A stretch of 64,000 nt of DNA from assembly GCF_004117075.1 (NCBI RefSeq), contig NZ_CP026721.1:2046001-2110000 (forward strand). Direction: 5' to 3'. A model generated the notes under the pieces. It saw only the letters and a list, made by a program, of their open reading frames with translations, was not told the origin of the DNA and made no database searches. Below, piece by piece: positions 1-64,000 of the stretch (the stretch's first letter is position 1; each line of letters begins with the position of its first letter). The DNA comes from Fervidobacterium changbaicum (GTDB lineage: Bacteria; Thermotogota; Thermotogae; Thermotogales; Fervidobacteriaceae). The position numbers were made by a program, and so were the translations under genes.

Positions 1-987
1 ACTGAGAAGCTTTTGAAAACCGGACTTGTGGAAGTTGTCGATGAAGAAGTAAAAGAACCGGGTTCTGAAGGCATATGGGTGATAGCTACTGGTCCTACAA
101 CGGATGGTGAATTGGCAGAGTGGATTAAAAAAGTTACTGGCGGTGTTTTAAATTTCTTCGATGCGGTTGCACCGATAATCAGTGCGGAAAGCATAAATAT
201 GGATGTCTGTTATGTAGCTGATAGATACGGTGTAGGTTCCGGGGATTACATAAACTGTCCAATGAACAAGGAGCAGTACGAGGCGTTTTGGGAAGCGATT
301 GTAAATGCGGAAGTTGTTGAAATGGACGATTTTGATAGAAAGCTTCTTTTCGAACGTTGCCAACCGATAGAAGAAATAGCTCGTAGTGGTAAAGATGCGA
401 TGAGGTATGGCCCGTTGAGACCAGTTGGACTTCGAGATCCAAAAACAGGAAAGGAACCATACGCGGTTGTGCAGCTAAGAAAAGAAAATGTAGAAGGAAC
501 GATGTATAACCTGGTCGGCTTCCAGACAAGGCTGAAATGGGGAGAACAATTAAGAATAATCAGAATGATTCCGGGATTGGAAAACGCGGAGATTCTAAGA
601 TACGGTGTGATGCACAGGAACAGTTATATCGAATCACCGAAAGTTTTAGATAAATTCCTCAGACTGAAAAGTGATCCAAGGATATTCTTCGCTGGTCAGA
701 TAACAGGTGTGGAAGGATATGTAGAATCCGCGATGACAGGCCTTTATGTTGGGCTGAATATTGCAAGGTTGGTCGAAGGGAAAGAGATGGTCGAATTCCC
801 AAGAAAGACGATGTGTGGTGCACTGATAGATTACATAACGAGTGCGCATGAATTAAAGCCCATGTATGCGAATTTCGGGCTGATAGGTGGAGGCAAGAAT
901 CGCGAAAAGGTCGCACAAAAAGCTTTGGAAGAGATGAAGCAATTTATCGAAAGCACTGGGGAAAAACATATAGAAGGGGGAATCTAG
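1..987 (+). CDS. trmFO: TrmFO, folate/FAD-dependent tRNA (uracil-54-C5)-methyltransferase, 3' part
   Basis: The reading frame is open from base 1, so the gene starts outside the window; 328 codons are visible of a family that is usually about 435-440 residues. TrmFO makes ribothymidine at position 54 of tRNA using methylenetetrahydrofolate and FAD in the cytoplasm. The motif FERCQPIEEIARSG, the block around LRPVGLRDP, and the C-terminal FFAGQITGVEGYVESAMTGL, which matches the FAD-binding end of GidA/TrmFO proteins, support the call. The missing part would hold the N-terminal Rossmann dinucleotide motif. The stop lies 1 base before the start of the MATE gene, so the two are probably cotranscribed. 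Confidence 0.93.
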   Translation, partial: TEKLLKTGLVEVVDEEVKEPGSEGIWVIATGPTTDGELAEWIKKVTGGVLNFFDAVAPIISAESINMDVCYVADRYGVGSGDYINCPMNKEQYEAFWEAIVNAEVVEMDDFDRKLLFERCQPIEEIARSGKDAMRYGPLRPVGLRDPKTGKEPYAVVQLRKENVEGTMYNLVGFQTRLKWGEQLRIIRMIPGLENAEILRYGVMHRNSYIESPKVLDKFLRLKSDPRIFFAGQITGVEGYVESAMTGLYVGLNIARLVEGKEMVEFPRKTMCGALIDYITSAHELKPMYANFGLIGGGKNREKVAQKALEEMKQFIESTGEKHIEGGI

Positions 988-988
988 T

Positions 989-2377
989 TTGGAAAGCAAG
1001 GTGAATAGGAATATAGAACTCTTGCTGGGAGACTACCGAAAGGCGATTGTTAAGCTTTCCATTCCCAATATGATTGCCATGTTTATCCAAACGTTATACA
1101 ACCTTGTTGATGCCGTATGGGTTGCAGGTTTGGGACCTTCTACGCTCGCTGGTATGGGCTTGTTTTTCCCGATATACATGATAGTTATCTCAATTGCAAC
1201 TGGTATAGCGGTCGGTACCAGCTCTGCAATTGCGCGAAGGATAGGTGCTAAGGATTTTGACGGTGCAAATGCGGTGGCTGAACATTCGATAATCCTTGCC
1301 ATCTTTGTAGGTTTCTTGACCGCTCTTGTTGGTATTTTAACACTTGAAGGGGTTCTTCAGTTCACCGGTGCGTCCGGAGAAGCTCTACAAAAAGCAAAAG
1401 AATATGGAGTCATTATCTTTTTGTCTTCAGTATTTGCAATGTTTAACAACGCTGCTATCGGTATCCTCCGTGGTGAGGGAGATTCAAAAAGGCCTATGTA
1501 TATAATACTTTTCAGTTCGGTTTTGAATATGGTTCTTGATCCGATTTTCATATACGTTTTTAAATGGGGTATTAAAGGAGCAGCGTGGGCGACGAATATC
1601 TCGGTATTTGTAGCGAGTGCTATGCTTTTGCACCTTCTGATGTTTTCAAAAAAGACATTTTTGAATGTTGGTTTCAGAAAGTTTGTTCTTACTAAAAGCA
1701 TCATTCTGGATATCTTTACTGTCGGTTTCCCAACCGCACTTGCGCAGATCACAATGTCTGTAGCTATATATTTCCTTAACTTCTTTGCATCAAAAGCAGG
1801 CGGAGATATGGGAGTAGCAACGTTCACAGGTGCTTGGAGGATAATAAACTTAGGAACGTTAACTATTATTGGAATCTCATCGGCCGTAACGACGGTAACT
1901 GGGGCAGCATACGGCGCAAGGGATATTAAAAAGCTTGAATCGGCGCTTAACTATGCAATCAAATTCGCAGAGTACTTTGCAATTGCGATAATGGTAGGGA
2001 TTTTCTTTTTCTCAAAGCCACTTGCGATGATGTTTGCGTACTCCAAAGCTTCTGCTCAGCTCTTGGACAATATCTCTCAGGCTCTTAAGATACTTTGCCT
2101 TTTCTTACCAGGTACACCTTTCGGAATGCTCACTTCTGGCATGTTTCAAGGCATTGGACATGGTTACAAAAGTCTGGTAACAACGATATTGAGAACGGTG
2201 ATATTCCAGCTCTTCTGGACGTGGTTATTTGTAGACGTGTTTAAAATAGGACTGGCTGGAGTATGGTTGGGAATCGTCGTGGGTAACGCTACCGCTTCGA
2301 TAATAACCTACACGTGGGGCAAGATCACCATAAAGAAGCTGTATTCCATACAGAACCAACAAACGGAAATGGATTAA
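989..2377 (+). CDS. MATE family multidrug/Na+ antiporter
   Basis: A 462-residue polytopic membrane protein of the usual MATE length. Hydrophobic segments are spread over the whole chain in two similar halves (about residues 15-230 and 240-450). The N-terminal part has the typical MATE opening (IVKLSIPNMIAMFIQTLYNL, DAVWVAGLG) and a repeat-like GFPTALAQITMSVAIYFLN around residue 250. MATE proteins export cationic drugs or metabolites in exchange for Na+ or H+; the substrate cannot be read from sequence. The start is TTG at 989, preceded by AAGGGGG within the trmFO end. The 3' end faces the convergent pcm gene with only 12 bases between them. Confidence 0.92.
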   Translation: MESKVNRNIELLLGDYRKAIVKLSIPNMIAMFIQTLYNLVDAVWVAGLGPSTLAGMGLFFPIYMIVISIATGIAVGTSSAIARRIGAKDFDGANAVAEHSIILAIFVGFLTALVGILTLEGVLQFTGASGEALQKAKEYGVIIFLSSVFAMFNNAAIGILRGEGDSKRPMYIILFSSVLNMVLDPIFIYVFKWGIKGAAWATNISVFVASAMLLHLLMFSKKTFLNVGFRKFVLTKSIILDIFTVGFPTALAQITMSVAIYFLNFFASKAGGDMGVATFTGAWRIINLGTLTIIGISSAVTTVTGAAYGARDIKKLESALNYAIKFAEYFAIAIMVGIFFFSKPLAMMFAYSKASAQLLDNISQALKILCLFLPGTPFGMLTSGMFQGIGHGYKSLVTTILRTVIFQLFWTWLFVDVFKIGLAGVWLGIVVGNATASIITYTWGKITIKKLYSIQNQQTEMD

Positions 2378-2389
2378 GAAATCAGAATG

Positions 2390-2986
2390 CTAAACCATAG
2401 GTACGAATCTGACATGCCCTAAGGATTCTTCGGCGATCTTTGTTCCGTGTTTTCTTATTCTTTTCAAGATTTGCACGTATTCGTCTCCGACAGGAATAAG
2501 CAAAATCCCACCATCGCTAAGCTGCTCGATCAACGCTGGTGGGATTTCTTTTGCATAGCAAGTCACGGTGATTTTATCGTAAGGAGCGAATTCTTCTAAC
2601 CCAAACTTTCCATCGCTTAAGAATACTTCGACGTTTTCAAGTCCCAGCTGCTGGATAATTTTTTTTGCCCTATCGTAGAGTGGTTTAACTACTTCGACGG
2701 TGTATATCTTTCCAGTTGGACCAACAAGTAATGACATTACAGCAGCGTTGTATCCACTCCCGGTACCAACTTCCAGCACTTTGTTTCCTTCTCTTAGCTC
2801 TAAGTATTCGCACATCAATCCCACCATATGTGGGGCGGATATGGTTTGACCGTAGCCTATAGGGAGTGGCGTATCAACGTAAGCACTATCTTGATATTCC
2901 GGTGGCACAAAAAGTTTCCTGTCTATTTTGTTCATAGCCTCAATGACTTTTTTTGATACACCGTAATATTCAAGATGTTCGTACAA
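2390..2986 (-). CDS. pcm: Protein-L-isoaspartate O-methyltransferase
   Basis: Methylates L-isoaspartyl residues in damaged proteins with S-adenosylmethionine, a repair step useful at high temperature. The SAM-binding motif VLEVGTGSGYNAAVMSL and the PCMT signature region (PLPIGYGQTISAPHMV) are present, and the length of about 198-201 residues fits the family. Two starts are possible: GTG at 2995 (MGYLYEH) or TTG at 2986 (MYEHLEYYG). The second is preferred because AGGTGG lies 4-5 bases upstream of it, while the GTG lies inside that ribosome-binding site. It follows the CaCA antiporter gene on the same strand after a gap of about 34 bases, suggesting cotranscription. Confidence 0.93.
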   Translation of the reverse strand: MYEHLEYYGVSKKVIEAMNKIDRKLFVPPEYQDSAYVDTPLPIGYGQTISAPHMVGLMCEYLELREGNKVLEVGTGSGYNAAVMSLLVGPTGKIYTVEVVKPLYDRAKKIIQQLGLENVEVFLSDGKFGLEEFAPYDKITVTCYAKEIPPALIEQLSDGGILLIPVGDEYVQILKRIRKHGTKIAEESLGHVRFVPMV

Positions 2987-3020
2987 ATATCCCACCTTCT
3001 CAAAAAGTGGCTTATAGCTG

Positions 3021-3974
3021 TTAACCTCTGAAAATCAAATACGCGGTGTATCCTATGTACGCAGCAAAGAAAAGTGCGCCCTCAATCCTGCTTAATCTTA
3101 AATCCTTTGAGAAAAGTGTCAGAATAACCGTGATGGCAATAAGCAGTAAGACGTCCGCATTCAATACTATGGGGTAATTTAAAGGATTGATGATAGCGGA
3201 AATACCTAGTATGAAGAAAATGTTGAAAATATTAGAACCAACAACATTGCCCAATGCTATCTCATTTTTGCCTTTTATGGCAGCAACAAGTGAAGTGGCA
3301 AACTCAGGTATAGATGTACCAGCAGCAACTATTGTCAAACCTATCAACTTATCGGAAACTCCAAATACCTTTGCTATTTGTGTCGCACTGCTGACAATTA
3401 TACGTCCTCCAAACGAAAGACCTATCAGACCTCCGATTATGTAAATTACGGAGAGCCAGGTACTTATATTTTTTAACTTTGCCATTTCCATCTCCTCAAA
3501 TATCTCTCTATCTTTTTTTGCCATCTCGAATACGTAAGCAATGAAAATGGCGAAAAAGCATAGTAACACAACACCGTCACCACGTGTAATAAGTGAGGGG
3601 AGGTCCCGCCCCTTATTGCCAAGTGCGAGCACAGACAAAGCAGCTATCAGGCTAAGGGGAATTTCTTTCTTCAAAGTCGAATGTTTCACGGCTATCGGTC
3701 GTAGCATCGCAGAAAACCCTGCAACCACAAGGATGTTGAAGATATTGCTACCAATTATATTACCAAGTGCGATATCTGAATTCTTCTTGATGGATGAAAC
3801 AACATTCACCGCTAACTCTGGTGCGGATGTTCCAAAAGCAACTATCGTGAGCCCGATGACAAGGTCTGAAACTCTGAGCTTCTTTGCGATAGCTGAGGCA
3901 CCCTCTACAACTTTATCGGCACCGATACTTACCAAAACGAGTCCCAAAGCAAACAATAAGAAATTCAGAAGCAC
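3021..3974 (-). CDS. CaCA-family calcium/sodium antiporter (YrbG-like)
   Basis: An integral membrane cation/Ca2+ exchanger of about 317 residues. The two alpha-repeat signatures are visible: FGTSAPELAVNVVSS near residue 50 and AGTSIPEFATSLVAAI near residue 220, each followed by the GN(I/V)(I/V)GSNIFNI motif. These inverted repeats form the ion-binding core of the family, with about ten transmembrane helices. The start chosen is GTG at 3974, 6 bases after GGAGGTG; a longer TTG reading from 3989 would place that site inside the gene. The physiological ion is inferred from family membership only. Confidence 0.92.
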   Translation of the reverse strand: MLLNFLLFALGLVLVSIGADKVVEGASAIAKKLRVSDLVIGLTIVAFGTSAPELAVNVVSSIKKNSDIALGNIIGSNIFNILVVAGFSAMLRPIAVKHSTLKKEIPLSLIAALSVLALGNKGRDLPSLITRGDGVVLLCFFAIFIAYVFEMAKKDREIFEEMEMAKLKNISTWLSVIYIIGGLIGLSFGGRIIVSSATQIAKVFGVSDKLIGLTIVAAGTSIPEFATSLVAAIKGKNEIALGNVVGSNIFNIFFILGISAIINPLNYPIVLNADVLLLIAITVILTLFSKDLRLSRIEGALFFAAYIGYTAYLIFRG

Positions 3975-4139
3975 AAAAGACACCTCCAACTATCTACTTG
4001 ATAAATAAATTGCGGAATTCATCCGCGATAGATTGATAACCTAACCTTTGAATAACACATGGTCCAGCTTGCTTGATACTATTATACTACCTACTGCCAT
4101 TTTTGTATACGGTGGTCTATTTTCGGCGTTAATTGTTAG

Positions 4140-5642
4140 TCAGAAAAGCGTGGTAGTTCGGTTTTTTCCGTTTGATTTTGAAATGTACAACGCCTCGTCT
4201 GCTCTCTTTAAGAAGCTTTCAATCGTATCGCTCCCCTTTAACTGAGTGACTCCAAGACTTATAGTGACTTTGTACGGGGTGTCCTTGAACTTTTCCTCAA
4301 CCTTTGTACGAATTCTTTCCGCAATCAAGTGTGCTGCATCGATATCTGCTTCTGGTAGGAGAATGAGTATTTCCTCACCTCCCATTCTTATCGGAAAATC
4401 ACTTGCCCGAACATTTTTCAATATGACCTCCGCTATGCCTTTCAAAACTTCATCACCCACGTTGTGTCCGAACGTGTCATTAATTCTTTTAAAGTCGTCT
4501 GCATCGATAGAAATTGCGGACAACGGAATTCTATCAGCTTTGCTTGAAACATAGAGTCGTTCGATTTGGCTGTTAAAAACGTATCTTGTTAGCAATCCGG
4601 TCAAAACATCCTTCTCAAGCAGTTGACGAATCTGTTCGTTTAGAGACCTTAGACTTTGATTTTTACTTTCGAGTTCTTTGAGGTAAAGATTTATCTGCTC
4701 GCGCTGGTGGAGATACTTTTTTATTGTGTTGGCTAAACTGCCGATTTCGTCGTCTCGGTAGATATATTTCTCAACAGTGTCAGGTGTATGGTTGTCAATT
4801 GCGTAGATTATATCACTGAAAGGTTCCAGAGCCAAGTGCTTCAGTTTGACGTAGAACACCGAAAGAATAGATATCAGAATAGCAATAGATGTTATAACCA
4901 AAATTACAACGTACAAGAGATATCTTGTGAGCAATGTAAAATTCTTTGAAAAGATAAGATACGCCACTCCCTTACCGGTGTGATCTAAAAGCTTGTAAGA
5001 ATAAACCAGCTTTGTTATCGAGGAAATACCAGGTTTGTCTGAATAAGAGATAGAGGCTCCTGTTAGCTCTTCTAACTTTACCAGGTCCGTTACAGTCCAG
5101 TAGTTCCCAACTGTAATAACACTCGGCTCTTCAATCTGCCATAGGTTCAAGATTCTTGGTGATGGATAAAGAACGAACACCTGGATGGGAAACAAAGTTT
5201 CCGGGCTATCCAGAAAGAAATACGTCTTTCCCGTGAGTTGCTTGAAGGAGAGTTTGTCCAAAAGGTTATTAATCCTACTAACGTTTTGGTCGTCGAGAAA
5301 TAATGTATGTATAAGCCCGTCGCTTTCATAAAATGCAAGAAAATCAATGTCGAGCATTTTAAAATTTGATATCAAACTCTCTTTGTAGAGTGCCAATTCT
5401 TCATCAGCTGGAGAAAGCCTATCAAGGAGGCTTTTGTGGGTATCAAGTACGCGTTGGAGTTCCCTACTCTTCTGGCTGAATTGAAATTCCAAATCTTTTG
5501 ACACGTTCTTTGAAAACTCTTCTAACTGTAAGTTAAATGCGCTTTTTAAATTTGCCATCAGTAGAATGGCTAGTACAAGTGTGAACAAAAGAAAAGCAAT
5601 AGATGAATAAATGACGAGCTTTCTAAGTTTTTGTGCTATCAT
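4140..5642 (-). CDS. Membrane-anchored GGDEF diguanylate cyclase
   Basis: A 500-residue sensor protein. Residues 10-30 and about 237-260 are hydrophobic membrane segments that bracket an extracytoplasmic sensory region. A HAMP-like linker and a coiled-coil stretch (LYLKELESKNQSLRSLNEQ) follow, then a GGDEF domain from about residue 345. The catalytic loop reads MGGEEILILLPEAD, so the active-site motif is GGEEI, a functional variant. The DxxD-like inhibitory-site residues are not obvious. It would make cyclic di-GMP in response to an unknown external signal. Its nearest neighbour on the same strand is the CaCA gene, after about 150 bases. Confidence 0.9.
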   Translation of the reverse strand: MIAQKLRKLVIYSSIAFLLFTLVLAILLMANLKSAFNLQLEEFSKNVSKDLEFQFSQKSRELQRVLDTHKSLLDRLSPADEELALYKESLISNFKMLDIDFLAFYESDGLIHTLFLDDQNVSRINNLLDKLSFKQLTGKTYFFLDSPETLFPIQVFVLYPSPRILNLWQIEEPSVITVGNYWTVTDLVKLEELTGASISYSDKPGISSITKLVYSYKLLDHTGKGVAYLIFSKNFTLLTRYLLYVVILVITSIAILISILSVFYVKLKHLALEPFSDIIYAIDNHTPDTVEKYIYRDDEIGSLANTIKKYLHQREQINLYLKELESKNQSLRSLNEQIRQLLEKDVLTGLLTRYVFNSQIERLYVSSKADRIPLSAISIDADDFKRINDTFGHNVGDEVLKGIAEVILKNVRASDFPIRMGGEEILILLPEADIDAAHLIAERIRTKVEEKFKDTPYKVTISLGVTQLKGSDTIESFLKRADEALYISKSNGKNRTTTLF

Positions 5643-5717
5643 ATGAAGTTGTTATCCCCCTTGAGACAATTTGAAACGTCAGCGACCAATCTTCGTCTTA
5701 GTTTACAAATTTATTAT

Positions 5718-5760
5718 ATCACACGACCATTATATCACATAAACAAGTCTTAAAGTAACG
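5718..5760 (-). promoter_or_regulatory. Putative promoter of the GGDEF gene
   Basis: Two TATAAT hexamers lie in tandem on the minus strand around 5718-5745, each preceded by TGA so that they resemble extended -10 elements. No convincing -35 element is seen, so the exact start is uncertain. Confidence 0.4.
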
Positions 5761-5804
5761 TTTTTTCAAAGTTATCTTCTCAAAAGCAGAGGCCTTCTAA
5801 TATC

Positions 5805-5832
5805 TTTGGAACAATAAGCATATCGTTCCAAA
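5805..5832. repeat. Inverted repeat upstream of the gap promoters
   Basis: TTTGGAAC and GTTCCAAA form perfect 8-base arms separated by 12 bases, ending 11 bases before a -35 element. It is positioned like an operator. There is no U-run, so it is not a terminator. Confidence 0.55.
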
Positions 5833-5843
5833 ATATAGCTTAG

Positions 5844-5872
5844 TTGCCTAAACTCAGTCTATGTGGTATAAT
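5844..5872 (+). promoter_or_regulatory. Upstream promoter P1 in the gap leader region
   Basis: TTGCCT, 17-base spacer, TATAAT, with an extended -10 (TGTGGTATAAT). Transcripts would begin near 5879, about 180 bases before gap, giving a long leader or a separate small RNA. Confidence 0.6.
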
Positions 5873-5981
5873 ATGTCTGAAAATCCGCTGTATTCGAACA
5901 TGACAGGCCTTACTTTGGATTGACTTTTTTCACCAGTACGAAAACTTTGAAAAATATTCAAAAAATTTAACTTCCCGTACC

Positions 5982-6010
5982 TTGCAAATGTAATATTTAT
6001 ATTGTACAAT
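5982..6010 (+). promoter_or_regulatory. gap: Proximal promoter P2 of gap
   Basis: TTGCAA, 17-base spacer, TACAAT; predicted start near 6017. The ribosome-binding site GGAGGGAG is just before the gap ATG. Confidence 0.65.
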
Positions 6011-6039
6011 TTTTCACGAGCATGAGAAATTCGCACTAA

Positions 6040-7059
<1,020 letters not shown>

Positions 7060-7072
7060 TTCATAAACCGAT

Positions 7073-7096
7073 AAAGGGGGCTTGTCCCCCTTTTTT
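7073..7096 (+). terminator. Intrinsic terminator after gap
   Basis: AAAGGGGG, a short loop, then CCCCC followed by TTTTTT. It lies between gap and pgk, so pgk either depends on readthrough or on its own promoter. Confidence 0.85.
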
Positions 7097-7124
7097 GTAC
7101 GGTGTTGATATGTGAATGTAAAAT
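7095..7124 (+). promoter_or_regulatory. Possible pgk promoter
   Basis: TTGTAC, 18-base spacer, TAAAAT. The -35 overlaps the T-run of the gap terminator. This is a weak match but fits the need to restart transcription. Confidence 0.4.
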
Positions 7125-7149
7125 ACCTTAGGCTCAGGAGGTGTCGAGA

Positions 7150-8349
7150 ATGGAAAAGCTCACGATTAGGGATGTTGATCTCAAAGGTAAAAGGGTGATA
7201 ATGAGAGTTGACTTTAACGTTCCTTTGAAAGATGGAAAAGTTGCTGACGATACAAGAATAGTTGAAGCGCTTCCAACAATAAAGTATGCCCTTGATAACG
7301 GTGCAAAGGTAATTCTCCTTTCCCACCTTGGCAGACCGAAGGGCGGTCCAGATCCAAAATACTCATTGAAACCAGTTGCAGAAAGACTTTCTGAACTTCT
7401 TGGTAAAGAAGTAAAGTTTGTTCCAGCATTGTACGGCGAAGAAGTTGAAAAGGCAGTTGCAGAATTAAAAGAAGGCGAAGTTTTAATGTTGGAAAACACA
7501 AGATTCGACCCAGGCGAAGAAAAGAACGATTTGGAACTCGCAAGAAAATGGGCAAGCCTTGCTGATATCCACGTGAACGATGCATTCGGTACAGCTCACA
7601 GAGCACACTCAAGTAATGTTGGAATCGCTCAATACATTCCATCCGTTGCTGGATTTTTAATGGAAAAGGAAATTAAGTTCCTTTCCAAAGCAACACTTAA
7701 TCCTGATAAGCCATACGTGGTTGTCCTTGGCGGTGCAAAGGTTTCCGATAAGATAGGCGTCATAACAAACTTACTCAACAAAGCCGATAGGATAATCATC
7801 GGTGGCGCTATGATGTTCACATTCTGGAGAGCTCTCGGCAAACAAACGGGAAACTCTCTTGTTGAAGAAGATAAAATTGAACTTGCAAAACAACTCCTTG
7901 AACAGGCAAAAGAAAAAGGTGTCGAACTTGTTATTCCAACAGACGCAGTTTGTGCTCAGAAGATGGAAGCCGGTGTTGAGAAGAAGGTCTTCACTTGCGA
8001 AGAAGGTATCCCAGAAGGTTGGGCTGGCTACGACATCGGTCCTGCAAGTATCGAACTAATCAAGTCGAAACTTGCAGATGCGAAGACAGTTGTATGGAAC
8101 GGACCACTTGGTGTGTTTGAAATCGAAGATTTCGCAACTGGTACAAAAGCGGTTGCAGAGTTCATTGCATCTCTCACCGAAAAAGGCGTAACAACAGTAG
8201 TTGGCGGTGGCGACAGCGCAGCAGCAGTTGCTCAGTTTGGTCTTGAAAAGAAATTCAGCCACGTATCAACGGGTGGCGGTGCATCACTCGAATTCCTCGA
8301 AGGAAAAGAGTTGCCCGGTATAGTATCAATTGCGAATAAAAAAAAATAA
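7150..8349 (+). CDS. pgk: Phosphoglycerate kinase
   Basis: Transfers phosphate from 1,3-bisphosphoglycerate to ADP in glycolysis. About 399 residues, normal for the family. Visible motifs are [11 protein letters not shown] near the N-terminus, [20 protein letters not shown], the ATP-site region [13 protein letters not shown], and the C-terminal [10 protein letters not shown] and [10 protein letters not shown]. The start chosen is ATG at 7150, 6-7 bases after AGGAGG; the frame is open further upstream to a GTG. The gene ends IANKKK-stop inside a run of nine A residues, after which a -1 shift continues straight into triosephosphate isomerase. Confidence 0.97.
8338..8349 (+). other. Slippery A9 run: putative -1 frameshift site joining pgk to tpi
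   Basis: Bases 8338-8346 are nine consecutive A, read by PGK as three AAA codons, followed directly by the TAA stop. A -1 slip makes the next codon ATA (8346-8348), and reading continues as [16 protein letters not shown] without a stop. The same arrangement in Thermotoga maritima gives both a free PGK and a PGK-TIM fusion protein (established knowledge). RNA-polymerase slippage on the A-run is an alternative mechanism. Confidence 0.85.
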
Positions 8350-9116
8350 CCAATAGGAGATTCATTCTCGCTGGAAATTGGAAGATGAATAAAACACCCA
8401 GCGAAGCGCAGCTGTTTGCCAACACTTTGACCAATGCGTTCGCTGGGTTTAATTCTTTTGATATATACATTGCCCCTGTTTTTGTGGCGCTCGATAGAGT
8501 TCGAGAAGTTGTTGCATCGAGTAATATAAAACTGGCAGCGCAAAATATGTACTTTGAAGATAGTGGAGCATTCACAGGTGAAGTATCACCGAAGATGCTT
8601 AAAGAAATCGGAGTTCAAGCGGTTATAATCGGGCACAGCGAAAGAAGAAGAATTTTCGGAGAAACGGACGAGTTAATTAACAAAAAGGTGAAAAAAGCAC
8701 TCGCAGAAGGCTTGACTCCAATATTCTGTATAGGCGAAACTCTTGAAGAAAGGCAAAAAGGTTTGACGTTCTGTGTTCTTGAAAAACAAGTTAGAGAAGG
8801 TTTGTATGGAATAAGTGCAGAAGATGTCAAGAAAGTTGTAATCGCATACGAACCAGTCTGGGCAATAGGAACTGGTGTTGTCGCAACCCCAGAGCAAGCT
8901 CAGGAAGCTCATGAATTTGTGAGAGCACTACTTGAAAAAATGTACGGAGGCGAAGTTGCTCAGTCGGTGACAATCCTTTACGGTGGTAGCGTAACCCCAG
9001 AGAACTTCTTCGGTCTTTTTGTCAAACCCGATATCGATGGTGCACTCGTTGGTGGTGCAAGTTTGAAGGAAAGCTTTGTAGAACTTGCAAAGATAATGGC
9101 AAGCGTTCTTGGATAA
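8346..9116 (+). CDS. tpiA: Triosephosphate isomerase, expressed as C-terminal part of a PGK-TIM fusion
   Basis: Interconverts dihydroxyacetone phosphate and glyceraldehyde 3-phosphate. The catalytic residues are visible: Lys in AGNWKMNK, His in [12 protein letters not shown], and Glu in [11 protein letters not shown]. The first ATG in frame (8385) lies after the catalytic Lys and cannot start a working enzyme. The frame has no ATG, GTG or TTG before it; only ATA 8346 or ATT 8364 are available, the latter 4 bases after AGGAG. Start 8346 marks the first codon after the predicted -1 shift from pgk. About 256 residues, normal TIM size. Low-level separate initiation at ATT cannot be excluded. Confidence 0.93.
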
Positions 9117-9150
9117 GGCAGGTTTGTAATTAGTCAAGATAGTGAATTTA

Positions 9151-9184
9151 AAAAGCCCCCGATTTGGGGGCTTTAAATTTTTTC
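9151..9184. terminator. Bidirectional terminator between tpi and pyrBI
   Basis: AAAGCCCCC, a short loop and GGGGGCTTT, with T-rich sequence on the plus side and five T on the minus side. It can end both the glycolytic and the pyrBI transcripts. Confidence 0.88.
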
Positions 9185-9191
9185 GTCTTTT

Positions 9192-10760
9192 TCAAATTCT
9201 CCATATTTCGTGGTATTCGTGTGGTGTTTCGCAGTATTCACAAACGAACTTTCCATCGATTTGAACAAACGAAGCGGTTACATTTTCACTGTGTGCAGGA
9301 TTGGTTATACAGTTTTCATTTTTGCAACCAATCTCTTCAAAACCGTATATGCGTGGTGGTAGGTGGATTCTGTATTTTTCAACAACTCTCGAATTCTTGA
9401 TGATATTAACCGTAGTATTTGGAGAAATGGCGGAAAGTTTCTTGATCTCTTTGAATGACAGGTATCTGTCCGGCAGGCTGATGTATCCTTTGTAGCTACC
9501 GTCGGCAGATTTGAAGATACCATCTGCACTGTCAACATCGTAAAGCTTGAGTATTTTCCTTATCTTTACTATCGTGTTGTATATTTCTTCCTGCGATTTT
9601 CCTTTCGCAATGTGGTCAATAACCGTCCCATTTTCGATTGGTTTGATGCCACGTTTTCCTTCTTTCAGAACACCTTTCGTCCCATCAACAATCGGTGCTG
9701 GGATTATGAAGTTTTCTTCCTCTTGCTGTTCAGATTTTGCTGTATCAAACGGTGCTTCAAGCGCACCTCCAAGCATGGAAAGAAGCACTATTCGTACATA
9801 GTATCCGTTTATCGCTTGCTCTTCCCAACCGTTCAAAGGAAGTGTATCAAGGAATGTGGGAATTTCAGGGTTGAATTTCGGTCTTGGCAGAGGATGGTAG
9901 AATTTTGTGCCTTCTGGAATTTTGTCGAGCATATCTTGTCTGAATGTCACAGCTTTTCTTAAGAATTTCTCTTTTTCAAGGATGTCTTCACCCATCCTTT
10001 CTAATTGCAGGCGGGTGAAGTACCATATCTTTGCCGGATTTCCGTAGCTCAAGTACTCATCTAATGAGTAGAATTGCCTAACTTCAAAACCGTTTCGTTT
10101 CATTTTCTGCACGTACCCATCTGGCATTTGTAATTCAGGTGGGGCGATCAAGTCAACTTCGACGTTTTTGAAAACCTTTAAGCCATCAGCTTTGGAGTGG
10201 ACAGTTCTTCCGTGGAGTAAATCACCAACGAGAGCTATTCTAATATGGGAATTATCAAATTTGTTGTGTTCGAGGAAGGTGTATTCATCGAGAAGTTCTT
10301 GGGTAGGATGTTCGTGTTTGCCATCTCCACCGTTGATGAACGCGGGTCTTAAAATACCGTGCCTATCGGCAAACTCTCCAACCTTTCTCTCAAGTAGTCT
10401 TACAACACCCTCAAGCCTTGTTCTCAGTACAAAAATGGAGTACTCGCTGTAGCCTGTCAGCATATTGAACGTATCGACGTAGCTTTCTTGCTTGTTAAAA
10501 GAGGAGTGTTCTGAATCAAATATGTTCACTTTAGCGCTTCTGTGGAATTTTGCAGCGTTTATGAAGGATTCTTTCGTTCGGGTAGAAGGTTCTACAAATA
10601 CGATGTAAATCCCTGTGTTACGTTTAATTTCAAATTCCGAAACGTCTTCTTTGTTTTTGATCTTCTCTTTCAATCGCTTTGTTGACTGGTACAGAAAGAG
10701 CTGTTCTTCAACCGAAAAATCGTTAATCACTGCCAATGTGCGGCTCAAAAAGTTGCCCAT
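9192..10760 (-). CDS. pyrBI: Aspartate carbamoyltransferase, fused catalytic (PyrB) and regulatory (PyrI) chains
   Basis: Catalyses carbamoylation of aspartate, the first committed step of pyrimidine synthesis. Residues 1 to about 335 are the PyrB part, with the carbamoyl-phosphate motif VEPSTRTKESF and HEHPTQELLDEY. A linker of about 20 residues (KSEQQEEENF) leads to a PyrI part from about residue 360, starting VLKEGKRGIKPIENGTVIDH and ending in a zinc domain with paired cysteines (CKNENC and CEYC). In E. coli these are two proteins. A single fused chain is known from Thermotoga. It is a single-gene transcript between a terminator and its own promoter. Confidence 0.95.
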   Translation of the reverse strand: MGNFLSRTLAVINDFSVEEQLFLYQSTKRLKEKIKNKEDVSEFEIKRNTGIYIVFVEPSTRTKESFINAAKFHRSAKVNIFDSEHSSFNKQESYVDTFNMLTGYSEYSIFVLRTRLEGVVRLLERKVGEFADRHGILRPAFINGGDGKHEHPTQELLDEYTFLEHNKFDNSHIRIALVGDLLHGRTVHSKADGLKVFKNVEVDLIAPPELQMPDGYVQKMKRNGFEVRQFYSLDEYLSYGNPAKIWYFTRLQLERMGEDILEKEKFLRKAVTFRQDMLDKIPEGTKFYHPLPRPKFNPEIPTFLDTLPLNGWEEQAINGYYVRIVLLSMLGGALEAPFDTAKSEQQEEENFIIPAPIVDGTKGVLKEGKRGIKPIENGTVIDHIAKGKSQEEIYNTIVKIRKILKLYDVDSADGIFKSADGSYKGYISLPDRYLSFKEIKKLSAISPNTTVNIIKNSRVVEKYRIHLPPRIYGFEEIGCKNENCITNPAHSENVTASFVQIDGKFVCEYCETPHEYHEIWRI

Positions 10761-10805
10761 ACAACCATCACTCCCCCCACGTTTTTGAGTCTTACTTTTT
10801 TGTTT

Positions 10806-10823
10806 AGCCGGTCTAACCCGGCT
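10806..10823 (-). promoter_or_regulatory. Hairpin in the pyrBI leader
   Basis: AGCCGG and CCGGCT form a perfect 6-bp stem with a 6-base loop in the roughly 80-nt leader. It is not followed by a U-run on the minus strand. A role in pyrimidine-dependent control is possible but not shown. Confidence 0.4.
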
Positions 10824-10847
10824 TATTCTAACTTAAGTTTCTAGCAT

Positions 10848-10875
10848 ATTATACAACACAAACGTGAAATGTGAA
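10848..10875 (-). promoter_or_regulatory. pyrBI promoter
   Basis: On the minus strand TTCACA, 16-base spacer, TATAAT. The predicted start near 10840 gives a leader of about 80 nt. Confidence 0.65.
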
Positions 10876-10924
10876 GAACCTCTGTTGGGAATGTTGAAAA
10901 TTCTGTAGATTTCGAAGAACTGGA

Positions 10925-10934
10925 ATGGTATAAT
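10925..10934 (+). promoter_or_regulatory. Extended -10 promoter of the amylase gene
   Basis: ATGGTATAAT, a TGN-extended TATAAT; the -35 (TAGATT, 17 bases upstream) is weak. The predicted start is near 10941, about 45 bases before the ATG. Confidence 0.55.
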
Positions 10935-10985
10935 TTTGAGCGGCAGGTTTTTTAGAACCAAATTCTAACTGAGGAGGAAACAAAG

Positions 10986-12446
10986 ATGTTTGACAGAATT
11001 AACCAAGGTTACCAAACTCAACAACTCTATCCAATACCATCCTGGGTCTACGAAGGTGTTATCTACCAAATCTTCCCCGACAGGTTTGCTATAGGTAAGG
11101 GAAAAACTGTTCATGATAAAGCAAAGCTTTACGCAAAACGTGGCGGGAGGATCGTGGATTGGGATGTCCCACCAAAGAGAAAGGATAAGGCAGAACACGT
11201 GAAGGATTTCTACGGCGGAGACCTTTGGGGAATTGCAGAGAAGCTCGATTATCTAAAAGACCTCGGTGTTAATGTGATTTACACAAATCCTATATTCCTC
11301 TCCCCATCAAATCACAAATACGATGCGATAGACTACATGAGAATTGATCCACAATTCGGAGGGGAACGGGCTTTTAGGTACTACGTTAATAAAGCCAAAG
11401 AGGAGGGGTTTAGACTCATACTGGACGGTGTATTTAATCATCTTAGTAGCGAGAATCCGTGGTTCAAAAAAGCACTGAAAGGTGATAGAAGGCATGTTAG
11501 CAAATTCGCGATTCACAAAGATGGTCACAGAGCGTGGTACGGACACAAGGCTCTCCCCGAATGGCACCTTGAGGAAGTTGAAGTGATGGAGTACATTCTA
11601 AGTGTTGTTGAGCACTATCTGAGAAAAGGTATCGATGGTTGGAGACTGGACGTCGGATACGATTTGGGATATGTGAACAATGCGTTGATTACAAAGACCG
11701 CAAAAGAGATTTCGATTGATAAATACGTTGTCACAGAAACGTGGAACTATCCATCGAACTGGTACATGGTCGATGGAATAATGAATTATCACTTCAGAAA
11801 TTCCGTAATTGCTTACCTGAAAGGTGAGTTCAACAACTTGGCAAAGGCACTGCAAAGTGCGTACAACGACACTCCGAATATCTACGGTTGCTGGAACATG
11901 CTCGATAGCCACGACACAGAAAGGCTTGCTACTGTGATACCCGACAAACAACTGCGAAAACTGGCGATAGTCCTGCAATTCACTTATCCCGGAGTGCCCG
12001 TGATTTACTACGGCACAGAAATCGGGCTTGAAGGTGGAAACGATCCGGAATGTCGTGCAACGATGAAGTGGAACGAAAAAGAATGGGACACGGATTTAAG
12101 GGAGTTCTATAAAAAGCTCATCGCAATTCGAAAAGCGCAAACCGCACTTAAGATTGGTACGTTCGAAGTACTTAACGAGGAACCTCTGGTGTTTTACAGA
12201 CGCACACCGCATGTTTTGGATGGAATAATAGTGGCGGTAAATAAAGGCAAAAGGGCAGAGCTTAATATCTCGCTTCCCGATGGTAGAGTACTTGCCGGCA
12301 CATGCTTTGTTGATTTGATTACAAACGAAGAATTCTGGATAACAGGGGGAATAATGAAGATAGATATTCCAGAAAAAGGATTTAGGATACTTAAGATAGT
12401 AAACAGACCAAGGAATGGATACAATCAATACAAACGGATTTATTAA
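10986..12446 (+). CDS. GH13 alpha-amylase family glycosidase (cytoplasmic)
   Basis: Hydrolyses alpha-glucosidic links in starch-derived or cyclic maltodextrins. The 486-residue chain has no signal peptide. It carries the GH13 conserved regions: DGVFNH, the nucleophile in DGWRLDVGYD, the acid/base in VVTETWNYP, and the transition-state aspartate in NMLDSHDTERL. The N-terminal WVYEGVIYQIFPDRF is typical of neopullulanase/cyclomaltodextrinase-like enzymes, but the extra N-terminal domain of true cyclomaltodextrinases seems absent. Exact substrate is therefore uncertain. The ATG follows GAGGAGG. It sits alone between pyrBI (divergent) and a methyltransferase gene. Confidence 0.92.
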   Translation: MFDRINQGYQTQQLYPIPSWVYEGVIYQIFPDRFAIGKGKTVHDKAKLYAKRGGRIVDWDVPPKRKDKAEHVKDFYGGDLWGIAEKLDYLKDLGVNVIYTNPIFLSPSNHKYDAIDYMRIDPQFGGERAFRYYVNKAKEEGFRLILDGVFNHLSSENPWFKKALKGDRRHVSKFAIHKDGHRAWYGHKALPEWHLEEVEVMEYILSVVEHYLRKGIDGWRLDVGYDLGYVNNALITKTAKEISIDKYVVTETWNYPSNWYMVDGIMNYHFRNSVIAYLKGEFNNLAKALQSAYNDTPNIYGCWNMLDSHDTERLATVIPDKQLRKLAIVLQFTYPGVPVIYYGTEIGLEGGNDPECRATMKWNEKEWDTDLREFYKKLIAIRKAQTALKIGTFEVLNEEPLVFYRRTPHVLDGIIVAVNKGKRAELNISLPDGRVLAGTCFVDLITNEEFWITGGIMKIDIPEKGFRILKIVNRPRNGYNQYKRIY

Positions 12447-12588
12447 TATTAACATGGGTTTTTGGCAGCCCATATACTAATTCTTAGGAACATTAAAGGT
12501 TTCTTGTTCTGAATTAAGCTACTGAGATTTTTGCCATAGCGAATGCATTTGGCAATTAATCATTCACTAGTCATCAGGAGCGCGTTGT

Positions 12589-13344
12589 ATGAGAAAATTT
12601 AAAAATTCAAGTGAATACTACGATTACATAGCTAACATGTACGATGCGATGTACGAAGGCACTTATTGGAATATTGCTAAAAAGCAAATCGTGTTTGAAA
12701 TAAACAAGTACTTGCCCACATTGTCAGATAAGCATGTTCTTGATGTGGGATGCGGAACAGGTTTTTGGAGTGCCTGGGCTAATAGAAAAGGTGCAAGTGT
12801 GGTATGTGTGGAACCTTCTAAGAATATGATTGAAAAAGCAAAGGTTAGATTGAAAAGTGTACTATCCAATGAAGTTGATGGAAGGATTGAATTTCTGAAT
12901 TGCTTTGCTGAAGATATAGGAAGCTACTATCCACTCGATGGTCAGTTTGATGTTGTGTTTCTCCTCGGGGATGTGCTAAGTTACGTGCAGGATATTCATA
13001 GGACCATGAAAAACATCCAAAAGGCAGCCAAGAAAGGGGCATTTGTTTTTGGAACAGTTGATAACTATTATTCATACGTTAAAGATGTTATCGTGTATGG
13101 TTCTTGGGATGACTACGAGTATCTGGAAAAGCATCAACGACTCACGATAGGTTCCGAATTTGGGACTTTTGAAGCGCATCCGTTTAAACCTTCTGAACTC
13201 GATGAGTTATTTGAAGCATACAGCTTTGAAGTTGTTGAGCTCACGGCTCTTGCGAGTTTTCCGAGTCTGGAATTAAGCATAAAATATGGCAGACATCTGA
13301 TAAATGAAGCAGAACATTTGTTTTTTGTCGCTCAAAAAAATTAA
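12589..13344 (+). CDS. Class I SAM-dependent methyltransferase
   Basis: A 251-residue protein with the SAM-binding motif VLDVGCGTGFWSAWA near residue 46, followed by the acidic VVCVEPSKNM and the later DVVFLLGDVLSYV. These are the standard motifs of a class I methyltransferase. The substrate is not recognisable. The early YDYIANMYDAMY resembles small-molecule methyltransferases of the UbiE/glycine N-methyltransferase type. The ATG follows CAGGAGCG. A terminator follows immediately, so this is a single-gene unit or the end of the amylase transcript. Confidence 0.88.
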   Translation: MRKFKNSSEYYDYIANMYDAMYEGTYWNIAKKQIVFEINKYLPTLSDKHVLDVGCGTGFWSAWANRKGASVVCVEPSKNMIEKAKVRLKSVLSNEVDGRIEFLNCFAEDIGSYYPLDGQFDVVFLLGDVLSYVQDIHRTMKNIQKAAKKGAFVFGTVDNYYSYVKDVIVYGSWDDYEYLEKHQRLTIGSEFGTFEAHPFKPSELDELFEAYSFEVVELTALASFPSLELSIKYGRHLINEAEHLFFVAQKN

Positions 13345-13376
13345 GGGCATCACCTTCGGATGCCCTTTGTGTTTTT
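13344..13376 (+). terminator. Terminator after the methyltransferase gene
   Basis: AGGGCATC and GATGCCCT with a 7-base loop, then TTGTGTTTTT. Confidence 0.85.
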
Positions 13377-13509
13377 GCTCTTCTTATCTATCACATTCCA
13401 ACCATCTTTTTGAGTCGCTTATTTCTTATCAAATCATTTCTTTATATGCCTTCCTTTTGAGCGAGCAGTTCAGTTGCTTAGATACGTCATACAGGTTTGT
13501 TTGTGAATC

Positions 13510-13529
13510 GCTCATGACTGAAGTCACGA
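13510..13529 (-). repeat. Right-end hairpin of the IS605-type element
   Basis: CTCGTGACT, TC, AGTCATGAG on the minus strand. It overlaps the tnpB stop codon, the region where a TnpB omega RNA is expected to be processed from the 3' end of the transcript. Confidence 0.75.
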
Positions 13530-14792
13530 GCTTCCTGCTTCACTGACAAGACTTGCTACCAGTGGTATGCCACTAATAGTAGAGGTCTCGCCTCCACAGG
13601 CATCGCCTTCCGGCTCGGACCGTCCCAGCCCTACGGGTTTATCAACAAGCAACTTTAGCCCTTCTGCTAGAATATTCCTCGCCGCATTGAAATCTCTGTC
13701 GTGTACACTACCACAGCTTGGACACTCCCAAACTCTCACACTCAGCTCTTTCACTTCTTCGTTCTTGTATCCACAATCACTGCATTTTTGTGATGATGGA
13801 AAATTGGGCGATACCTGCATGAAAATCCTGCTTCGTCTCATGGCCTTGTATTTGAGCATTTGCAAAAATTTCGACCATGATGCATCATGTATACTCTTTG
13901 CGAGCCGTCCGTTCTTTACCAGATTCTTAACCCTCAGCTCCTCGCAGATGATAACTTGGTTTTCGTTAATCACCTGCAAGGATAATTTCTCCAGAAAATC
14001 ATCTCTGATATTTGATATTTTCTGATGCAACTTAGCAAGTTTGATTCTTGCTTTCTCAAAGTTCTTGCTTTTTACTTTCTTTCTTGATAAATCTTTTTGC
14101 AGTTTCTTTAGTTTTTTCTCATATTTAGCAAGCACCTTCGGTGCTTCGACACGATTACCGTTGCTATCCACGTAGAAACTTTTAAGCCCAAGGTCGAGTG
14201 CAACTGCATAGTTGATTGGTTCTGGTGTTTGGTTTTTGTTATTAACTTTATCAACCTCAACAGCGATTGAAACGTAGTAGTGTCCACTGGGAAGTAACGT
14301 AACTGTTGCAGTCTTTATCTTACCGTTGAACGTTCTGTGTATTCGAGCTTTAATCCAACCAAGTTTTGGTAGTCTTATTTTCCCCCAACAGCGGTTCTTA
14401 GTCTTATCTTTTGCCATAACTCCGAAATCAATCTGGATGTTGTTGTTTGTAGAATACGTCGTGTATGAAAACCTGTGCGACTTCTTTTTCTTAAAACGTG
14501 GCTTGTTAGCTTGACCTTTGAAAAACCTTTGATAAGCTTTATCCAATCTTATCAATGCATCTTCCAGAGCAAATTTATCAACTTCCCTAAGCCAAGGATA
14601 CTGCTCTTTGAGTACGCTATTTAGGTGTTTTCTACACTCAGCCTCAGTGGTTGCGAGTTTTTGTTCTTTATATCTTTCCTCTCTCCAAGCAAGAAAATAG
14701 TTCCACACAAATCTTGTGCAGCCGAATGTTTTGGAAAGTTGTAGTTTTTGTTGCTTGTTTGGATATATCCTATATCTGTACGTGACTATCAA
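13524..14792 (-). CDS. tnpB: TnpB RNA-guided DNA endonuclease (IS605 family)
   Basis: A 422-residue TnpB, the ancestor-type of Cas12 nucleases. It cuts DNA guided by an omega RNA copied from the element's right end, which keeps the element in place after excision (established for the family). The RuvC residues look intact: Asp in VALDLGLKSFYVD, Glu in VIICEELRVKNL, and Asp in HDRDFNAARNI. A four-cysteine zinc finger (CSDCG ... CPSCG) sits between the last two. The N-terminal YRYRIYPNKQQKLQL is typical. The start is TTG 14792, inside the tail of the tnpA remnant. No frame damage is seen, so activity is plausible. Confidence 0.95.
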   Translation of the reverse strand: MIVTYRYRIYPNKQQKLQLSKTFGCTRFVWNYFLAWREERYKEQKLATTEAECRKHLNSVLKEQYPWLREVDKFALEDALIRLDKAYQRFFKGQANKPRFKKKKSHRFSYTTYSTNNNIQIDFGVMAKDKTKNRCWGKIRLPKLGWIKARIHRTFNGKIKTATVTLLPSGHYYVSIAVEVDKVNNKNQTPEPINYAVALDLGLKSFYVDSNGNRVEAPKVLAKYEKKLKKLQKDLSRKKVKSKNFEKARIKLAKLHQKISNIRDDFLEKLSLQVINENQVIICEELRVKNLVKNGRLAKSIHDASWSKFLQMLKYKAMRRSRIFMQVSPNFPSSQKCSDCGYKNEEVKELSVRVWECPSCGSVHDRDFNAARNILAEGLKLLVDKPVGLGRSEPEGDACGGETSTISGIPLVASLVSEAGSS

Positions 14793-14904
14793 CTAGCTTG
14801 TGTTCTATTTCGCCGGTAAGGATTTTAAGTCTGTCCTTAACGCACCAGACGATATGGTATTGAATGGAATAAACGTAACCTCTGCCTCTATGAAGATGAG
14901 CCAC
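14770..14904 (-). pseudogene. tnpA: Truncated tnpA (IS200-type Y1 transposase), N-terminal 44 codons only
   Basis: From GTG 14904 the translation runs AHLHRGRGYVYSIQYHIVWC then VKDRLKILTGEIEHKL, which is the conserved N-terminus of IS200/IS605 TnpA. The frame then enters the tnpB start region and stops after 44 residues. The HUH metal site and the catalytic tyrosine, both further along in TnpA, are missing. An internal deletion has apparently joined the tnpA start to tnpB. The element cannot transpose without a TnpA supplied in trans. Confidence 0.88.
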
Positions 14905-15019
14905 TAGCAACACCCCTACGCGAGATTAACATGGTACGTATATTCCAACATCTGTTGTCATGTGCGTCAAGTCAGAACAATGATTATGATAGCACAACTG
15001 TCTGACATACTAACTGTTA

Positions 15020-15039
15020 CTCATGTCTGAAGACACGAG
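15020..15039 (-). repeat. Left-end hairpin of the IS605-type element
   Basis: CTCGTGTCT, TC, AGACATGAG on the minus strand. It matches the right-end hairpin except for the inner base pairs, which change together (GACT/AGTC versus GTCT/AGAC). Confidence 0.75.
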
Positions 15040-15082
15040 AGTGTCTTTAGCTTCAACGTCCAGCGTCGTTTTTCGACAAGAG

Positions 15083-16309
15083 TTACTTATTAACAGCTTT
15101 AGACTCGACCTCAATCCCGAGTGGTGCGAGTGCTCTTTCAAGTACTCCGTGCATGTACGAGATTACGATACCGTAATTCGTCATCGGGATGCCAAGTCTT
15201 TTGAACATTCTAACCCTTCGCATCATCTGATTACGCGTATTTACACAACCGCCGCAGTGGATAACGAGTTTTGCGTCGGCTACTTCCTCGTATTCTGGTA
15301 AATCAACACCAGCCCACACTTTGAAATTCACGTTCGCACCTGTGTGGTTTATAAGCCATCTGGGGATTTTTACGCGTCCGATATCTTCACTTAACGGCCT
15401 GTGCGTACAACCTTCCATGATGAGAACTGTATCACCATCTTGCAGTTCTTCTATTTTGTACACGCTTTCAACGAAATACCTAATGTCTCCTCTGTAATTC
15501 GCTTCGAGTATCGAGAAGGTTGTCAGTGGTATGTCTTGTGGAACGTCCAATGCAACTTTCATTACCGCTTGGGAGTCGGTTATAACAAGCTTCGGTGGTT
15601 CGTTGAGTTTTTCCAATGCATGCTTGAGTTCTGTTTCTTTCGTAACGATAGCTACCGCGTTCCTGTCGAGAATTTCTCTAATAGCATGAACTTGCGGCAT
15701 TATGAGTCTTCCTTTTGGTGCGGCAATGTCAATAGGAACAACCAGCACAACGGTATCACCAGCGTCGACGAATCTCGGTACAAATGGCAGTTCCTCATCT
15801 GATGGAATAAGTTCGTTGAGCGCTTTGCCGATTTCATCTAATCCTTCTCGTTTTAGCGAGCTAACTAAGAAAACTCTTGTGTGGTAGAGCGATTCGTACT
15901 CACGTGCAATATCGTAAGCTTTATCTCCTAGTAAATCAACCTTGTTGACAACAATGATGAATGGAATCTCAAGCTCGTTGAAAAGTTTAATGATCTTCTC
16001 TTCGTACTCGCCTGGGTAATCGTTTACCACCAATATGCCCGCATCGGATTTATAAAAAGCCTTTATCGCTTTTTGAATTCTCTTTTCTCCCAGTTCACCG
16101 ACGTCATCAAGACCCGGGGTGTCTATCAACGTCACAGGTCCAAGAGGATGAAGTTCCATCGCTTTGTAGACGGGATCCGTGGTGGTGCCCGGGATATCAC
16201 TAACTATGGAAATGTCCTGTCCTGTTAGTGCGTTCATGAAAGAAGACTTACCGACATTCCTTCTTCCTACTATAGAAATGAACTTCCTAAAGCCACTTGT
16301 TGGTAGCAA
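15083..16309 (-). CDS. hydF: [FeFe]-hydrogenase H-cluster maturation GTPase HydF
   Basis: HydF is the scaffold on which HydE and HydG products are assembled into the 2Fe subcluster before transfer to HydA. The 408-residue protein has an N-terminal GTPase with P-loop [16 protein letters not shown] and NKVDLLG. A dimerisation region follows, then a C-terminal Fe-S domain with the ligands CTHRPL (CxH) and HCGGC (CxxC). All cluster ligands expected for the family are present. It is the last gene behind an ABC transporter set (gap of about 25 bases) rather than next to hydE and hydG. The IS605 element begins just after its stop. Confidence 0.96.
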
Positions 16310-16334
16310 TTACCACACCTCCGATTGAGTGAGC

Positions 16335-17273
16335 TTACTTTACTACGTAGAAGAATTTCTCATCGGGTACCTTTGGCATACCGTCAGGATACAGTTCGTT
16401 CAACTTCTTAAGGTAAGCAAGGACTTCGTCTTTGCACTGTGCAGCAGAGATGTAATTGTACTGGCTTCTGTCAAGCGAGGTTTTTAAGACATTTGCAGGT
16501 ATTCCAAGCTGTCTGCTTGTGATTTCAACAGCTTTGTCTACATTTTTGTACGACCACGCAAGGCTTTCTTTGAAGGATTTTTCAAAGAGTTTCACCGTCT
16601 GTGGGTAATCTATCAACTTTCCAGTTACAAACAATCCTGTGATTGGTATACCGAATTTAAAACCAGTTGCTTTGTTCCATTCATCTTGTAAGTCCATAAT
16701 TATCTTTCCCTTTGCAAGTGTCATCGTTACGAATGGCTCTGGGATAGCTGCAATCTTTATCTTTCCACTGTTAAAGAGAGAAACAATTTCTTGAGGCTGA
16801 GCGTAAGCGAATGTAACGTCTTTGTCTGGTTCAAGTCCATTTCTCACCAGCAAGAATCTGAGCACAACGTCTGCTGTTTGTCCTCTTCCGTGAGCAGTGT
16901 ATATCTTCTCGCCTTTGAAACTCTGGAAACCTTTGAATTCGAAATCCGGAGCAGCGACAACGTAGAACAACCTCCAGCTGTAGACTCCGACAAGCCTTAC
17001 GTCGATACCTTTTGTATAAAGGTTTGCACCGAACGTTACCGGCAAAGCCGCAAAGTTCACTTTCTTTGCAACGATGTAAGCTGTTGCTTCGTCCATCGTT
17101 TTCCAAAACTTCATTTCGAGTGCCATATCTGTCTTTACCTCTTTGCTAATTAAACCAGCTACTGGGAATATCGTCGGACCGAACGGGTTGATGAACGTTA
17201 CTCCAAAGATCGCCACTGTAATCAAAACCGACACAAAAACAACAACTTTTCTCAAAAGCTTAATACCTCTCAT
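16335..17273 (-). CDS. ABC transporter substrate-binding protein, NitT/TauT (NMT1-like) type
   Basis: A 312-residue exported binding protein. Residues 8-30 form an uncleaved-looking signal segment without a lipobox cysteine. The fold is suggested by the NMT1-like blocks: FKGEKIYTAHGRGQTADVV, VRNGLEPDKDVTFAYAQP, and IAAIPEPFVTM. The start chosen is ATG at 17273, 8 bases after GGAGG; a GTG 9 bases further upstream lies in the ribosome-binding site. It overlaps the ATPase gene by 4 bases and is followed by hydF, so all four genes appear to be one operon. The ligand is unknown; relatives bind taurine, nitrate, aromatic acids or thiamine precursors. Confidence 0.85.
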   Translation of the reverse strand: MRGIKLLRKVVVFVSVLITVAIFGVTFINPFGPTIFPVAGLISKEVKTDMALEMKFWKTMDEATAYIVAKKVNFAALPVTFGANLYTKGIDVRLVGVYSWRLFYVVAAPDFEFKGFQSFKGEKIYTAHGRGQTADVVLRFLLVRNGLEPDKDVTFAYAQPQEIVSLFNSGKIKIAAIPEPFVTMTLAKGKIIMDLQDEWNKATGFKFGIPITGLFVTGKLIDYPQTVKLFEKSFKESLAWSYKNVDKAVEITSRQLGIPANVLKTSLDRSQYNYISAAQCKDEVLAYLKKLNELYPDGMPKVPDEKFFYVVK

Positions 17274-17977
17274 CCACTCCACCTCCCTAAAATTTTTGAA
17301 AGAATTTCAGATTCCGCTTTATAAAATTCAGGATTTGATATGTTCTTAGGTATACCGGAAACGTCGATCTCCTCAACAATCTTGCTCGGTTTATCACTCA
17401 GCACGTAAATTTTGTCTGCAAGCAATAGTGCTTCTCTAACATCGTGTGTTACTACAATCATCGCAAAGTTCATATCTTTTTTTCTATCGATTATATCCGA
17501 GATTATCGAAATCTTTAAATGGATATCCAACGATGCGAATGGTTCGTCTAATAAGAGCAACTCAGGTTGTATCATCAAAGCTCGCGCAAGGTTTACACGT
17601 TGCCTCATCCCACCGCTTAATTTTGATGGCTTGTAGTTAGCAAAATCCCTTAATTTCAATATGTCTAAGATAGTGAAGATCCTTTCCTCGTCTTCTGAGA
17701 CAAACTTGAGATTCTCAACAACAGTTCTCCATGGTATCAGCCTTGGTTCTTGGAAAACGTAGCCAATCCTTTGAGCTTTGTTATCAACAGTTCCTTCGTA
17801 TTCATCGATCAAACCTGCGATGATGCGAATCAACGTCGTTTTTCCACATCCTGAAGGTCCAAGCAGTGCTATCGATTCGCCCTTTTTTAAATCAAAGGAT
17901 ATCATTTCAATAACTTTGAGTTTTCCATAGCTCTTGCTTACTGATGTTACTTTTAAGATTTCTTCAAATGCATCCAA
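17270..17977 (-). CDS. ABC transporter ATP-binding protein, NitT/TauT type
   Basis: A 235-residue ABC ATPase with Walker A (GPSGCGKTT), Q-loop (YVFQEPRLIPW), signature (LSGGMRQRVNLA), Walker B (LLLLDEPF) and H-loop (VVTHDVREA). The YVFQEPRLIPWRTV block is characteristic of the NitT/TauT/SsuB branch. The start is TTG directly after the permease stop, which indicates translational coupling. It would power import of the ligand bound by the adjacent periplasmic protein. Confidence 0.92.
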   Translation of the reverse strand: MDAFEEILKVTSVSKSYGKLKVIEMISFDLKKGESIALLGPSGCGKTTLIRIIAGLIDEYEGTVDNKAQRIGYVFQEPRLIPWRTVVENLKFVSEDEERIFTILDILKLRDFANYKPSKLSGGMRQRVNLARALMIQPELLLLDEPFASLDIHLKISIISDIIDRKKDMNFAMIVVTHDVREALLLADKIYVLSDKPSKIVEEIDVSGIPKNISNPEFYKAESEILSKILGRWSG

Positions 17978-18724
17978 TTAAACCAGCTCCCAATTCTTTA
18001 GAACTTTCTTAACAAAATGGTTCAGGATGTTTTCTACTGCAAGACCCATGAGTATGATAACCGCTGTGTACGCATATACTTTTTCAACAGCGACCGACTG
18101 TCTCGCCCAGGCTATAAGTACACCAATCCCCTTATCACCACACATGTACTCAGCTACGACCACAACCTTCCACACGTTGCCGATAACAACTTGCAAAGCA
18201 CTCAGAAGCTGAGGAACAATCGAGCCAAGGTATACATCTCTCACAACCTTTGAACTGGGAACTCTGTATACTTTCGCCATCTCTATCAATCTCTTATCCG
18301 TTGTTCGTATACCAACCGCCGTCGACAATACCGTGTGTGGAAGCAGAGATAATATACTGACAATCACTGGTCCAAGCCAGCCTATGCCCCAGATGAACAT
18401 AACGAGTGCAAGCCAGGTAACTATCGGAATAGCTTGGATGACGAGTATCCCAGGTCTCAAAATGTCGTACACAGTGTCGTTCAGACCTATGAAAAATCCT
18501 ATTAAGACACCAATGAATACCGTAACGGTAAGTACAACAGCTATCTTCGAGAGTGTAAAGAAAAGAGCGTTCAGAACTTCATTTTTTTGAAATTCTTCAA
18601 TTATGGTCTTTAAGACCGTTAGTGGATCTGGGAGTATCAGTTGTGAGTTTATCGCAAATGAAAGTATCGTCCATGTGATAAATATAACTAATATTCCTGC
18701 TAAATACTTCCAGATATTTTCCAA
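17978..18724 (-). CDS. ABC transporter permease, NitT/TauT type
   Basis: A membrane permease with about six transmembrane segments and the cytoplasmic EAA-type loop (GIRTTDKRLIEMAKVYRVP). The start chosen is TTG at 18724 (reading LENIWKYLAG), because AGAGGGG lies 7 bases upstream and the resulting 248 residues match the family. Longer readings from ATG 18778 or beyond add a lysine-rich segment with no ribosome-binding site and run into the promoter of the divergent small gene. First gene of the probable permease-ATPase-binding protein-hydF operon. Confidence 0.87.
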   Translation of the reverse strand: MENIWKYLAGILVIFITWTILSFAINSQLILPDPLTVLKTIIEEFQKNEVLNALFFTLSKIAVVLTVTVFIGVLIGFFIGLNDTVYDILRPGILVIQAIPIVTWLALVMFIWGIGWLGPVIVSILSLLPHTVLSTAVGIRTTDKRLIEMAKVYRVPSSKVVRDVYLGSIVPQLLSALQVVIGNVWKVVVVAEYMCGDKGIGVLIAWARQSVAVEKVYAYTAVIILMGLAVENILNHFVKKVLKNWELV

Positions 18725-18792
18725 TCTTCTTCCCCTCTCCAATTTTTTATGAGTCCTTTTGCTTTTGTTCAGTTTCATACATCGTGATTTTT

Positions 18793-18822
18793 TTGACAAA
18801 GTCCACTTCTTTCTGTTATAAT
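18793..18822 (+). promoter_or_regulatory. Strong promoter of the TM1266-like gene
   Basis: TTGACA, 18-base spacer, TATAAT, both at consensus. Predicted start is near 18829, giving a leader of about 26 nt. Confidence 0.75.
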
Positions 18823-18854
18823 TATAGTACCACACAAATGCGGGGGGTGTGAGT

Positions 18855-19124
18855 ATGGCAAGAGATATCACTGTAAGAACTGTCATGGCTGTTCTTGTTG
18901 ACAAGCGAGAACAGGCTGCCGTTGAAGTTCAGAAACTGTTAACAGAATACGGTTGCTACATTAAGACACGTCTTGGGCTTCATGAAGGCGCAGGTCAGTA
19001 TTGTTCTCCAGTTGGTCTTATCATCCTTGAACTTGTCGATGATGAAACAAAGCACGAAGAACTCTGTCAAAAACTCAACGCTATCGATGGTGTCCAAGCA
19101 AAGTACATGAAACTCGAAATCTAA
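18855..19124 (+). CDS. TM1266-family small protein, putative iron-only hydrogenase system regulator
   Basis: An 89-residue protein that matches the small family found beside [FeFe]-hydrogenase maturation genes (TM1266 in T. maritima). The pattern is a ferredoxin-like/ACT-like fold: a beta strand (TVRTVMAVLVDKR), a helix, then GCYIKTRLGLHE and VGLIILELVDD. The molecular role is not established. The start is ATG 18855 after GGGGGG; a GTG lies 6 bases upstream. It is a monocistronic unit with a consensus promoter and its own terminator, transcribed away from the ABC-hydF operon. A second paralogue lies at 21916-22161. Confidence 0.85.
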   Translation: MARDITVRTVMAVLVDKREQAAVEVQKLLTEYGCYIKTRLGLHEGAGQYCSPVGLIILELVDDETKHEELCQKLNAIDGVQAKYMKLEI

Positions 19125-19156
19125 GCTTACTTTTCTCACACTTTTCACACTTCACG

Positions 19157-19185
19157 ATGGCGGGATTCTCCCGCCATTTTATTTT
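19157..19185 (+). terminator. Terminator of the TM1266-like gene
   Basis: ATGGCGGGA, TTC, TCCCGCCAT then TTTATTTT. The hydE stop on the other strand reaches into its T-run. Confidence 0.85.
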
Positions 19186-20224
19186 ACTTTTTAACTGGCT
19201 CGGCAAGGCTTTCCGTTTTCTTTCTGTATCCGTAACCCTCGCCTACTATTAAACCAACGCTTTTAATCATATGTTTTGTGCATTCAACACACGCTGTATC
19301 TCGTTCGAAAAGGCATATCTTACCCGGATAAAGAGAATAGTTTGGTCTGTAAGGATTGGGTGTAAGATTTGGCATGATAACATTCGCTCCGTACTTTAGT
19401 CCGTACTGTCTGCCAAGTGGGTTAATCGAACCGAGTGCAGTTGTAGCTGGTATATTTGCAGTCGGCACAACTATCCTTGCAAGTGCTATCATTCTCAAGG
19501 TTGTCTGCAAATCGCCACCGGTAGCATCTTTCAATGGCGTGTCGGGGTTTGGTATGAAAGGTCCTATACCTATCATGTCTGCATCGAGCTCTTTGAGAAA
19601 GACAAGATCTAAGGCAAGATCGTACGGTGTTTGACCGGGTAATCCAACCATGAAACCAGCCCCTGTTTCATAACCGAGCCTTTTCAGTTCGTACAGATGT
19701 GCTTTCCTGTTCTCAAGCGAATCCCCAGGATGCAATTTTGCGTACAGCTGCGGTGAAGCGGTTTCATGGCGCATCAAGTACCTGTCTGCACCAAGTTCTT
19801 TCCAGATTCTATATTCTTCAAATGTTCTTTCGCCCAAACTCAGGGTTATCGCAACGTCCAACTTTTTTATCTGCTGGATAATTTCGCACATCATTTCAGT
19901 TGTGTAGTACGGATCCTCACCTGATTGCAGCACTATAGTTTTTATTCCGAGCTGTGCTATCAGTTTCGCTCTTTCGATAATTTCTTCCGGGCTCATCCTG
20001 TACCTTGCAAGGTTCTTATTTTCCGCCCTTAAACCGCAGTACAAACAATGCTGTGTGCAGTAATTGGAAAACTCAATTATACCTCTCAGATGCACTTCCT
20101 CGCCAACGTACTTTCTTCTGATTTCATCAGCAGTCTTGAATATTTCTTCATCGTATCTATCAGTGCTAATTATGTGTGTTAGGTAATCTATGTCGACATT
20201 TTGAATCTTCTTTAGGTCTATCAT
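19184..20224 (-). CDS. hydE: [FeFe]-hydrogenase H-cluster radical SAM maturase HydE
   Basis: HydE is a radical SAM enzyme that acts on the HydG-made iron intermediate to help build the bridging dithiolate of the H-cluster. The radical SAM motif is CTQHCLYCGLR near residue 60, and the length of 346 residues fits. Later cysteines (DTACVECTKH) are of the kind that bind an accessory cluster in some homologues. The start is ATG 20224, 5 bases after GAGGTGA; the frame extends 3 codons upstream to a GTG. It is the last gene of the TM1266-like - hydG - small ORF - hydE operon. Confidence 0.95.
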   Translation of the reverse strand: MIDLKKIQNVDIDYLTHIISTDRYDEEIFKTADEIRRKYVGEEVHLRGIIEFSNYCTQHCLYCGLRAENKNLARYRMSPEEIIERAKLIAQLGIKTIVLQSGEDPYYTTEMMCEIIQQIKKLDVAITLSLGERTFEEYRIWKELGADRYLMRHETASPQLYAKLHPGDSLENRKAHLYELKRLGYETGAGFMVGLPGQTPYDLALDLVFLKELDADMIGIGPFIPNPDTPLKDATGGDLQTTLRMIALARIVVPTANIPATTALGSINPLGRQYGLKYGANVIMPNLTPNPYRPNYSLYPGKICLFERDTACVECTKHMIKSVGLIVGEGYGYRKKTESLAEPVKK

Positions 20225-20229
20225 AACAA

Positions 20230-20478
20230 TCACCTCGATGACTTTATCCTGAGAACTGCTTCAGCAACTAAACTCCGTTCCTCGGTTGATAGGTTTTTTT
20301 CACAAAAAGCTACGTACTTTTCGTCTTCGTAGACGATAAAACTTTCCCCGTATGTTTCTTCACCTGCTCTTGCGATGCAGGACAACCTTCGACCTATTTT
20401 TTCGCATACCCAGAGTTTCGCACCAATTTGCTGGGCGTAAGGAGTGAGTATTTGGCTGAGTCTTTCAAAATCTGACAT
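20230..20478 (-). CDS. Conserved small protein between hydG and hydE
   Basis: An 82-residue protein with no motif I recognise. It overlaps the hydG end by 14 bases and its stop is within the ribosome-binding region of hydE, so translation is coupled on both sides. The chain is mixed alpha/beta: an N-terminal helix (FERLSQILTPYAQQIGAKLW), strands around VCEKIGRRLSCIAR and SFIVYEDEKYVAFC, and a C-terminal helix. Two cysteines occur near residues 24 and 32 and one near 60. T. maritima has a small gene in the equivalent place between its maturase genes. The ATG at 20478 follows GGTGAG. Function unknown. Confidence 0.75.
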   Translation of the reverse strand: MSDFERLSQILTPYAQQIGAKLWVCEKIGRRLSCIARAGEETYGESFIVYEDEKYVAFCEKNLSTEERSLVAEAVLRIKSSR

Positions 20479-21874
20479 CTCTCTCACCGCTATCGATGCG
20501 CTCTAAGTATTTTTCAACCAAGTCCCTATTATTGACCCTTTCGAGTTCTTTCTGGATCAGCTCGTAACCGAGCTTTTTGGTTTCCTCGGAAGCGTAGTCG
20601 TTCAGGTATTCTCTTAGTGTGAAAAGTGCGTTTGGTGTACAGAACCTCTTGACAAAGCCTGGGATGGCGAACTCCATGAAATGTTCCCCAGTTCTTCCCA
20701 TCCTGTAACAGGCCGTGCAGAAGGAAGGTATGTATCCTTCCTTGAGCAGGTCTTGTATTACCTCCTCAAGTGACCTGTTATCGCCGAGTATGAACTGGCT
20801 CTTTCTCACTTTCTCTGGGTCATCCTGTGAATATGAACCTATGCCGATGCTCGAACCTCCATCTATTTGTGATACGCCCATCTTGAGTACTTCTTTTCTC
20901 AGATCAGCAGGTTCCCGCGCTGTGAGTATCATACCCGTGTAAGGAACAGCAAGCCTTATTATCGCCACCAGCTTTTTGAAGTCTTCATCGCTAACTTTGT
21001 GCGGTGGGTTGTAAGAAATCTCGCTTCCTACAGCTGGTTCAATTCTTGGGAACGAGATTGTGTGTGGACCAACACCGAAACGCTCTTCAAGGTGTATCGT
21101 ATGGTATATCAAGCCCATCACTTCGAATTTCCAGTTGAACAGTCCGAAGAGTGCACCGATACCGACATCATCGATACCTGCAAGCATCGCGCGGTCAAGT
21201 CCGTAGAGTCTCCAAGCGTAATTCGATTTCGGACCTCGTGGGTGTAATTTTTTGTATGTTGGTTGGTGATAGGTCTCTTGGAAAATCTGGAATGTTCCGA
21301 TTCCAGCCTCTTTGATGATCCTGTAGCCTTCTACAGTTTGCGGTGCAGCGTTGACATTTACCCTTCTTATTTCACCGTTTCCAACTTTCGTTTCGTATAT
21401 GATTCGGATAGTTTCTGCAATGAATTCAGGGCTGTAGCGTGGATGTTCGCCGTAAACGACAATAAGTCTTTTGTGTCCCTTTGATACCAAAGCCTTAACT
21501 TCGTTTCTTAGTTCTTCAAATGTTAGCGTCTTTCTGTAGACCTCTCTGTTCGAAGTTCTAAATCCGCAGTAAACGCAGTCGTTTATACAATCATTGCCGA
21601 TGTACAGTGGAGCGAAGAGCACAATTCTGTTGCCGTAGATACGCTCTTTAAGCGTGCGTGCAGCGTGGAAAATTTCTTCAAGCAGTTCTGGATCTTCAAC
21701 GTTGAGTAAAGTTGCGACCTCTTCTGGTTCAAGTCTGTTCTTGTTCAGCGACTTGTCGAGTATTTCCAAAACTTTCTTCCTGTCAGGATTCTTTGTCTTC
21801 TCGAGTAGTCCCCAAATCTCTTCCTCAGGAATAAATGTCTTTTCAGTATCGATTTCTTTTGTAAAAACGTACAT
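20465..21874 (-). CDS. hydG: [FeFe]-hydrogenase H-cluster radical SAM maturase HydG (tyrosine lyase)
   Basis: HydG cleaves tyrosine and makes the CO and CN ligands on a dangling iron. The 469-residue protein has the radical SAM motif CINDCVYCGFR near residue 95. It also has the C-terminal auxiliary cluster ligands CTACYRMG and, 22 residues on, KRFCTPN, which separate HydG from the thiamine enzyme ThiH. The start chosen is ATG 21874, 5 bases after GGAGGTGGG; an ATG 6 codons upstream lies before that site. It follows the second TM1266-like gene after about 40 bases. Confidence 0.97.
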   Translation of the reverse strand: MYVFTKEIDTEKTFIPEEEIWGLLEKTKNPDRKKVLEILDKSLNKNRLEPEEVATLLNVEDPELLEEIFHAARTLKERIYGNRIVLFAPLYIGNDCINDCVYCGFRTSNREVYRKTLTFEELRNEVKALVSKGHKRLIVVYGEHPRYSPEFIAETIRIIYETKVGNGEIRRVNVNAAPQTVEGYRIIKEAGIGTFQIFQETYHQPTYKKLHPRGPKSNYAWRLYGLDRAMLAGIDDVGIGALFGLFNWKFEVMGLIYHTIHLEERFGVGPHTISFPRIEPAVGSEISYNPPHKVSDEDFKKLVAIIRLAVPYTGMILTAREPADLRKEVLKMGVSQIDGGSSIGIGSYSQDDPEKVRKSQFILGDNRSLEEVIQDLLKEGYIPSFCTACYRMGRTGEHFMEFAIPGFVKRFCTPNALFTLREYLNDYASEETKKLGYELIQKELERVNNRDLVEKYLERIDSGERDVRF

Positions 21875-21915
21875 ACTTCCCACCTCCGACATATCTGTAA
21901 CAACCTTAGATTTTT

Positions 21916-22161
21916 CTAGTTAACAGCTACACTTTTGACCTTCACGCCTTTTATATTCCCCAACTTCCCTGTGAATGCTCCCATCGTATCGTTGTTTGTC
22001 TTCACTATGAGAAAGACGATTGCGATATTTTCATCCGGAACAGGGTATCCGACCCTGAGCTTGATAATATCTGCGTACTGGTGCAAAAGTTCGTTTACTT
22101 TTGAGTAGGCATTTTCTCTGTCGTGTACAATGATGTCAACGGTATAGTACCTTTCCTCCAC
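21916..22161 (-). CDS. TM1266-family small protein, second paralogue
   Basis: An 81-residue protein of the same family as the one at 18855-19124. It shares the layout of strand (YYTVDIIVHDR), helix (AYSKVNELLHQYADII), KLRVGYPV, AIVFLIVKTNND, helix, and a final VKVKSVAV. The start is GTG 22161, 7 bases after GGAGGTGA. It is the first gene of the hydG-hydE operon, directly downstream of a structured leader that ends in a conditional terminator. That position would suit an autoregulatory or ligand-sensing role, which is inference. Confidence 0.8.
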   Translation of the reverse strand: MEERYYTVDIIVHDRENAYSKVNELLHQYADIIKLRVGYPVPDENIAIVFLIVKTNNDTMGAFTGKLGNIKGVKVKSVAVN

Positions 22162-22206
22162 AATTGTTCACCTCCAAGTGATTTGACAACGGCGAGATAA
22201 ACAAAA

Positions 22207-22240
22207 ATCCCTCTTTCCTTTGAACCAAGGAAAGAGGGAT
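22207..22240 (-). terminator. Terminator hairpin of the hydG-operon attenuator (segments B and C)
   Basis: On the minus strand ATCCCTCTTTCCTT (22240-22227), GGTTCA loop, AAGGAAAGAGGGAT (22220-22207), then TTTTGTTT. A perfect 14-bp stem followed by a U-rich tract, about 45 nt before the first start codon of the operon. Confidence 0.9.
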
Positions 22241-22404
22241 AATCAGCCACCAAGAAAATGATGCGATGCGTAAGAAATGCGCTAATTCATTTAAGACAGT
22301 ACGTACAACCTTTACTTCCTATCCCTCTTTCCTTGGTGTCAGAGCGCTTTGCTCCTTCACCTCAGAAAGCTTACCAAAATACTTAGCGAAAATATTCACA
22401 TGTC
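22224..22404 (-). promoter_or_regulatory. Putative attenuator/riboswitch leader of the hydG-hydE operon
   Basis: The leader holds three mutually exclusive segments. Segment A (22337-22320, ACCAAGGAAAGAGGGATA) is perfectly complementary over 18 nt to segment B (22241-22224), giving an antiterminator. B is also complementary to C, giving the terminator. A third structure competes for A: a hairpin at 22369-22327 with stems CTTTC/GAAAG, GGTG/CACC and GAGC/GCTC. These stems are separated by two symmetric 3x3 internal loops, TGA/AAG and AAG/TGA. If that hairpin forms, A is hidden, B pairs C, and transcription stops. I do not recognise the aptamer class. A protein binding the tandem G-A loops is as likely as a small ligand. 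Confidence 0.75.
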
Positions 22405-22410
22405 ATATTT

Positions 22411-22440
22411 ATTATACCACGGAAGTTTATACGAATGCAA
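22411..22440 (-). promoter_or_regulatory. Promoter of the hydG-hydE operon
   Basis: On the minus strand TTGCAT, 18-base spacer, TATAAT with TGG in front of the -10. Predicted start near 22404, giving a leader of about 240 nt. Confidence 0.7.
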
Positions 22441-22532
22441 GTGAGAATTTTATAATGTTAGTTGAATTTTGTACAATATTAGGAAATGTATGCTAAATTT
22501 GTGTGTTTTTTCACTTTTTCGGTGCATTTAAA

Positions 22533-22568
22533 TAAAAAGCCGATGTGCTTTGGAGCACACCGGCTTTT
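22533..22568 (-). terminator. Terminator of the hydrogenase gene
   Basis: On the minus strand AAGCCGGTGTGCT, CCAA loop, AGCACATCGGCTT, followed by TTTATTT. Confidence 0.88.
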
Positions 22569-22582
22569 GCAAATTGACTTTC

Positions 22583-24349
22583 TTAGTTTACCTTTTCAGT
22601 TTCCTTTTGTTTTTGTGCTTTTCTAACAGCCTTTGACCTATCTGTGTAATGCGTATGGAGCAAGTGGTGTGCGATGTGGCTGTTTGGTTTTTCGAGGAAC
22701 TCTTCGTACAGCTTTATGATATCCGGGTTTTCGTGAGACCTTCTCAACACGCTTAGCTCGTCGATCGTGTAGATTGCCTGTGCGCGCTTCTTGAGGATGT
22801 CTGGATCAAGGCTCTTGGGCTGACCGCCGCCACCGATACAACCACCGAGACAGGCCATTATTTCAACGAAGTCGTAGTACCTCTTACCTTCCTTCATTTC
22901 TCTAAGCAGTCTCTTCACGTTCGCCATACCGTGGGCAACAGCAACCTTTATTTTCTTACCTTTGATATCAATTTCAGCCTCTCTCACACCGTCAAGACCA
23001 CGTACGCTGTCGAAGACAAGTTTTGGCAATTTTTCTCCGGTCAGAACTTCGTAAGCGGTTCTGAGGGCTGCTTCCATAACACCACCGGTAACACCAAACA
23101 GCGCACCCGCACCAGTTGATGTACCAAGTGGGTTGTCGTACTGTTCTTCGGGCAAGTTGACAAATGGAATGCCTTTGAGTTTGATGAGTTTTCCAAGTTC
23201 TCTTGTTGTGATTACGTAATCTGTTACTTTGATTCCGTCTACAAGTTGCTGAGGTCTGGTGATTTCGTCCTTCTTAGCTGTACACGGCATGATAGAGACC
23301 ATTACGATATCTTCTGGCTTAACTCCAATTTTCTGTGCGAAGTATGTCTTGACAACGGAGCTCATCATCTGCTGTGGAGATTTCGCCGTTGAGAGGTGTT
23401 CTCTAAGTTCTGGCCATTCTTTTTCCATTTCATTTACCCAACCTGGACAGCAGCTTGTAAACATGGGGAATTTTCCACCGTTTTGGAGTCTATGAATGAG
23501 TTCGTAGCCTTCCTCCATTATGGTAAGGTCTGCTGCAAAGTTCGTATCGAAGACGTAATCAAATCCAAGCCTTCTTATTGCCGCTACCATCTTTCCCGTG
23601 CTTATTGTCCCAGGCTCCATTCCAAATTCCTCACCTATTGCAACTCTAACGGATGGAGCTGTTTGTGCAACGTATACTTTACCAGGTTCTTTACTGTTAA
23701 GCATTTTCCAAACTTTCTTCCAATCTGGTGCTTCGTAAATTGCACCTACTGGACACAGATTAGCACACTGACCGCAGCTGATACAATCCGTCTCATAAAG
23801 CGGGATACCGAATTCGGTTTCAGGAAGAGATTCATATCCACGTTCAATCATCGAGTAGATATTCATGCCCTGTATCTCACTACAGACTCTAACGCATCTT
23901 TGACATTTAATACATTTCGAAAGGTCCCTGTGAACAGATGGACTGCTCATATCGATTTCTTTATCTAGAGCAACATTTACACCAAATATTGGTTGCACAT
24001 CGTACATGTGAACAAGCTTTTGCAATTCACAGCGACCATCTGCTTCACAGTACATACATTCGTGAGGATGGTTGGACATTATCAAAGAGAGGTTGAACCT
24101 TACGGCGCTTTCTACTCTTTCTGTGTTTGTCTTTATCTTCATCCCATCTGCGACTTTTGTTGTACACGCAGGTTGGAGTGTTCTTGCTCCTTCGATCTCA
24201 ACAACACAGATTCTGCACGCACCAATTGGTTCGAGTTCTGGATGGTGACAAAGCGTTGGAATTTTGAAACCTAAGTCAGCTGCCGCTTCGAGGACTGTTT
24301 TGTTTTCTGGAACTTGATAAGGCTTGTCGTTGATATAGATAGTTACCAT
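22583..24349 (-). CDS. hydA: [FeFe]-hydrogenase catalytic subunit
   Basis: Reduces protons to H2 with electrons from ferredoxin or an NADH-linked partner. The 588-residue layout resembles clostridial CpI. There is an N-terminal [2Fe-2S] domain (Cys34, 45, 48, 62) and a His-ligated cluster (HPHECMYCEADGRC). Two [4Fe-4S] sets follow (CIKCQRCVRVC; CISCGQCANLC). The H-cluster domain has TSCCPGW, MPCTAKKDE and MACLGGCIGGGG, the three signatures that hold the active site, all intact. It lacks the long C-terminal extension of T. maritima trimeric HydA, and no hydB or hydC neighbour is present. It may be a monomer or pair with subunits encoded elsewhere. ATG follows GGAGGTGG. Confidence 0.96.
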   Translation of the reverse strand: MVTIYINDKPYQVPENKTVLEAAADLGFKIPTLCHHPELEPIGACRICVVEIEGARTLQPACTTKVADGMKIKTNTERVESAVRFNLSLIMSNHPHECMYCEADGRCELQKLVHMYDVQPIFGVNVALDKEIDMSSPSVHRDLSKCIKCQRCVRVCSEIQGMNIYSMIERGYESLPETEFGIPLYETDCISCGQCANLCPVGAIYEAPDWKKVWKMLNSKEPGKVYVAQTAPSVRVAIGEEFGMEPGTISTGKMVAAIRRLGFDYVFDTNFAADLTIMEEGYELIHRLQNGGKFPMFTSCCPGWVNEMEKEWPELREHLSTAKSPQQMMSSVVKTYFAQKIGVKPEDIVMVSIMPCTAKKDEITRPQQLVDGIKVTDYVITTRELGKLIKLKGIPFVNLPEEQYDNPLGTSTGAGALFGVTGGVMEAALRTAYEVLTGEKLPKLVFDSVRGLDGVREAEIDIKGKKIKVAVAHGMANVKRLLREMKEGKRYYDFVEIMACLGGCIGGGGQPKSLDPDILKKRAQAIYTIDELSVLRRSHENPDIIKLYEEFLEKPNSHIAHHLLHTHYTDRSKAVRKAQKQKETEKVN

Positions 24350-24396
24350 CGGCCACCCACCTCCGTATAATGATAGCAGAAAATAAGTCTAATTGT

Positions 24397-24425
24397 ATTC
24401 TACCACATAAATAAAAAATTCACAA
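24397..24425 (-). promoter_or_regulatory. hydA promoter
   Basis: On the minus strand TTGTGA, 17-base spacer, TAGAAT with TGTGG before the -10. Predicted start near 24390, about 40 nt before the ATG. Confidence 0.7.
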
Positions 24426-24435
24426 GTTACAAATG

Positions 24436-24460
24436 CTTTGATTTTACACAAAAATCAAAG
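24436..24460. repeat. Perfect palindrome just upstream of the hydA promoter
   Basis: CTTTGATTTT and AAAATCAAAG, 10-base arms with a 5-base loop, ending 10 bases upstream of the hydA -35. There is no U-run on the minus strand, so a regulator-binding site is more likely than a terminator. It could also mark the end of the gene at 24568-25407. Confidence 0.55.
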
Positions 24461-24567
24461 ATATGTGTTCTTTTACGGCTAATTTTGGTTTTCACAAACA
24501 TTTTTAGCTCTATGCTTAATTTCATAAAGTACTTTTTTCACAAACCAGAGCAGATAACTCACCGTTT

Positions 24568-25407
24568 TCAAAATTTTGTTGAAAAGCTAAGATAATAGTC
24601 TGTGGTTATAAAAGGTATTGATATTTGTTGTTCCGGACTTGTGTAGTACAGGGCGTTAAAGTAGTTGTACAACAAGTCGTTCAGTGAATAGCCTTGAACG
24701 AATCGTAAGGGGCTGTCGGCGCCGTGAATGATGAACCTGTAACCTAATTCGATACCTGAATATCTATCGTAGTACCAAATACCGCCAACTCTCGCAGTGA
24801 CGTAAAGTGATTTTTGCCTTGCCTCGTTCAGTACAGTCTCCCAATCTTCAGGTTTTTCTTGTGATGTCCAAACGTTAACCAAAACACCACTTTCGATTAG
24901 TGTAAATAATTCCAAGTTCTTCGTTAGAAGGAAGCCAGCACTGACAAAACCGCGGCTGATAACACCTGCAACCCAGCTGTTCTGAGAAGGTAGAATAACG
25001 GCCCCTGAAATCGCTTGGAGGTGAGGTCTAAAAATCAAAGGTCCGAAAGTTGTGTTGTTGTGAATATACGTTGAGTTGAGTATAATGTACAACTGCACTT
25101 CTTCTGGAACGTTTTGACGAGCGTATACCTTACTGACAAAGAATGGATCGATAAAAAATGTATCACTGTTAAAAATTGTGTAGTCTGTGGCGTAGTTTCT
25201 TATTCTAAAGTTGAACAAACCAAGGATATCCAATATCGGCTGGGTTGAGACTTCCATGTTCCCTGTTGAAAAGCCGATCGATGTGAACTCGACGAACAAG
25301 CCTTCTTTGTGCTGAGGAATGATACTTAAGACAAAATCACTTTCTTCAGCGTATAATACGGAAAAGAGAGACATGAATATTAGCAACCCAAAAACAAAGA
25401 ACTTCAT
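24568..25407 (-). CDS. Secreted protein of unknown function
   Basis: A 279-residue protein with a clear signal peptide (MKFFVFGLLIFMSLFSVLYA, cleavage likely after AYA-like LYA at about residue 20). The mature part is rich in beta-strand-like alternating hydrophobic and aromatic residues and ends in a strand with a C-terminal phenylalanine (DYYLSFSTKF). That ending resembles outer-membrane beta-barrel proteins. I recognise no family. The ATG follows GAGGAGGTGG and the gene has its own promoter. It lies upstream of hydA on the same strand, but about 220 bases with a promoter separate them. Confidence 0.7.
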   Translation of the reverse strand: MKFFVFGLLIFMSLFSVLYAEESDFVLSIIPQHKEGLFVEFTSIGFSTGNMEVSTQPILDILGLFNFRIRNYATDYTIFNSDTFFIDPFFVSKVYARQNVPEEVQLYIILNSTYIHNNTTFGPLIFRPHLQAISGAVILPSQNSWVAGVISRGFVSAGFLLTKNLELFTLIESGVLVNVWTSQEKPEDWETVLNEARQKSLYVTARVGGIWYYDRYSGIELGYRFIIHGADSPLRFVQGYSLNDLLYNYFNALYYTSPEQQISIPFITTDYYLSFSTKF

Positions 25408-25447
25408 AATACCACCTCCTCAAGCGGGATAGCTGGGACTTGCAATA

Positions 25448-25476
25448 ATTATACCACCTTTTCCTACGTTTTCCAA
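25448..25476 (-). promoter_or_regulatory. Promoter of the secreted-protein gene
   Basis: On the minus strand TTGGAA, 17-base spacer, TATAAT with TGG before the -10. The -35 region coincides with that of the divergent promoter for the HAD gene. Confidence 0.65.
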
Positions 25477-25501
25477 AAACCGTTCAAAGGTATGGTATAA
25501 T
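25472..25501 (+). promoter_or_regulatory. Promoter of the HAD phosphatase gene
   Basis: Extended -10 TATGGTATAAT at 25491-25501; the -35 is weak and overlaps the divergent promoter. Confidence 0.55.
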
Positions 25502-25545
25502 TATGAAAATAGACGATATTGAAAAAATGTGGGAGGTAAACAAAG

Positions 25546-26400
25546 ATGGAGACATTAGAGAACAGCAGAGAGATGCTGAAATTTCAGGAAATCAAAGAAA
25601 AAGGAAAGGAAAACATCAAGAATTGTAAGCTTTTCATATTAGACATCGATGGGACTTTTTACTTGAGCGGAAGACTTTTCGACGGTTCAAAGAAATTTGT
25701 AGAGGCACTTGAAAAGCTTGGTAAAAAGCTTGTTTTCCTCACAAACAACTCTAATAGAACTATAGATAGTTACATCGATGAATTTTCAAAAATGGGAATA
25801 AAACTTACAAGAGACCAGATAGTTACCGCAGGTGTTGCTACCGCAGAGTATCTGTACGAAGAATTCGGCCCGAAAAAAGTATACATTGTTGGAACAGAGG
25901 ATATAAAGTACGAATTTTCAAGACTCGGTCATTCGGTTGTTGAGGAAGATCCAGAGGTGGTCGTGGTAACTTTCGATAAGACTCTGACTTACGAAAAGGT
26001 CAAAAAGGCCACTCAGTTTATTTCGAAAGGTGCACTTTTTGTTGTCACCAACCCAGACCTCAATTGTCCATCCTCCGAAGGTCCTCTTCCAGATGCAGGT
26101 GCAATCGCGTCCCTCATTAGAAAAGCTTCAGGAGCTTATCCCAACATAATTTTTGGCAAACCAGAACCAAAGCTACTTGAGATGGTAATAAGGCATAACA
26201 ACGTGAGCAAAGAAGAGACCTGTATGGTTGGTGACAGATTGTACACGGATATACTTGCAGGCATACAAGCAGGCACTTGGACGGTGTTGGTGCTAACTGG
26301 AGAAGCCACCGTGGAACAGGTTCAAAAAAGCCCGATAAAACCACATCTGATAGCAAGAGATATAGGAGTCCTTGCCGATATACTACTTGGGGAGATATAA
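25546..26400 (+). CDS. HAD superfamily phosphatase, NagD/4-nitrophenylphosphatase-like
   Basis: A 284-residue hydrolase of the HAD IIA type. Motif I is FILDIDGTFYLS with the nucleophilic Asp near residue 31, motif II is FLTNNSNRT, and motif III/IV is IFGKPEPKL followed by VGDRLYTDILAG. A C2-type cap lies between motifs II and III. Family members dephosphorylate small phosphate esters such as nucleotides or sugar phosphates; the substrate is not predictable. The N-terminus carries about 25 extra charged residues (KEKGKENIKNCK) before motif I. The ATG follows GGGAGGT. Two further genes follow on the same strand. Confidence 0.9.
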   Translation: METLENSREMLKFQEIKEKGKENIKNCKLFILDIDGTFYLSGRLFDGSKKFVEALEKLGKKLVFLTNNSNRTIDSYIDEFSKMGIKLTRDQIVTAGVATAEYLYEEFGPKKVYIVGTEDIKYEFSRLGHSVVEEDPEVVVVTFDKTLTYEKVKKATQFISKGALFVVTNPDLNCPSSEGPLPDAGAIASLIRKASGAYPNIIFGKPEPKLLEMVIRHNNVSKEETCMVGDRLYTDILAGIQAGTWTVLVLTGEATVEQVQKSPIKPHLIARDIGVLADILLGEI

Positions 26401-26438
26401 GATAAAAACAAAATCAACTGCACTGGTAGGTATCGTAA

Positions 26439-27062
26439 ATGATAAAGTATGCACTTAGGAGTAAGCCGACTGAGAAGTTAGTTGAACTTGCACAAAGCGG
26501 TCTAACGGAAGCAATGGACCTTATCATAGAGAAATTTTACCCAATGGTTGTGAGGATAGCCTCACAGTTCTACGCTCCATGGGCAGAGTTTGACGATATC
26601 GTGCAAAACGGTCTAATTGGATTGATAAAGGCTATATTCTATTATGAACCTGGGAAGAGTTCGTTTACAACATTCGCTTGGAGGAGTATCGAATCAGAAG
26701 TAAAGACATTCATAACTTACCAAAACCGAAAGAAGAACAAGATGCTCTCGGAATCGACAAGCATGGACTCCATTTTTGATGACGTTGATGATGAACAGAT
26801 AGATTACTTTGTAGCAGATACGGCACCGACTACTAACGTTGTTAAAAACGCTATCTTGAGTATAGTGCACGAGGAGATTTTAGAGTCGCTGAAAGATGAT
26901 GAAATAAAGATTTTCGAACTCTGGCTCGACGGTCACAGCTACAAAGAAATAGAAGAGCAGGTTGGTGTCAACTTCAAGAAGGTCGATAATACAGTTCAGA
27001 AGGTAAAAAGAATTATCCGTAGTAGGCTCAGTATGTCTATTTTACCTTTCTTGGAAGGATAG
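26439..27062 (+). CDS. Sigma-70 family RNA polymerase sigma factor (SigH-like)
   Basis: A 207-residue sigma factor with region 2 (FDDIVQNGLIGLIKAIFYYE ... FTTFAWRSIESEVKTFITY) and a C-terminal region 4 helix-turn-helix (FELWLDGHSYKEIEEQVGVN). Regions 1 and 3 are missing or very short, so it belongs with alternative sigma factors of the SigH/group 3-4 type. Region 2.1-2.4 is close to Firmicutes SigH. Target promoters are unknown. It lies 38 bases after the HAD gene and its stop is directly followed by the next gene, so it is probably part of that transcript. Confidence 0.9.
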   Translation: MIKYALRSKPTEKLVELAQSGLTEAMDLIIEKFYPMVVRIASQFYAPWAEFDDIVQNGLIGLIKAIFYYEPGKSSFTTFAWRSIESEVKTFITYQNRKKNKMLSESTSMDSIFDDVDDEQIDYFVADTAPTTNVVKNAILSIVHEEILESLKDDEIKIFELWLDGHSYKEIEEQVGVNFKKVDNTVQKVKRIIRSRLSMSILPFLEG

Positions 27063-27096
27063 GTTGAATTCATCACGGGAAAAGGAGCGATGCTGT

Positions 27097-27582
27097 TTGG
27101 GACGCTTCAGTAGGGTTCGAAGAGCGAAATCTGTCTTTGATATAGATTTCAAAAAGTTGCTTGATGAAGGTAAAAGAATTTTTCTTTTTGATTTTGACAA
27201 CACTATAAATACGTGGAAATCAGCGCACGTACCTGAAGAAGTAGTCAGCATATTTGAGTTTCTCAAATCAAATGGTGCGGAAGTTTACATTATTTCGAAC
27301 GGTTCAAAAAGGCTTCTTGATTACGATGTACCGGTGATATGGCGCTCGCTTAAACCTATCGGACTTAAGGTAAGATTGAAACTCAAGGAAAAGCTAAAAA
27401 GGAAACACGAAGTAATCGTGATAGGTGACCAATTTTTCACAGATGTGCTCTTTGCCAGATTGCTCGGCGTTGACGTTATCAAGGTAGAACCGTTGGATAG
27501 GTCCAACGAGTTCTTCGGTACAAAGGTTCTTAGGTTCTTTGAGAAATTATTCCATCGTGCAGGGCACGGTGAAAAGGGGTGA
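27097..27582 (+). CDS. HAD phosphatase, YqeG-like
   Basis: A 161-residue HAD IIIA-type protein. Motif I is FLFDFDNTINTW, motif II is YIISNGS, and motif III/IV is SLKP followed by VIGDQFFTDVLFARLLG. This is the minimal HAD core with no cap domain, as in YqeG proteins. The start is taken as TTG 27097, which has AAAGGAG about 10 bases upstream. A longer reading from TTG 27064 would place the ribosome-binding site inside the gene. It overlaps neither neighbour and is followed within 5 bases by the Gfo/Idh gene. Confidence 0.85.
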   Translation: MGRFSRVRRAKSVFDIDFKKLLDEGKRIFLFDFDNTINTWKSAHVPEEVVSIFEFLKSNGAEVYIISNGSKRLLDYDVPVIWRSLKPIGLKVRLKLKEKLKRKHEVIVIGDQFFTDVLFARLLGVDVIKVEPLDRSNEFFGTKVLRFFEKLFHRAGHGEKG

Positions 27583-27586
27583 GCGT

Positions 27587-28606
27587 ATGCATAAAGTAAG
27601 ACTCGGCATCGTGGGGTGTGGAATTGCGGCACGTGAGTTACACTTTCCTGCACTCGTTCAACTTACAGACAAGTTCGAAATCACAGCGGTCACAAGTAGA
27701 AGAAGAGAAAGGGCAGAAGATTTTGCAAGCATGGTTAAAGACGCTCTTGGATACGAGCCTGCTGTTTTCGATTCGTACGAAGAACTGCTCGAGTCAGGAA
27801 GCGTAGATGCGGTTGATTTGACACTTCCCATCGAATTGAATGTGCCATTCATATTTAAGGCCGTGGAAAAAGGTATGCATGTGATTTGCGAAAAACCAAT
27901 ATCCACAGATGTTGCAAGCGGGAAAAAGGTAGTTGAACTATCAGCAAATACCGACAAGGTGATTTACATTGCAGAGAACTACAGGCACGATTTCAGATTC
28001 AACAAGATAAGAACGTTCATCGATGAAAATACCATAGGTCGACCTATCTTTGTCGCTTGGCACCTTTGGATTGGTATGGATAAGTCGAACAAGTACGTGC
28101 AAACCGAATGGCGGCAAAGGCCGAAACACATAGGTGGATTTTTGTCAGATGGTGGTGTTCACCACATAGCTGCACTAAGGGTCATCTTCGGAGATATAGC
28201 ATGGGTGAGTGGTGTGACAAAAAGGGTCTCTGATTACCTCGGAGATGATGATACGTTATCTACTGTTTTCGAGTTCAACAGCGGTGTGGTAGGTAACTAC
28301 ACAGTTTCCTATGCCGTTAGCGGTAAGCAATATTTCGAGATTGTAGGAACAGACGGAAGAATCTATCTTGACGAAGAAAGAATCACAGTCCGTGGGCAAA
28401 GAGAAGAGACGATAAATATACCAAACCAAAACACATTCAAGAACGAGTTCGAAGATTTCTACAGGGTAGTTAAACATGGCGAACCAAACATTTTAGGTCA
28501 CCCTGTTGAAGCTTTAAAAGACCTTTCATTCTTTGAAGCGGCAATTAAATCGAAAGGTACGAGAATAGAAATTGAAGACCTGTTAAGGTCAACTACCCCC
28601 GACTGA
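27587..28606 (+). CDS. Gfo/Idh/MocA family NAD(P)-dependent oxidoreductase, C-terminus altered by IscB element
   Basis: A 339-residue dehydrogenase. The Rossmann motif is VGCGIAARELHFPAL and the conserved catalytic-lysine motif is CEKPISTD. A C-terminal alpha/beta domain follows, with GGFLSDGGVHHIAAL. Such enzymes oxidise sugars or related hydroxy compounds; the substrate is unknown. ATG 27587 follows AAGGGGTGAG. The last six codons (RSTTPD) are encoded by the left end of the inserted IscB element, so the native C-terminus has been replaced. The loss looks small because the last fold element (LSFFEAAIKSKG) is still present. Confidence 0.88.
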   Translation: MHKVRLGIVGCGIAARELHFPALVQLTDKFEITAVTSRRRERAEDFASMVKDALGYEPAVFDSYEELLESGSVDAVDLTLPIELNVPFIFKAVEKGMHVICEKPISTDVASGKKVVELSANTDKVIYIAENYRHDFRFNKIRTFIDENTIGRPIFVAWHLWIGMDKSNKYVQTEWRQRPKHIGGFLSDGGVHHIAALRVIFGDIAWVSGVTKRVSDYLGDDDTLSTVFEFNSGVVGNYTVSYAVSGKQYFEIVGTDGRIYLDEERITVRGQREETINIPNQNTFKNEFEDFYRVVKHGEPNILGHPVEALKDLSFFEAAIKSKGTRIEIEDLLRSTTPD

Positions 28607-28880
28607 AGTCGAGGGCTTGTAAAAGCCCTGGTTGACCAGCCTAAGCACCGGACCCAAAGGACAAGGGGACGAAGGTGCTACGTTGGTAGTAGGCTCAAGA
28701 CCCACTCCGGAATGCTTCTCCAGTCCCGGACACTGGAAGTGCTGGTTGCAGACAACCTTTGGGGTGTGGGCGAAACGGATCAGCACACGTGCCGGCTACC
28801 AACATTGGCGAGGAGAGTGCTAAAGTGAGTCCGCTTTAGCACGTCACAAGGCCCGTAAGGGCATTTTCATGGAGTGAGAT
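28587..28880 (+). ncRNA. HEARO RNA / IscB omega RNA, copy 1
   Basis: The 280-290 bases before iscB have no plausible ORF of their own and are rich in hairpins. Examples are CCCCGACT/AGTCGAGGG, GGGCTT/AAGCCC, GTGCTAAAG/CTTTAGCAC and GCCC/GGGC just before the start codon. Position, size and structure fit the HEARO RNA, later identified as the omega RNA that guides IscB. The guide would be the flanking host sequence just upstream of 28587. Differences from copy 2 fall largely in loops or keep pairing. Confidence 0.85.
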
Positions 28881-28882
28881 GT

Positions 28883-30205
28883 ATGGTGTTTGTGTTAGAC
28901 AAAAACAAAAAGCCTCTGATGCCCTGTTCAGAAAAGCGCGCAAGACAGTTACTAAGCCGTGGCAGAGCGGTAGTCCACAAAATGCATCCGTTCACTATAC
29001 GTCTAAAAGACAGAACAGTACAGCAAAGTCAGTTGCAACCATTAAGGCTAAAACTTGACCCTGGCGCAAAAACTACAGGAGTAGCAGTTTTGCGAGAAGA
29101 CGGCGACGTAGCAGAAACAGTTTTTCTTTGCGAGATACACCACAAGACAGACATAAAGCAAAAACTTGATGCCAGATGTGCTGTTCGTCGAAGCAGAAGA
29201 AACAGAAAGACTAGATATCGAAAGCCTAGGTTTCTAAATCGCAGACGGCCTGAAGGGTGGCTGCCACCATCGCTCAAAGCAAGAGTAGACCAGCTTATAA
29301 ATGCGGTAAGGAAACTGACAAAGCTGTTGCCAATAAGTGCAATATCCATCGAAGATGCAAAGTTTGATACTCAAAAGTTGCAAAATCCAGAGACTTCTGG
29401 CATCGAGTATCAACGAGGTACGCTTTTTGGCTACGAGGTAAGGGAATATCTTTTGGAAAAGTGGGGACGAAAGTGTGCGTACTGTGGTAGAAGCGATGTG
29501 CCACTGGAAATCGACCACATCGTACCAAGGTCAAGAGGTGGAACAGATAGAGTATCAAACCTAACACTTGCTTGCCGTGAGTGTAACCAAAAGAAGGGCA
29601 ACAAAACAGCTGCTGAGTTTGGATACCCACATGTTGAAGAGCAGGCAAGACAAACATACAAGCAAGCAGCATTCATGAACTCGATACGCTCATATCTGAG
29701 CAAATCATTAAGCAGTTTTGGAATACCAGTTGAATACGGAACAGGAGCGCTAACAAAGGCAAATCGCATTCGTCTGGGGTTTCCCAAAGAGCACTATTTC
29801 GATGCATGTTGTGTTGGTGAGAGTACACCGAGTGAGATTCGTATAACACAAAGGTATGTGCAAATATGGCGTGCAGTTGGTCGTGGAACAAGGCAGATGT
29901 GTAATACAGATAAGTTTGGTTTCCCACGTGGGCATAGACAAAGACGTAAGAAACACTTTGGTTTTCAAACTGGAGATATAGTTAAAGCTATTGTGCCACG
30001 AGGAAAGTACGCTGGCATTTGGGTAGGTGCAGTAGCAGTGAGAGCAAGCGGATTTTTCGACATTAAGGATAAAAATGGCAAAAGGGTATGTCAGGGAATA
30101 AGATATAAGTACTGCAATCTGATTCAAACAGCCGATGGTTGGCAATATAGCAAGACAAAAACAAACTATTCTATATCTCACACAACTGAAGTCGCGTGCC
30201 TCTAA
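28883..30205 (+). CDS. iscB: IscB RNA-guided HNH/RuvC endonuclease
   Basis: A 440-residue IscB, the ancestor-type of Cas9. The domains in order are the N-terminal PLMP domain (MVFVLDKNKKPLMPC) and RuvC-I (LKLDPGAKTTG). An arginine-rich bridge helix (RRSRRNRKTRYRKPRFLNRR) follows, then RuvC-II (ISIEDAKFD). HNH comes next, with CAYCG, EIDHIVPRSRGG and CRECN zinc cysteines; RuvC-III (HYFDACCVG) is last. A C-terminal TAM-interacting-like domain completes the chain. All catalytic residues expected for both nuclease domains are visible, so the enzyme may be active. ATG 28883 gives the complete PLMP start; a GTG reading begins 9 bases earlier. Confidence 0.95.
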   Translation: MVFVLDKNKKPLMPCSEKRARQLLSRGRAVVHKMHPFTIRLKDRTVQQSQLQPLRLKLDPGAKTTGVAVLREDGDVAETVFLCEIHHKTDIKQKLDARCAVRRSRRNRKTRYRKPRFLNRRRPEGWLPPSLKARVDQLINAVRKLTKLLPISAISIEDAKFDTQKLQNPETSGIEYQRGTLFGYEVREYLLEKWGRKCAYCGRSDVPLEIDHIVPRSRGGTDRVSNLTLACRECNQKKGNKTAAEFGYPHVEEQARQTYKQAAFMNSIRSYLSKSLSSFGIPVEYGTGALTKANRIRLGFPKEHYFDACCVGESTPSEIRITQRYVQIWRAVGRGTRQMCNTDKFGFPRGHRQRRKKHFGFQTGDIVKAIVPRGKYAGIWVGAVAVRASGFFDIKDKNGKRVCQGIRYKYCNLIQTADGWQYSKTKTNYSISHTTEVACL

Positions 30206-30247
30206 GTCGGAGGTGAAATTTTCACGGACCAGTTATACATCTCACTC

Positions 30248-30472
30248 TTGGATAAGTACGTACTATTAACACCACATGTATACGAAAGGATGATTGAAAG
30301 GGGAATAACCATCGAGGAATTGATAGAAATGCTCGAATCGAAAGATTCACAAGCGATAATGCAAAGGAATTTCAGAATCAAGATAACCAACGGCAGAATT
30401 GCGGCAATTCTTCAACTTTCCAGCGGTGTTTTGTACGTTATAACGGTGTTTAAGGAAGGTAGGAAGGGTTAG
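30248..30472 (+). CDS. Small DUF4258-like protein next to the IscB insertion
   Basis: A 74-residue protein with the pattern of DUF4258/RelE-like small proteins: LTPHVYERMIERGITIEELIEML, then strands RNFRIKITNGRIAAILQ and VLYVITVFK. The start is uncertain. TTG 30248 has no ribosome-binding site near it, and the frame is open upstream into the right end of the IscB element, only 30 bases away. The insertion has probably removed the original promoter or first codons. Function is unknown; such domains occur in toxins and in metal- or nucleic-acid-binding proteins. No antitoxin-like partner is visible next to it. Confidence 0.65.
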   Translation: MDKYVLLTPHVYERMIERGITIEELIEMLESKDSQAIMQRNFRIKITNGRIAAILQLSSGVLYVITVFKEGRKG

Positions 30473-30496
30473 TATTCCGATTGCGAGGTGGTAAAT

Positions 30497-32989
30497 ATGA
30501 AGAAGGTCACCATCTCGGTGTTTGTATTAATAGTGGTATTTATTCTATCTTCGTGTGTCCTGTTTCAAGATACCATTCCTCCGAGTGTTAATCTAACACT
30601 TAGTTATACTGTTGCCAAGCCAAACGTCAAAGTATCTGCGACCGTTGAGTTTTCCGACAACGATGTTGTAGACAGAATAGAACTCTATTCTGGTAGTAGC
30701 CTTATACAAGTAAGAACAGTTGGTAAAAAGTCCGGAACAGAAGTCTTTGAACTTACAGAAATTCCCATTGAGGAAGGGATTATTAAAGATGTTAGCGTTG
30801 TAGCTAAAGTTTACGACAAAGTTGGCAATGCAAAACTGTCCAATCAAGCGACGTTGACACTTGATTTCCGAAAGCCAGTAATAACGATTAAAAATGAGTA
30901 CGTAGGATACTTTGTGGATGTGGAGGTCCAGAAAGGTCCAAAACTTATTAAAATAGAGATCTATTGCAATAATGGAAAAATTGAAGAGATAGAAACACAG
31001 ATATCTGAAGGAGTTGTAAGAATTCCAGTTTCTATACCTGACAACAGCACGGAGATTCTTGTGAAAGCGGAAAGTGAGTTCGGCATCTTTGGACAAGCAA
31101 CTAAGACGATAATTGTTGATAAAGTAGCACCGCAGGTGAGTATTCCAACTGTTATAAGTGCACCTTACGTTAGTGGCACGATTACAATAGATATCACTGC
31201 ATCTGATGATAACTTGGACAAAGTAGAGTACTACCTCAACAGTTCGAAAATTGGAGAGAAGAAGTCTGGACCGTTTTCTATCAGTATCGATACAGCAAAG
31301 TATCCAGATGGAGCATATACTTTTAAAGCTAAAGCGTACGATAAAGCAGGTAATTCAAGCGAAGCGTCTATATCTTTCATCATAGATAACAACCCACCGA
31401 GTGTATCGATAAAATCACTGACATCCGAAGCGTACATCTCGGGAACGAAAAATATAGAGGTCTCTGCGGAGGACGGAAACGGTATTAAAAAGGTGGAGTT
31501 ATATTTGAATAACAACAAAGTTGGTGAAGCTACCTCGTCACCCTACATTTTCAATCTAAACACTTCTGGCTATTCGAATGGACAGTACACTTTAAAAGCG
31601 GTTGCATACGATATTTTCGACAAACGCAGTGAAACAAGTATTCAGACATATATTGATAACACACCACCTACTGTTAGTATCGTTTCACCTTCAAGTGGTG
31701 AAGTTGTTGTTGGGATAGTTGAGGTTCGTGTCAATGCATCGGATAACTACGGACTTAGCAAATTGGAGTTGTATTTAGACTATTCAAAAGTTGGTGAAAA
31801 AACAACTGAGCCGTACTTGTTCACAATCGACACCAGGAGTTACATTTCCGGTACCTCAACTTTGAAGGCAATAGCTTATGATTTGGCAGGAAATAAAAAA
31901 GAAGCAAGTATCAATATAACTATTCAAAAACCTCTACCGGGGGATATTATTTGGAAGTTTAAAACAGGTGGAAGTATAGCGAGCTGTCCTGCAATTGATA
32001 CAAGCTGGAGCAGAAAGGCAATTTACTTTGGCAGTGACGATGGGTATTTGTATGCACTATCGTTCGATGGACAGATGAAGTGGAGGTATAAAACAAACGA
32101 CTGGGTACACATGTCACCTGTTGTTGATACGGATGGGACAATTTACGTGGGAAGTGATGATGGGTATCTTTATGCTGTCAAACCAGACGGTACTCTCAAA
32201 TGGAAAACACCTGTTGGGGATTGGGTGAGATCTTCTCCTGCTTTGTACTACTCAACTCTTTATGTTGCAAACAGAGGTGGAGAAATTTATGCTATACGCA
32301 CATACGATGGAACGAAAAAATGGCGAGTTCAAATCGGCTCTTCAATATACTCTTCACCCGCTGTAGGAAAGGATGGAACGATTTACATAGGTAGTGGTAA
32401 TGGAAAACTGTATGCTATTGACGATTGGGATGGAGAGACATTGTGGGAATTTAAAACCAACGGCTCTATTCAATCCTCCCCAGCAATCGACAACTATGGA
32501 ACAGTATATATAGGCAGTGATGATGGCTGTGTTTATGCAGTAAGACCAAATGGTACGCTAAAATGGCAGGTTCAAACTGGTGACTGGGTGCGTTCTTCAC
32601 CTGTGATTGGTTCTAACGGAACGGTTTATGTAGGTAGTGACGATGGCTATCTTTATGCGATTAATAGTGATGGAATTATAAAATGGACATCCAAAACCAA
32701 CGGCTATATACGAACCGCTCCTGTAGTTGGTTCGGATGGGACGATATATGTTGCAAGTAACGACGGATACGTATATGCGGTTTCCTCCAGCGGAAAAGAA
32801 AAGTGGAGAAGGTCCGTTGGTTACGTTCCCTCTTCAGCAACACTAGACGATGATGGGACTCTTTACATTGGAGCAAATGATGGATACCTATACTGGATTC
32901 AAACAAATTCTACATCAGGTCTGGCACGCAGCGATTGGCCGAAGTTTAAGAGAGATTTAAGAAATACAGGATACGTCTGGAGTTACTAA
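30497..32989 (+). CDS. Large lipoprotein with Ig-like repeats and a PQQ-type beta-propeller
   Basis: An 830-residue exported protein. The signal peptide ends in a lipobox (VFILSSC), so it should be anchored by lipid at about Cys20. Residues 25 to about 480 contain five or so Ig-like (Big_7/cadherin-like) repeats. They are marked by PPSVSI or PPTVSIVSP starts, VELYLNNNKVGE, and YTLKAVAYD. From about residue 485 there are eight PQQ-like repeats with GTIYVGSDDGYLYAV and SSPAV motifs, forming a propeller that ends WPKFKRDLRNTGY. The protein could bind polysaccharide or scaffold surface proteins. No catalytic residues are recognised. ATG 30497 follows GAGGTGG. Confidence 0.85.
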   Translation: MKKVTISVFVLIVVFILSSCVLFQDTIPPSVNLTLSYTVAKPNVKVSATVEFSDNDVVDRIELYSGSSLIQVRTVGKKSGTEVFELTEIPIEEGIIKDVSVVAKVYDKVGNAKLSNQATLTLDFRKPVITIKNEYVGYFVDVEVQKGPKLIKIEIYCNNGKIEEIETQISEGVVRIPVSIPDNSTEILVKAESEFGIFGQATKTIIVDKVAPQVSIPTVISAPYVSGTITIDITASDDNLDKVEYYLNSSKIGEKKSGPFSISIDTAKYPDGAYTFKAKAYDKAGNSSEASISFIIDNNPPSVSIKSLTSEAYISGTKNIEVSAEDGNGIKKVELYLNNNKVGEATSSPYIFNLNTSGYSNGQYTLKAVAYDIFDKRSETSIQTYIDNTPPTVSIVSPSSGEVVVGIVEVRVNASDNYGLSKLELYLDYSKVGEKTTEPYLFTIDTRSYISGTSTLKAIAYDLAGNKKEASINITIQKPLPGDIIWKFKTGGSIASCPAIDTSWSRKAIYFGSDDGYLYALSFDGQMKWRYKTNDWVHMSPVVDTDGTIYVGSDDGYLYAVKPDGTLKWKTPVGDWVRSSPALYYSTLYVANRGGEIYAIRTYDGTKKWRVQIGSSIYSSPAVGKDGTIYIGSGNGKLYAIDDWDGETLWEFKTNGSIQSSPAIDNYGTVYIGSDDGCVYAVRPNGTLKWQVQTGDWVRSSPVIGSNGTVYVGSDDGYLYAINSDGIIKWTSKTNGYIRTAPVVGSDGTIYVASNDGYVYAVSSSGKEKWRRSVGYVPSSATLDDDGTLYIGANDGYLYWIQTNSTSGLARSDWPKFKRDLRNTGYVWSY

Positions 32990-33013
32990 AAAAATGCCGC
33001 CCAAATGGGCGGC
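32987..33013 (-). terminator. Terminator of the ior-kor operon
   Basis: GCCGCCC, AAAT loop, GGGCGGC. On the minus strand it is followed by ATTTTTTT. It may also slow transcription from the lipoprotein gene on the plus strand. Confidence 0.88.
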
Positions 33014-33033
33014 TTGCTTGCAAGGTTTTGGAG

Positions 33034-34011
33034 TTAAATATACTTTGCAATTTCTTCAACCGGTTTGCGGATTCTCTCGCTAAATTCCGCTGCTAAGTGT
33101 TTTTCATTCAACATATCAATATTTCCCCAATAGCCAACAGCAATGAGGGTTATAACCACTCCTTTGATCTCGAATAGCTCTTTGACTTTGATGGGGTCGT
33201 AACCGGCAACCGGGTGTGCAATCAGTCCCATTTGGGTTGCTTGAGCCAAAAGCAATCCAACGGCTGTGCCTGTATCAAATAACGCGTAGTTTCTCCTGTC
33301 GCTCAACTGACAGCCAAGTTCATCATCTGTGTAAACTATTATCATAACAGGTGCGTGTTTCATCCAGTAGTTACCTTCTGAGAGTGTGGAGTGCAACTTC
33401 TCGAGATTTTCTTTCGTTCTTACAACAAGAAACCGCCAAGGTTGTTTGTTCATGCAGGAAGGTGCAAGGTGAGCAGCTTTTATGAGCGTTTCTATCTTTT
33501 CATCTTCGACAGGATCTGGTCTTACACCTCTGAGCGCCCTTCTGAGTAGTATGTTATCATTAAGCGCCTGATCTTCTTGAATTATTCTTTTGTACTCTTG
33601 CAAAACTTCCTCTGCATGGCCATTCACGTTGACTTTAATCCATTCTTTTCTGATTCTTCCCCAAGGGTCGACTATGAATGTGGATCTTATAAGCTTGCCG
33701 TCCTTTACAACTCCGAATTGCTCTGCTACTGCTTTGTCCGGATCTGACAGCAATTTTACCTTTAGACCTTTCTTTGATTTAAAGCTGGCGATAGCTTTGC
33801 AGTCATCAGGTGAGATACCTACAACATTGCCGTTGAATTCATCGATTAACTTTGTGAAGTCTAAACCTTCCAATGTGCACCCGGGAGTATTTGCCTTTGG
33901 ATAGAAATACACCACTGTGTACCTTCCCAAAAGGTTCTTCCAAGAAAAATCGTTTCCGTCCTCATCTTTCAGAACGAATTGGGGAATGAGTCTGAAACGT
34001 GATTGAATCAT
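33034..34011 (-). CDS. Peroxiredoxin-nitroreductase fusion protein
   Basis: A 325-residue hybrid. Residues 1 to about 150 are a BCP/PrxQ-type peroxiredoxin with the peroxidatic cysteine in [10 protein letters not shown]. Residues about 160-325 are an FMN nitroreductase domain ([38 protein letters not shown]). The hybrid is known from T. maritima (TM0386), where the flavin domain is thought to supply electrons to the peroxidase. It would remove peroxides in the cytoplasm. The start codon overlaps the korB stop (ATGA), so it is the last gene of the ior-kor operon, consistent with protecting oxygen-sensitive ferredoxin oxidoreductases. Confidence 0.93.
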
Positions 34012-34847
34012 ACCTCCAACCCCCTCAATGCAACAGGTGTTTTATCGTTTTCGTATGGAGCAAGTTGCTCTTCGTACACAGGTTTGTTCGGGTTTACGTA
34101 TATAACCCCCAGTGCGAGCTTAGAATTATCTGTTGCAATCTTAAACGCAGCTTGCCTATCGGTTGGATCATAACTGTCCGGTAGCAGATATGTGTTTTCT
34201 CTGTACCACTGGTAAGTGTTCACTTTGTTGAACGTCACGCACGGTTGGAGTATATCGATGAGTGCGTAACCTTTGTGCTTAATTGCCATCTTGATGAGTT
34301 CAACTGTCAGTTGGAAATTTCCCGAAAAGCTTCGGGCAACAAAAGAAGCATCGAGTGCAACGGCAACAGCAATGGGATTGAATGGATCAACCATTACTCC
34401 ATCGAACTGGAGTGTTGTTACTTGGCCGCGAGCGGTCGTTGGTGAGGCCTGTCCTTTTGTTAATCCGTATATTTGGTTATCGTGGACGATATTTGTTATA
34501 TCCGGATTCTTCCTTATTGTATGTATAAAATGATTACCACCTTCACCGTACGTACATCCATCTCCACTTTCTGCGATGACAACAAGGTTTGGATTGACCA
34601 TCTTGATAGCAACAGCTGCCGGCAGTGATCTTCCATGTAAGCCGTTGAACATGTTGGCTTTAACATACTGCGGCATCTTTGCAGCTTGACCTATACCTGA
34701 AACCAGAACAACTTGGGTTGGATCAAGCTGAAGCTGTGCAAGTGCTGTTTTCAATTCGTTGATTATTCCAAAATTCCCGCAACCTGGACACCATGCGATA
34801 TCTGCATCCGGTATATCGTATATCTTTGGATCAAACGCACTACTCAT
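34008..34847 (-). CDS. korB: 2-oxoacid:ferredoxin oxidoreductase, beta subunit
   Basis: The thiamine-diphosphate subunit, 279 residues. WCPGCGNFG holds cluster/TPP-site cysteine residues, and [20 protein letters not shown] is the TPP-Mg motif. The order and size resemble 2-oxoglutarate or 2-oxoisovalerate ferredoxin oxidoreductases; the substrate is not settled by sequence alone. The ATG at 34847 is 1 base after the korA stop and uses GAGG in the korA end. It makes acyl-CoA, CO2 and reduced ferredoxin from a 2-oxoacid and CoA. Confidence 0.92.
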
Positions 34848-34848
34848 A

Positions 34849-36531
34849 TTACTCAACCTCCTTGGAAATCGCTTCAACAACTTGCTCGACAGAGAATGGG
34901 AATCCGTCGTATTTCAAGATTCTTCTGCGCGTATCTACACCGTCGAACGTTAGTTTTATCAAGTTAGCAAACTGACCTATTGCGTTTTGTTCAAGGAATA
35001 TAATCTTCTCTGCTTTTTTAAAGTAATTCTCCGCAATTGGAGGTACCGGATAGACTTGAGAAAAGTGGAGCATTGCGACGTCTTTTTTTCCGAGCCGTTC
35101 GAGAGCTTCTCTTACAATCAGTTGAGTAGAACCCCACGTGACGATTAAGTATTTGTAATCTTCACTTCCGAAAAGTTTCGGTGGCACAGCGTCCTGGAGT
35201 ATTTTCTCCATCTTCTTCAAACGTTTTTCCACCATTTTCCTTCTTACCTCAGCACTTTCTGTTATGTGTCCATATTCGTCATGTTCATCACTATCAACTC
35301 TCACCAATCCCTTTCCGTATCCTGGAATTCCACGCGGTGATATGCCATCATCGGTTAATGCGTATCGCTTGTAATTTTCGTCTGTTTTAATTATGTACCG
35401 TTCTATCTTCGCTTGCGGCATTTCGTCTACATTGTAGAAGGAATCGAGGAAGTACTGGTCTGTGAGTACGAAGACTGGGACTTGGTATTTATCAGCCATG
35501 TTGAACGCTCTTGCACCAAGTTCATACGCCTCGCACAAATTCCCAGGTGCATAGATAATCCTCGGGAAATCACCATGCCCAGCGTACAGCACTAAGTTCA
35601 AATCACCTTGTTCTGTTCTTGTTGGCAGCCCGGTTGCTGGTCCAGGTCTTTGGCCGAGGTGAACAACGATGGGTGTTTCGATCATACCTGACAAGCTAAT
35701 AGCTTCTGTCATTAATGCGAATCCTCCACCGGATGTCGAAACCATCGCCCTTGCTCCAGCGTACCAAGCGGCTATTGCCATGTTTGCTGCGGCAATCTCG
35801 TCCTCTGCTTGGTCCACAAGAATCCCATGTTGTCGTGAAAGCCTCGAGAGTTCCGTAAAGACCGTTGTTGCAGGCGACATTGGATAGGATGATATGAAAT
35901 TGCAGCCGCCAGCTATTGCACCTTTTGCAACAGCTTCGGAGCCGTTTAAAAGATATTGCTTTTTGACTTCCTCGGAAGGGGTGATTTCGAACTTTAGGCC
36001 AAGTGACTTCCCTATTTCATATCCTTTGAGTGCCGCGTTGATGTTTGCCTTAACGACCTCTTCTGATTTCTTTAAAAAATAAGCCCTTATGTTGTTCACC
36101 AGTGCATTCTCATCGGCGTTTATAATCCCTGCGAGAACACCTATCGCTACAGAGTTTTCGTATATCTTGTTCCCAAAACTCTCAGCGATTTCCTCAAGCA
36201 TCAGACCTATCGAGTTCTTTTCCTTCTCTACATACCTCTTTTCACCAAGAATGAGCGTTTCATCTGTGATACGGCTTCTTAACCTCTCTATGGCGTTGTC
36301 GTTTAGCGGTACGAGAATGTCTATTCTATCGACGTAGGCTTTCACTGGTTGGGAAGAGATACGTATCTCGGTTGAGTTGTTACCTCCTCGAACTCGTGAC
36401 ATGTACTCTTTTGTTGCAAACACATGAAATCCAGAATCTTTTGCAACTCTTGTCAGAATATGCTCAACCGCTTGAATACCTTGCCCTGCGGCACCACTCA
36501 ATACAATCGAAATCTCGCTTTTCTTTTCCAT
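34849..36531 (-). CDS. korA: 2-oxoacid:ferredoxin oxidoreductase, fused gamma-alpha subunit
   Basis: A 560-residue protein. Residues 1 to about 185 are the gamma (POR-type catalytic) domain, starting [19 protein letters not shown]. From about residue 190 it continues as the alpha pyrimidine-binding domain ([46 protein letters not shown]) and a C-terminal transketolase-like domain. The gamma-alpha fusion and partner beta subunit fit the 2-oxoglutarate:ferredoxin oxidoreductase (KorAB) type. The gene begins 2 bases after iorB. Together with korB it would feed reduced ferredoxin to hydrogenase. Confidence 0.92.
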
Positions 36532-36533
36532 AA

Positions 36534-37115
36534 CTATCTCGCCTCCAAAATACTCTCAAAAATTTCTTTGTTTGCACTATAGACGCGTTCACTCATTAGA
36601 TCCTCCATTGCCATCAAATAGTGTTTTGGTTCTACACCGGGAACTAAGTTATTTTTCGCAACAACACCGAGTAATGCGATGTTCTGCATTCTTGAATCGG
36701 GAAGAGCGTATTTGACTTTGAAAACTGATATATTCCTCTGCCTTGCTGTGCTTTCGATTTCTTCCTCTTTTATCTCTGGTTCTTTACCAAGCCTCACTGG
36801 TAGTGGTTGCCAGGATGTGTTGTAATAGACAAGTATTCCATTATCTTTCAGATAGTTCAGAGCACGAGCGGCTTCGTGTCTTTCAAGTGCGAGTGCTAAA
36901 TTCACATCGCCCGGTAGAACGAGCGGAGAATTTACATCGCCAATCTTAATATGCGACGAAACAACGCCTCCTCTTTGTGCTAAACCATGCGTGTCAACAC
37001 CGATACACCTTTGACCACTGTAATCTATCGCACGGATAAGTATCTCGCTCAACAATCCGATACCTTGACCACCGACACCGATTAAAAAGATATTGAACGC
37101 AGTGAATTTCGTCAT
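36534..37115 (-). CDS. iorB: Indolepyruvate ferredoxin oxidoreductase, beta subunit
   Basis: A 193-residue gamma-type domain protein with the start [20 protein letters not shown] and [17 protein letters not shown]. It pairs with IorA to oxidise aromatic 2-oxoacids from Trp, Phe and Tyr to aryl-CoA. Its ATG overlaps the iorA stop (ATGA), so translation is coupled. The start codon at 37115 is preceded by GGTGGTGG in the iorA end. Confidence 0.93.
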
Positions 37116-38965
37116 TTTGCACCACCACCTGTTTCAATCTTTTCAAATTCCAAAGCGCCTGATGGACAGACAACCATACAAGAACCATCACCGATGCATA
37201 GGTCTTCGTGAACAAAGATGCTTCCATCATCGGCTCTTTGGAACGAAGGACATGCGAATTTCGTGATACAAACACCAGCTAGTGTGCATCTGTTCGTTAC
37301 CTTCATCTGCGGTACTTTTATAATGCCTTTTCTCCGCCTTTCCCTTGTGAATTTCAACATACATGGATGCTTGGCTATTACCACGTTGAATTCCGGTGTT
37401 TCGAGCGCAGTCTTTAGGATTTCTTCGAGTTTATCTTGCTGGTACGTGTCAACTTCCCAGATGTGTTTAACCCCTATGGCTTCAAGTATCTGCCTTATTT
37501 TAATAGCTTTTCCAGGATGGTCTTGATGGCCTGTCATCGCCGTTGTTCCGTTCTCCATCACAACGAGTGTAAAGTTGTGTTTGTTAAAGACAGCGTTGAT
37601 AATTCCAGGCAATCCGGCGTGGAAGAACGTTGAATCACCAAGGAATGCCACAACTTTCCTATCTTTATTGAACATACTCAAACCGGAAGCAGTACCGGTT
37701 GAATGCCCCATGGACAGCAGGATTTGACCAACCTTGTACGGCTCCAAAAATCCCAGCGTATGACAACCTATATCCGCCACAGAAATATCCTTCTCCCTTA
37801 AAAGTTTCGATAAAACGTAAAAGACCGGCCTGTGACCGCAGCCTGGACAAAGCTGAGGTGGGCGGTTGACAACACGAACGAACTTTACTGGCTTTTCAAC
37901 TTTCCTTACCAGCTCAGGTGAGAATTTGGACATAACAGAGTAAACCTTCTCAGGCGTGTATTCACCTATCCAGTCCTCAATATCGGTTTTCCCAACTATC
38001 TCGACGTCAATTCTTTCCTCATAGGCGATGGCTTTCACCTTTTCTTCTATAAAATTATCGAGTTCTTCAAGGATTTTCACTACCTTGTGCTTTCTGAGAA
38101 ATTCCGAAATCGCTTTTCTGGGGAGTGGGTAAACCATTCCCAGCCTTAATATATCAACCTTCTTTGCGCTTTCACCAAGAACATCCAGTAACGAAAGATA
38201 AGGAAGCCCAGCGGTTATGATACCAACGTCGCTCCCATTACCTTGCAAGAAAGCGTAATTTTCAGATATCTCCTGCCACCTTAGGAGTTTCTCAAGTGCC
38301 CTTCTTTTCATTACAGGTACGTTCTGCGCTATTGGGATGTAAGGTCCGTTGGCGTTTGGATCGAAGAGAGGTTCACCAGTTGGGGATGGTTCGTAAACTC
38401 CAAAACTGACCTTCTGTTTAAAGTGTGCGGTGTGGGTTGTCAAGCGAAGAACAACGGGAGAACGCAGCTTTCTTGAGTATTCCACAGCCTTTTTGAACAT
38501 CTCATAGACTTCCTGCGCATCCTTCGGTTCGAAGATAGGTGTGTATGAGAGCCTTGCGTAGTGCCTGTTGTCCTGTTCGTTTTGTGAACTGTTCGCTCCT
38601 GGATCATCGCCGGTTACAATTACCATCCCGCCGGGAATTTCCATCATACTGAGCTGGACAAACGAATCCGCAACAACGTTCATTCCTACACTTTTAAAGA
38701 ACACGCACGATGTATATCCATTCACCGCCGCTCCAAATGCCAATTCGAGTGCTACTTTCTCGTTTGTTGAAAATTCAAAGTAAAGAGGATTTTTGTCTTT
38801 AGGTATAGAATTGATCGCTTCCGCTATTTCTGGCGTGGGAGAGCCAGGATACGAGGTGACCACTTTAACACCACTTTCAAGCATTGCCCGAACAATTGCA
38901 GAATTACCAATAACTATCTCGGAAAATGGACCTCGTTGTATCAAAACCTCCCCTAAGCTCTTCAT
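37112..38965 (-). CDS. iorA: Indolepyruvate ferredoxin oxidoreductase, alpha subunit
   Basis: A 617-residue subunit. The N-terminal half is the pyrimidine-binding domain (VVTSYPGSPTPEIAEAI, FKSVGMNVVADSF). The middle is the TPP domain (PPQLCPGCGHRPVFYVL, FLGDSTFFHAGLPGI). The C-terminus is a short ferredoxin domain with cysteines in CTLAGVCITKFACP and CIGDGSCMVVCP, enough for two clusters with family-typical irregular spacing. It is the first gene of a five-gene operon (iorA-iorB-korA-korB-prx/ntr). The ATG follows AGGAGGTGGG. It oxidises aromatic 2-oxoacids from amino-acid fermentation. Confidence 0.95.
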   Translation of the reverse strand: MKSLGEVLIQRGPFSEIVIGNSAIVRAMLESGVKVVTSYPGSPTPEIAEAINSIPKDKNPLYFEFSTNEKVALELAFGAAVNGYTSCVFFKSVGMNVVADSFVQLSMMEIPGGMVIVTGDDPGANSSQNEQDNRHYARLSYTPIFEPKDAQEVYEMFKKAVEYSRKLRSPVVLRLTTHTAHFKQKVSFGVYEPSPTGEPLFDPNANGPYIPIAQNVPVMKRRALEKLLRWQEISENYAFLQGNGSDVGIITAGLPYLSLLDVLGESAKKVDILRLGMVYPLPRKAISEFLRKHKVVKILEELDNFIEEKVKAIAYEERIDVEIVGKTDIEDWIGEYTPEKVYSVMSKFSPELVRKVEKPVKFVRVVNRPPQLCPGCGHRPVFYVLSKLLREKDISVADIGCHTLGFLEPYKVGQILLSMGHSTGTASGLSMFNKDRKVVAFLGDSTFFHAGLPGIINAVFNKHNFTLVVMENGTTAMTGHQDHPGKAIKIRQILEAIGVKHIWEVDTYQQDKLEEILKTALETPEFNVVIAKHPCMLKFTRERRRKGIIKVPQMKVTNRCTLAGVCITKFACPSFQRADDGSIFVHEDLCIGDGSCMVVCPSGALEFEKIETGGGAK

Positions 38966-38989
38966 TCGCCCACCTCCTAAAGTAAATTA

Positions 38990-39030
38990 GGTTTAACTTA
39001 TTATATCATAAAAGAGTAGACTTTGTACAG
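38990..39030 (-). promoter_or_regulatory. Putative promoter of the ior-kor operon
   Basis: On the minus strand the extended -10 TGATATAAT lies around 39001-39009 and TACAAA about 16 bases upstream. The -35 match is weak. Confidence 0.45.
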
Positions 39031-39178
39031 ATATGAATTTTACACGAAATTTTTCAGAAATCGAAAGTTAGCAAAAAGGTGTATAATGAAGAAAAAAGGT
39101 GAAAGGTATATCTAATTAACCATGCAGATAACTTTGGACGATTTTTTCTTTCTTGAAACAGAGTGTGTTTTCAATTAT

Positions 39179-39186
39179 GATATAGT
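39179..39186 (+). promoter_or_regulatory. Putative promoter in front of the cobalamin riboswitch
   Basis: Extended -10 TGATATAGT about 15 bases before the riboswitch P1 stem. A second TATAAT lies at 39082-39087. Confidence 0.45.
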
Positions 39187-39202
39187 TGAAAAATGAATAT
39201 CC

Positions 39203-39371
39203 CCTACCCTTAAAGGTGCGTAAGCTTAAAAGGGAACTCCGGTGAAAATCCGGGACGGTCGGGCCACCGTGAGTGTGGACGAAACCTGCAATATGCCACT
39301 GGCTGCAAAGCTGGGAAGGCGCAGGGAGTAGGATGATACACGAGTCGGGAGACCTGCCTTTAAGGGATGGG
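39203..39371 (+). promoter_or_regulatory. Cobalamin (B12) riboswitch aptamer
   Basis: The consensus blocks of the AdoCbl/B12 riboswitch are present in order: AAAGGGAACTCCGGTGAAAA, TCCGGGACGGTCGGGCCACC and GTGAGTGTGG. They are followed by GCCACTGGCTGCAAAGCTGG, GAAGGCGCAGGGAGTAGGAT and the final AGTCGGGAGACCTGCC. The closing P1 helix is perfect: CCCTTAAAGG with CCTTTAAGGG. It is followed at once by an intrinsic terminator, so ligand binding most likely ends transcription before the sucCD-like genes. Confidence 0.95.
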
Positions 39372-39373
39372 CA

Positions 39374-39407
39374 CCCCAAAAACCGCAGATTTTTGGGGGA
39401 ATTTTTC
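39374..39407 (+). terminator. Riboswitch-controlled terminator
   Basis: CCCCAAAAA, CCGCAGA loop, TTTTTGGGG, then GAATTTTT. It lies between the B12 aptamer and the sucC ribosome-binding site. Confidence 0.9.
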
Positions 39408-39436
39408 TTTGAATTTTTAAAGGGGAGGTTGATGAG

Positions 39437-40492
39437 ATGAAGGTGCACGAGTATTTGGCAAAACGGGTTCTGAAAGCGGAAGGCGTCAGGATACCAAGCG
39501 GTGTTTTGATAACAAGGGAAGATATCTTAGAAAACTTGAGTGGCTTTTCTGAAAGACTTTCCCTGCTTGGATTTCCACAGGTTTTGAAAGCGCAGGTACT
39601 CGTCGGTGGGCGCATGAAAGCTGGTGGAGTTAAAATCGTCAAAAACTTAGAAGAGTCTTTCGAAGAAATTGTCAAAATCTCCCAGATGGAAATCAAAGGG
39701 GAAAGACCTTATGGGGTTCTCGTGGAAGAATTTATCCCGCACGAAAAAGAAATGTACCTTTCTATTTCAATCGATAGGAACATCAGAGATATCGTTATCG
39801 TTTTTGCACCGGAAGGCGGGATAGATGTAGAAGAATATTCGCAAAAGTATCCAGATAGGATTATAAAAAGCAACAATCCAGAGGATTTCCCTGCGGAGTT
39901 AAGAAAGCTGATTCTCAAGTTGAAAGATGTATTCGTAAGATACGATTTAACGCTTCTTGAGATTAATCCGTTCGTTGTAAAGGATGGTGAATTTATAGCG
40001 CTTGATGCCGTATTCCACGTAGACGATAGTGCTCTGTTCAGACAGCTATGGTTAGATGAAGAGATGCCGGAAAGTTCGTTTGTCAAATTACACGAAGGTG
40101 GTGTTGGTGTTATCGGTTGCGGTGCTGGGATTGTAATGGCGACACTTGATGCCCTCGTTGAGCATGGATTTAGACCAGCGAATTTCTGTGACATAGGTGG
40201 TGGAGCAACTGCTGAGAGTGTTTACAACGCTTTGAATAAAGTTAAGGAAATCACGAATTGTGCCGTTCTTAACATATTCGGTGGAATTACTGATTGTGTT
40301 GAAATAGCCAAGGGAATTATAAATTTTAAGAAGCAAAATCCTGATTTTACTTTACTTATCAGGCTTTCCGGTAACAACGAATTGCTCGCAAGGAAAATGC
40401 TTGAAGGATATAACATCCCAACTGTGAGCGATATGAAAGAACTCATCGAGAGTTTAAGAAAAGGTGGGATGGTCCATGTTCTCAGCAAATGA
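39437..40492 (+). CDS. sucC: Succinate-CoA ligase (NDP-forming) beta subunit-like protein
   Basis: A 351-residue ATP-grasp protein, shorter than the usual 385-390. N-terminal MKVHEYLAKRVLKAEGVRIP and LKAQVLVGGRMKAGGVK match SucC, as do LLEINPFVV and DGEFIALDAVFHVDD. The C-terminal CoA-ligase domain has GGGATAESVYNALN and NIFGGITDCVEIAKGI. With SucD it would convert succinyl-CoA to succinate while making ATP or GTP. It stands behind a B12 riboswitch, which is unexpected for this enzyme. The ATG follows GGGGAGGTTGATGAG. Another acyl-CoA specificity is possible given the neighbouring 2-oxoacid oxidoreductases. Confidence 0.88.
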   Translation: MKVHEYLAKRVLKAEGVRIPSGVLITREDILENLSGFSERLSLLGFPQVLKAQVLVGGRMKAGGVKIVKNLEESFEEIVKISQMEIKGERPYGVLVEEFIPHEKEMYLSISIDRNIRDIVIVFAPEGGIDVEEYSQKYPDRIIKSNNPEDFPAELRKLILKLKDVFVRYDLTLLEINPFVVKDGEFIALDAVFHVDDSALFRQLWLDEEMPESSFVKLHEGGVGVIGCGAGIVMATLDALVEHGFRPANFCDIGGGATAESVYNALNKVKEITNCAVLNIFGGITDCVEIAKGIINFKKQNPDFTLLIRLSGNNELLARKMLEGYNIPTVSDMKELIESLRKGGMVHVLSK

Positions 40493-41324
40493 CAGAGTTT
40501 GTGTGTACGGTGGGACTGGAAGGTACGGTAGTTTTCATTTAAAAAAGATGATTGAATACGGCACAAAGGTTAACTGTGTTGTGAGTAAGAATCGGTTAGT
40601 AAGAGAAATTGAAAAGGTAAGAGTTTACCAAAGCCTCTCGCAATTTCCTGACCATATTGACACAGCAATATTTTTCGTTCCTGCCCAGTACGTACTTGAA
40701 GCTTTCAACGATGCTGTTGAAAACGGGGTGAAAAAGATCGTTGTAATCACCGAACACGTTCCGATTCATGATTCAATAAGGATGGTTAGTATAGCAAAGA
40801 GCAAAGGAGTAATTCTTATAGGTCCAAACTGTCCTGGTGTAATTCATCCTAAAGAAAGGTTCAAAGTCGGAATAATGCCAGAAAAGTACTTTGCACCAGG
40901 TTCAGTTGCCATCATTTCCCGCAGTGGAACTTTGATGTATGAAACAGCAAAGCACCTTTCCGAAGGTCCAGGTGTCTCAATCGCACTTGGGTTGGGTGGG
41001 GATCCCATAGTTGGTACAAATGTTGCCGAAGCGTTCGAAGTGCTGAAATCGATGGGTTACGATAAGGTACTGCTTATTGGAGAAATTGGTGGGGAAGACG
41101 AGATAAGGGGTGTTGAACATGCTTTGAAAATAGGTTTTGAACCTAAAAACATAGTGGCATTCTTTGCAGGAAGGCACGCACCGGAAGGTAAGAGAATGGG
41201 ACATGCGGGTGCGATTATAGAAGGCGACAGGGGTAAGATTTCTTTTAAAGAGAACTATTTGAAAAATCTCGGTGTTCGGGTGGTGAAGTTCCCGTGGGAA
41301 GTACTAAACGCTTGGAAGAATTGA
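40476..41324 (+). CDS. sucD: Succinate-CoA ligase alpha subunit-like protein
   Basis: A 282-residue protein with the CoA-binding Rossmann start RVCVYGGTGRYGSFHLKKM. It also has IGPNCPGVIHP, VAIISRSGTLMYE, and the phosphohistidine loop KRMGHAGAIIEGDRGK. The canonical start GKNVTGxQG is changed to GGTGRYGS and AGxTAP to AGRHAPEG, so it is a divergent member. The start chosen is ATG 40476, 8 bases after AGGTGG; a GTG at 40464 is the alternative. It overlaps the sucC end by 17 bases, indicating translational coupling. Confidence 0.87.
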   Translation: MFSANDRVCVYGGTGRYGSFHLKKMIEYGTKVNCVVSKNRLVREIEKVRVYQSLSQFPDHIDTAIFFVPAQYVLEAFNDAVENGVKKIVVITEHVPIHDSIRMVSIAKSKGVILIGPNCPGVIHPKERFKVGIMPEKYFAPGSVAIISRSGTLMYETAKHLSEGPGVSIALGLGGDPIVGTNVAEAFEVLKSMGYDKVLLIGEIGGEDEIRGVEHALKIGFEPKNIVAFFAGRHAPEGKRMGHAGAIIEGDRGKISFKENYLKNLGVRVVKFPWEVLNAWKN

Positions 41325-42157
41325 TTAAAGAGTATTTACTCTCTTCGCTGGGAGTGTTGCTGACAGCTCTTGGACTTGTTATATTCTTGATTCCTCACAA
41401 CATAGCCGCCGGAGGGGCGTCTGGGCTTGCCATTGTGCTTAACAAATTGTTGCCGCTTTCCGTCGGTATTTGGATGTACATCGTTAATGCTGTGCTTTTT
41501 TTAGTTGCATTCTTAATCATCGGATTTGATTTCAGCTTCAAAACTATCTACTGCACGTTCTTGCTAAACTTTCTGATAGATTTATTCGACAGAATTGTTC
41601 CAATATACAAATACCACGGTGAGGAAGTAATTCTTGCGGTCTTCTTCGGAGATATTTTGACAGCCATCGGTATGGCGATAGCGTTTTCACAGAACGCATC
41701 AACCGGTGGGACCGATATCATCGCCAAAATCCTAAACAAATTCTTTGGTGCTCCATTTGGTCTGTCGATACTTTTCATCGATTTTGCAATAGGCATCTCT
41801 GCAGGATTAGTGTACAACATCGATACTGGACTTTATTCTATCTTGGCGATCATAGTTAATGGAACAACGATAGACTTTGTTTTGAAAGGTCTTGAACTTT
41901 CGGTAAATGTGTGGATTATCTCAGATAAACATGAAGAAATCAAAAATTTCGTAACGTCAGAACTTGAACGGGGATGCACAGTTTTCGAAGCTAAAGGGGG
42001 ATACACGAATAAAGAAAGGATAGCTTTGCTTGTTGTTCTTAAGCGAAGAGAACTCCACGAGCTTGTCAACGCTATAAGAAGAATTGATCCAAGGGCCTTT
42101 TTCTTGGTGAACGAAGCAAGACAGGTTTACGGTGAAGGTTTTAAAGAGATAATTTAA
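41294..42157 (+). CDS. YitT family membrane protein (DUF161/DUF2179)
   Basis: A 287-residue protein with five or six hydrophobic segments in the first about 200 residues. Typical YitT blocks are present (FLIPHNIAAGGASGLAIVL, SQNASTGGTDIIAKIL). They are followed by a C-terminal soluble DUF2179 domain (GCTVFEAKGGYTNKERIALL, IRRIDPRAFF). The family is widespread in Gram-positive and related bacteria, with no settled substrate. The start GTG 41294 overlaps sucD by 31 bases; TTG 41312 and TTG 41321 are alternatives. It is the last gene of the riboswitch-controlled transcript. Confidence 0.87.
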   Translation: MGSTKRLEELIKEYLLSSLGVLLTALGLVIFLIPHNIAAGGASGLAIVLNKLLPLSVGIWMYIVNAVLFLVAFLIIGFDFSFKTIYCTFLLNFLIDLFDRIVPIYKYHGEEVILAVFFGDILTAIGMAIAFSQNASTGGTDIIAKILNKFFGAPFGLSILFIDFAIGISAGLVYNIDTGLYSILAIIVNGTTIDFVLKGLELSVNVWIISDKHEEIKNFVTSELERGCTVFEAKGGYTNKERIALLVVLKRRELHELVNAIRRIDPRAFFLVNEARQVYGEGFKEII

Positions 42158-42203
42158 CTACATCCCTTCCCAAGGTTTGGCATTCCTCTTTCTTGGTTTT
42201 ATA

Positions 42204-42234
42204 CCCCTCGAGAGTCATTCGAGGGGATTTTTTT
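42204..42234 (+). terminator. Terminator of the sucCD-yitT operon
   Basis: CCCCTCGA, 7-base loop, TCGAGGGG, then ATTTTTTT. Confidence 0.9.
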
Positions 42235-42346
42235 GTTTTAATGCGCTATGTCCACGACAGGATTTACCTCTGCTTGCTATTCATTCCATTCATGCTTTAG
42301 TTTGTGTCTTAAAACCGAAAAGTCCGAATTTTTTATCTTTATGAAT

Positions 42347-42371
42347 CAAAAAAGGGCACCTTTCGGTGCCC
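42347..42371 (-). terminator. Terminator of solute-binding protein gene 1
   Basis: On the minus strand GGGCACC, GAAA loop, GGTGCCC followed by TTTTTT. Confidence 0.9.
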
Positions 42372-42391
42372 CATTTGTTTTGTAACAAGGC

Positions 42392-44239
42392 TTATTGTTG
42401 TTTATACAACGAATAGAAATCGTTTCCAGGTCTCATCGGGTTATAGCTCCAACCTTTTACCCAAGTACGGAATACGTATGTTGCCGTTGGTTGATATAGT
42501 GGAACACTGATGCAGTTATCAATTACGAACTTTTGGATTTGTGTGTACAACTTTCCACGCGACTGTGGATCCGTCTGCGTTGCTGCCTCTTTTATGAGTT
42601 CATCAAGGCTTTTTCCACCGAGTTCTTTTCTTGGTGTGCTAACAAATTTCTTAAACGCATCACCTTGCCTGTCCGCATAGTCTCCTGAGCTGTGATAGTG
42701 CGTGAAAATGAAGTTGTCCGGATCTGGATAATCTGCCTGCCACGCGTTTATCGAAACTGGAATTTCTCCGTTTTGCGTTGCATCAAGGAAGTTGGGCCAT
42801 TGTAGTGGTTGAACTTCTATCTTAACTTTACCAGGTGCTGCCATTTCCATATACATCTTAATCATTTCCGCTACTCTCTGCCTTGCTGTATTTCCTTCGT
42901 TGAAGGCTATGCTGAACTTTATACCTTTCTGCCAAGCTTGACCATTCCAAGCCTTTTGAAGGTATGTTTTTACGTCGTTAAGATTGAATTTGTAAAGCGG
43001 CAGCGAAGGATCGTAACCAAGTAAACCTTGTGGGAGTGCCGTTGGCACTCGTTTACCTGAACCTTTCAAGACTTCTTGAATAAGTGCGTCGTAGTTAATA
43101 GCTGCTGCAACAGCTTTTCTTGCGTATATGTCGCTAAAGAAGTCAGGTGGTATACCGTTTCCGTCGAACTTTCCACTTCCGATGAACTTGCTATTTGGAT
43201 TAACAGACCAGTTAAACAAAAGAACTGTCACTGCGAGTGTCGGAAGGTTTCTGAATATTTGGATATCCTTGTTTGATTTCAGCTGGTCTACAAATTCTAT
43301 AGAAACGTCTATAGTATCGGCATCTCCTTTTTCAAGCATCGCTTTTCTTGTAGACCACTCTGGAATCGCCCAAATTATTACTTTCTTAATCTTTGCAGGC
43401 CCTTTCCAGTAGCTTTCGTTTGCAGCAAGTGATATTTTTTGTTGCTTTCTATCCCATTCTGCAAGTTTGTACGGTCCTGTTCCGTTTGCATAGGTATGGA
43501 GGGGCGATTCCTCTTTTGCGACGTTTTTGTATTTCCACCATGTGTCCGCTTTACCATTCCATAGTCCGAGTTTGATACACGTTTCTTTGTCAAGTATTGC
43601 TGCCCAGTGAGCGCTTTGTGCTATTATGTTGAGAAATGCACTGTACGGTCTTTTGAGTTTAATGACTACGTTATCCCCTTGAACTGCTATCGCTGGATCA
43701 ACAACTTGCTTGTAGAAATCAATAACCTTTTGCTTGTATTCTGCTTTTGGTTCGCCACTTTTGTCGAATATTTCGTCTACTGACTTACCAACGAACTCTT
43801 CAAGTGCTTCATCTCTTGAGTGGACTCCAAATATTGCGTACCACAGCATCCACATTGGACCGCCTTCTGGGTCGTAAAGCAGACCACGTTCGAATGAGTA
43901 TTCGACATCTTCTGGTGTAAGTGGGTTACCGTTGTGGAATTTGACACCTTTTCTTATCGGGAATACGTATGTCTTGCCACCGTCTTTGATAAGACCGTTC
44001 TTAACAGTTGGAACTTCTGTTGCGAGCCTTGGTTCAAACTCGCTGACGCTTTGTCCTTTGTAAGCGATAAGGTTTTCGTACACGTTGAAGAGAACTTCGC
44101 TACTTGCTGTGTCGTATGCCAGATGTGGATCAAGTGTGTCTGGCTCACCTATGGTTGCTTGAACAAAAACCGTGGGGTTAAAAGCTGCAAAAAGTAAGTA
44201 GCTTAGAGCAAGAACCGGTACCACCAGTAACTTCTTCAT
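42392..44239 (-). CDS. Family 5 extracellular solute-binding protein (peptide/oligosaccharide ABC transporter), copy 1
   Basis: A 615-residue SBP_bac_5 protein. The start is ATG 44239 with GAGGAGG upstream; it gives a normal signal peptide (MKKLLVVPVLALSYLLFAAF) and no lipobox cysteine. Family blocks include IGEPDTLDPHLAYDTAS, VFPIRKGVKFHNGNPLTPED and GTGPYKLAEW. Such proteins deliver peptides or sugar oligomers to an ABC importer, but no permease or ATPase genes are adjacent. It is an inverted near-duplicate of the gene at 45674-47524. Parts of the first third are identical base for base, while later parts are clearly diverged. Confidence 0.92.
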   Translation of the reverse strand: MKKLLVVPVLALSYLLFAAFNPTVFVQATIGEPDTLDPHLAYDTASSEVLFNVYENLIAYKGQSVSEFEPRLATEVPTVKNGLIKDGGKTYVFPIRKGVKFHNGNPLTPEDVEYSFERGLLYDPEGGPMWMLWYAIFGVHSRDEALEEFVGKSVDEIFDKSGEPKAEYKQKVIDFYKQVVDPAIAVQGDNVVIKLKRPYSAFLNIIAQSAHWAAILDKETCIKLGLWNGKADTWWKYKNVAKEESPLHTYANGTGPYKLAEWDRKQQKISLAANESYWKGPAKIKKVIIWAIPEWSTRKAMLEKGDADTIDVSIEFVDQLKSNKDIQIFRNLPTLAVTVLLFNWSVNPNSKFIGSGKFDGNGIPPDFFSDIYARKAVAAAINYDALIQEVLKGSGKRVPTALPQGLLGYDPSLPLYKFNLNDVKTYLQKAWNGQAWQKGIKFSIAFNEGNTARQRVAEMIKMYMEMAAPGKVKIEVQPLQWPNFLDATQNGEIPVSINAWQADYPDPDNFIFTHYHSSGDYADRQGDAFKKFVSTPRKELGGKSLDELIKEAATQTDPQSRGKLYTQIQKFVIDNCISVPLYQPTATYVFRTWVKGWSYNPMRPGNDFYSLYKQQ

Positions 44240-44317
44240 CTGACTCCTCCTCTCGTCCAATGTTGTGGTTTTTCTTTGAGTCCATCCTCTCTTGCAGCTC
44301 CCCCCAATCAATCAAAT

Positions 44318-44346
44318 ATTATATGTAACTACACAAGCGTGGTCAA
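44318..44346 (-). promoter_or_regulatory. Promoter of solute-binding protein gene 1
   Basis: On the minus strand TTGACC, 17-base spacer, TATAAT; start near 44311 and leader of about 70 nt. Confidence 0.7.
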
Positions 44347-44493
44347 TCGATATATTTTGTTAACTTTAGTCGCATTTTGCTTTCTATTTATAAATTCTCT
44401 TTAAGTGCGTGTTTAAGTTTTTGGCATATATATAGTTGAAAAGGTGAATTTTACTAAGGATAAATAACATGTTGTTTTCTGAGTAGAAAGGTA

Positions 44494-44524
44494 TTGACAA
44501 ACCATGGGACTCTTGTGGTATAAT
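44494..44524 (+). promoter_or_regulatory. Orphaned promoter of solute-binding protein gene 2
   Basis: TTGACA, 19-base spacer, TATAAT with TGTGG before the -10. It reads toward the gene at 45674 but is now separated from it by the insertion sequence at 44591-45649. Confidence 0.65.
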
Positions 44525-44590
44525 ACAAGCAAAGTGTATGGTTGAGAAAAAACGAGAAAAAGTGAGCAAGAGAAAGATAATAGAATTTAA

Positions 44591-45649
44591 GATAGTGTTA
44601 ACTTGTAGTGATGAAAGAGTGTAAGTGTGAAAGAATGAGATTGATATTACCATTGTGCGTTTTCCAAAGATTCTTCACTACACAAAATCCTTGAATATAT
44701 TTCGCTAAATTCTTCGTATTCTTCAGCCCTCGCTTGAGTCGGAAAAAGTCTTTCAACAATGAAAACTTGGATTCACATTGATTGTTTTTACCGAGCGGTA
44801 CCACTACGTGATTGATATTTCTGAACAACAGCTTTACTGCACTTTCATATGCACCAAGTCCATCAGTAATAAGTTCAATGTTTCTAGGTTTTGAATTACC
44901 AAAGAACTTCTCGAGCAATACTTTGACTTGTCCCATATCACGATACTTTGAGACATGCCAACAAAGAATTAAGTTAGTTTCGTGATCAACTAATAGCCAA
45001 ACATAGTACTTTTGTTCTTTGAAAACAAGAACAGTTTCATCAGCATGAACTGAGAAAACATTTTCGATGGTAAATGTTGGAAAAAGTACAGAGAATAAAG
45101 TACACAATTTAATAACCCATTTGTATATGGTGACATGAGATACTTTGATATTAAGAGAATGAGCAAGAGAGCGATAAGACATATTGTGTTTCATATACAA
45201 AACGAAAGCCTTTAAGACGAAAAAGATAGGGAAGCGGAAATATTTAAATTTCTCAGGAATAAGGGTGACTGGTTCGGGGAGGTTAAAAGGTACTCTATCT
45301 TTGGTACGACAAGCTCTACAACGGAAGACAACGAAAGAGCGACGGACTTTGTAAATTTGCATAGATTTACCACAAGAAGTGCATTTGGGATAAGGGAAAG
45401 AGAAGTTTTTGCGTTTGTGAGAATGGGAGAGTTTGAAAGAATGATGGCAGAGTTTGCAAAGGAATTGTTGGTTACCGTATTTGTCATGACCGTTTTTGTA
45501 TAAGCTGGTGGAACCGCATTTTGGACAAGAGAGCGTTGAGTTGTTCATATCGGGATACCTCCTTTGTCGAGAGTTGGTTGGGGGGTGTCCCCTCTTTATA
45601 AGGATAATGCGGTTTTTGGAAAGTTTCAATACTTTTAGTTAACAGTATC
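44591..45649 (-). mobile_element. DDE insertion sequence between the two solute-binding protein genes
   Basis: The ends carry imperfect inverted repeats of about 23 bases: GATAGTGTTAACTTGTAG at 44591 and, on the other strand, GATACTGTTAACTAAAAG ending at 45649. One transposase gene fills the element. No matching direct repeats are seen at the flanks, so the exact ends or the insertion history remain open. Confidence 0.75.
44598..45548 (-). CDS. DDE transposase with two zinc ribbons (IS6-like)
   Basis: A 316-residue transposase from ATG 45548, which has AAAGGAGGT upstream. The N-terminus has two zinc-ribbon pairs (CPKCG with CKLCH; CTSCG with CRACR). A helix-turn-helix region (SYRSLAHSLNIKVSHVTIY) follows, then an RNase H-like core. 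The DDE residues appear as HADETVLV, ITDGLGAYE and NNQCESKFSLLKDFFR. The core resembles the IS6/IS240-type DDE domain, but the double zinc ribbon is more like IS1-type or archaeal elements, so the family name is tentative. No frame damage is seen. It is encoded antisense to the promoter it separates from its gene. Confidence 0.85.
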   Translation of the reverse strand: MNNSTLSCPKCGSTSLYKNGHDKYGNQQFLCKLCHHSFKLSHSHKRKNFSFPYPKCTSCGKSMQIYKVRRSFVVFRCRACRTKDRVPFNLPEPVTLIPEKFKYFRFPIFFVLKAFVLYMKHNMSYRSLAHSLNIKVSHVTIYKWVIKLCTLFSVLFPTFTIENVFSVHADETVLVFKEQKYYVWLLVDHETNLILCWHVSKYRDMGQVKVLLEKFFGNSKPRNIELITDGLGAYESAVKLLFRNINHVVVPLGKNNQCESKFSLLKDFFRLKRGLKNTKNLAKYIQGFCVVKNLWKTHNGNINLILSHLHSFITTS

Positions 45650-45673
45650 CATCCTTTTGAAGGGGGGATTTTT

Positions 45674-47524
45674 GTGAAAAAGTGGTTGGTAGTTTTAGCT
45701 GGTCTTATTTTTGCGGTCTTAGCACTTGCTGCGTTTGATCCAACTGTCTATGTGGAAGCGACTATAGGTGAGCCGGACACACTTGATCCGCACCTGGCGT
45801 ACGACACAGCGAGTGGTGAAGTTCTCTTCAACGTGTACGAAAACCTTATCGCTTACAAAGGTAGAAGCGTCAGCGAGTTTGAACCAAGGCTTGCAACAGA
45901 AGTCCCAACCGTTAAGAACGGTCTTATCAAAGACGGTGGCAAGACATACGTATTCCCGATAAGAAAAGGTGTCAAATTCCACAACGGTAACCCACTTACA
46001 CCAGAAGATGTCGAATACTCATTCGAACGTGGTCTGCTTTACGACCCAGAAGGCGGTCCAATGTGGATGCTGTGGTACGCAATATTTGGAGTCCACTCAA
46101 GAGATGAAGCACTTGAAGAGTTCGTTGGTAAGTCAGTAGACGAAATATTCGACAAAAGTGGCGAACCAAAAGCAGAATACAAGCAAAAGGTTATTGATTT
46201 CTACAAGCAAGTTGTTGATCCAGCGATAGAGGTTCAAGGGGATAACGTAGTGATTAAACTCAAAAGACCATACGGTGCATTTCTCAACATAATAGCGCAG
46301 AGTGCTCACTGGGCAGCAATACTTGACAAAGAAACGTGTATCAAACTCGGACTGTGGGATGGTAAAGCAGATACGTGGTGGAAATGGAAGGACATGGAAA
46401 AAGAGAAATCACCGCTTTACGCGTACGCCATGGGTACAGGACCTTACAAGTTCGTAGAATGGGATAGAAAACAACAGAAAGTAACACTTGTTGCAAATGA
46501 AAGCTACTGGAGAACACCAGCAAAAATTAAGAAAGTCATAATTTGGGGTATTGATGAATGGTCCACAAGAAAGGCAATGCTTGAAAAAGGCGATGCAGAC
46601 TCGATAGCCGTTGTTCTTGAATACCTTGACCAACTCAGAGGAAACAAGGACATTGAAATTATCGAAAACATTCCAACACTCTCTGTCACAGTTGTTGCAT
46701 TCGGTTGGTCAGTTAGCCCGAGCAGCAAGTACATCGGCAGTGGTAAACTCGATGGTAACGGTATACCACCTGACTTCTTCAGCGATGTTTATGCAAGAAA
46801 AGCTGTTGCAGCAGCAATCAACTACGATGCTCTCATAAGGGATGTTCTTAAAGGATTTGGTAAGAGAATACCAACAGCTTTACCAGAAGGGCTACTTGGG
46901 TTTGATCCAACTCTCCCACTCTACAAGTTCAACCTGCAAGAAGTTCAGAACAACCTGAAGAAGGCATGGAACGGACAAGCGTGGCAGAAGGGTATCAAAT
47001 TCAGCGTTGCATACAACCAAGGTAACATGGCAAGACAAAGGGTTGCGGAAATGATTAAGATGTACATGGAAATGGCAGCACCTGGAAAAGTTAAGATCGA
47101 CGTTCAACCACTCCAATGGCCAACGTTCCTTGACGCAACAAAACGCGGTGAACTGCCAATATTCATACTTGGATGGCTTGCTGACTTCCCAGACCCAGAT
47201 AACTTCATATTCACATACTACCACAGCAAGGGTGATTACTCCGGAAGACAAGGAAAGAAATTCCAGGAATTTGTTAGCACACCAAGAAAAGAACTCGGTG
47301 GAAAGAGCCTTGATGAACTTATCGAACAAGCAGCAGCTGAAACAGATCCAGCTGTTAGAGCTAAACTCTACATTCAGATCCAGAAGTTTGCCATCGATAA
47401 CTGCATTAGCATACCAGTCTATCAACCTGTAGGTGTCCGCGTCCAAAGGAAATGGGTCAAAGGTTGGTACGACAACCCAATGAGACCTGGTATGGACTTC
47501 TACTCAGTTTGGAAAGAACAATAA
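45674..47524 (+). CDS. Family 5 extracellular solute-binding protein, copy 2
   Basis: A 616-residue SBP_bac_5 protein starting at GTG 45674 after AAGGGGGG, with signal peptide MKKWLVVLAGLIFAVLALAA. It has the same family blocks as copy 1 (FDPTVYVEATIGEPDTLDPH; GTGPYKFVEW). From about residue 30 to 220 the two are nearly identical. Further on, differences accumulate (for example SIAVVLEYLDQLRGNKD against TIDVSIEFVDQLKSNKD). This mosaic pattern suggests gene conversion. The insertion sequence lies 24 bases before the start codon and replaces most of the leader, so expression may be reduced. Confidence 0.92.
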   Translation: MKKWLVVLAGLIFAVLALAAFDPTVYVEATIGEPDTLDPHLAYDTASGEVLFNVYENLIAYKGRSVSEFEPRLATEVPTVKNGLIKDGGKTYVFPIRKGVKFHNGNPLTPEDVEYSFERGLLYDPEGGPMWMLWYAIFGVHSRDEALEEFVGKSVDEIFDKSGEPKAEYKQKVIDFYKQVVDPAIEVQGDNVVIKLKRPYGAFLNIIAQSAHWAAILDKETCIKLGLWDGKADTWWKWKDMEKEKSPLYAYAMGTGPYKFVEWDRKQQKVTLVANESYWRTPAKIKKVIIWGIDEWSTRKAMLEKGDADSIAVVLEYLDQLRGNKDIEIIENIPTLSVTVVAFGWSVSPSSKYIGSGKLDGNGIPPDFFSDVYARKAVAAAINYDALIRDVLKGFGKRIPTALPEGLLGFDPTLPLYKFNLQEVQNNLKKAWNGQAWQKGIKFSVAYNQGNMARQRVAEMIKMYMEMAAPGKVKIDVQPLQWPTFLDATKRGELPIFILGWLADFPDPDNFIFTYYHSKGDYSGRQGKKFQEFVSTPRKELGGKSLDELIEQAAAETDPAVRAKLYIQIQKFAIDNCISIPVYQPVGVRVQRKWVKGWYDNPMRPGMDFYSVWKEQ

Positions 47525-47545
47525 TCAATAACTAAAAACAAAAAC

Positions 47546-47579
47546 GGGTCGTCCTCTATGGACGGCCCTTTTTTATTTT
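47546..47579 (+). terminator. Terminator of solute-binding protein gene 2
   Basis: GGGTCGTCC, TCTAT loop, GGACGGCCC, then TTTTTTATTTTG. Confidence 0.9.
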
Positions 47580-47592
47580 GTTGTTTATTTTT

Positions 47593-48519
47593 TCAAATGA
47601 TTTTAGCCTTTTTGCCCTGATACGTATCTTTTTCGACCAGTCTACGTTCTATCAGATTAACAATCTCTGTCTTCGTTTTTCCCCAATTTCCGAATAGAGT
47701 ACCAGTTAACGGAGGATCTGCAACTAACCTATGAACAACTATCCGCGGAGAGAGATTCTCAAGGAAGGTCACAGCTCTTTCTACATAGCTCTCAAGTGTG
47801 CCTACCTCCAACCGTCCGGCCTTAAACATCTCTCCGAATACAGAACCTTCGACAACATACAGTGAATGAAGCTTTACACCATCAACCTTGAGCGCTGAAA
47901 GTATCTTAGCACCTTCTACAACATCCAACATATTATCTCCAGGTAGGTTCAAAATTACATGCGATACGACCTCAAAATCATACTTTTTTAGAAGATTCAC
48001 AGCGTAAATATACTCAGCTAACGTATGTCCTCTGTTTATTTTCACCAAAGTATGGTAATTTGCAGTTTGTAGTCCAATATCAAACGAAATTTCGATCTTG
48101 TATTCTTTTCTTATTTCATCAACCATTTCTAATATCTCTTCATTTATACAATCCGGCCTGGTAGCAATATCAAGTTGGACAATGTCTTCGTCGATAGATT
48201 CCACGTATGTTGTCCTCAGAATATCTACAGGAGCGTACGTGTTTGTATAATTTTGAAAGTATGCGATAAATTTCTTAATCCCCTTTTTTCTGTATTTTTC
48301 TTTCATTTTTTCTAACTGTTCTCTGATACTCAATCCTGCAAAAGTGCTGAAACCACTGCCTGTTTCATCACAAAAGAAACAACCTGGTTTACCGTTTTCC
48401 CTATTTGGACACGTAAATCCTGCATTAAGTGGCAATCTTTGAACTTTTTCGCCATATTTCTTTTTTAGCTCAACACTCAGTTTTCTATACCGGTAACCAT
48501 CATTGAGAAAGTCGAAAAT
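47593..48519 (-). CDS. Radical SAM protein, TIGR01212/YhcC family
   Basis: A radical SAM protein with the motif CPNRENGKPGCFFC, in which the first two cluster cysteines are far apart as usual for this family. QLDIATRPDCINEEILEMV and LQTANYHTLVKINRGHT are further family blocks. The frame is open upstream of the first TTG (48435) through family-like sequence (YRYRKLSVELKKKYGEKVQR) to a stop, with no ATG, GTG or TTG. The only plausible start is ATT 48519, 8 bases after GGGAGGTG, giving 308 residues. It overlaps the preceding deaminase gene by 43 bases. The reaction is unknown. Confidence 0.85.
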   Translation of the reverse strand: MFDFLNDGYRYRKLSVELKKKYGEKVQRLPLNAGFTCPNRENGKPGCFFCDETGSGFSTFAGLSIREQLEKMKEKYRKKGIKKFIAYFQNYTNTYAPVDILRTTYVESIDEDIVQLDIATRPDCINEEILEMVDEIRKEYKIEISFDIGLQTANYHTLVKINRGHTLAEYIYAVNLLKKYDFEVVSHVILNLPGDNMLDVVEGAKILSALKVDGVKLHSLYVVEGSVFGEMFKAGRLEVGTLESYVERAVTFLENLSPRIVVHRLVADPPLTGTLFGNWGKTKTEIVNLIERRLVEKDTYQGKKAKII

Positions 48520-49709
48520 TTCTTAAGCACCTCCCGTGCGTCTATATTTGGGTATTTCCCATCGATGTAGACAAACCTACCATTCACCATCGTTGCGTAA
48601 ACCCTATCTGTATAAGCGTGTACAAGATTTTTCAAAAAGTTATCGAGCGGTTGCAATTGCACATTCGATTCCTCGAAAATCGCAAAATCTGCAGGGTTGC
48701 CAACTTCGATTGCCCCGCCTTTCATTCTAAGAGCTTCGTATCCGTTTTTTGTAACAGCTAAAAATGCATCTTCGACTTTGAAATTCTCAGGTGAAGAGCT
48801 TTTCTGAGCAAGTACAGAAACACGTAAGTCAAACAACAAATTTTGTGAGTTGTTGCTTGCAGGACCGTCTGTGCCTATTGAGATCTTAATGTTCCTCTTT
48901 AGCATTTCTGTAACCGGTGGTATTCCATTCCCAAGCTTCATATTGCTCACGGTATTTATTGATGGGTAAGTTCCATCGAGCAATGGTATATCTTGAGGCC
49001 TCAATTGGGTGCAATGCACGGGAATAAAGTGTATTTTATCAAATCCGATTTCCATAATTTCTTTCGGAGTGTATTTACCGTACTCCCAGTTATTCTCAAA
49101 AAAATGCATAGTTACTGGCATGTCTTCAGCCTTTGCAATCTCCACTATCTTTGCCAGATAACTTCTAGAACAACTGTAGGGTGCATGTGGGCCGAGGCCT
49201 ATGTAAATTCTGTTTTCATATCCGTTCCAAGTTTCGAACAATTTCAAATTCTCTTCAAGCCTACCATTATCGTCTCCGTCAACATCAACAAGTCCCCTCG
49301 TCAAGAGAGCTTTCATTCCAAAATCAGCAACGGCCTTTGCTACCATATCTTCGTGAAAGTACATGTCACAGAAGGCAACTACTCCGTGCGATGCCATTTC
49401 CATCATGGAGACTAAAGAACCAAAGTAAACCGCATCTAAGGTTAATTTTTCTTCAGCAGGTAGTATCTTTCCAAACAGCCACTCATTAAACGGAAGGTCT
49501 TCTGCGTATCCTCGTAAAAGGGACATAGCAACATGAGTGTGTGTGTTTACAAAACCAGGTGTGACTATCTTCCCCTCAAAGTCTAGAACTTCTTCGTTCT
49601 CTAATGGAGTTAGATTCTCCGATACTTCTTTAATTAAACCATCTTCAATTCTAATGTCACATTTCTTCAACTCAAAACCGATAAGGGCCTTTGAACCTTT
49701 GAGAAGCAT
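48477..49709 (-). CDS. mtaD: Amidohydrolase, SAH/5'-methylthioadenosine deaminase-like (MtaD)
   Basis: A 410-residue metal-dependent deaminase. Metal ligands are visible in GFVNTHTHVAMSLLRGYAED (HxH), GLGPHAPYSCS, IPVHCTQL (His) and ISIGTDGPASNN (Asp). T. maritima TM0936, of this family, deaminates S-adenosylhomocysteine and methylthioadenosine. The start ATG 49709 overlaps the rsfS stop (TGATG), indicating coupling; a longer reading to 49739 lies inside rsfS. It would help dispose of the by-product of SAM-dependent reactions. Confidence 0.9.
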   Translation of the reverse strand: MLLKGSKALIGFELKKCDIRIEDGLIKEVSENLTPLENEEVLDFEGKIVTPGFVNTHTHVAMSLLRGYAEDLPFNEWLFGKILPAEEKLTLDAVYFGSLVSMMEMASHGVVAFCDMYFHEDMVAKAVADFGMKALLTRGLVDVDGDDNGRLEENLKLFETWNGYENRIYIGLGPHAPYSCSRSYLAKIVEIAKAEDMPVTMHFFENNWEYGKYTPKEIMEIGFDKIHFIPVHCTQLRPQDIPLLDGTYPSINTVSNMKLGNGIPPVTEMLKRNIKISIGTDGPASNNSQNLLFDLRVSVLAQKSSSPENFKVEDAFLAVTKNGYEALRMKGGAIEVGNPADFAIFEESNVQLQPLDNFLKNLVHAYTDRVYATMVNGRFVYIDGKYPNIDAREVLKKFSTFSMMVTGIEN

Positions 49710-50065
49710 CAGAAAACAACCCTTTCTGCATCGATCCAAAGATGTTCTAAATCATAAAATTCTCTTGCGCCCTTAGTAAATATATGTACCACGATATCTC
49801 CAGCATCTATAAGCAGCCAATCGTAGCCCTCTCCCCGGTCGTAATATATAATTTCTTTACCTTTTTCATTGAAAAAGTCCACCACTTCGTCCCTCAAGCT
49901 TTTCATGTGTATATTACTGTTTGCTGTGCAGATTACGAAATAGTCCGTTAAGAGTCTTGTCTTACTCATGTTGAGAACAACAGGATCTATAGCTTCCTTC
50001 TTTTCAAGTAACACAAGTAAGTCCTTAATCAAGCTAATTTCATCTTTTTCTTTCTGTACCAACAC
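49709..50065 (-). CDS. rsfS: Ribosome silencing factor RsfS
   Basis: A 118-residue RsfS/Iojap protein that binds ribosomal protein uL14 and blocks subunit joining when nutrients are low. The family block DYFVICTANSNIHMKSLRDEV and the RGEGYDWLLIDAGDIVVHIF end are clear. It is encoded immediately after folC (stop and start adjacent) and overlaps mtaD by one base. Start is TTG at 50065 or close to it. Confidence 0.94.
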   Translation of the reverse strand: MLVQKEKDEISLIKDLLVLLEKKEAIDPVVLNMSKTRLLTDYFVICTANSNIHMKSLRDEVVDFFNEKGKEIIYYDRGEGYDWLLIDAGDIVVHIFTKGAREFYDLEHLWIDAERVVF

Positions 50066-51376
50066 TTACGCACCTCCTATCATCAATTCTTCGCCTATTT
50101 TTCCATTTAAAAGATAATCACGTACGTATCCAACCAAATAGAATGAACCTGTCACAAATTTAACTTCTGCTTCAGTTGTCTTAAGCAATTCGACAGCTTT
50201 TATATAATCTCGTTCAAACAAAACGTTTTTGCAGTATTTTTTAGCAATTTCGTATGTCTCAGCTACTTTCTCAGCCCTTTTTGACGGAGGTCTTGTTATT
50301 ATCAACGTATCGAACTTTGGTCCAATCACTTTTAAAACGCCTTCTTTGTCCTTGTCATCCACGATACCGAAAACCGCAGCTTTCCTCTTTTCTGGAAAAT
50401 ACAGATCCAGGTTTTCGGCAAATTTTTCCGCCGCTTGTGGGTTATGGGAACCATCCAGTACAATGTCGTTGACCATTTCAAACCTTCCTGGAATAAATGC
50501 CTCTTCAAATGCCCTTTTCACACCATCTTCATCGATTTTTTCAACTAGTTCAAAAGTTTTCAAAGCTAAACCGACGTTGTACAGTTGATGTTTTCCGTTC
50601 AGTTTCACTTTGATATTTTTGATAGTTGTGCTACCGTAGTAGTTGTATACATTTGCATTGAATGAAAATTGAACTGGCTCGACGTAGAAATCCTTACCAT
50701 ATTCGTATACCATTGAGTTTTTCTCTCTTGCCACCTGTTTTATAACTTCCAAGGCCGAGTCAGGCATAGCTCCAACGACAACGGGTTTCTGCTCTTTTAT
50801 AATCCCTGCCTTTTCAAAAGCAATTTGTTCTACAGTGTTACCAAGCACATTTGTGTGTTCTAAAGAAACAGTGCAGATTACAGAGACTTCGGGGATTATA
50901 ACATTCGTTGAATCGAACCTTCCTCCTAGTCCAACCTCAACACTTCCGTACTCTGCTCTACTTTTCTTCGTTATATAGAAGTACATTGCTGTCATGTACT
51001 CAAAAAAACTCGGAGCGAATTCCTCACCTAACTTATCCATTTCTTCAGCGTGTTTTTTAACTTCCAAAGCTGCCTCTACAAATTCATCTTGAGAAATGTA
51101 TCTTGTGTTGTAGTGGAATCTCTCCAAGATAGTTGACAGATGTGGTGAGTAGAAACCTGTTACGCTGTGTCCGTGATAATACGTGAGGTATTCCAGGAAA
51201 GTTGTTACACTGCCCTTTCCATTAGAGCCTGTCACATGGAAATATTTAACTCCAGAATGGGGATTACCCATTCTGGAGAGCAAATTCTCTATCCTGAAAA
51301 GTCCGAGTTTCATAGTGTTGTAAGGTCTTGTGAAGTAAAGGTATTTTAAGACTTCAAAAAACGCTTCACACCTCAT
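50066..51376 (-). CDS. folC: Folylpolyglutamate synthase/dihydrofolate synthase
   Basis: A 436-residue Mur-ligase-type enzyme that adds glutamate to folates. The P-loop is HVTGSNGKGSVTTFLEYL, with SLEHTNVLGNTVEQIAFEK and the C-terminal DGSHNPQAAEKFAENL. The ATG overlaps the valS stop by 4 bases. Length and motif order are standard for FolC. Part of the operon reading degenerate GGDEF gene - valS - folC - rsfS - mtaD - radical SAM gene. Confidence 0.95.
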   Translation of the reverse strand: MRCEAFFEVLKYLYFTRPYNTMKLGLFRIENLLSRMGNPHSGVKYFHVTGSNGKGSVTTFLEYLTYYHGHSVTGFYSPHLSTILERFHYNTRYISQDEFVEAALEVKKHAEEMDKLGEEFAPSFFEYMTAMYFYITKKSRAEYGSVEVGLGGRFDSTNVIIPEVSVICTVSLEHTNVLGNTVEQIAFEKAGIIKEQKPVVVGAMPDSALEVIKQVAREKNSMVYEYGKDFYVEPVQFSFNANVYNYYGSTTIKNIKVKLNGKHQLYNVGLALKTFELVEKIDEDGVKRAFEEAFIPGRFEMVNDIVLDGSHNPQAAEKFAENLDLYFPEKRKAAVFGIVDDKDKEGVLKVIGPKFDTLIITRPPSKRAEKVAETYEIAKKYCKNVLFERDYIKAVELLKTTEAEVKFVTGSFYLVGYVRDYLLNGKIGEELMIGGA

Positions 51377-53976
51377 CCCTGAGCCTCCAGATCGGAGATT
51401 ATTTGCTCAATCCTATTTATTTGTTCCAAGAATGTTTTTTGCTTTTCTTTTGTTTCCTCAACTATGTCTTCAGGTGCGTTTTTGAGGAAGTTTTCATCTT
51501 CAAGTTTTTTGGCAAATTTCTCCAAATCCGTTTTCAATTTTTCAACTTTCTTTCTAAGCCGTTGTACCTCTGCACTTACATCAATGAGTTCACCTAGGGA
51601 AACGTAAGCCTCTATATCTAAAGACACGTAAGCCGTTGCACAGAGCTTCGGCCTTGACTCTGTGAACTGGATATTCGAAACATTACCAAGGAATTTGATG
51701 TAATCTTGTTCTTCCTCGTTAAGTGTACCCTTTATGAATAGTTCCACCTTCGTTGATTGTGGAACGTTCACTTCTGCTCTAACGTTTCTAACTCCTCTGA
51801 TGATAGACATTATTTCCTCGAACCTCTTCTCAGCTGCCTCGTCTACGTATTCTTCCGATACCCTTGGCCATGAAGCTACAACTATCGACTCTTCAGCCGT
51901 AGGAAGCTTTGTCCACAGTTCTTCCGTTAAGAACGGCATAAACGGATGCAATAACCTTAAGCTCATGTCAAGGACGTAAACAAGAACGTTCTGAACAATT
52001 CTTTTATCTTCACTCTTAAGTCTGTTCTTTACAGCTTCTATGTACCAATCACATAATTCATCCCAGAAGAAGTTGTAAATCTCTCCTGCGGCTATGTTGA
52101 AATCATAATTGTCTAAAGCTTCTGTAACTTTTCTTATTATTTTCTGCAGTCTTGACAGAATCCATTTGTCTGATAGTTTCAGATGTTCTTTTCGTATTTC
52201 GATTTTCTCGAAGTCGTCAAGGTTCATGAAAACGAACCTTGAAGCGTTCCATATCTTATTGGCAAATTTCTTGTAGGTATCAAAGAACCTTACATCGAGT
52301 TTCAGGTCTCTGCCTTGTGCTGCAAGGATAGCGAGTGTAAATCTCATAGGATCAGCACCGTATTCATCTATAACTTCAAGTGGATCAATTCCGTTTCCGA
52401 GAGACTTACTCATCTTTCTTCCGTATTTATCCCTGACGAGTTGATGGATATATACTTCGCTGAATGGTTTTTCGTTCATAAACTCATAGCCCATCATTAT
52501 CATCCTGGCAACCCAGAAGAAGATGATATCAAATCCCGTTACCAAGACATCAGTTGGATAGTATCTCTTCAAATCTTCCGTTTCTTCTGGCCAGCCCATT
52601 GTACTAAACGGCCAGAGTGCAGAGCTAAACCATGTGTCAAGGACATCTTCATCCTGTCTCAAATTAGTGCTACCACATTTCTCACACAACTTCGGTTCGT
52701 CTTCCGACACGTTGTAGTGCCCACAGTTTTGGCATTGCCAGACAGGGATTCTATGCCCCCACCATAGCTGTCTACTAATACACCAATCTCTGATTTCGTA
52801 CATCCAGTTGAGATAAACTTTCTTCCATCTTTCTGGAATGAATCTGACCTCGTCATTTTCAACGGCTTCTATTGCCCTCTTGGCCAGTGGTTTCATACTC
52901 ACGAACCATTGGTCCATCAACCTTGGTTCTACAACTGTGTCACATCTGTAGCAGCGTCCTACAGAATGTTTGATTTTTTCAATTTTCACCAAATACCCCT
53001 GTGCTTCGAGTTCTTCAACTATAACTTTTCTTGCCTCAGTGGCGGTTAAGCCCTTGAATTTTCCGCCATTTTCATTGATTACGATGTTTTCATCGAAGAT
53101 ATCTACAAATGGCAGATTGTGTCTCTGCCCTATAAGATAATCGTTGGGATCATGTGCTGGTGTTACTTTAAGCGCTCCTGTTCCAAAAGATGGATCAACG
53201 TAGTTATCGGCAATTATCGGGAGTTCTCTACTAACCAAAGGTAGTATAGCTGTCTTTCCAACGTATTTTTTATACCTTTCATCTGATGGATGGACTGCAA
53301 CTGCTGTATCGCCAAGCATTGTTTCTGGCCTGGTAGTTGCTATAATCAAGTAATCATCTTCACCTTTGATAGGATACTTAATGTGGTAAAGCGCACCTTC
53401 TTCTTCATGGTACTCAACTTCTTCATCTGAGAGCACTGTTCCACATCTATGACACCAGTTGACGATGTACTTTCCTTTGTAAATTAACCCTTTCTTGTAC
53501 AAATCCACAAAAACTTTTCTAACCGCTTTAGACAAGCCTTCATCCAAAGTAAAACGCTCACGAGTCCAGTCGACAGACGCCCCTATAGACATTATCTGCT
53601 TCTTTATCTCTTCCCTATACTTATTTGCCCAATCCCATACTATCTCCAAGAACTCTTCTCTTGTAAAATCTCTACGACTCCTTCCCTGCGTGGCAAGATA
53701 CTTTTCAACGGCTGTTTGCGTTGCAATTCCTGCGTGATCTTCGCCGGGAAGCCAGAGTACATCGAAACCTTGCATGCGCTTGTAACGGCTTAGGATATCT
53801 TGAATTGTGATATTAAGGGCATGCCCTATATGAATCCTACCAGTTATATTTGGCGGTGGAATAACAATCGAATACTTCGGACCTGTGCCTTTGGGCGTGA
53901 AATAGCCTTTTTCAAGCCATTTTTTGTACCACTTCATCTCGATATTTGTTGGATCATAACGTGTTCCTATCTCCAT
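51373..53976 (-). CDS. valS: Valyl-tRNA synthetase
   Basis: Charges tRNA-Val. The 867-residue class I synthetase has the HIGH motif in PPPNITGRIHIGHALN and the KMSKS loop in YGRKMSKSLGNGIDP. A zinc-binding CQNCGHYN ... CEKCGS insertion is present, as is a C-terminal coiled coil (EVQRLRKKVEKLKTDLEKF). The editing domain region includes TTRPETMLGDTAVAVHP. ATG 53976 follows GGAGGTGCTAAGG; reading from 53991 would start inside that site. It overlaps the upstream degenerate GGDEF gene by 23 bases. Confidence 0.98.
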   Translation of the reverse strand: MEIGTRYDPTNIEMKWYKKWLEKGYFTPKGTGPKYSIVIPPPNITGRIHIGHALNITIQDILSRYKRMQGFDVLWLPGEDHAGIATQTAVEKYLATQGRSRRDFTREEFLEIVWDWANKYREEIKKQIMSIGASVDWTRERFTLDEGLSKAVRKVFVDLYKKGLIYKGKYIVNWCHRCGTVLSDEEVEYHEEEGALYHIKYPIKGEDDYLIIATTRPETMLGDTAVAVHPSDERYKKYVGKTAILPLVSRELPIIADNYVDPSFGTGALKVTPAHDPNDYLIGQRHNLPFVDIFDENIVINENGGKFKGLTATEARKVIVEELEAQGYLVKIEKIKHSVGRCYRCDTVVEPRLMDQWFVSMKPLAKRAIEAVENDEVRFIPERWKKVYLNWMYEIRDWCISRQLWWGHRIPVWQCQNCGHYNVSEDEPKLCEKCGSTNLRQDEDVLDTWFSSALWPFSTMGWPEETEDLKRYYPTDVLVTGFDIIFFWVARMIMMGYEFMNEKPFSEVYIHQLVRDKYGRKMSKSLGNGIDPLEVIDEYGADPMRFTLAILAAQGRDLKLDVRFFDTYKKFANKIWNASRFVFMNLDDFEKIEIRKEHLKLSDKWILSRLQKIIRKVTEALDNYDFNIAAGEIYNFFWDELCDWYIEAVKNRLKSEDKRIVQNVLVYVLDMSLRLLHPFMPFLTEELWTKLPTAEESIVVASWPRVSEEYVDEAAEKRFEEIMSIIRGVRNVRAEVNVPQSTKVELFIKGTLNEEEQDYIKFLGNVSNIQFTESRPKLCATAYVSLDIEAYVSLGELIDVSAEVQRLRKKVEKLKTDLEKFAKKLEDENFLKNAPEDIVEETKEKQKTFLEQINRIEQIISDLEAQG

Positions 53977-54385
53977 CCTTAGCACCTCCAACCGTACTTA
54001 TCTCTATATCGCAATCTATTTGGATTTTCTCTGACCCGTACGTTAACAAAAGGTAGTGTAAAGAGTCCTTTATCCTGCTTGCGATCTTTTTTGCTTCGTT
54101 GTCATCAATTCCATGGAGTACTATGCAAAAGTCATTACCCTCCATCTTGCAAACGAAATCCTTTGGTATTCTTACACTGTGCTTAATAACTGAAGAAACT
54201 CTGGAAAGCACAAAATTTCTTAAATCATCGCTGCTTGCCTGAAATTTGAGCTTTACATGTAAGAGGTAGAACAAATCTTCACTCTGCTTAAGTTGGTCAA
54301 CTATTCTTTTTGCAAATTCATGGTTTGGCAGTCTTGTAATCGAATCGACCCACTCACCAGTCAATAACTTGTGAAAACCATCCAT
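53954..54385 (-). CDS. Stand-alone degenerate GGDEF domain protein
   Basis: A 143-residue cytoplasmic protein with the outline of a GGDEF domain. It starts at DSITRLPNHEFAKRIVDQL (compare the usual DxLTGLxNR). The active-site position reads KMEGNDFCIVLHG, so the signature GG(D/E)EF has become EGNDF. The later EAKKIASRIKDSLHYLLL helix is retained. It is unlikely to make cyclic di-GMP; it may bind nucleotide or have lost activity. It is the first gene of the valS operon and overlaps valS by 23 bases. Confidence 0.7.
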   Translation of the reverse strand: MDGFHKLLTGEWVDSITRLPNHEFAKRIVDQLKQSEDLFYLLHVKLKFQASSDDLRNFVLSRVSSVIKHSVRIPKDFVCKMEGNDFCIVLHGIDDNEAKKIASRIKDSLHYLLLTYGSEKIQIDCDIEISTVGGAKDGDRNTL

Positions 54386-54414
54386 ACGAACTCCTCCTCG
54401 GTACTGTTTACATT

Positions 54415-54443
54415 ATTTTACCATACATCTTATGTTGTGGGAA
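54415..54443 (-). promoter_or_regulatory. Promoter of the GGDEF-like/valS operon
   Basis: On the minus strand TTCCCA, 17-base spacer, TAAAAT with TGG before the -10. It overlaps the divergent promoter of the MFS gene. Confidence 0.6.
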
Positions 54444-54463
54444 TATACCACATGTGTTAGAAT
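54435..54463 (+). promoter_or_regulatory. Promoter of the MFS gene
   Basis: TTGTGG, 17-base spacer, TAGAAT. The -35 overlaps that of the divergent valS operon promoter. Confidence 0.55.
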
Positions 54464-54551
54464 AGATAACGAAAATTAAATTGTTCGCATGGCAAACTTT
54501 TAAACAACAAACGTTGCGACACAATACCGTGGAAAGGGGTGCGAAAGGTTT

Positions 54552-55667
54552 ATGGGATTAAACATGATGTCTGTTCTATCTGTATTTTCACACTTTTTTC
54601 TAGATTTCTACGTATCGTTCTTCAATCCTTTGGGGCCGTTTATAATCCAAAAGTTTCCGATAGAAGTTCGCATGCTAACTTCTTTCCTGGCTTTGTCATC
54701 AGCCACAGCCAGTCTTTTCCAAATCTTCTTTGGATTTTTCTTTGATAGGGTGAAGTACACCAAGAGTCTGCTTTTCACGATGTATGTTATGGAAGCATTA
54801 GGGATTTCGCTAATAGGCTTATCGACAAACTTTTGGATGTTCATTGCTGCAGTCTTTGTTGTCAGGATTGCGAACTCTGCCTTTCATCCTCTTGGGGCTT
54901 CCATGGCCGGCGAGGTTGGGGGAAGAACTGTAGCAGTTTTCTCAATCGCAGGAACGCTTGGAGCCGCACTCGGCCCTGTTTTTATCTCACTTTACGTCTC
55001 ACATTTTCCAATAGAATCACTTTGGCTAGTAGCACTCCCCGCTGTCGTGCTGGCTTTGTTTTTGCTAAGGATCAACATTCCAAACCGAACGGTTCACAGT
55101 CAGAAGTTCGATTTGAAAGAGGTAATGAAGTTACTACCTATATTGCTTGTCGTAACTGTTCGCAGCTTTCTGATGTCAGTTGTGCACACCTACACGCCAA
55201 TTTACATCACGAACGTGCGTCACTATTCAATCTCACTATCAGGTTTGCTAATAACGTCCGGTATGATAGCAGGCGTTTTTGCCAACTACCTGGGCGTTGT
55301 TTTAATGGAAAAAATAGGTGCAAAAAAGCAGGACTTGGTAGCTTTCATAGGCATGGGCCTAACTATATTTTGGTTGATATCTAGTAAAGGCATTGCTTCG
55401 ATTTTCATTTCCTTTGTACTTTTCGACTTTTTTGGTTTTCTTTTGATGTCTGCAAACGTTGTCCAAGCTCAGAAGATCCTACCGAACAGAAAGGCGTTAG
55501 CTTCATCGGTTGCTATGGGATTCGCATGGTCGTTAGGAGATTTCATCGCAACAGGTTATAATTCTGTGGTCGGTAATAACATCATTTTATCATTGGGCCT
55601 TGCCATTCCTGTGGCTTTTGTAGCCTCGATATACTTCGGAATAGTCCAGAAATTTGATACAAAATAA
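54552..55667 (+). CDS. MFS transporter, fosmidomycin-resistance (Fsr)-like
   Basis: A 371-residue major facilitator with about twelve hydrophobic segments. The start SVFSHFFLDFYVSFFNPLGP and the loop FGFFFDRVKYTKS resemble Fsr-type drug exporters. The segment FVVRIANSAFHPLGASMAGE, with the conserved HP-G-(A/S), is a further hallmark. The substrate is unknown. It is followed after 62 bases by the RNA methyltransferase gene, so a joint transcript is likely. Confidence 0.85.
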   Translation: MGLNMMSVLSVFSHFFLDFYVSFFNPLGPFIIQKFPIEVRMLTSFLALSSATASLFQIFFGFFFDRVKYTKSLLFTMYVMEALGISLIGLSTNFWMFIAAVFVVRIANSAFHPLGASMAGEVGGRTVAVFSIAGTLGAALGPVFISLYVSHFPIESLWLVALPAVVLALFLLRINIPNRTVHSQKFDLKEVMKLLPILLVVTVRSFLMSVVHTYTPIYITNVRHYSISLSGLLITSGMIAGVFANYLGVVLMEKIGAKKQDLVAFIGMGLTIFWLISSKGIASIFISFVLFDFFGFLLMSANVVQAQKILPNRKALASSVAMGFAWSLGDFIATGYNSVVGNNIILSLGLAIPVAFVASIYFGIVQKFDTK

Positions 55668-55729
55668 TAGATGTGCTAAAATTAGTTGGTATGATGAAAA
55701 GACTCGATTTTAATAGGAGGAATGGGATC

Positions 55730-57103
55730 ATGATTGACAAAGACTTTTCGAAACACACAAGGGATGTGGGACAAGCTTACACGGTTTACATAGAGCGCTA
55801 CGCATATGGTGGGTACGGTATCGGGAAACTGCCGGGCGGTAAGTTGGTCTTCGTAGAAGGTACGTATCCAGGTGACTTGGCACAGATCGAAATTCTCCAA
55901 GAAAAATCTGATTTGGCTTTTGGAAGACTGGTAAATCTACTAGAAAAGTCAGACATTCGCAGGGCACCGAAGTGCAAATATTTCAATGTTTGTGGCGGAT
56001 GCCAGATAATGGATGTGGAATACGAGAAACAACTGGAATTGAAAACTCAAATTGTTAAAGAGCAATTAAAACGTATAGGAAAAATCGAAACCGATGTCGC
56101 CCGAACAATTCCGAGCGATTTGGAATTCGGTTACAGAAATAAAATGGAGTTTGCATTCTCGTATAGCAACAAGGAAGGCGTTATCCTTGGATTAAAGATG
56201 AGAAATAGTAACAGAGTTGTCGATATTGACGAATGTCCAATATCACCCAGCTCGTTTAACAGGGCTTTAGAGGTCGTCCCAGAGATTGTTGAATTAAGCA
56301 AAGCTAAAATCTACAATCCGAAAACGCGTTCAGGCATGCTTAAGCATTTGGTTATGAGGTACTCTCACTCTAACAACCAAACTATGGCAATATTCGTCAC
56401 TAGAACAGAAAGATTTGAAGAAGCGAAGTTTATCAGGGCAGAACTGTTGAAGAGAGTTCCTCAGATAAATTCCATAATTCATGTTATGAATTCCTCAGAT
56501 AGCGTCGTACTAAGAGGGCCGTACAAAACGCTTTACGGCTCAGGTGTTTTGGAGGTAGAGATGGATTATGAAAAATTCCAAATTCCTCCGACGGCATTTT
56601 TTCAAAACAACTATCATGTTGCTGCTAAAATGATAGAATACGTTACAAAACAGCTTGATTTGAAAGGTAGCGAAAGGGTGTTGGACCTCTACGCTGGTGT
56701 TGGAACATTCAGTATGCGTTTAGCCATGCTCTCAAAACACGTCACAGCTGTTGAGAGCTCTCATATAGCAGTTAAGGCTGGGAAAGCGAACGCGAATATA
56801 AACAATTTGAGAAATGTGAAATTTGAAGAAGCAGATGTCGAAGAATATCTAAAATCGTTTGATAACAAAGTCAACATTATAGTCCTTGACCCACCGCGGA
56901 GCGGGGCTGGAAAAGAAGTGTGTGAAGAGATAATACGGATCAGCCCAGAAAAAATAGCTTATATCTCGTGTGATCCTACAACTCTGGCAAGAGATTTGGC
57001 GATTCTGAAGGAAAAGTACAAAATAATCTCCGTCCAGCCTTTTGATATGTTCCCTCAGACGTATCACGTGGAAACTGTTGTGTTATTAGAGAAATCGGAG
57101 TGA
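55730..57103 (+). CDS. rlmD: RlmD/TrmA-family class I RNA (uracil-C5)-methyltransferase
   Basis: Methylates a uracil in 23S rRNA (or tRNA) with SAM. The 457-residue protein has an N-terminal TRAM domain (YTVYIERYAYGGYGIGKLPG) and a [4Fe-4S] site in CKYFNVCGGCQI with an upstream Cys. The catalytic domain has VLDLYAGVGTFSMRLA, VLDPPRSGAGKEV, and ISCDPTTLARDLAIL, the last with the nucleophilic Cys. The start ATG 55730 lies 9 bases after AGGAGG; the frame is open upstream to a TTG near 55673. RlmD, RlmC-like and TrmA functions cannot be separated by sequence alone. Confidence 0.9.
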   Translation: MIDKDFSKHTRDVGQAYTVYIERYAYGGYGIGKLPGGKLVFVEGTYPGDLAQIEILQEKSDLAFGRLVNLLEKSDIRRAPKCKYFNVCGGCQIMDVEYEKQLELKTQIVKEQLKRIGKIETDVARTIPSDLEFGYRNKMEFAFSYSNKEGVILGLKMRNSNRVVDIDECPISPSSFNRALEVVPEIVELSKAKIYNPKTRSGMLKHLVMRYSHSNNQTMAIFVTRTERFEEAKFIRAELLKRVPQINSIIHVMNSSDSVVLRGPYKTLYGSGVLEVEMDYEKFQIPPTAFFQNNYHVAAKMIEYVTKQLDLKGSERVLDLYAGVGTFSMRLAMLSKHVTAVESSHIAVKAGKANANINNLRNVKFEEADVEEYLKSFDNKVNIIVLDPPRSGAGKEVCEEIIRISPEKIAYISCDPTTLARDLAILKEKYKIISVQPFDMFPQTYHVETVVLLEKSE

Positions 57104-57109
57104 TTATAC

Positions 57110-57820
57110 TTGGAAGCAAATCGTTATAGAGATTACATCTCTTCGGAAACGATGATGGGTCCAAACTGTGTAGTGATTCTCGAGGAGTTATTAAATAAAT
57201 ACCCTTTGAAAGTAGGCACTGATGATTTGGTCCTTGACTTAGGATGTGGGAAAGGACTATCAAGTCTTGTCATCGCAAAGGAAACTGGTGCGAAAGTTTA
57301 TGCAGTTGATCTTTGGATAACTGAGCAAGAAAACTGGAAGCGATTTTCAGAATGGAGCATTGATGATAAGGTAACACCTATTTGTGAAGATGCAAATAAT
57401 CTGCGTTTTGAAGAAAGGATATTTAGCGCCATGATTAGCATCGATTCCTACCACTATTTTGGTGGTGAGGTTGGGTTTTTTCAAGAAAAAATACTTCCAC
57501 TTTTGAAAGACGGCGGATAGGTCCTGATAGGCATTCCAGGAGTGAAGGATGAATACGCAGCACAAGTAGAAGAACTCCTATCAGATTGGCTTGGCGATGA
57601 TGCCAAGATGTTTAAAAGTCCTAAAACTTGGAAGGGGCTCATTGGTGAGAACGAAAGAATAGACTCTGTAGTGACGTGGGAAATGGATGGTTTTGAAGCT
57701 GCGTGGGTAGACTGGCTCACAATTGGCAATGAACATGCGTATAAAGATATGCTATACTATGAAAGGATTATAAAGCCGTACACCTGCCTTGTTGGGATAT
57801 ATGTGAAGCTAAAAGGTTAG
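57110..57820 (+). pseudogene. Class I SAM methyltransferase interrupted by one in-frame TAG
   Basis: From TTG 57110 the frame has the SAM motif LVLDLGCGKGLSSLVIA and continues to LLKDGG, then TAG at 57518-57520. It goes on in the same frame with VLIGIPGVKDEYAAQVEELL to a stop at 57820. The total of 236 codons is a normal methyltransferase size. The TAG sits where related proteins have a strand after a GG turn. One base change would restore a sense codon. It is either a recent nonsense mutation, a sequencing error, or a site of readthrough. Substrate unknown. It starts 6 bases after rlmD. Confidence 0.8.
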
Positions 57821-57956
57821 TTGTTAATTAACAATCGTCAAAAACTTTTGAAAAAATCAGTTAAAAGAATTAGCAAAAGTTAGATTCAAGTTCAAAAACG
57901 AGTACGATACTTAAAACTTTATTTGTTTCGTTGGTTTATTTTGTTAAACATTAGAC

Positions 57957-57985
57957 TTGATATAACATGAAAGGTTTGATATAAT
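57957..57985 (+). promoter_or_regulatory. Promoter of fprA
   Basis: TTGATA, 17-base spacer, TATAAT; predicted start near 57992, about 40 bases before the start codon. Confidence 0.75.
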
Positions 57986-58033
57986 CAGATTGAGCGTTAA
58001 TTTGTAAAATCGTCTCCTTTGGAGGTGCTGATG

Positions 58034-59227
58034 ATGGAGATTGTGGCAAAGATTGTTGACGGTGTTTACTATGTTGGCGTAAATGACAGAGACACGCACT
58101 TGTTTGAAAACATTTGGCCTTTGACAAAAGGTGTTTCATACAACTCATACCTTGTGGTCGATGAAAAAACCGCACTTATTGATACTGTCAAGGTTAGCAA
58201 GATGAAGGAGTATATTGAGAAGATTGCTCAAATCCTCGATGGAAAACCTCTTGATTACTTGATAATAAATCATATGGAGCCTGATCACTCGGGAGCTATA
58301 TCATCGATAGTTCACGCTTTCCCGAATGTGAAGATCGTCGGGAACAAAAAGACATTTGAATTTATAAAAGCCATGTATCACTTGGAAGCGAATTTCCACG
58401 AAGTAAAAGAAGGCGATGAAATTAATCTTGGCAGTAGGACTTTGAAATTTTATATGACCCCTATGGTTCACTGGCCAGAGACAATGATGACTTACGAGTT
58501 GAAGGATAAAATCTTGTTCTCTGGTGACGCTTTCGGCGGTTTTGGCTCACTTGATGGTGGCATTTTTGATGATGAAGTGGATGTTGATTACTTTGAAAAC
58601 GAAATAAGGCGGTACTATTCAAATATCGTCGGTAAATTTGGTCCGATGGTTCAAAAAGCTCTTCAAAAGCTCTCAGGGCTCGAAATCAAAATCGTGTGTT
58701 CCACCCATGGCCCTGTATGGAGAACAGATCCAAATCATATAATAAGTGCATATGATAGGTGGAGCAAATATGAATATGAAGAGGGTGTTGTTATAGCCTA
58801 CGGAACTATGTATGGGAGCACCGAAAAGATGGCGGACTATATTGCGAGAGTCCTTGCAGAAGAAGGAGTTAAGAACATTAGAGTCATGAACACATCAACA
58901 ACACACGAATCGTTCATCATTAATGAAATCTGGAGATTTAAGGGTGTAATACTCGGAACATGCACTTACAATAACTGGATCTTCCCACCTATGGAGAACT
59001 TGGTAATTAATTTATCTCACAAGGGACTTCCCAACAGAGTCTTCGGCGTTTTTGGAACATACGGTTGGAGTGGTGGAGGAGTGAAGGGATTAGTTGAGTA
59101 CATCCAAAAGAACAAATGGGAACTGGTTGGTGAACCTGTTGAAGTTCAATTCACGCCAAAAGAGGAGGATTTCAACCGCTTAAGAAAGCTTGCGATTGAG
59201 ATGGCTAAAGCTGTTAAGAAAGCTTGA
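58034..59227 (+). CDS. fprA: A-type flavoprotein (FprA), diiron oxygen/NO reductase
   Basis: A 397-residue flavodiiron protein that reduces O2 to water (or NO to N2O) in anaerobes. The metallo-beta-lactamase domain has diiron ligands in INHMEPDHSGA (H-x-E-x-D-H), MVHWPETM, FSGDAFGGFG and CSTHGPVW. The C-terminal flavodoxin domain begins IAYGTMYGSTEKMADYIA, with TYGWSGGGVKGL at the FMN site. ATG 58034 follows GGAGGTG. A strong promoter and a terminator isolate the gene. It suits a hydrogen-producing anaerobe that must remove oxygen. Confidence 0.96.
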   Translation: MEIVAKIVDGVYYVGVNDRDTHLFENIWPLTKGVSYNSYLVVDEKTALIDTVKVSKMKEYIEKIAQILDGKPLDYLIINHMEPDHSGAISSIVHAFPNVKIVGNKKTFEFIKAMYHLEANFHEVKEGDEINLGSRTLKFYMTPMVHWPETMMTYELKDKILFSGDAFGGFGSLDGGIFDDEVDVDYFENEIRRYYSNIVGKFGPMVQKALQKLSGLEIKIVCSTHGPVWRTDPNHIISAYDRWSKYEYEEGVVIAYGTMYGSTEKMADYIARVLAEEGVKNIRVMNTSTTHESFIINEIWRFKGVILGTCTYNNWIFPPMENLVINLSHKGLPNRVFGVFGTYGWSGGGVKGLVEYIQKNKWELVGEPVEVQFTPKEEDFNRLRKLAIEMAKAVKKA

Positions 59228-59236
59228 TATAGAAAG

Positions 59237-59270
59237 AAAGACCTCCGGCTTGCTGCTGGAGGTCTTTTTT
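59237..59270. terminator. Terminator between fprA and the hydroxyacid dehydrogenase gene
   Basis: AAAGACCTCC, loop, GGAGGTCTTT then TTT. The convergent gene ends 2 bases further on, so it may serve both strands. Confidence 0.88.
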
Positions 59271-59271
59271 A

Positions 59272-60267
59272 TTACCCTTGGAATATTGATTTTTGTTCTG
59301 GAACAAGGTTTGGTGGAATCTTACCTTCTAAGGCGTAAATTACATTGAGTGCTACCATTTCTGACATTCGATCTCTTGTTTCGTAAGTTGCAGAACCTAT
59401 GTGTGGTAAGAGTACTACGTTATCTAATTTTTCTAAACCAGGTGTGAGCTGGGGTTCGTTTTCATAAACATCAAAACCAGCTCCTGCAATTTTTCTTTCT
59501 TTAAGAGCCTCGTAGAGGGCCTTCTCATCAACAACGGGTCCTCTGGCTGTATTAATCAAAATAGCATTTGACTTCATTTTAGCAATTCGATTAGCATCTA
59601 TGAGGTGATACGTTTCTTTCGTCAGCGGTGTATGGATTGAGATGAAGTCTGAGGTTTCGATAAGTGAATCCAAATCGACGTATTCAGCATTGTACTGTCT
59701 TTCTATTTCTTCGGGTAGTCGGTGCCTGTTGAAGTACACGATCCTCATTCCAAATCCCAAGGCTCGCCTGGCCACCGCTTGTCCTATTCTACCCATGCCA
59801 ATAATACCTAACGTCTTACCGTACAAATCGTACCCGAGGAACAATTTTGGCTTCCATCCTACGAAATTACCTTCTCGCACGAATTTGTCTGCCTCTACTA
59901 TACGTCTTGCAACAGCCAAAATAAGTGCGAACGCTATGTCGGCAGTTGCTTCCGTCAAAACACCTGGTGTGTGAGTTACAAAGATACCTTTCTTAGTCGC
60001 TGCTTCCACATCAATGTTGTTATATCCAACAGCGTAGTTCGCTATGATTTTTGTTCTCTCTAAATTATTTATGAATTCTGCATCTATTGGATCTCTAAGT
60101 TGTGTGATTACAGCGTCCGCGGATTTTGCTCGCTTAAGAAGTTCTTCTTTTCCCAAAAAATCTTCACCATAGTATACATCAACTTCAAACTTTTCTTTCA
60201 GTATTTCGATTCCTTTTTCAGGGATTGCGTAGGTTATAAATACCTTTGGTGTGCCGAGCGTGATCAT
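59272..60267 (-). CDS. D-isomer-specific 2-hydroxyacid dehydrogenase (glyoxylate/hydroxypyruvate reductase-like)
   Basis: A 331-residue NAD(P)H enzyme. The dinucleotide motif is LGIIGMGRIGQAVARRALGFG, and the catalytic Arg, Glu and His are in INTARGPVVDEKAL, GAGFDVYENEP and LLPHIGSAT. Homologues reduce glyoxylate or hydroxypyruvate. Its ribosome-binding site (GGAGGTGAA at 60276-60284) is the right-end tip of the IscB element inserted immediately upstream. The native leader and promoter have thus been replaced by the element. Confidence 0.92.
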   Translation of the reverse strand: MITLGTPKVFITYAIPEKGIEILKEKFEVDVYYGEDFLGKEELLKRAKSADAVITQLRDPIDAEFINNLERTKIIANYAVGYNNIDVEAATKKGIFVTHTPGVLTEATADIAFALILAVARRIVEADKFVREGNFVGWKPKLFLGYDLYGKTLGIIGMGRIGQAVARRALGFGMRIVYFNRHRLPEEIERQYNAEYVDLDSLIETSDFISIHTPLTKETYHLIDANRIAKMKSNAILINTARGPVVDEKALYEALKERKIAGAGFDVYENEPQLTPGLEKLDNVVLLPHIGSATYETRDRMSEMVALNVIYALEGKIPPNLVPEQKSIFQG

Positions 60268-60287
60268 CAGAATTATTCACCTCCGAC

Positions 60288-61607
60288 TTAGAGGCACGCG
60301 ACTTCTGTCGTGTGAGACTTGGAATAGTTTGCTTTCCTCTTGCTATATTGCCAACCATCAGCTATTTGAATCAGCTTGCAGTACTTATAACTTATTCCCT
60401 GACAAATCCTTTTGCCATTCGTATCCTTAATGTCGAAAAATCCACTTCCTCTCACTGCTACTGCACCTACCCAAATGCCAGCGTACTTTCCTCGTGGCAC
60501 AATAGCTTTAACTATATCTCCAGTTTGAAAACCAAAGTGTTTCTTACGTCTTTGTCTATGCCCACGTGGAAAACCAAATTTATCAGTATTGCACATCTGC
60601 CTTGTACCACGACCAACTGCATGCCAGATTTGCACGTAACTTTGGGTTATACGTATCTCACTTGACGTGCTCTCACCAACACAGCAAGCATCAAAGTAGT
60701 GCTTTTTAGGAAGTCCAAGACGAATGCGATTTGCCTTTGTTAGCGCTCCTGTTCCGTATTCAGCTGGTATTCCAAAACCGCTTAATGATTTGCGCAGATA
60801 TGAGCGTATTGAATTCATGAATGCTGGTTGCTTGTATGTTTGCCTTGCCTGCTCTTCAACATGTGGGTATCCAAACTCAGCAGCTGTTTTGTTGCCCTTC
60901 TTTTGGTTACACTCACGGCAAGCAAGTGTTAGATTTGATACTCTATCTGTGCCACCTCTTGACCTTGGTACGATGTGGTCGATTTCCAGTGGTACGTCAC
61001 TTCTACCACAGTACGCACACTTTCGTCCCCACTTTTCCAAAAGATATTCCCTTACCTCGTAGCCAAAAAGCGTGCCTCGTTGGTATTCGATACCAGAAAT
61101 CTCTGGATTTTGCAACTTTTGAGTATCGAACTTTGCATCTTCGATGGATATTGCACTTATTGGCAACAGCTTTGTCAGTTTCCTTACCGCATTTATAAGC
61201 TGGTTTACTCTTGCTTTGAACGATGGTGGCAGCCACCCTTCAGGCCGTCTGCGATTTAGAAACCTAGGCTTTCGATATCTAGTCTTTCTGTTTCTTCTGC
61301 TTCGACGAACAGCACATCTGGCATCAAGTTTTTGCTTTATGTCTGTTTTGTGGTGTATCTCGCAAAGAAAAACTGTTTCTGCTACATCTCCGTCTTCTCG
61401 CAAAACTGAAAGACCAGTAACCTTCGCTCCTTGGTCGAGTTTTAATCTTAAAGGTTGTAACTCGCTTTGCTGTACTGTTCTGTCTTTTAGACGTATAGTG
61501 AACGGATGCATTTTGTGAACCACTGCCCTGCCACGACTAACTGTCTTGCGCGCTTTTCTGAACAGGGCATCAGAGGCTTTTTGTTTTTGTCCAACACAAA
61601 CACCATA
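60288..61607 (-). pseudogene. iscB: iscB copy 2, frameshifted in the PLMP domain
   Basis: Compared with copy 1, four bases are missing around 61536-61541, within the codons for RQLLSRGR. Reading from the native ATG (61607) therefore goes out of frame after the PLMP segment. An open frame of 411 codons remains from GTG 61523 and keeps RuvC-I, the bridge helix, RuvC-II, HNH (EIDHIVPRSRGG) and RuvC-III (HYFDACCVG). In RuvC-I the Pro of LDPGAK is Gln (LDQGAK). If translated from the internal GTG, the product lacks the PLMP domain needed for RNA binding or stability in studied IscBs, so it is probably inactive. Confidence 0.88.
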
Positions 61608-61608
61608 C

Positions 61609-61902
61609 TTATCACTCCATGAAAATGCCCTAACGGGCCTTGTGACGCGCTAAAGCGGTCTCACTTTAGCACTCTCCTCGCCAATGTTGGTAGCCGGCGC
61701 GTGTGCTGGTCCGTTTCGCCCACACCCCAAAGGTTGTCTGCAACCAGCACTTCCAGTGTCCGGGACTGGAGAAGCATCCCGGAGTGGGTCTTGAGCCTAC
61801 TACCAACGTAGCACCTTCGTCCCCTTGTCCTTCGGGTCCGGTGCTTAGGCTGGTCAACCAGGGCTTTTACAAGCCCTCGACTTCAGTCGGGGGTAGTTGA
61901 CC
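61609..61902 (-). ncRNA. HEARO RNA / IscB omega RNA, copy 2
   Basis: Same hairpin series as copy 1. The stem GTGCTAAAG/CTTTAGCAC becomes GTGCTAAAG/CTTTAGCGC, which still pairs with a G-U. The hairpin GCCC-GTAA-GGGC becomes GCCC-GTTA-GGGC, a loop change only. The guide would derive from the end of the amidohydrolase gene just upstream of 61902 on the minus strand. Confidence 0.83.
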
Positions 61903-63054
61903 CCACCATTTAACTTCCTGTCCTTCGATGAAGACTTTTTCAACTCTTGCTTGTGGTAGGAATGGGTCATTATCCCATATAACAATATCCGCATCCTTCC
62001 CTGGTTCCAGTGATCCAACTCTGTCATCAATCCCAAGAATCTTTGCTGGGTTTATTGTCAACATCTTCAGAAGGTCTTCTCTTTTTGCGCCGTACTTCAT
62101 CGCTAAAGCTGCGTGGACATTTGCGAACTCCAAGTGTATTACTGGATGGTCAACCATAATTGCCGTCAGCACACCTTTTTCATTGAGAATTCTCACATTT
62201 TCATAAGTCAGGTCTTTGAGTTCTATTTTGCTTCTAAAATCATGTGGTCCAACGACGACAGGGACGTTATTTTCAACAAGGTAATCAGCTACTTTGTAAG
62301 CCTCTGTGCCGTGTTCTATTACTAGTTTAAAACCAAACTCTTTGGCAATTCGTATAGCTGTGACGATGTCCTGTGCTCTGTGTGCATGGATGCGTGCTGG
62401 AATTTCACCTTTCAGCACCAGTTCCCCAATCTCGAGCTTCGGGTCTCTATCGAGAAAAACACCATCTTTTTCCAAAGCTCTTTTTTTCTTCTCCATATAA
62501 TCTTGGACTTTCATGAAGTAGTTTCTCATCACCGCGGCGATTCCCATTCTAGTAGAGGGCATCTTCTTCATCTCACCGTAAACTCTTTTTGGGTTCTCAC
62601 CTGTAGCCATCTTCAAACCGGCTGGTGATTTTACTATACAATGATCAACGATATGTGACTTAAATTTTAAGATAGCACCTTGTCCACCGATGACATTTGC
62701 ACTTCCAGGAACTATCATAACGGTCGTAAAGCCACCATTTAAAGCACGTTTAATGGCCGTATCGTACGGATTGAAAGCGTCAATTGCACGGACATCTGGG
62801 GTTACAGGATCTGTCATTTCGTTTCCATCCTGAACAAATCCTATTCCCTCTTCAAACAGACCAATATGTGAGTGTGCGTCTATAAATCCTGGAAGGACGA
62901 ATTTCCCAGCTGCATCGACAACCTCAACCATTTTGTCTTTCAACTTAATAGATTTACCTATTTTCGCGATCTTTCCGTTTTCAATAAGGATATCACCAAC
63001 AAATGTACCAGATGTAATTGTTACGAGTGTTCCTCCCTTTATAAGTGTTTTCAT
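61867..63054 (-). CDS. Amidohydrolase (imidazolonepropionase-like), C-terminus altered by IscB element
   Basis: A metal-dependent hydrolase of about 395 residues. Ligand motifs are PGFIDAHSHIGLFEEG (HxH), RIHAHRAQDI (His), LVIEHGTEAY (His) and MVDHPVIHLE (Asp). The substrate is unknown; some homologues act on cyclic amides or isoaspartyl-type dipeptides. ATG 63054 follows GGGGTGAGG; a GTG lies 4 codons upstream. The last codons (after QEVKW) come from the left end of the inserted IscB element, so the final residues GQLPPTEVEGL are not native. The conserved C-terminal strand VFIEGQEVKW is retained, so the enzyme may still work. Confidence 0.88.
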   Translation of the reverse strand: MKTLIKGGTLVTITSGTFVGDILIENGKIAKIGKSIKLKDKMVEVVDAAGKFVLPGFIDAHSHIGLFEEGIGFVQDGNEMTDPVTPDVRAIDAFNPYDTAIKRALNGGFTTVMIVPGSANVIGGQGAILKFKSHIVDHCIVKSPAGLKMATGENPKRVYGEMKKMPSTRMGIAAVMRNYFMKVQDYMEKKKRALEKDGVFLDRDPKLEIGELVLKGEIPARIHAHRAQDIVTAIRIAKEFGFKLVIEHGTEAYKVADYLVENNVPVVVGPHDFRSKIELKDLTYENVRILNEKGVLTAIMVDHPVIHLEFANVHAALAMKYGAKREDLLKMLTINPAKILGIDDRVGSLEPGKDADIVIWDNDPFLPQARVEKVFIEGQEVKWWGQLPPTEVEGL

Positions 63055-63245
63055 ACTCTTCCTCACCCCTTGTCTTGTTTATCTAACAACACGCAAAATA
63101 ATTATAACACTTTTAATTCGTAAAGCGAACTAAGAATTTTTGATTTTTTCTGAAATTTAACCTTGTTACATAGCCAAAAACTCTGAATTTGTGGTAAAAT
63201 TCAAAGTAGAATTTAAAAATCTAAGAAAGAAAGGTTGAGGAGCTG

Positions 63246-64000
63246 ATGAGATGGGAATTAAGAGAGGTTGATGAATCACTTGTCGACCAGCTTACAAGAG
63301 AGCTGGAGATTGATCGTTTGGTGGCAAAGTTGTTGGTGCTTCGGGGTATAAAGACCTCCGAACAAGCTCGGAATTTCTTGTATCCGACAAGGAAGGTTTT
63401 GCGTTCACCTTTTTTATTGAAGGATATGGACAAATCTGTTGAAATACTTTTAAAAGCGAGAGATAACAGCGAAAAAGTTATGGTACACGGTGATTACGAT
63501 GTTGATGGAATAACTGGAACTGCTGTTTTGTACACGTTCCTTTCTGAGAATGGTTGGGATGTCGATTATTACATTCCTAAGCGTGCAGATGACGGCTACG
63601 GTATTCAACCACAATTCGTAGAAGATGCCTACAAAAGCGGTGTAAGAGTACTTTTAACTGTGGACTGTGGAATCACAGCATTCGAGGCTATTGAAAAAGC
63701 CAAAGAACTTGGGATGAAGGTTGTTATCACCGATCATCACCAGCCTAAAGAAACTCTTCCAAATGCTGATGCTATTGTTAATCCAAAACGCCATGATGAA
63801 GAATATCCTTTCAGGGAATTTGCAGGTGTTGGTGTGGCTTACAAGCTTGTATCGGCATTAGCTGAAAAGCTTAACATCCACCCTGCTGTTGTTGATGAAT
63901 TGCTTGACCTTGTTGCACTGGGTACGGTTGCTGACATGGTTGAACTACTTGACGAGAACCGGTACATAGTTAAAGAAGGACTTAAAAGGTTAAACAACAC
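63246..64000 (+). CDS. recJ: Single-stranded-DNA-specific exonuclease RecJ, 5' part
   Basis: The frame opens at ATG 63246 (MRWELREVDESLVDQL) and is still open at the window end, 251 codons so far of a family that usually has 550 or more. The DHH phosphoesterase motifs are present: VHGDYDVDGITG (motif I), LTVDCGI (motif II) and ITDHHQPKE (motif III), with LGTVADMVEL further on. RecJ degrades single-stranded DNA 5' to 3' in recombination and repair. GAGGAG lies 3 bases before the ATG. It is transcribed away from the amidohydrolase gene. Confidence 0.95.
   Translation, partial: MRWELREVDESLVDQLTRELEIDRLVAKLLVLRGIKTSEQARNFLYPTRKVLRSPFLLKDMDKSVEILLKARDNSEKVMVHGDYDVDGITGTAVLYTFLSENGWDVDYYIPKRADDGYGIQPQFVEDAYKSGVRVLLTVDCGITAFEAIEKAKELGMKVVITDHHQPKETLPNADAIVNPKRHDEEYPFREFAGVGVAYKLVSALAEKLNIHPAVVDELLDLVALGTVADMVELLDENRYIVKEGLKRLNN

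Follow-up and report, generated by a model that had tools for sequence, protein, structure and literature searches.

How do cells match the assembly of the H-cluster, which makes free CO and cyanide, to their need for it? To our knowledge, little is known on this point. The question is raised here by a leader of ~240 nt in the window, i.e., the whole stretch of 64,000 nt of Fervidobacterium changbaicum DNA that we analysed. We lean, with slightly better than even confidence, towards the view that this leader acts in cis as a regulatory RNA, belongs to a class absent from Rfam, and shuts off the genes of [FeFe]-hydrogenase maturation, with the TM1266 protein as its likeliest partner. This provides a concrete candidate switch before the maturation genes of many H2-producing bacteria, and a possible function for TM1266, whose structure is solved and whose role has been a blank since 2006.

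Organisation of the operon and its leader

The leader lies on the minus strand between a [FeFe] hydrogenase gene (22583-24349) and the operon TM1266-hydG-hydX-hydE, all on the same strand. The initial annotation took the regulated genes to be those building the H-cluster, and family models confirmed this for the two radical SAM maturases, hydG (20465-21892; TIGR03955, 543.6 bits) and hydE (19184-20233; TIGR03956, 375.4 bits). The first gene (21916-22161), our candidate regulator, follows a ribosome binding site read directly (GGAGGTG, 22169-22175). It belongs to the hyd_TM1266 family, of NikR_C/ACT-like fold (PDB 2nzc), and exceeds the cut-offs of TIGR03959 (103.5 vs 60.8 bits) and PF21699 (100.6 vs 27). 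The conserved gene between hydG and hydE (20230-20487), here called hydX, encodes an 85-aa protein that matched no Pfam or NCBIfam family; weak homologs were found by tblastn at the same position in many genomes, and it is a candidate unnamed maturation gene. Just past hydE, on the plus strand (18849-19124), there is a second, divergent TM1266-like protein of the CPF_0552 family (NF052672, 113 bits). Paralogs of this type are present in most Thermotogota having TM1266.

The leader gathers, in this order, a promoter-like site, a Rex-like palindrome, a sensor hairpin, a spacer, and an intrinsic terminator (minus-strand features throughout). The promoter-like sequence (22411-22440), read directly, consists of TTGCAT (22440-22435), 18 nt, and TATAAT (22416-22411); it was missed by a consensus scan because its first hexamer matches at just 3 of 6 bases. 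The covariance-model match of the sensor spans 22325-22371, with a helix at 22369-22327 supported by folding and covariation. Alignment and covariance model divide it into a 5' half, C-UGA-GGUG-AAG-G (22354-22365), and a 3' half, C-UGA-CACC-AAG-G (22331-22342). The latter overlaps segment A (22320-22337), the 5' strand of the antiterminator, which is thus common to the sensor helix. Segment B (22224-22241) can pair either with A, as antiterminator, or with segment C (22207-22220), the 3' arm of the terminator. The terminator (22240-22207) has a stem of 14 bp and a loop of 6 nt and is followed by TTTTGTTTAT. The whole leader folds more stably than 200 out of 200 shuffled sequences (z = -4.1).

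This layout agrees with the segments and positions of the initial annotation. A contains 14 nt (22334-22321) identical to C (22220-22207), and its complementarity to B extends over the full 18 nt (18/18). The sensor does fold as described, with stems of 5, 4, and 4 bp separated by UGA/AAG and AAG/UGA 3x3 loops (or 6, 4, and 5 bp when the conserved U.G and G.U wobbles at the loop edges are counted as pairs). The loops were characterised as tandem G-A; each one in the window sensor opposes one G.A and one A.A, and the tandem G.A form (GAG) is common among its relatives. Our covariance model matched the window only here (44.1 bits, E = 5.3e-9, sole match in 64 kb), the window copy being itself among the 81 training rows. 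Both the degenerate-pattern scan and the covariance-model search found a single copy in the genome of F. changbaicum.

Sensor, antiterminator, and terminator are mutually exclusive, as in a transcription attenuator, and are conserved in relatives. At the point where B is transcribed and C is not yet, the computed energies favour A:B over the sensor fold by 9.1 kcal/mol; once the leader is complete, they favour sensor plus terminator over A:B by 10.8 kcal/mol (both for 37 C, the host being a thermophile). In the mechanism we propose, B would displace an unaided sensor and pair with A, and RNA polymerase would read through. If a partner held the sensor, A would be hidden, B would pair with C, and transcription would stop before TM1266-hydG-hydX-hydE.

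The sensor covaries in Thermotogota

A protein search retrieved 30 loci of relatives. In 25 of them, a near-invariant CTGAGRTGRAGG-loop-CTGACAYCRRGG stands no more than a few hundred nt from where TM1266 begins. A degenerate pattern gave 40 matches in 37 of 61 relatives, and none when reversed. The covariance model R1 identified the motif in 64 of 103 Thermotogota genomes, representing 27 of 38 genera. Pairing fills 91.7% of the cells in an alignment of 44 sequences and drops to 45-60% once the strands are slid; 8 of 15 pairs show compensatory changes. An alignment of 81 sequences from three groups gave similar results: 87.2% paired (43-61% slid), both sides changed in 10 of 14 pairs, and a covariation score of 0.515 vs 0.193, even if the central-stem pairing of the Clostridia rows is inflated because these were picked partly by complementarity.

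Both strands of the sensor share one framework, C-URN-4bp-RRG-G, which makes it nearly two-fold symmetric around the central 4 bp; these vary freely yet remain paired. Each half is partly self-complementary, and we considered a fold into two separate hairpins; it was set aside, the RNAalifold consensus and the covariation both corresponding to the long hairpin. The searches of homologous leaders showed covariation in the sensor stems and the repeated occurrence of the entire layout, in line with the initial reading of this leader as a transcription-control element: a separate sensor hairpin with three mutually exclusive pairings.

The fetched matches with readable genes all precede hydG, hydF-aspA, hydA, or TM1266. 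A single context could not be read, that of a copy at a contig end (L084/L163, G058:C38), and this copy directly precedes a stretch resembling a transposon-linked RNA. Searches by tblastn with the proteins of the window showed the order TM1266-hydG-hydX-hydE after most Thermotogota matches. At L086 and L087 hydA heads the operon, giving hydA-TM1266-hydG, and in Mesoaciditoga-like genomes and in family f11 (L083, L164, L171, L173, and L178) hydG follows directly, with no TM1266 in between. Thermotoga, Mesoaciditogales, and others have a second copy before hydF-aspA (L081, L082, L161, L162, L165-L167, and L177). At all of these but L162, we read downstream of hydF, and under the same RNA motif, a gene resembling aspartate ammonia-lyase (aspA), a hint that ammonia or aspartate may take part in assembling the H-cluster. 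In Mesoaciditogales (L100, L101, L121, L083, and L164), the 3' strand of the motif resembles the Shine-Dalgarno of a short upstream ORF, which overlaps a terminator before hydG; this is possibly a translation-coupled attenuator.

Distribution in other phyla

We scanned genomes for exact matches and found one locus in Ignavibacteriales and one in Neomarinimicrobiota, each preceding a TM1266-like gene. Matches in Butyrivibrio, Pseudomonas, Gemmatimonadaceae, and others were mostly inside unrelated ORFs and were dropped as chance hits. R1 was positive in 15 of 199 and 4 of 198 genomes of the former two phyla, nearly always directly before TM1266. In the phylum of locus L111, the motif is found at 19 of 20 TM1266 loci (the remaining one is cut by a contig end) and at 0 of 10 loci of the divergent TM1266 paralog. 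TM1266 is encoded in half of 398 genomes from the phylum of the Butyrivibrio match, and R1 was positive in 2 of these 398.

Leaders in Clostridia have the same framework with other central pairs, e.g., C-UGA-CUUA-GAG-G ... C-UGA-UAAG-GAG-G, and we therefore built a relaxed model, R2. A framework scan demanding at least 3 of 4 paired central bases was positive in 29 of 110 Clostridia upstream regions; there were no matches on the opposite strand or with the reversed framework, and 0.1 on average in shuffles. Because this version required central pairs, we redid the scan without the pairing demand: 18 of 48 half-motif pairs were complementary at all four positions of the central stem, vs 2.7 expected and a maximum of 9 in 1,000 shuffles. 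With E ~0.01 or better, R2 identified 43 of the 110 loci, including 14 that had no part in its training set, and all its 67 matches in these loci are on the sense strand. Seven loci have tandem copies. Many Clostridia with TM1266 showed no recognisable motif within 600 nt. Judging by these sequence matches, the element is not restricted to Thermotogota and is found before hydrogenase-maturation genes in at least three bacterial lineages.

Expression platforms differ between lineages

Of 54 instances of the motif in Thermotogota, 48 are followed by a terminator (2.0 in shuffles). Among these 48, A and B form at least 8 contiguous pairs in 47, vs 14 by chance, and 42 of these 47 pairings extend into the sensor. 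In other phyla we found the terminator in 9 of 23 instances, all nine with A:B pairing (0.9 by chance). Direct A:B pairing is less regular in Clostridia (at least 8 pairs in 9 of 24, vs 3.5 by chance), so the read-out may differ there. The sensor continues, through its 3' strand, directly into the Shine-Dalgarno of TM1266 at L085, L104, L182, and L183. In some lineages the sensor may thus mask the Shine-Dalgarno instead of controlling termination: where this terminator is lacking, the 3' strand of the sensor would carry the Shine-Dalgarno, and its stabilisation would block translation. A stabilised sensor should mean off because the terminator and Shine-Dalgarno arrangements both predict it; we infer this sign of control, and termination in the cell, from sequence.

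TM1266 as the candidate partner

In Thermotogota, the presence of the motif closely follows that of TM1266. All 64 motif-bearing Thermotogota genomes encode a TM1266 above the curated cut-off, several of them outside the motif operon. There are 70 Thermotogota genomes with hydG; 65 have TM1266, and 64 of these have the motif. The other five, all of genus g36, have neither TM1266 nor the motif, their hydG leaders being negative with both R1 and R2, and the sister species G099 has both. This joint loss counts as one event, since motif and TM1266 are usually neighbours and a single deletion is possible. Besides hydG, TM1266 is the only fully constant genomic companion of the motif. The initial annotation had listed the TM1266-like protein among several possible signals, and this co-occurrence makes it a serious candidate for the signal carrier.

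TM1266 consists of one NikR_C/ACT-like domain (pLDDT 94 for its model), is roughly neutral in charge, and has 2nzc and the C-terminal domains of NikR as its nearest structures. We found in it no DNA-binding domain and no known RNA-binding fold. It shares the fold of the NikR C-terminal domain (TM-score of about 0.84 to 2bj3), but these 81 aa lack the ribbon-helix-helix DNA-binding domain of NikR. Protein and RNA are both symmetric and always share a genome; the first, a ligand sensor, lacks a nucleic-acid target and the second lacks a known reader, which suggests that one reads the other. This fit is an argument, not a proof, and the domain could bind the signal or another protein instead of RNA. 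A dimer of TM1266 on the symmetric hairpin would repress the operon that encodes it and also act in trans on the copies that precede hydF-aspA, hydA, or hydG, as PyrR does for pyr genes. The full proposal is a conjecture to which we give almost an even chance: TM1266, a stand-alone ligand-sensing domain that lost or never had a DNA-binding domain, would bind a two-fold symmetric RNA hairpin as a repressor and so control hydrogenase maturation, either through attenuation or by covering the ribosome binding site; this would apply to Thermotogota, Clostridia, and the FCB group alike.

The same data can be read with a different ligand of the hairpin. It might be a true riboswitch that binds a small molecule or ion of H-cluster building (such as the iron-cyanide/CO synthon, iron, or SAM products), TM1266 being merely co-regulated. 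The leader has what one expects of a riboswitch, namely small non-canonical loops that are strongly conserved and an expression platform; its target genes belong to one pathway, and tandem copies like those of Clostridia are seen in some riboswitches. However, two identical halves with a free 4-bp centre suggest a homodimer over a pocket for one molecule, and a riboswitch does not account for TM1266 being so constant a companion, nor for the lack of the motif in the one group that keeps hydG and has lost TM1266. We regard this explanation as rather unlikely, while giving it appreciable weight. That another protein binds the hairpin (ribosomal, general RNA-binding, or a moonlighting maturase) seems improbable. 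Proteins commonly bind symmetric hairpins with G.A loops, and HydF, HydE, and HydG are all present in the operons read, but the motif is missing from the five genomes with hydG and without TM1266, and there is no hydG, hydE, or hydF within 1.4 kb of several FCB copies that stand before TM1266.

It is very improbable that the palindromic repeats are DNA operators of a symmetric repressor next to a plain terminator, with incidental RNA pairing. A palindromic Rex-like site does lie just upstream, but the motif itself comes after the promoter-like site and ahead of the A:B:C pairings, its G.U pairs have fixed positions, its 4-bp centre can take any sequence that pairs, and in some genomes it overlaps the Shine-Dalgarno. 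Nor would a DNA palindrome need to be on the sense strand in 67 out of 67 R2 matches. Coming back to TM1266, if it does read the RNA, its NikR_C/ACT-like domain would be a new kind of RNA-binding regulator; if it does not, the leader would be a new riboswitch class awaiting its ligand. In both cases, it offers a practical means to express or derepress [FeFe]-hydrogenase maturases.

Comparison with known regulatory RNAs

The initial annotation did not recognise the sensor, and neither did Rfam 15. No family passed the gathering cut-off in the window leader, in seven Thermotogota loci, or in twenty other loci (nineteen of Clostridia and L200), and a search of eleven Clostridia leaders was negative up to E = 0.5. 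We also found no description of the leader in the open-access literature searched, including PMC8632094, PMC11109978, PMC3766115, PMC3636130, and PMC9431212. As far as these searches show, this apparent off-switch for hydrogen metabolism is unrecorded.

The closest analogy among the systems we compared concerns logic rather than sequence. The PyrR attenuator (RF00515) has the same three states, with a sensor (anti-antiterminator), an antiterminator, and a terminator; its stabilised sensor is also off, the regulator gene is also first in the operon, and extra copies precede other genes of the pathway. Yet the sequence and shape of the sensor differ, and TM1266 is not a PyrR-type protein. The RF00515 model scored 23.9 bits vs a cut-off of 54, had no match at the cut-off in seven Thermotogota homologs or twenty other loci, and is also rejected by gene content, the copies with readable context preceding hyd genes or TM1266 and not pyr genes. 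The RAT hairpins of LicT, SacY, and BglG, read by a protein dimer, are likewise short, nearly symmetric, with internal loops, and overlap a terminator arm. However, binding to RAT prevents termination, whereas stabilisation should cause it here, and there is no Rfam match in this leader and no LicT-type protein in the operon. As for the kink-turn comparison made initially, the shared trait is the presence of non-canonical G.A pairs beside a short helix. It does not hold further: loops of the window type are symmetric 3x3 and occur twice in mirror arrangement, and we rejected the kink-turn because neither alignment shows the asymmetric 3-nt bulge.

Rex-like sites and other RNAs of the window

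The palindrome upstream of the sensor, ATGTGAATATTTTCGCTA (22384-22401, minus strand), matches 11 of the 14 positions of the consensus TTGTGAA-N4-TTCACAA and is a putative Rex site. Sites with at least 10 of 14 consensus positions were found within 90 nt upstream of the motif in 35 of 53 Thermotogota leaders, vs about 3.6 in shuffles, which suggests redox control of initiation on top of attenuation. In Caldicellulosiruptor bescii, Rex binds upstream of hydG in gel shifts, with 181 nt separating the site from the first gene, which is annotated there as a putative regulator of CopG type (PMC6391272).

Elsewhere in the window, we identified two HEARO RNAs (RF02033), at 28588-28823 on the plus strand and 61666-61901 on the minus strand (112 and 118 bits), and a cobalamin riboswitch at 39197-39375 on the plus strand (112.5 bits).
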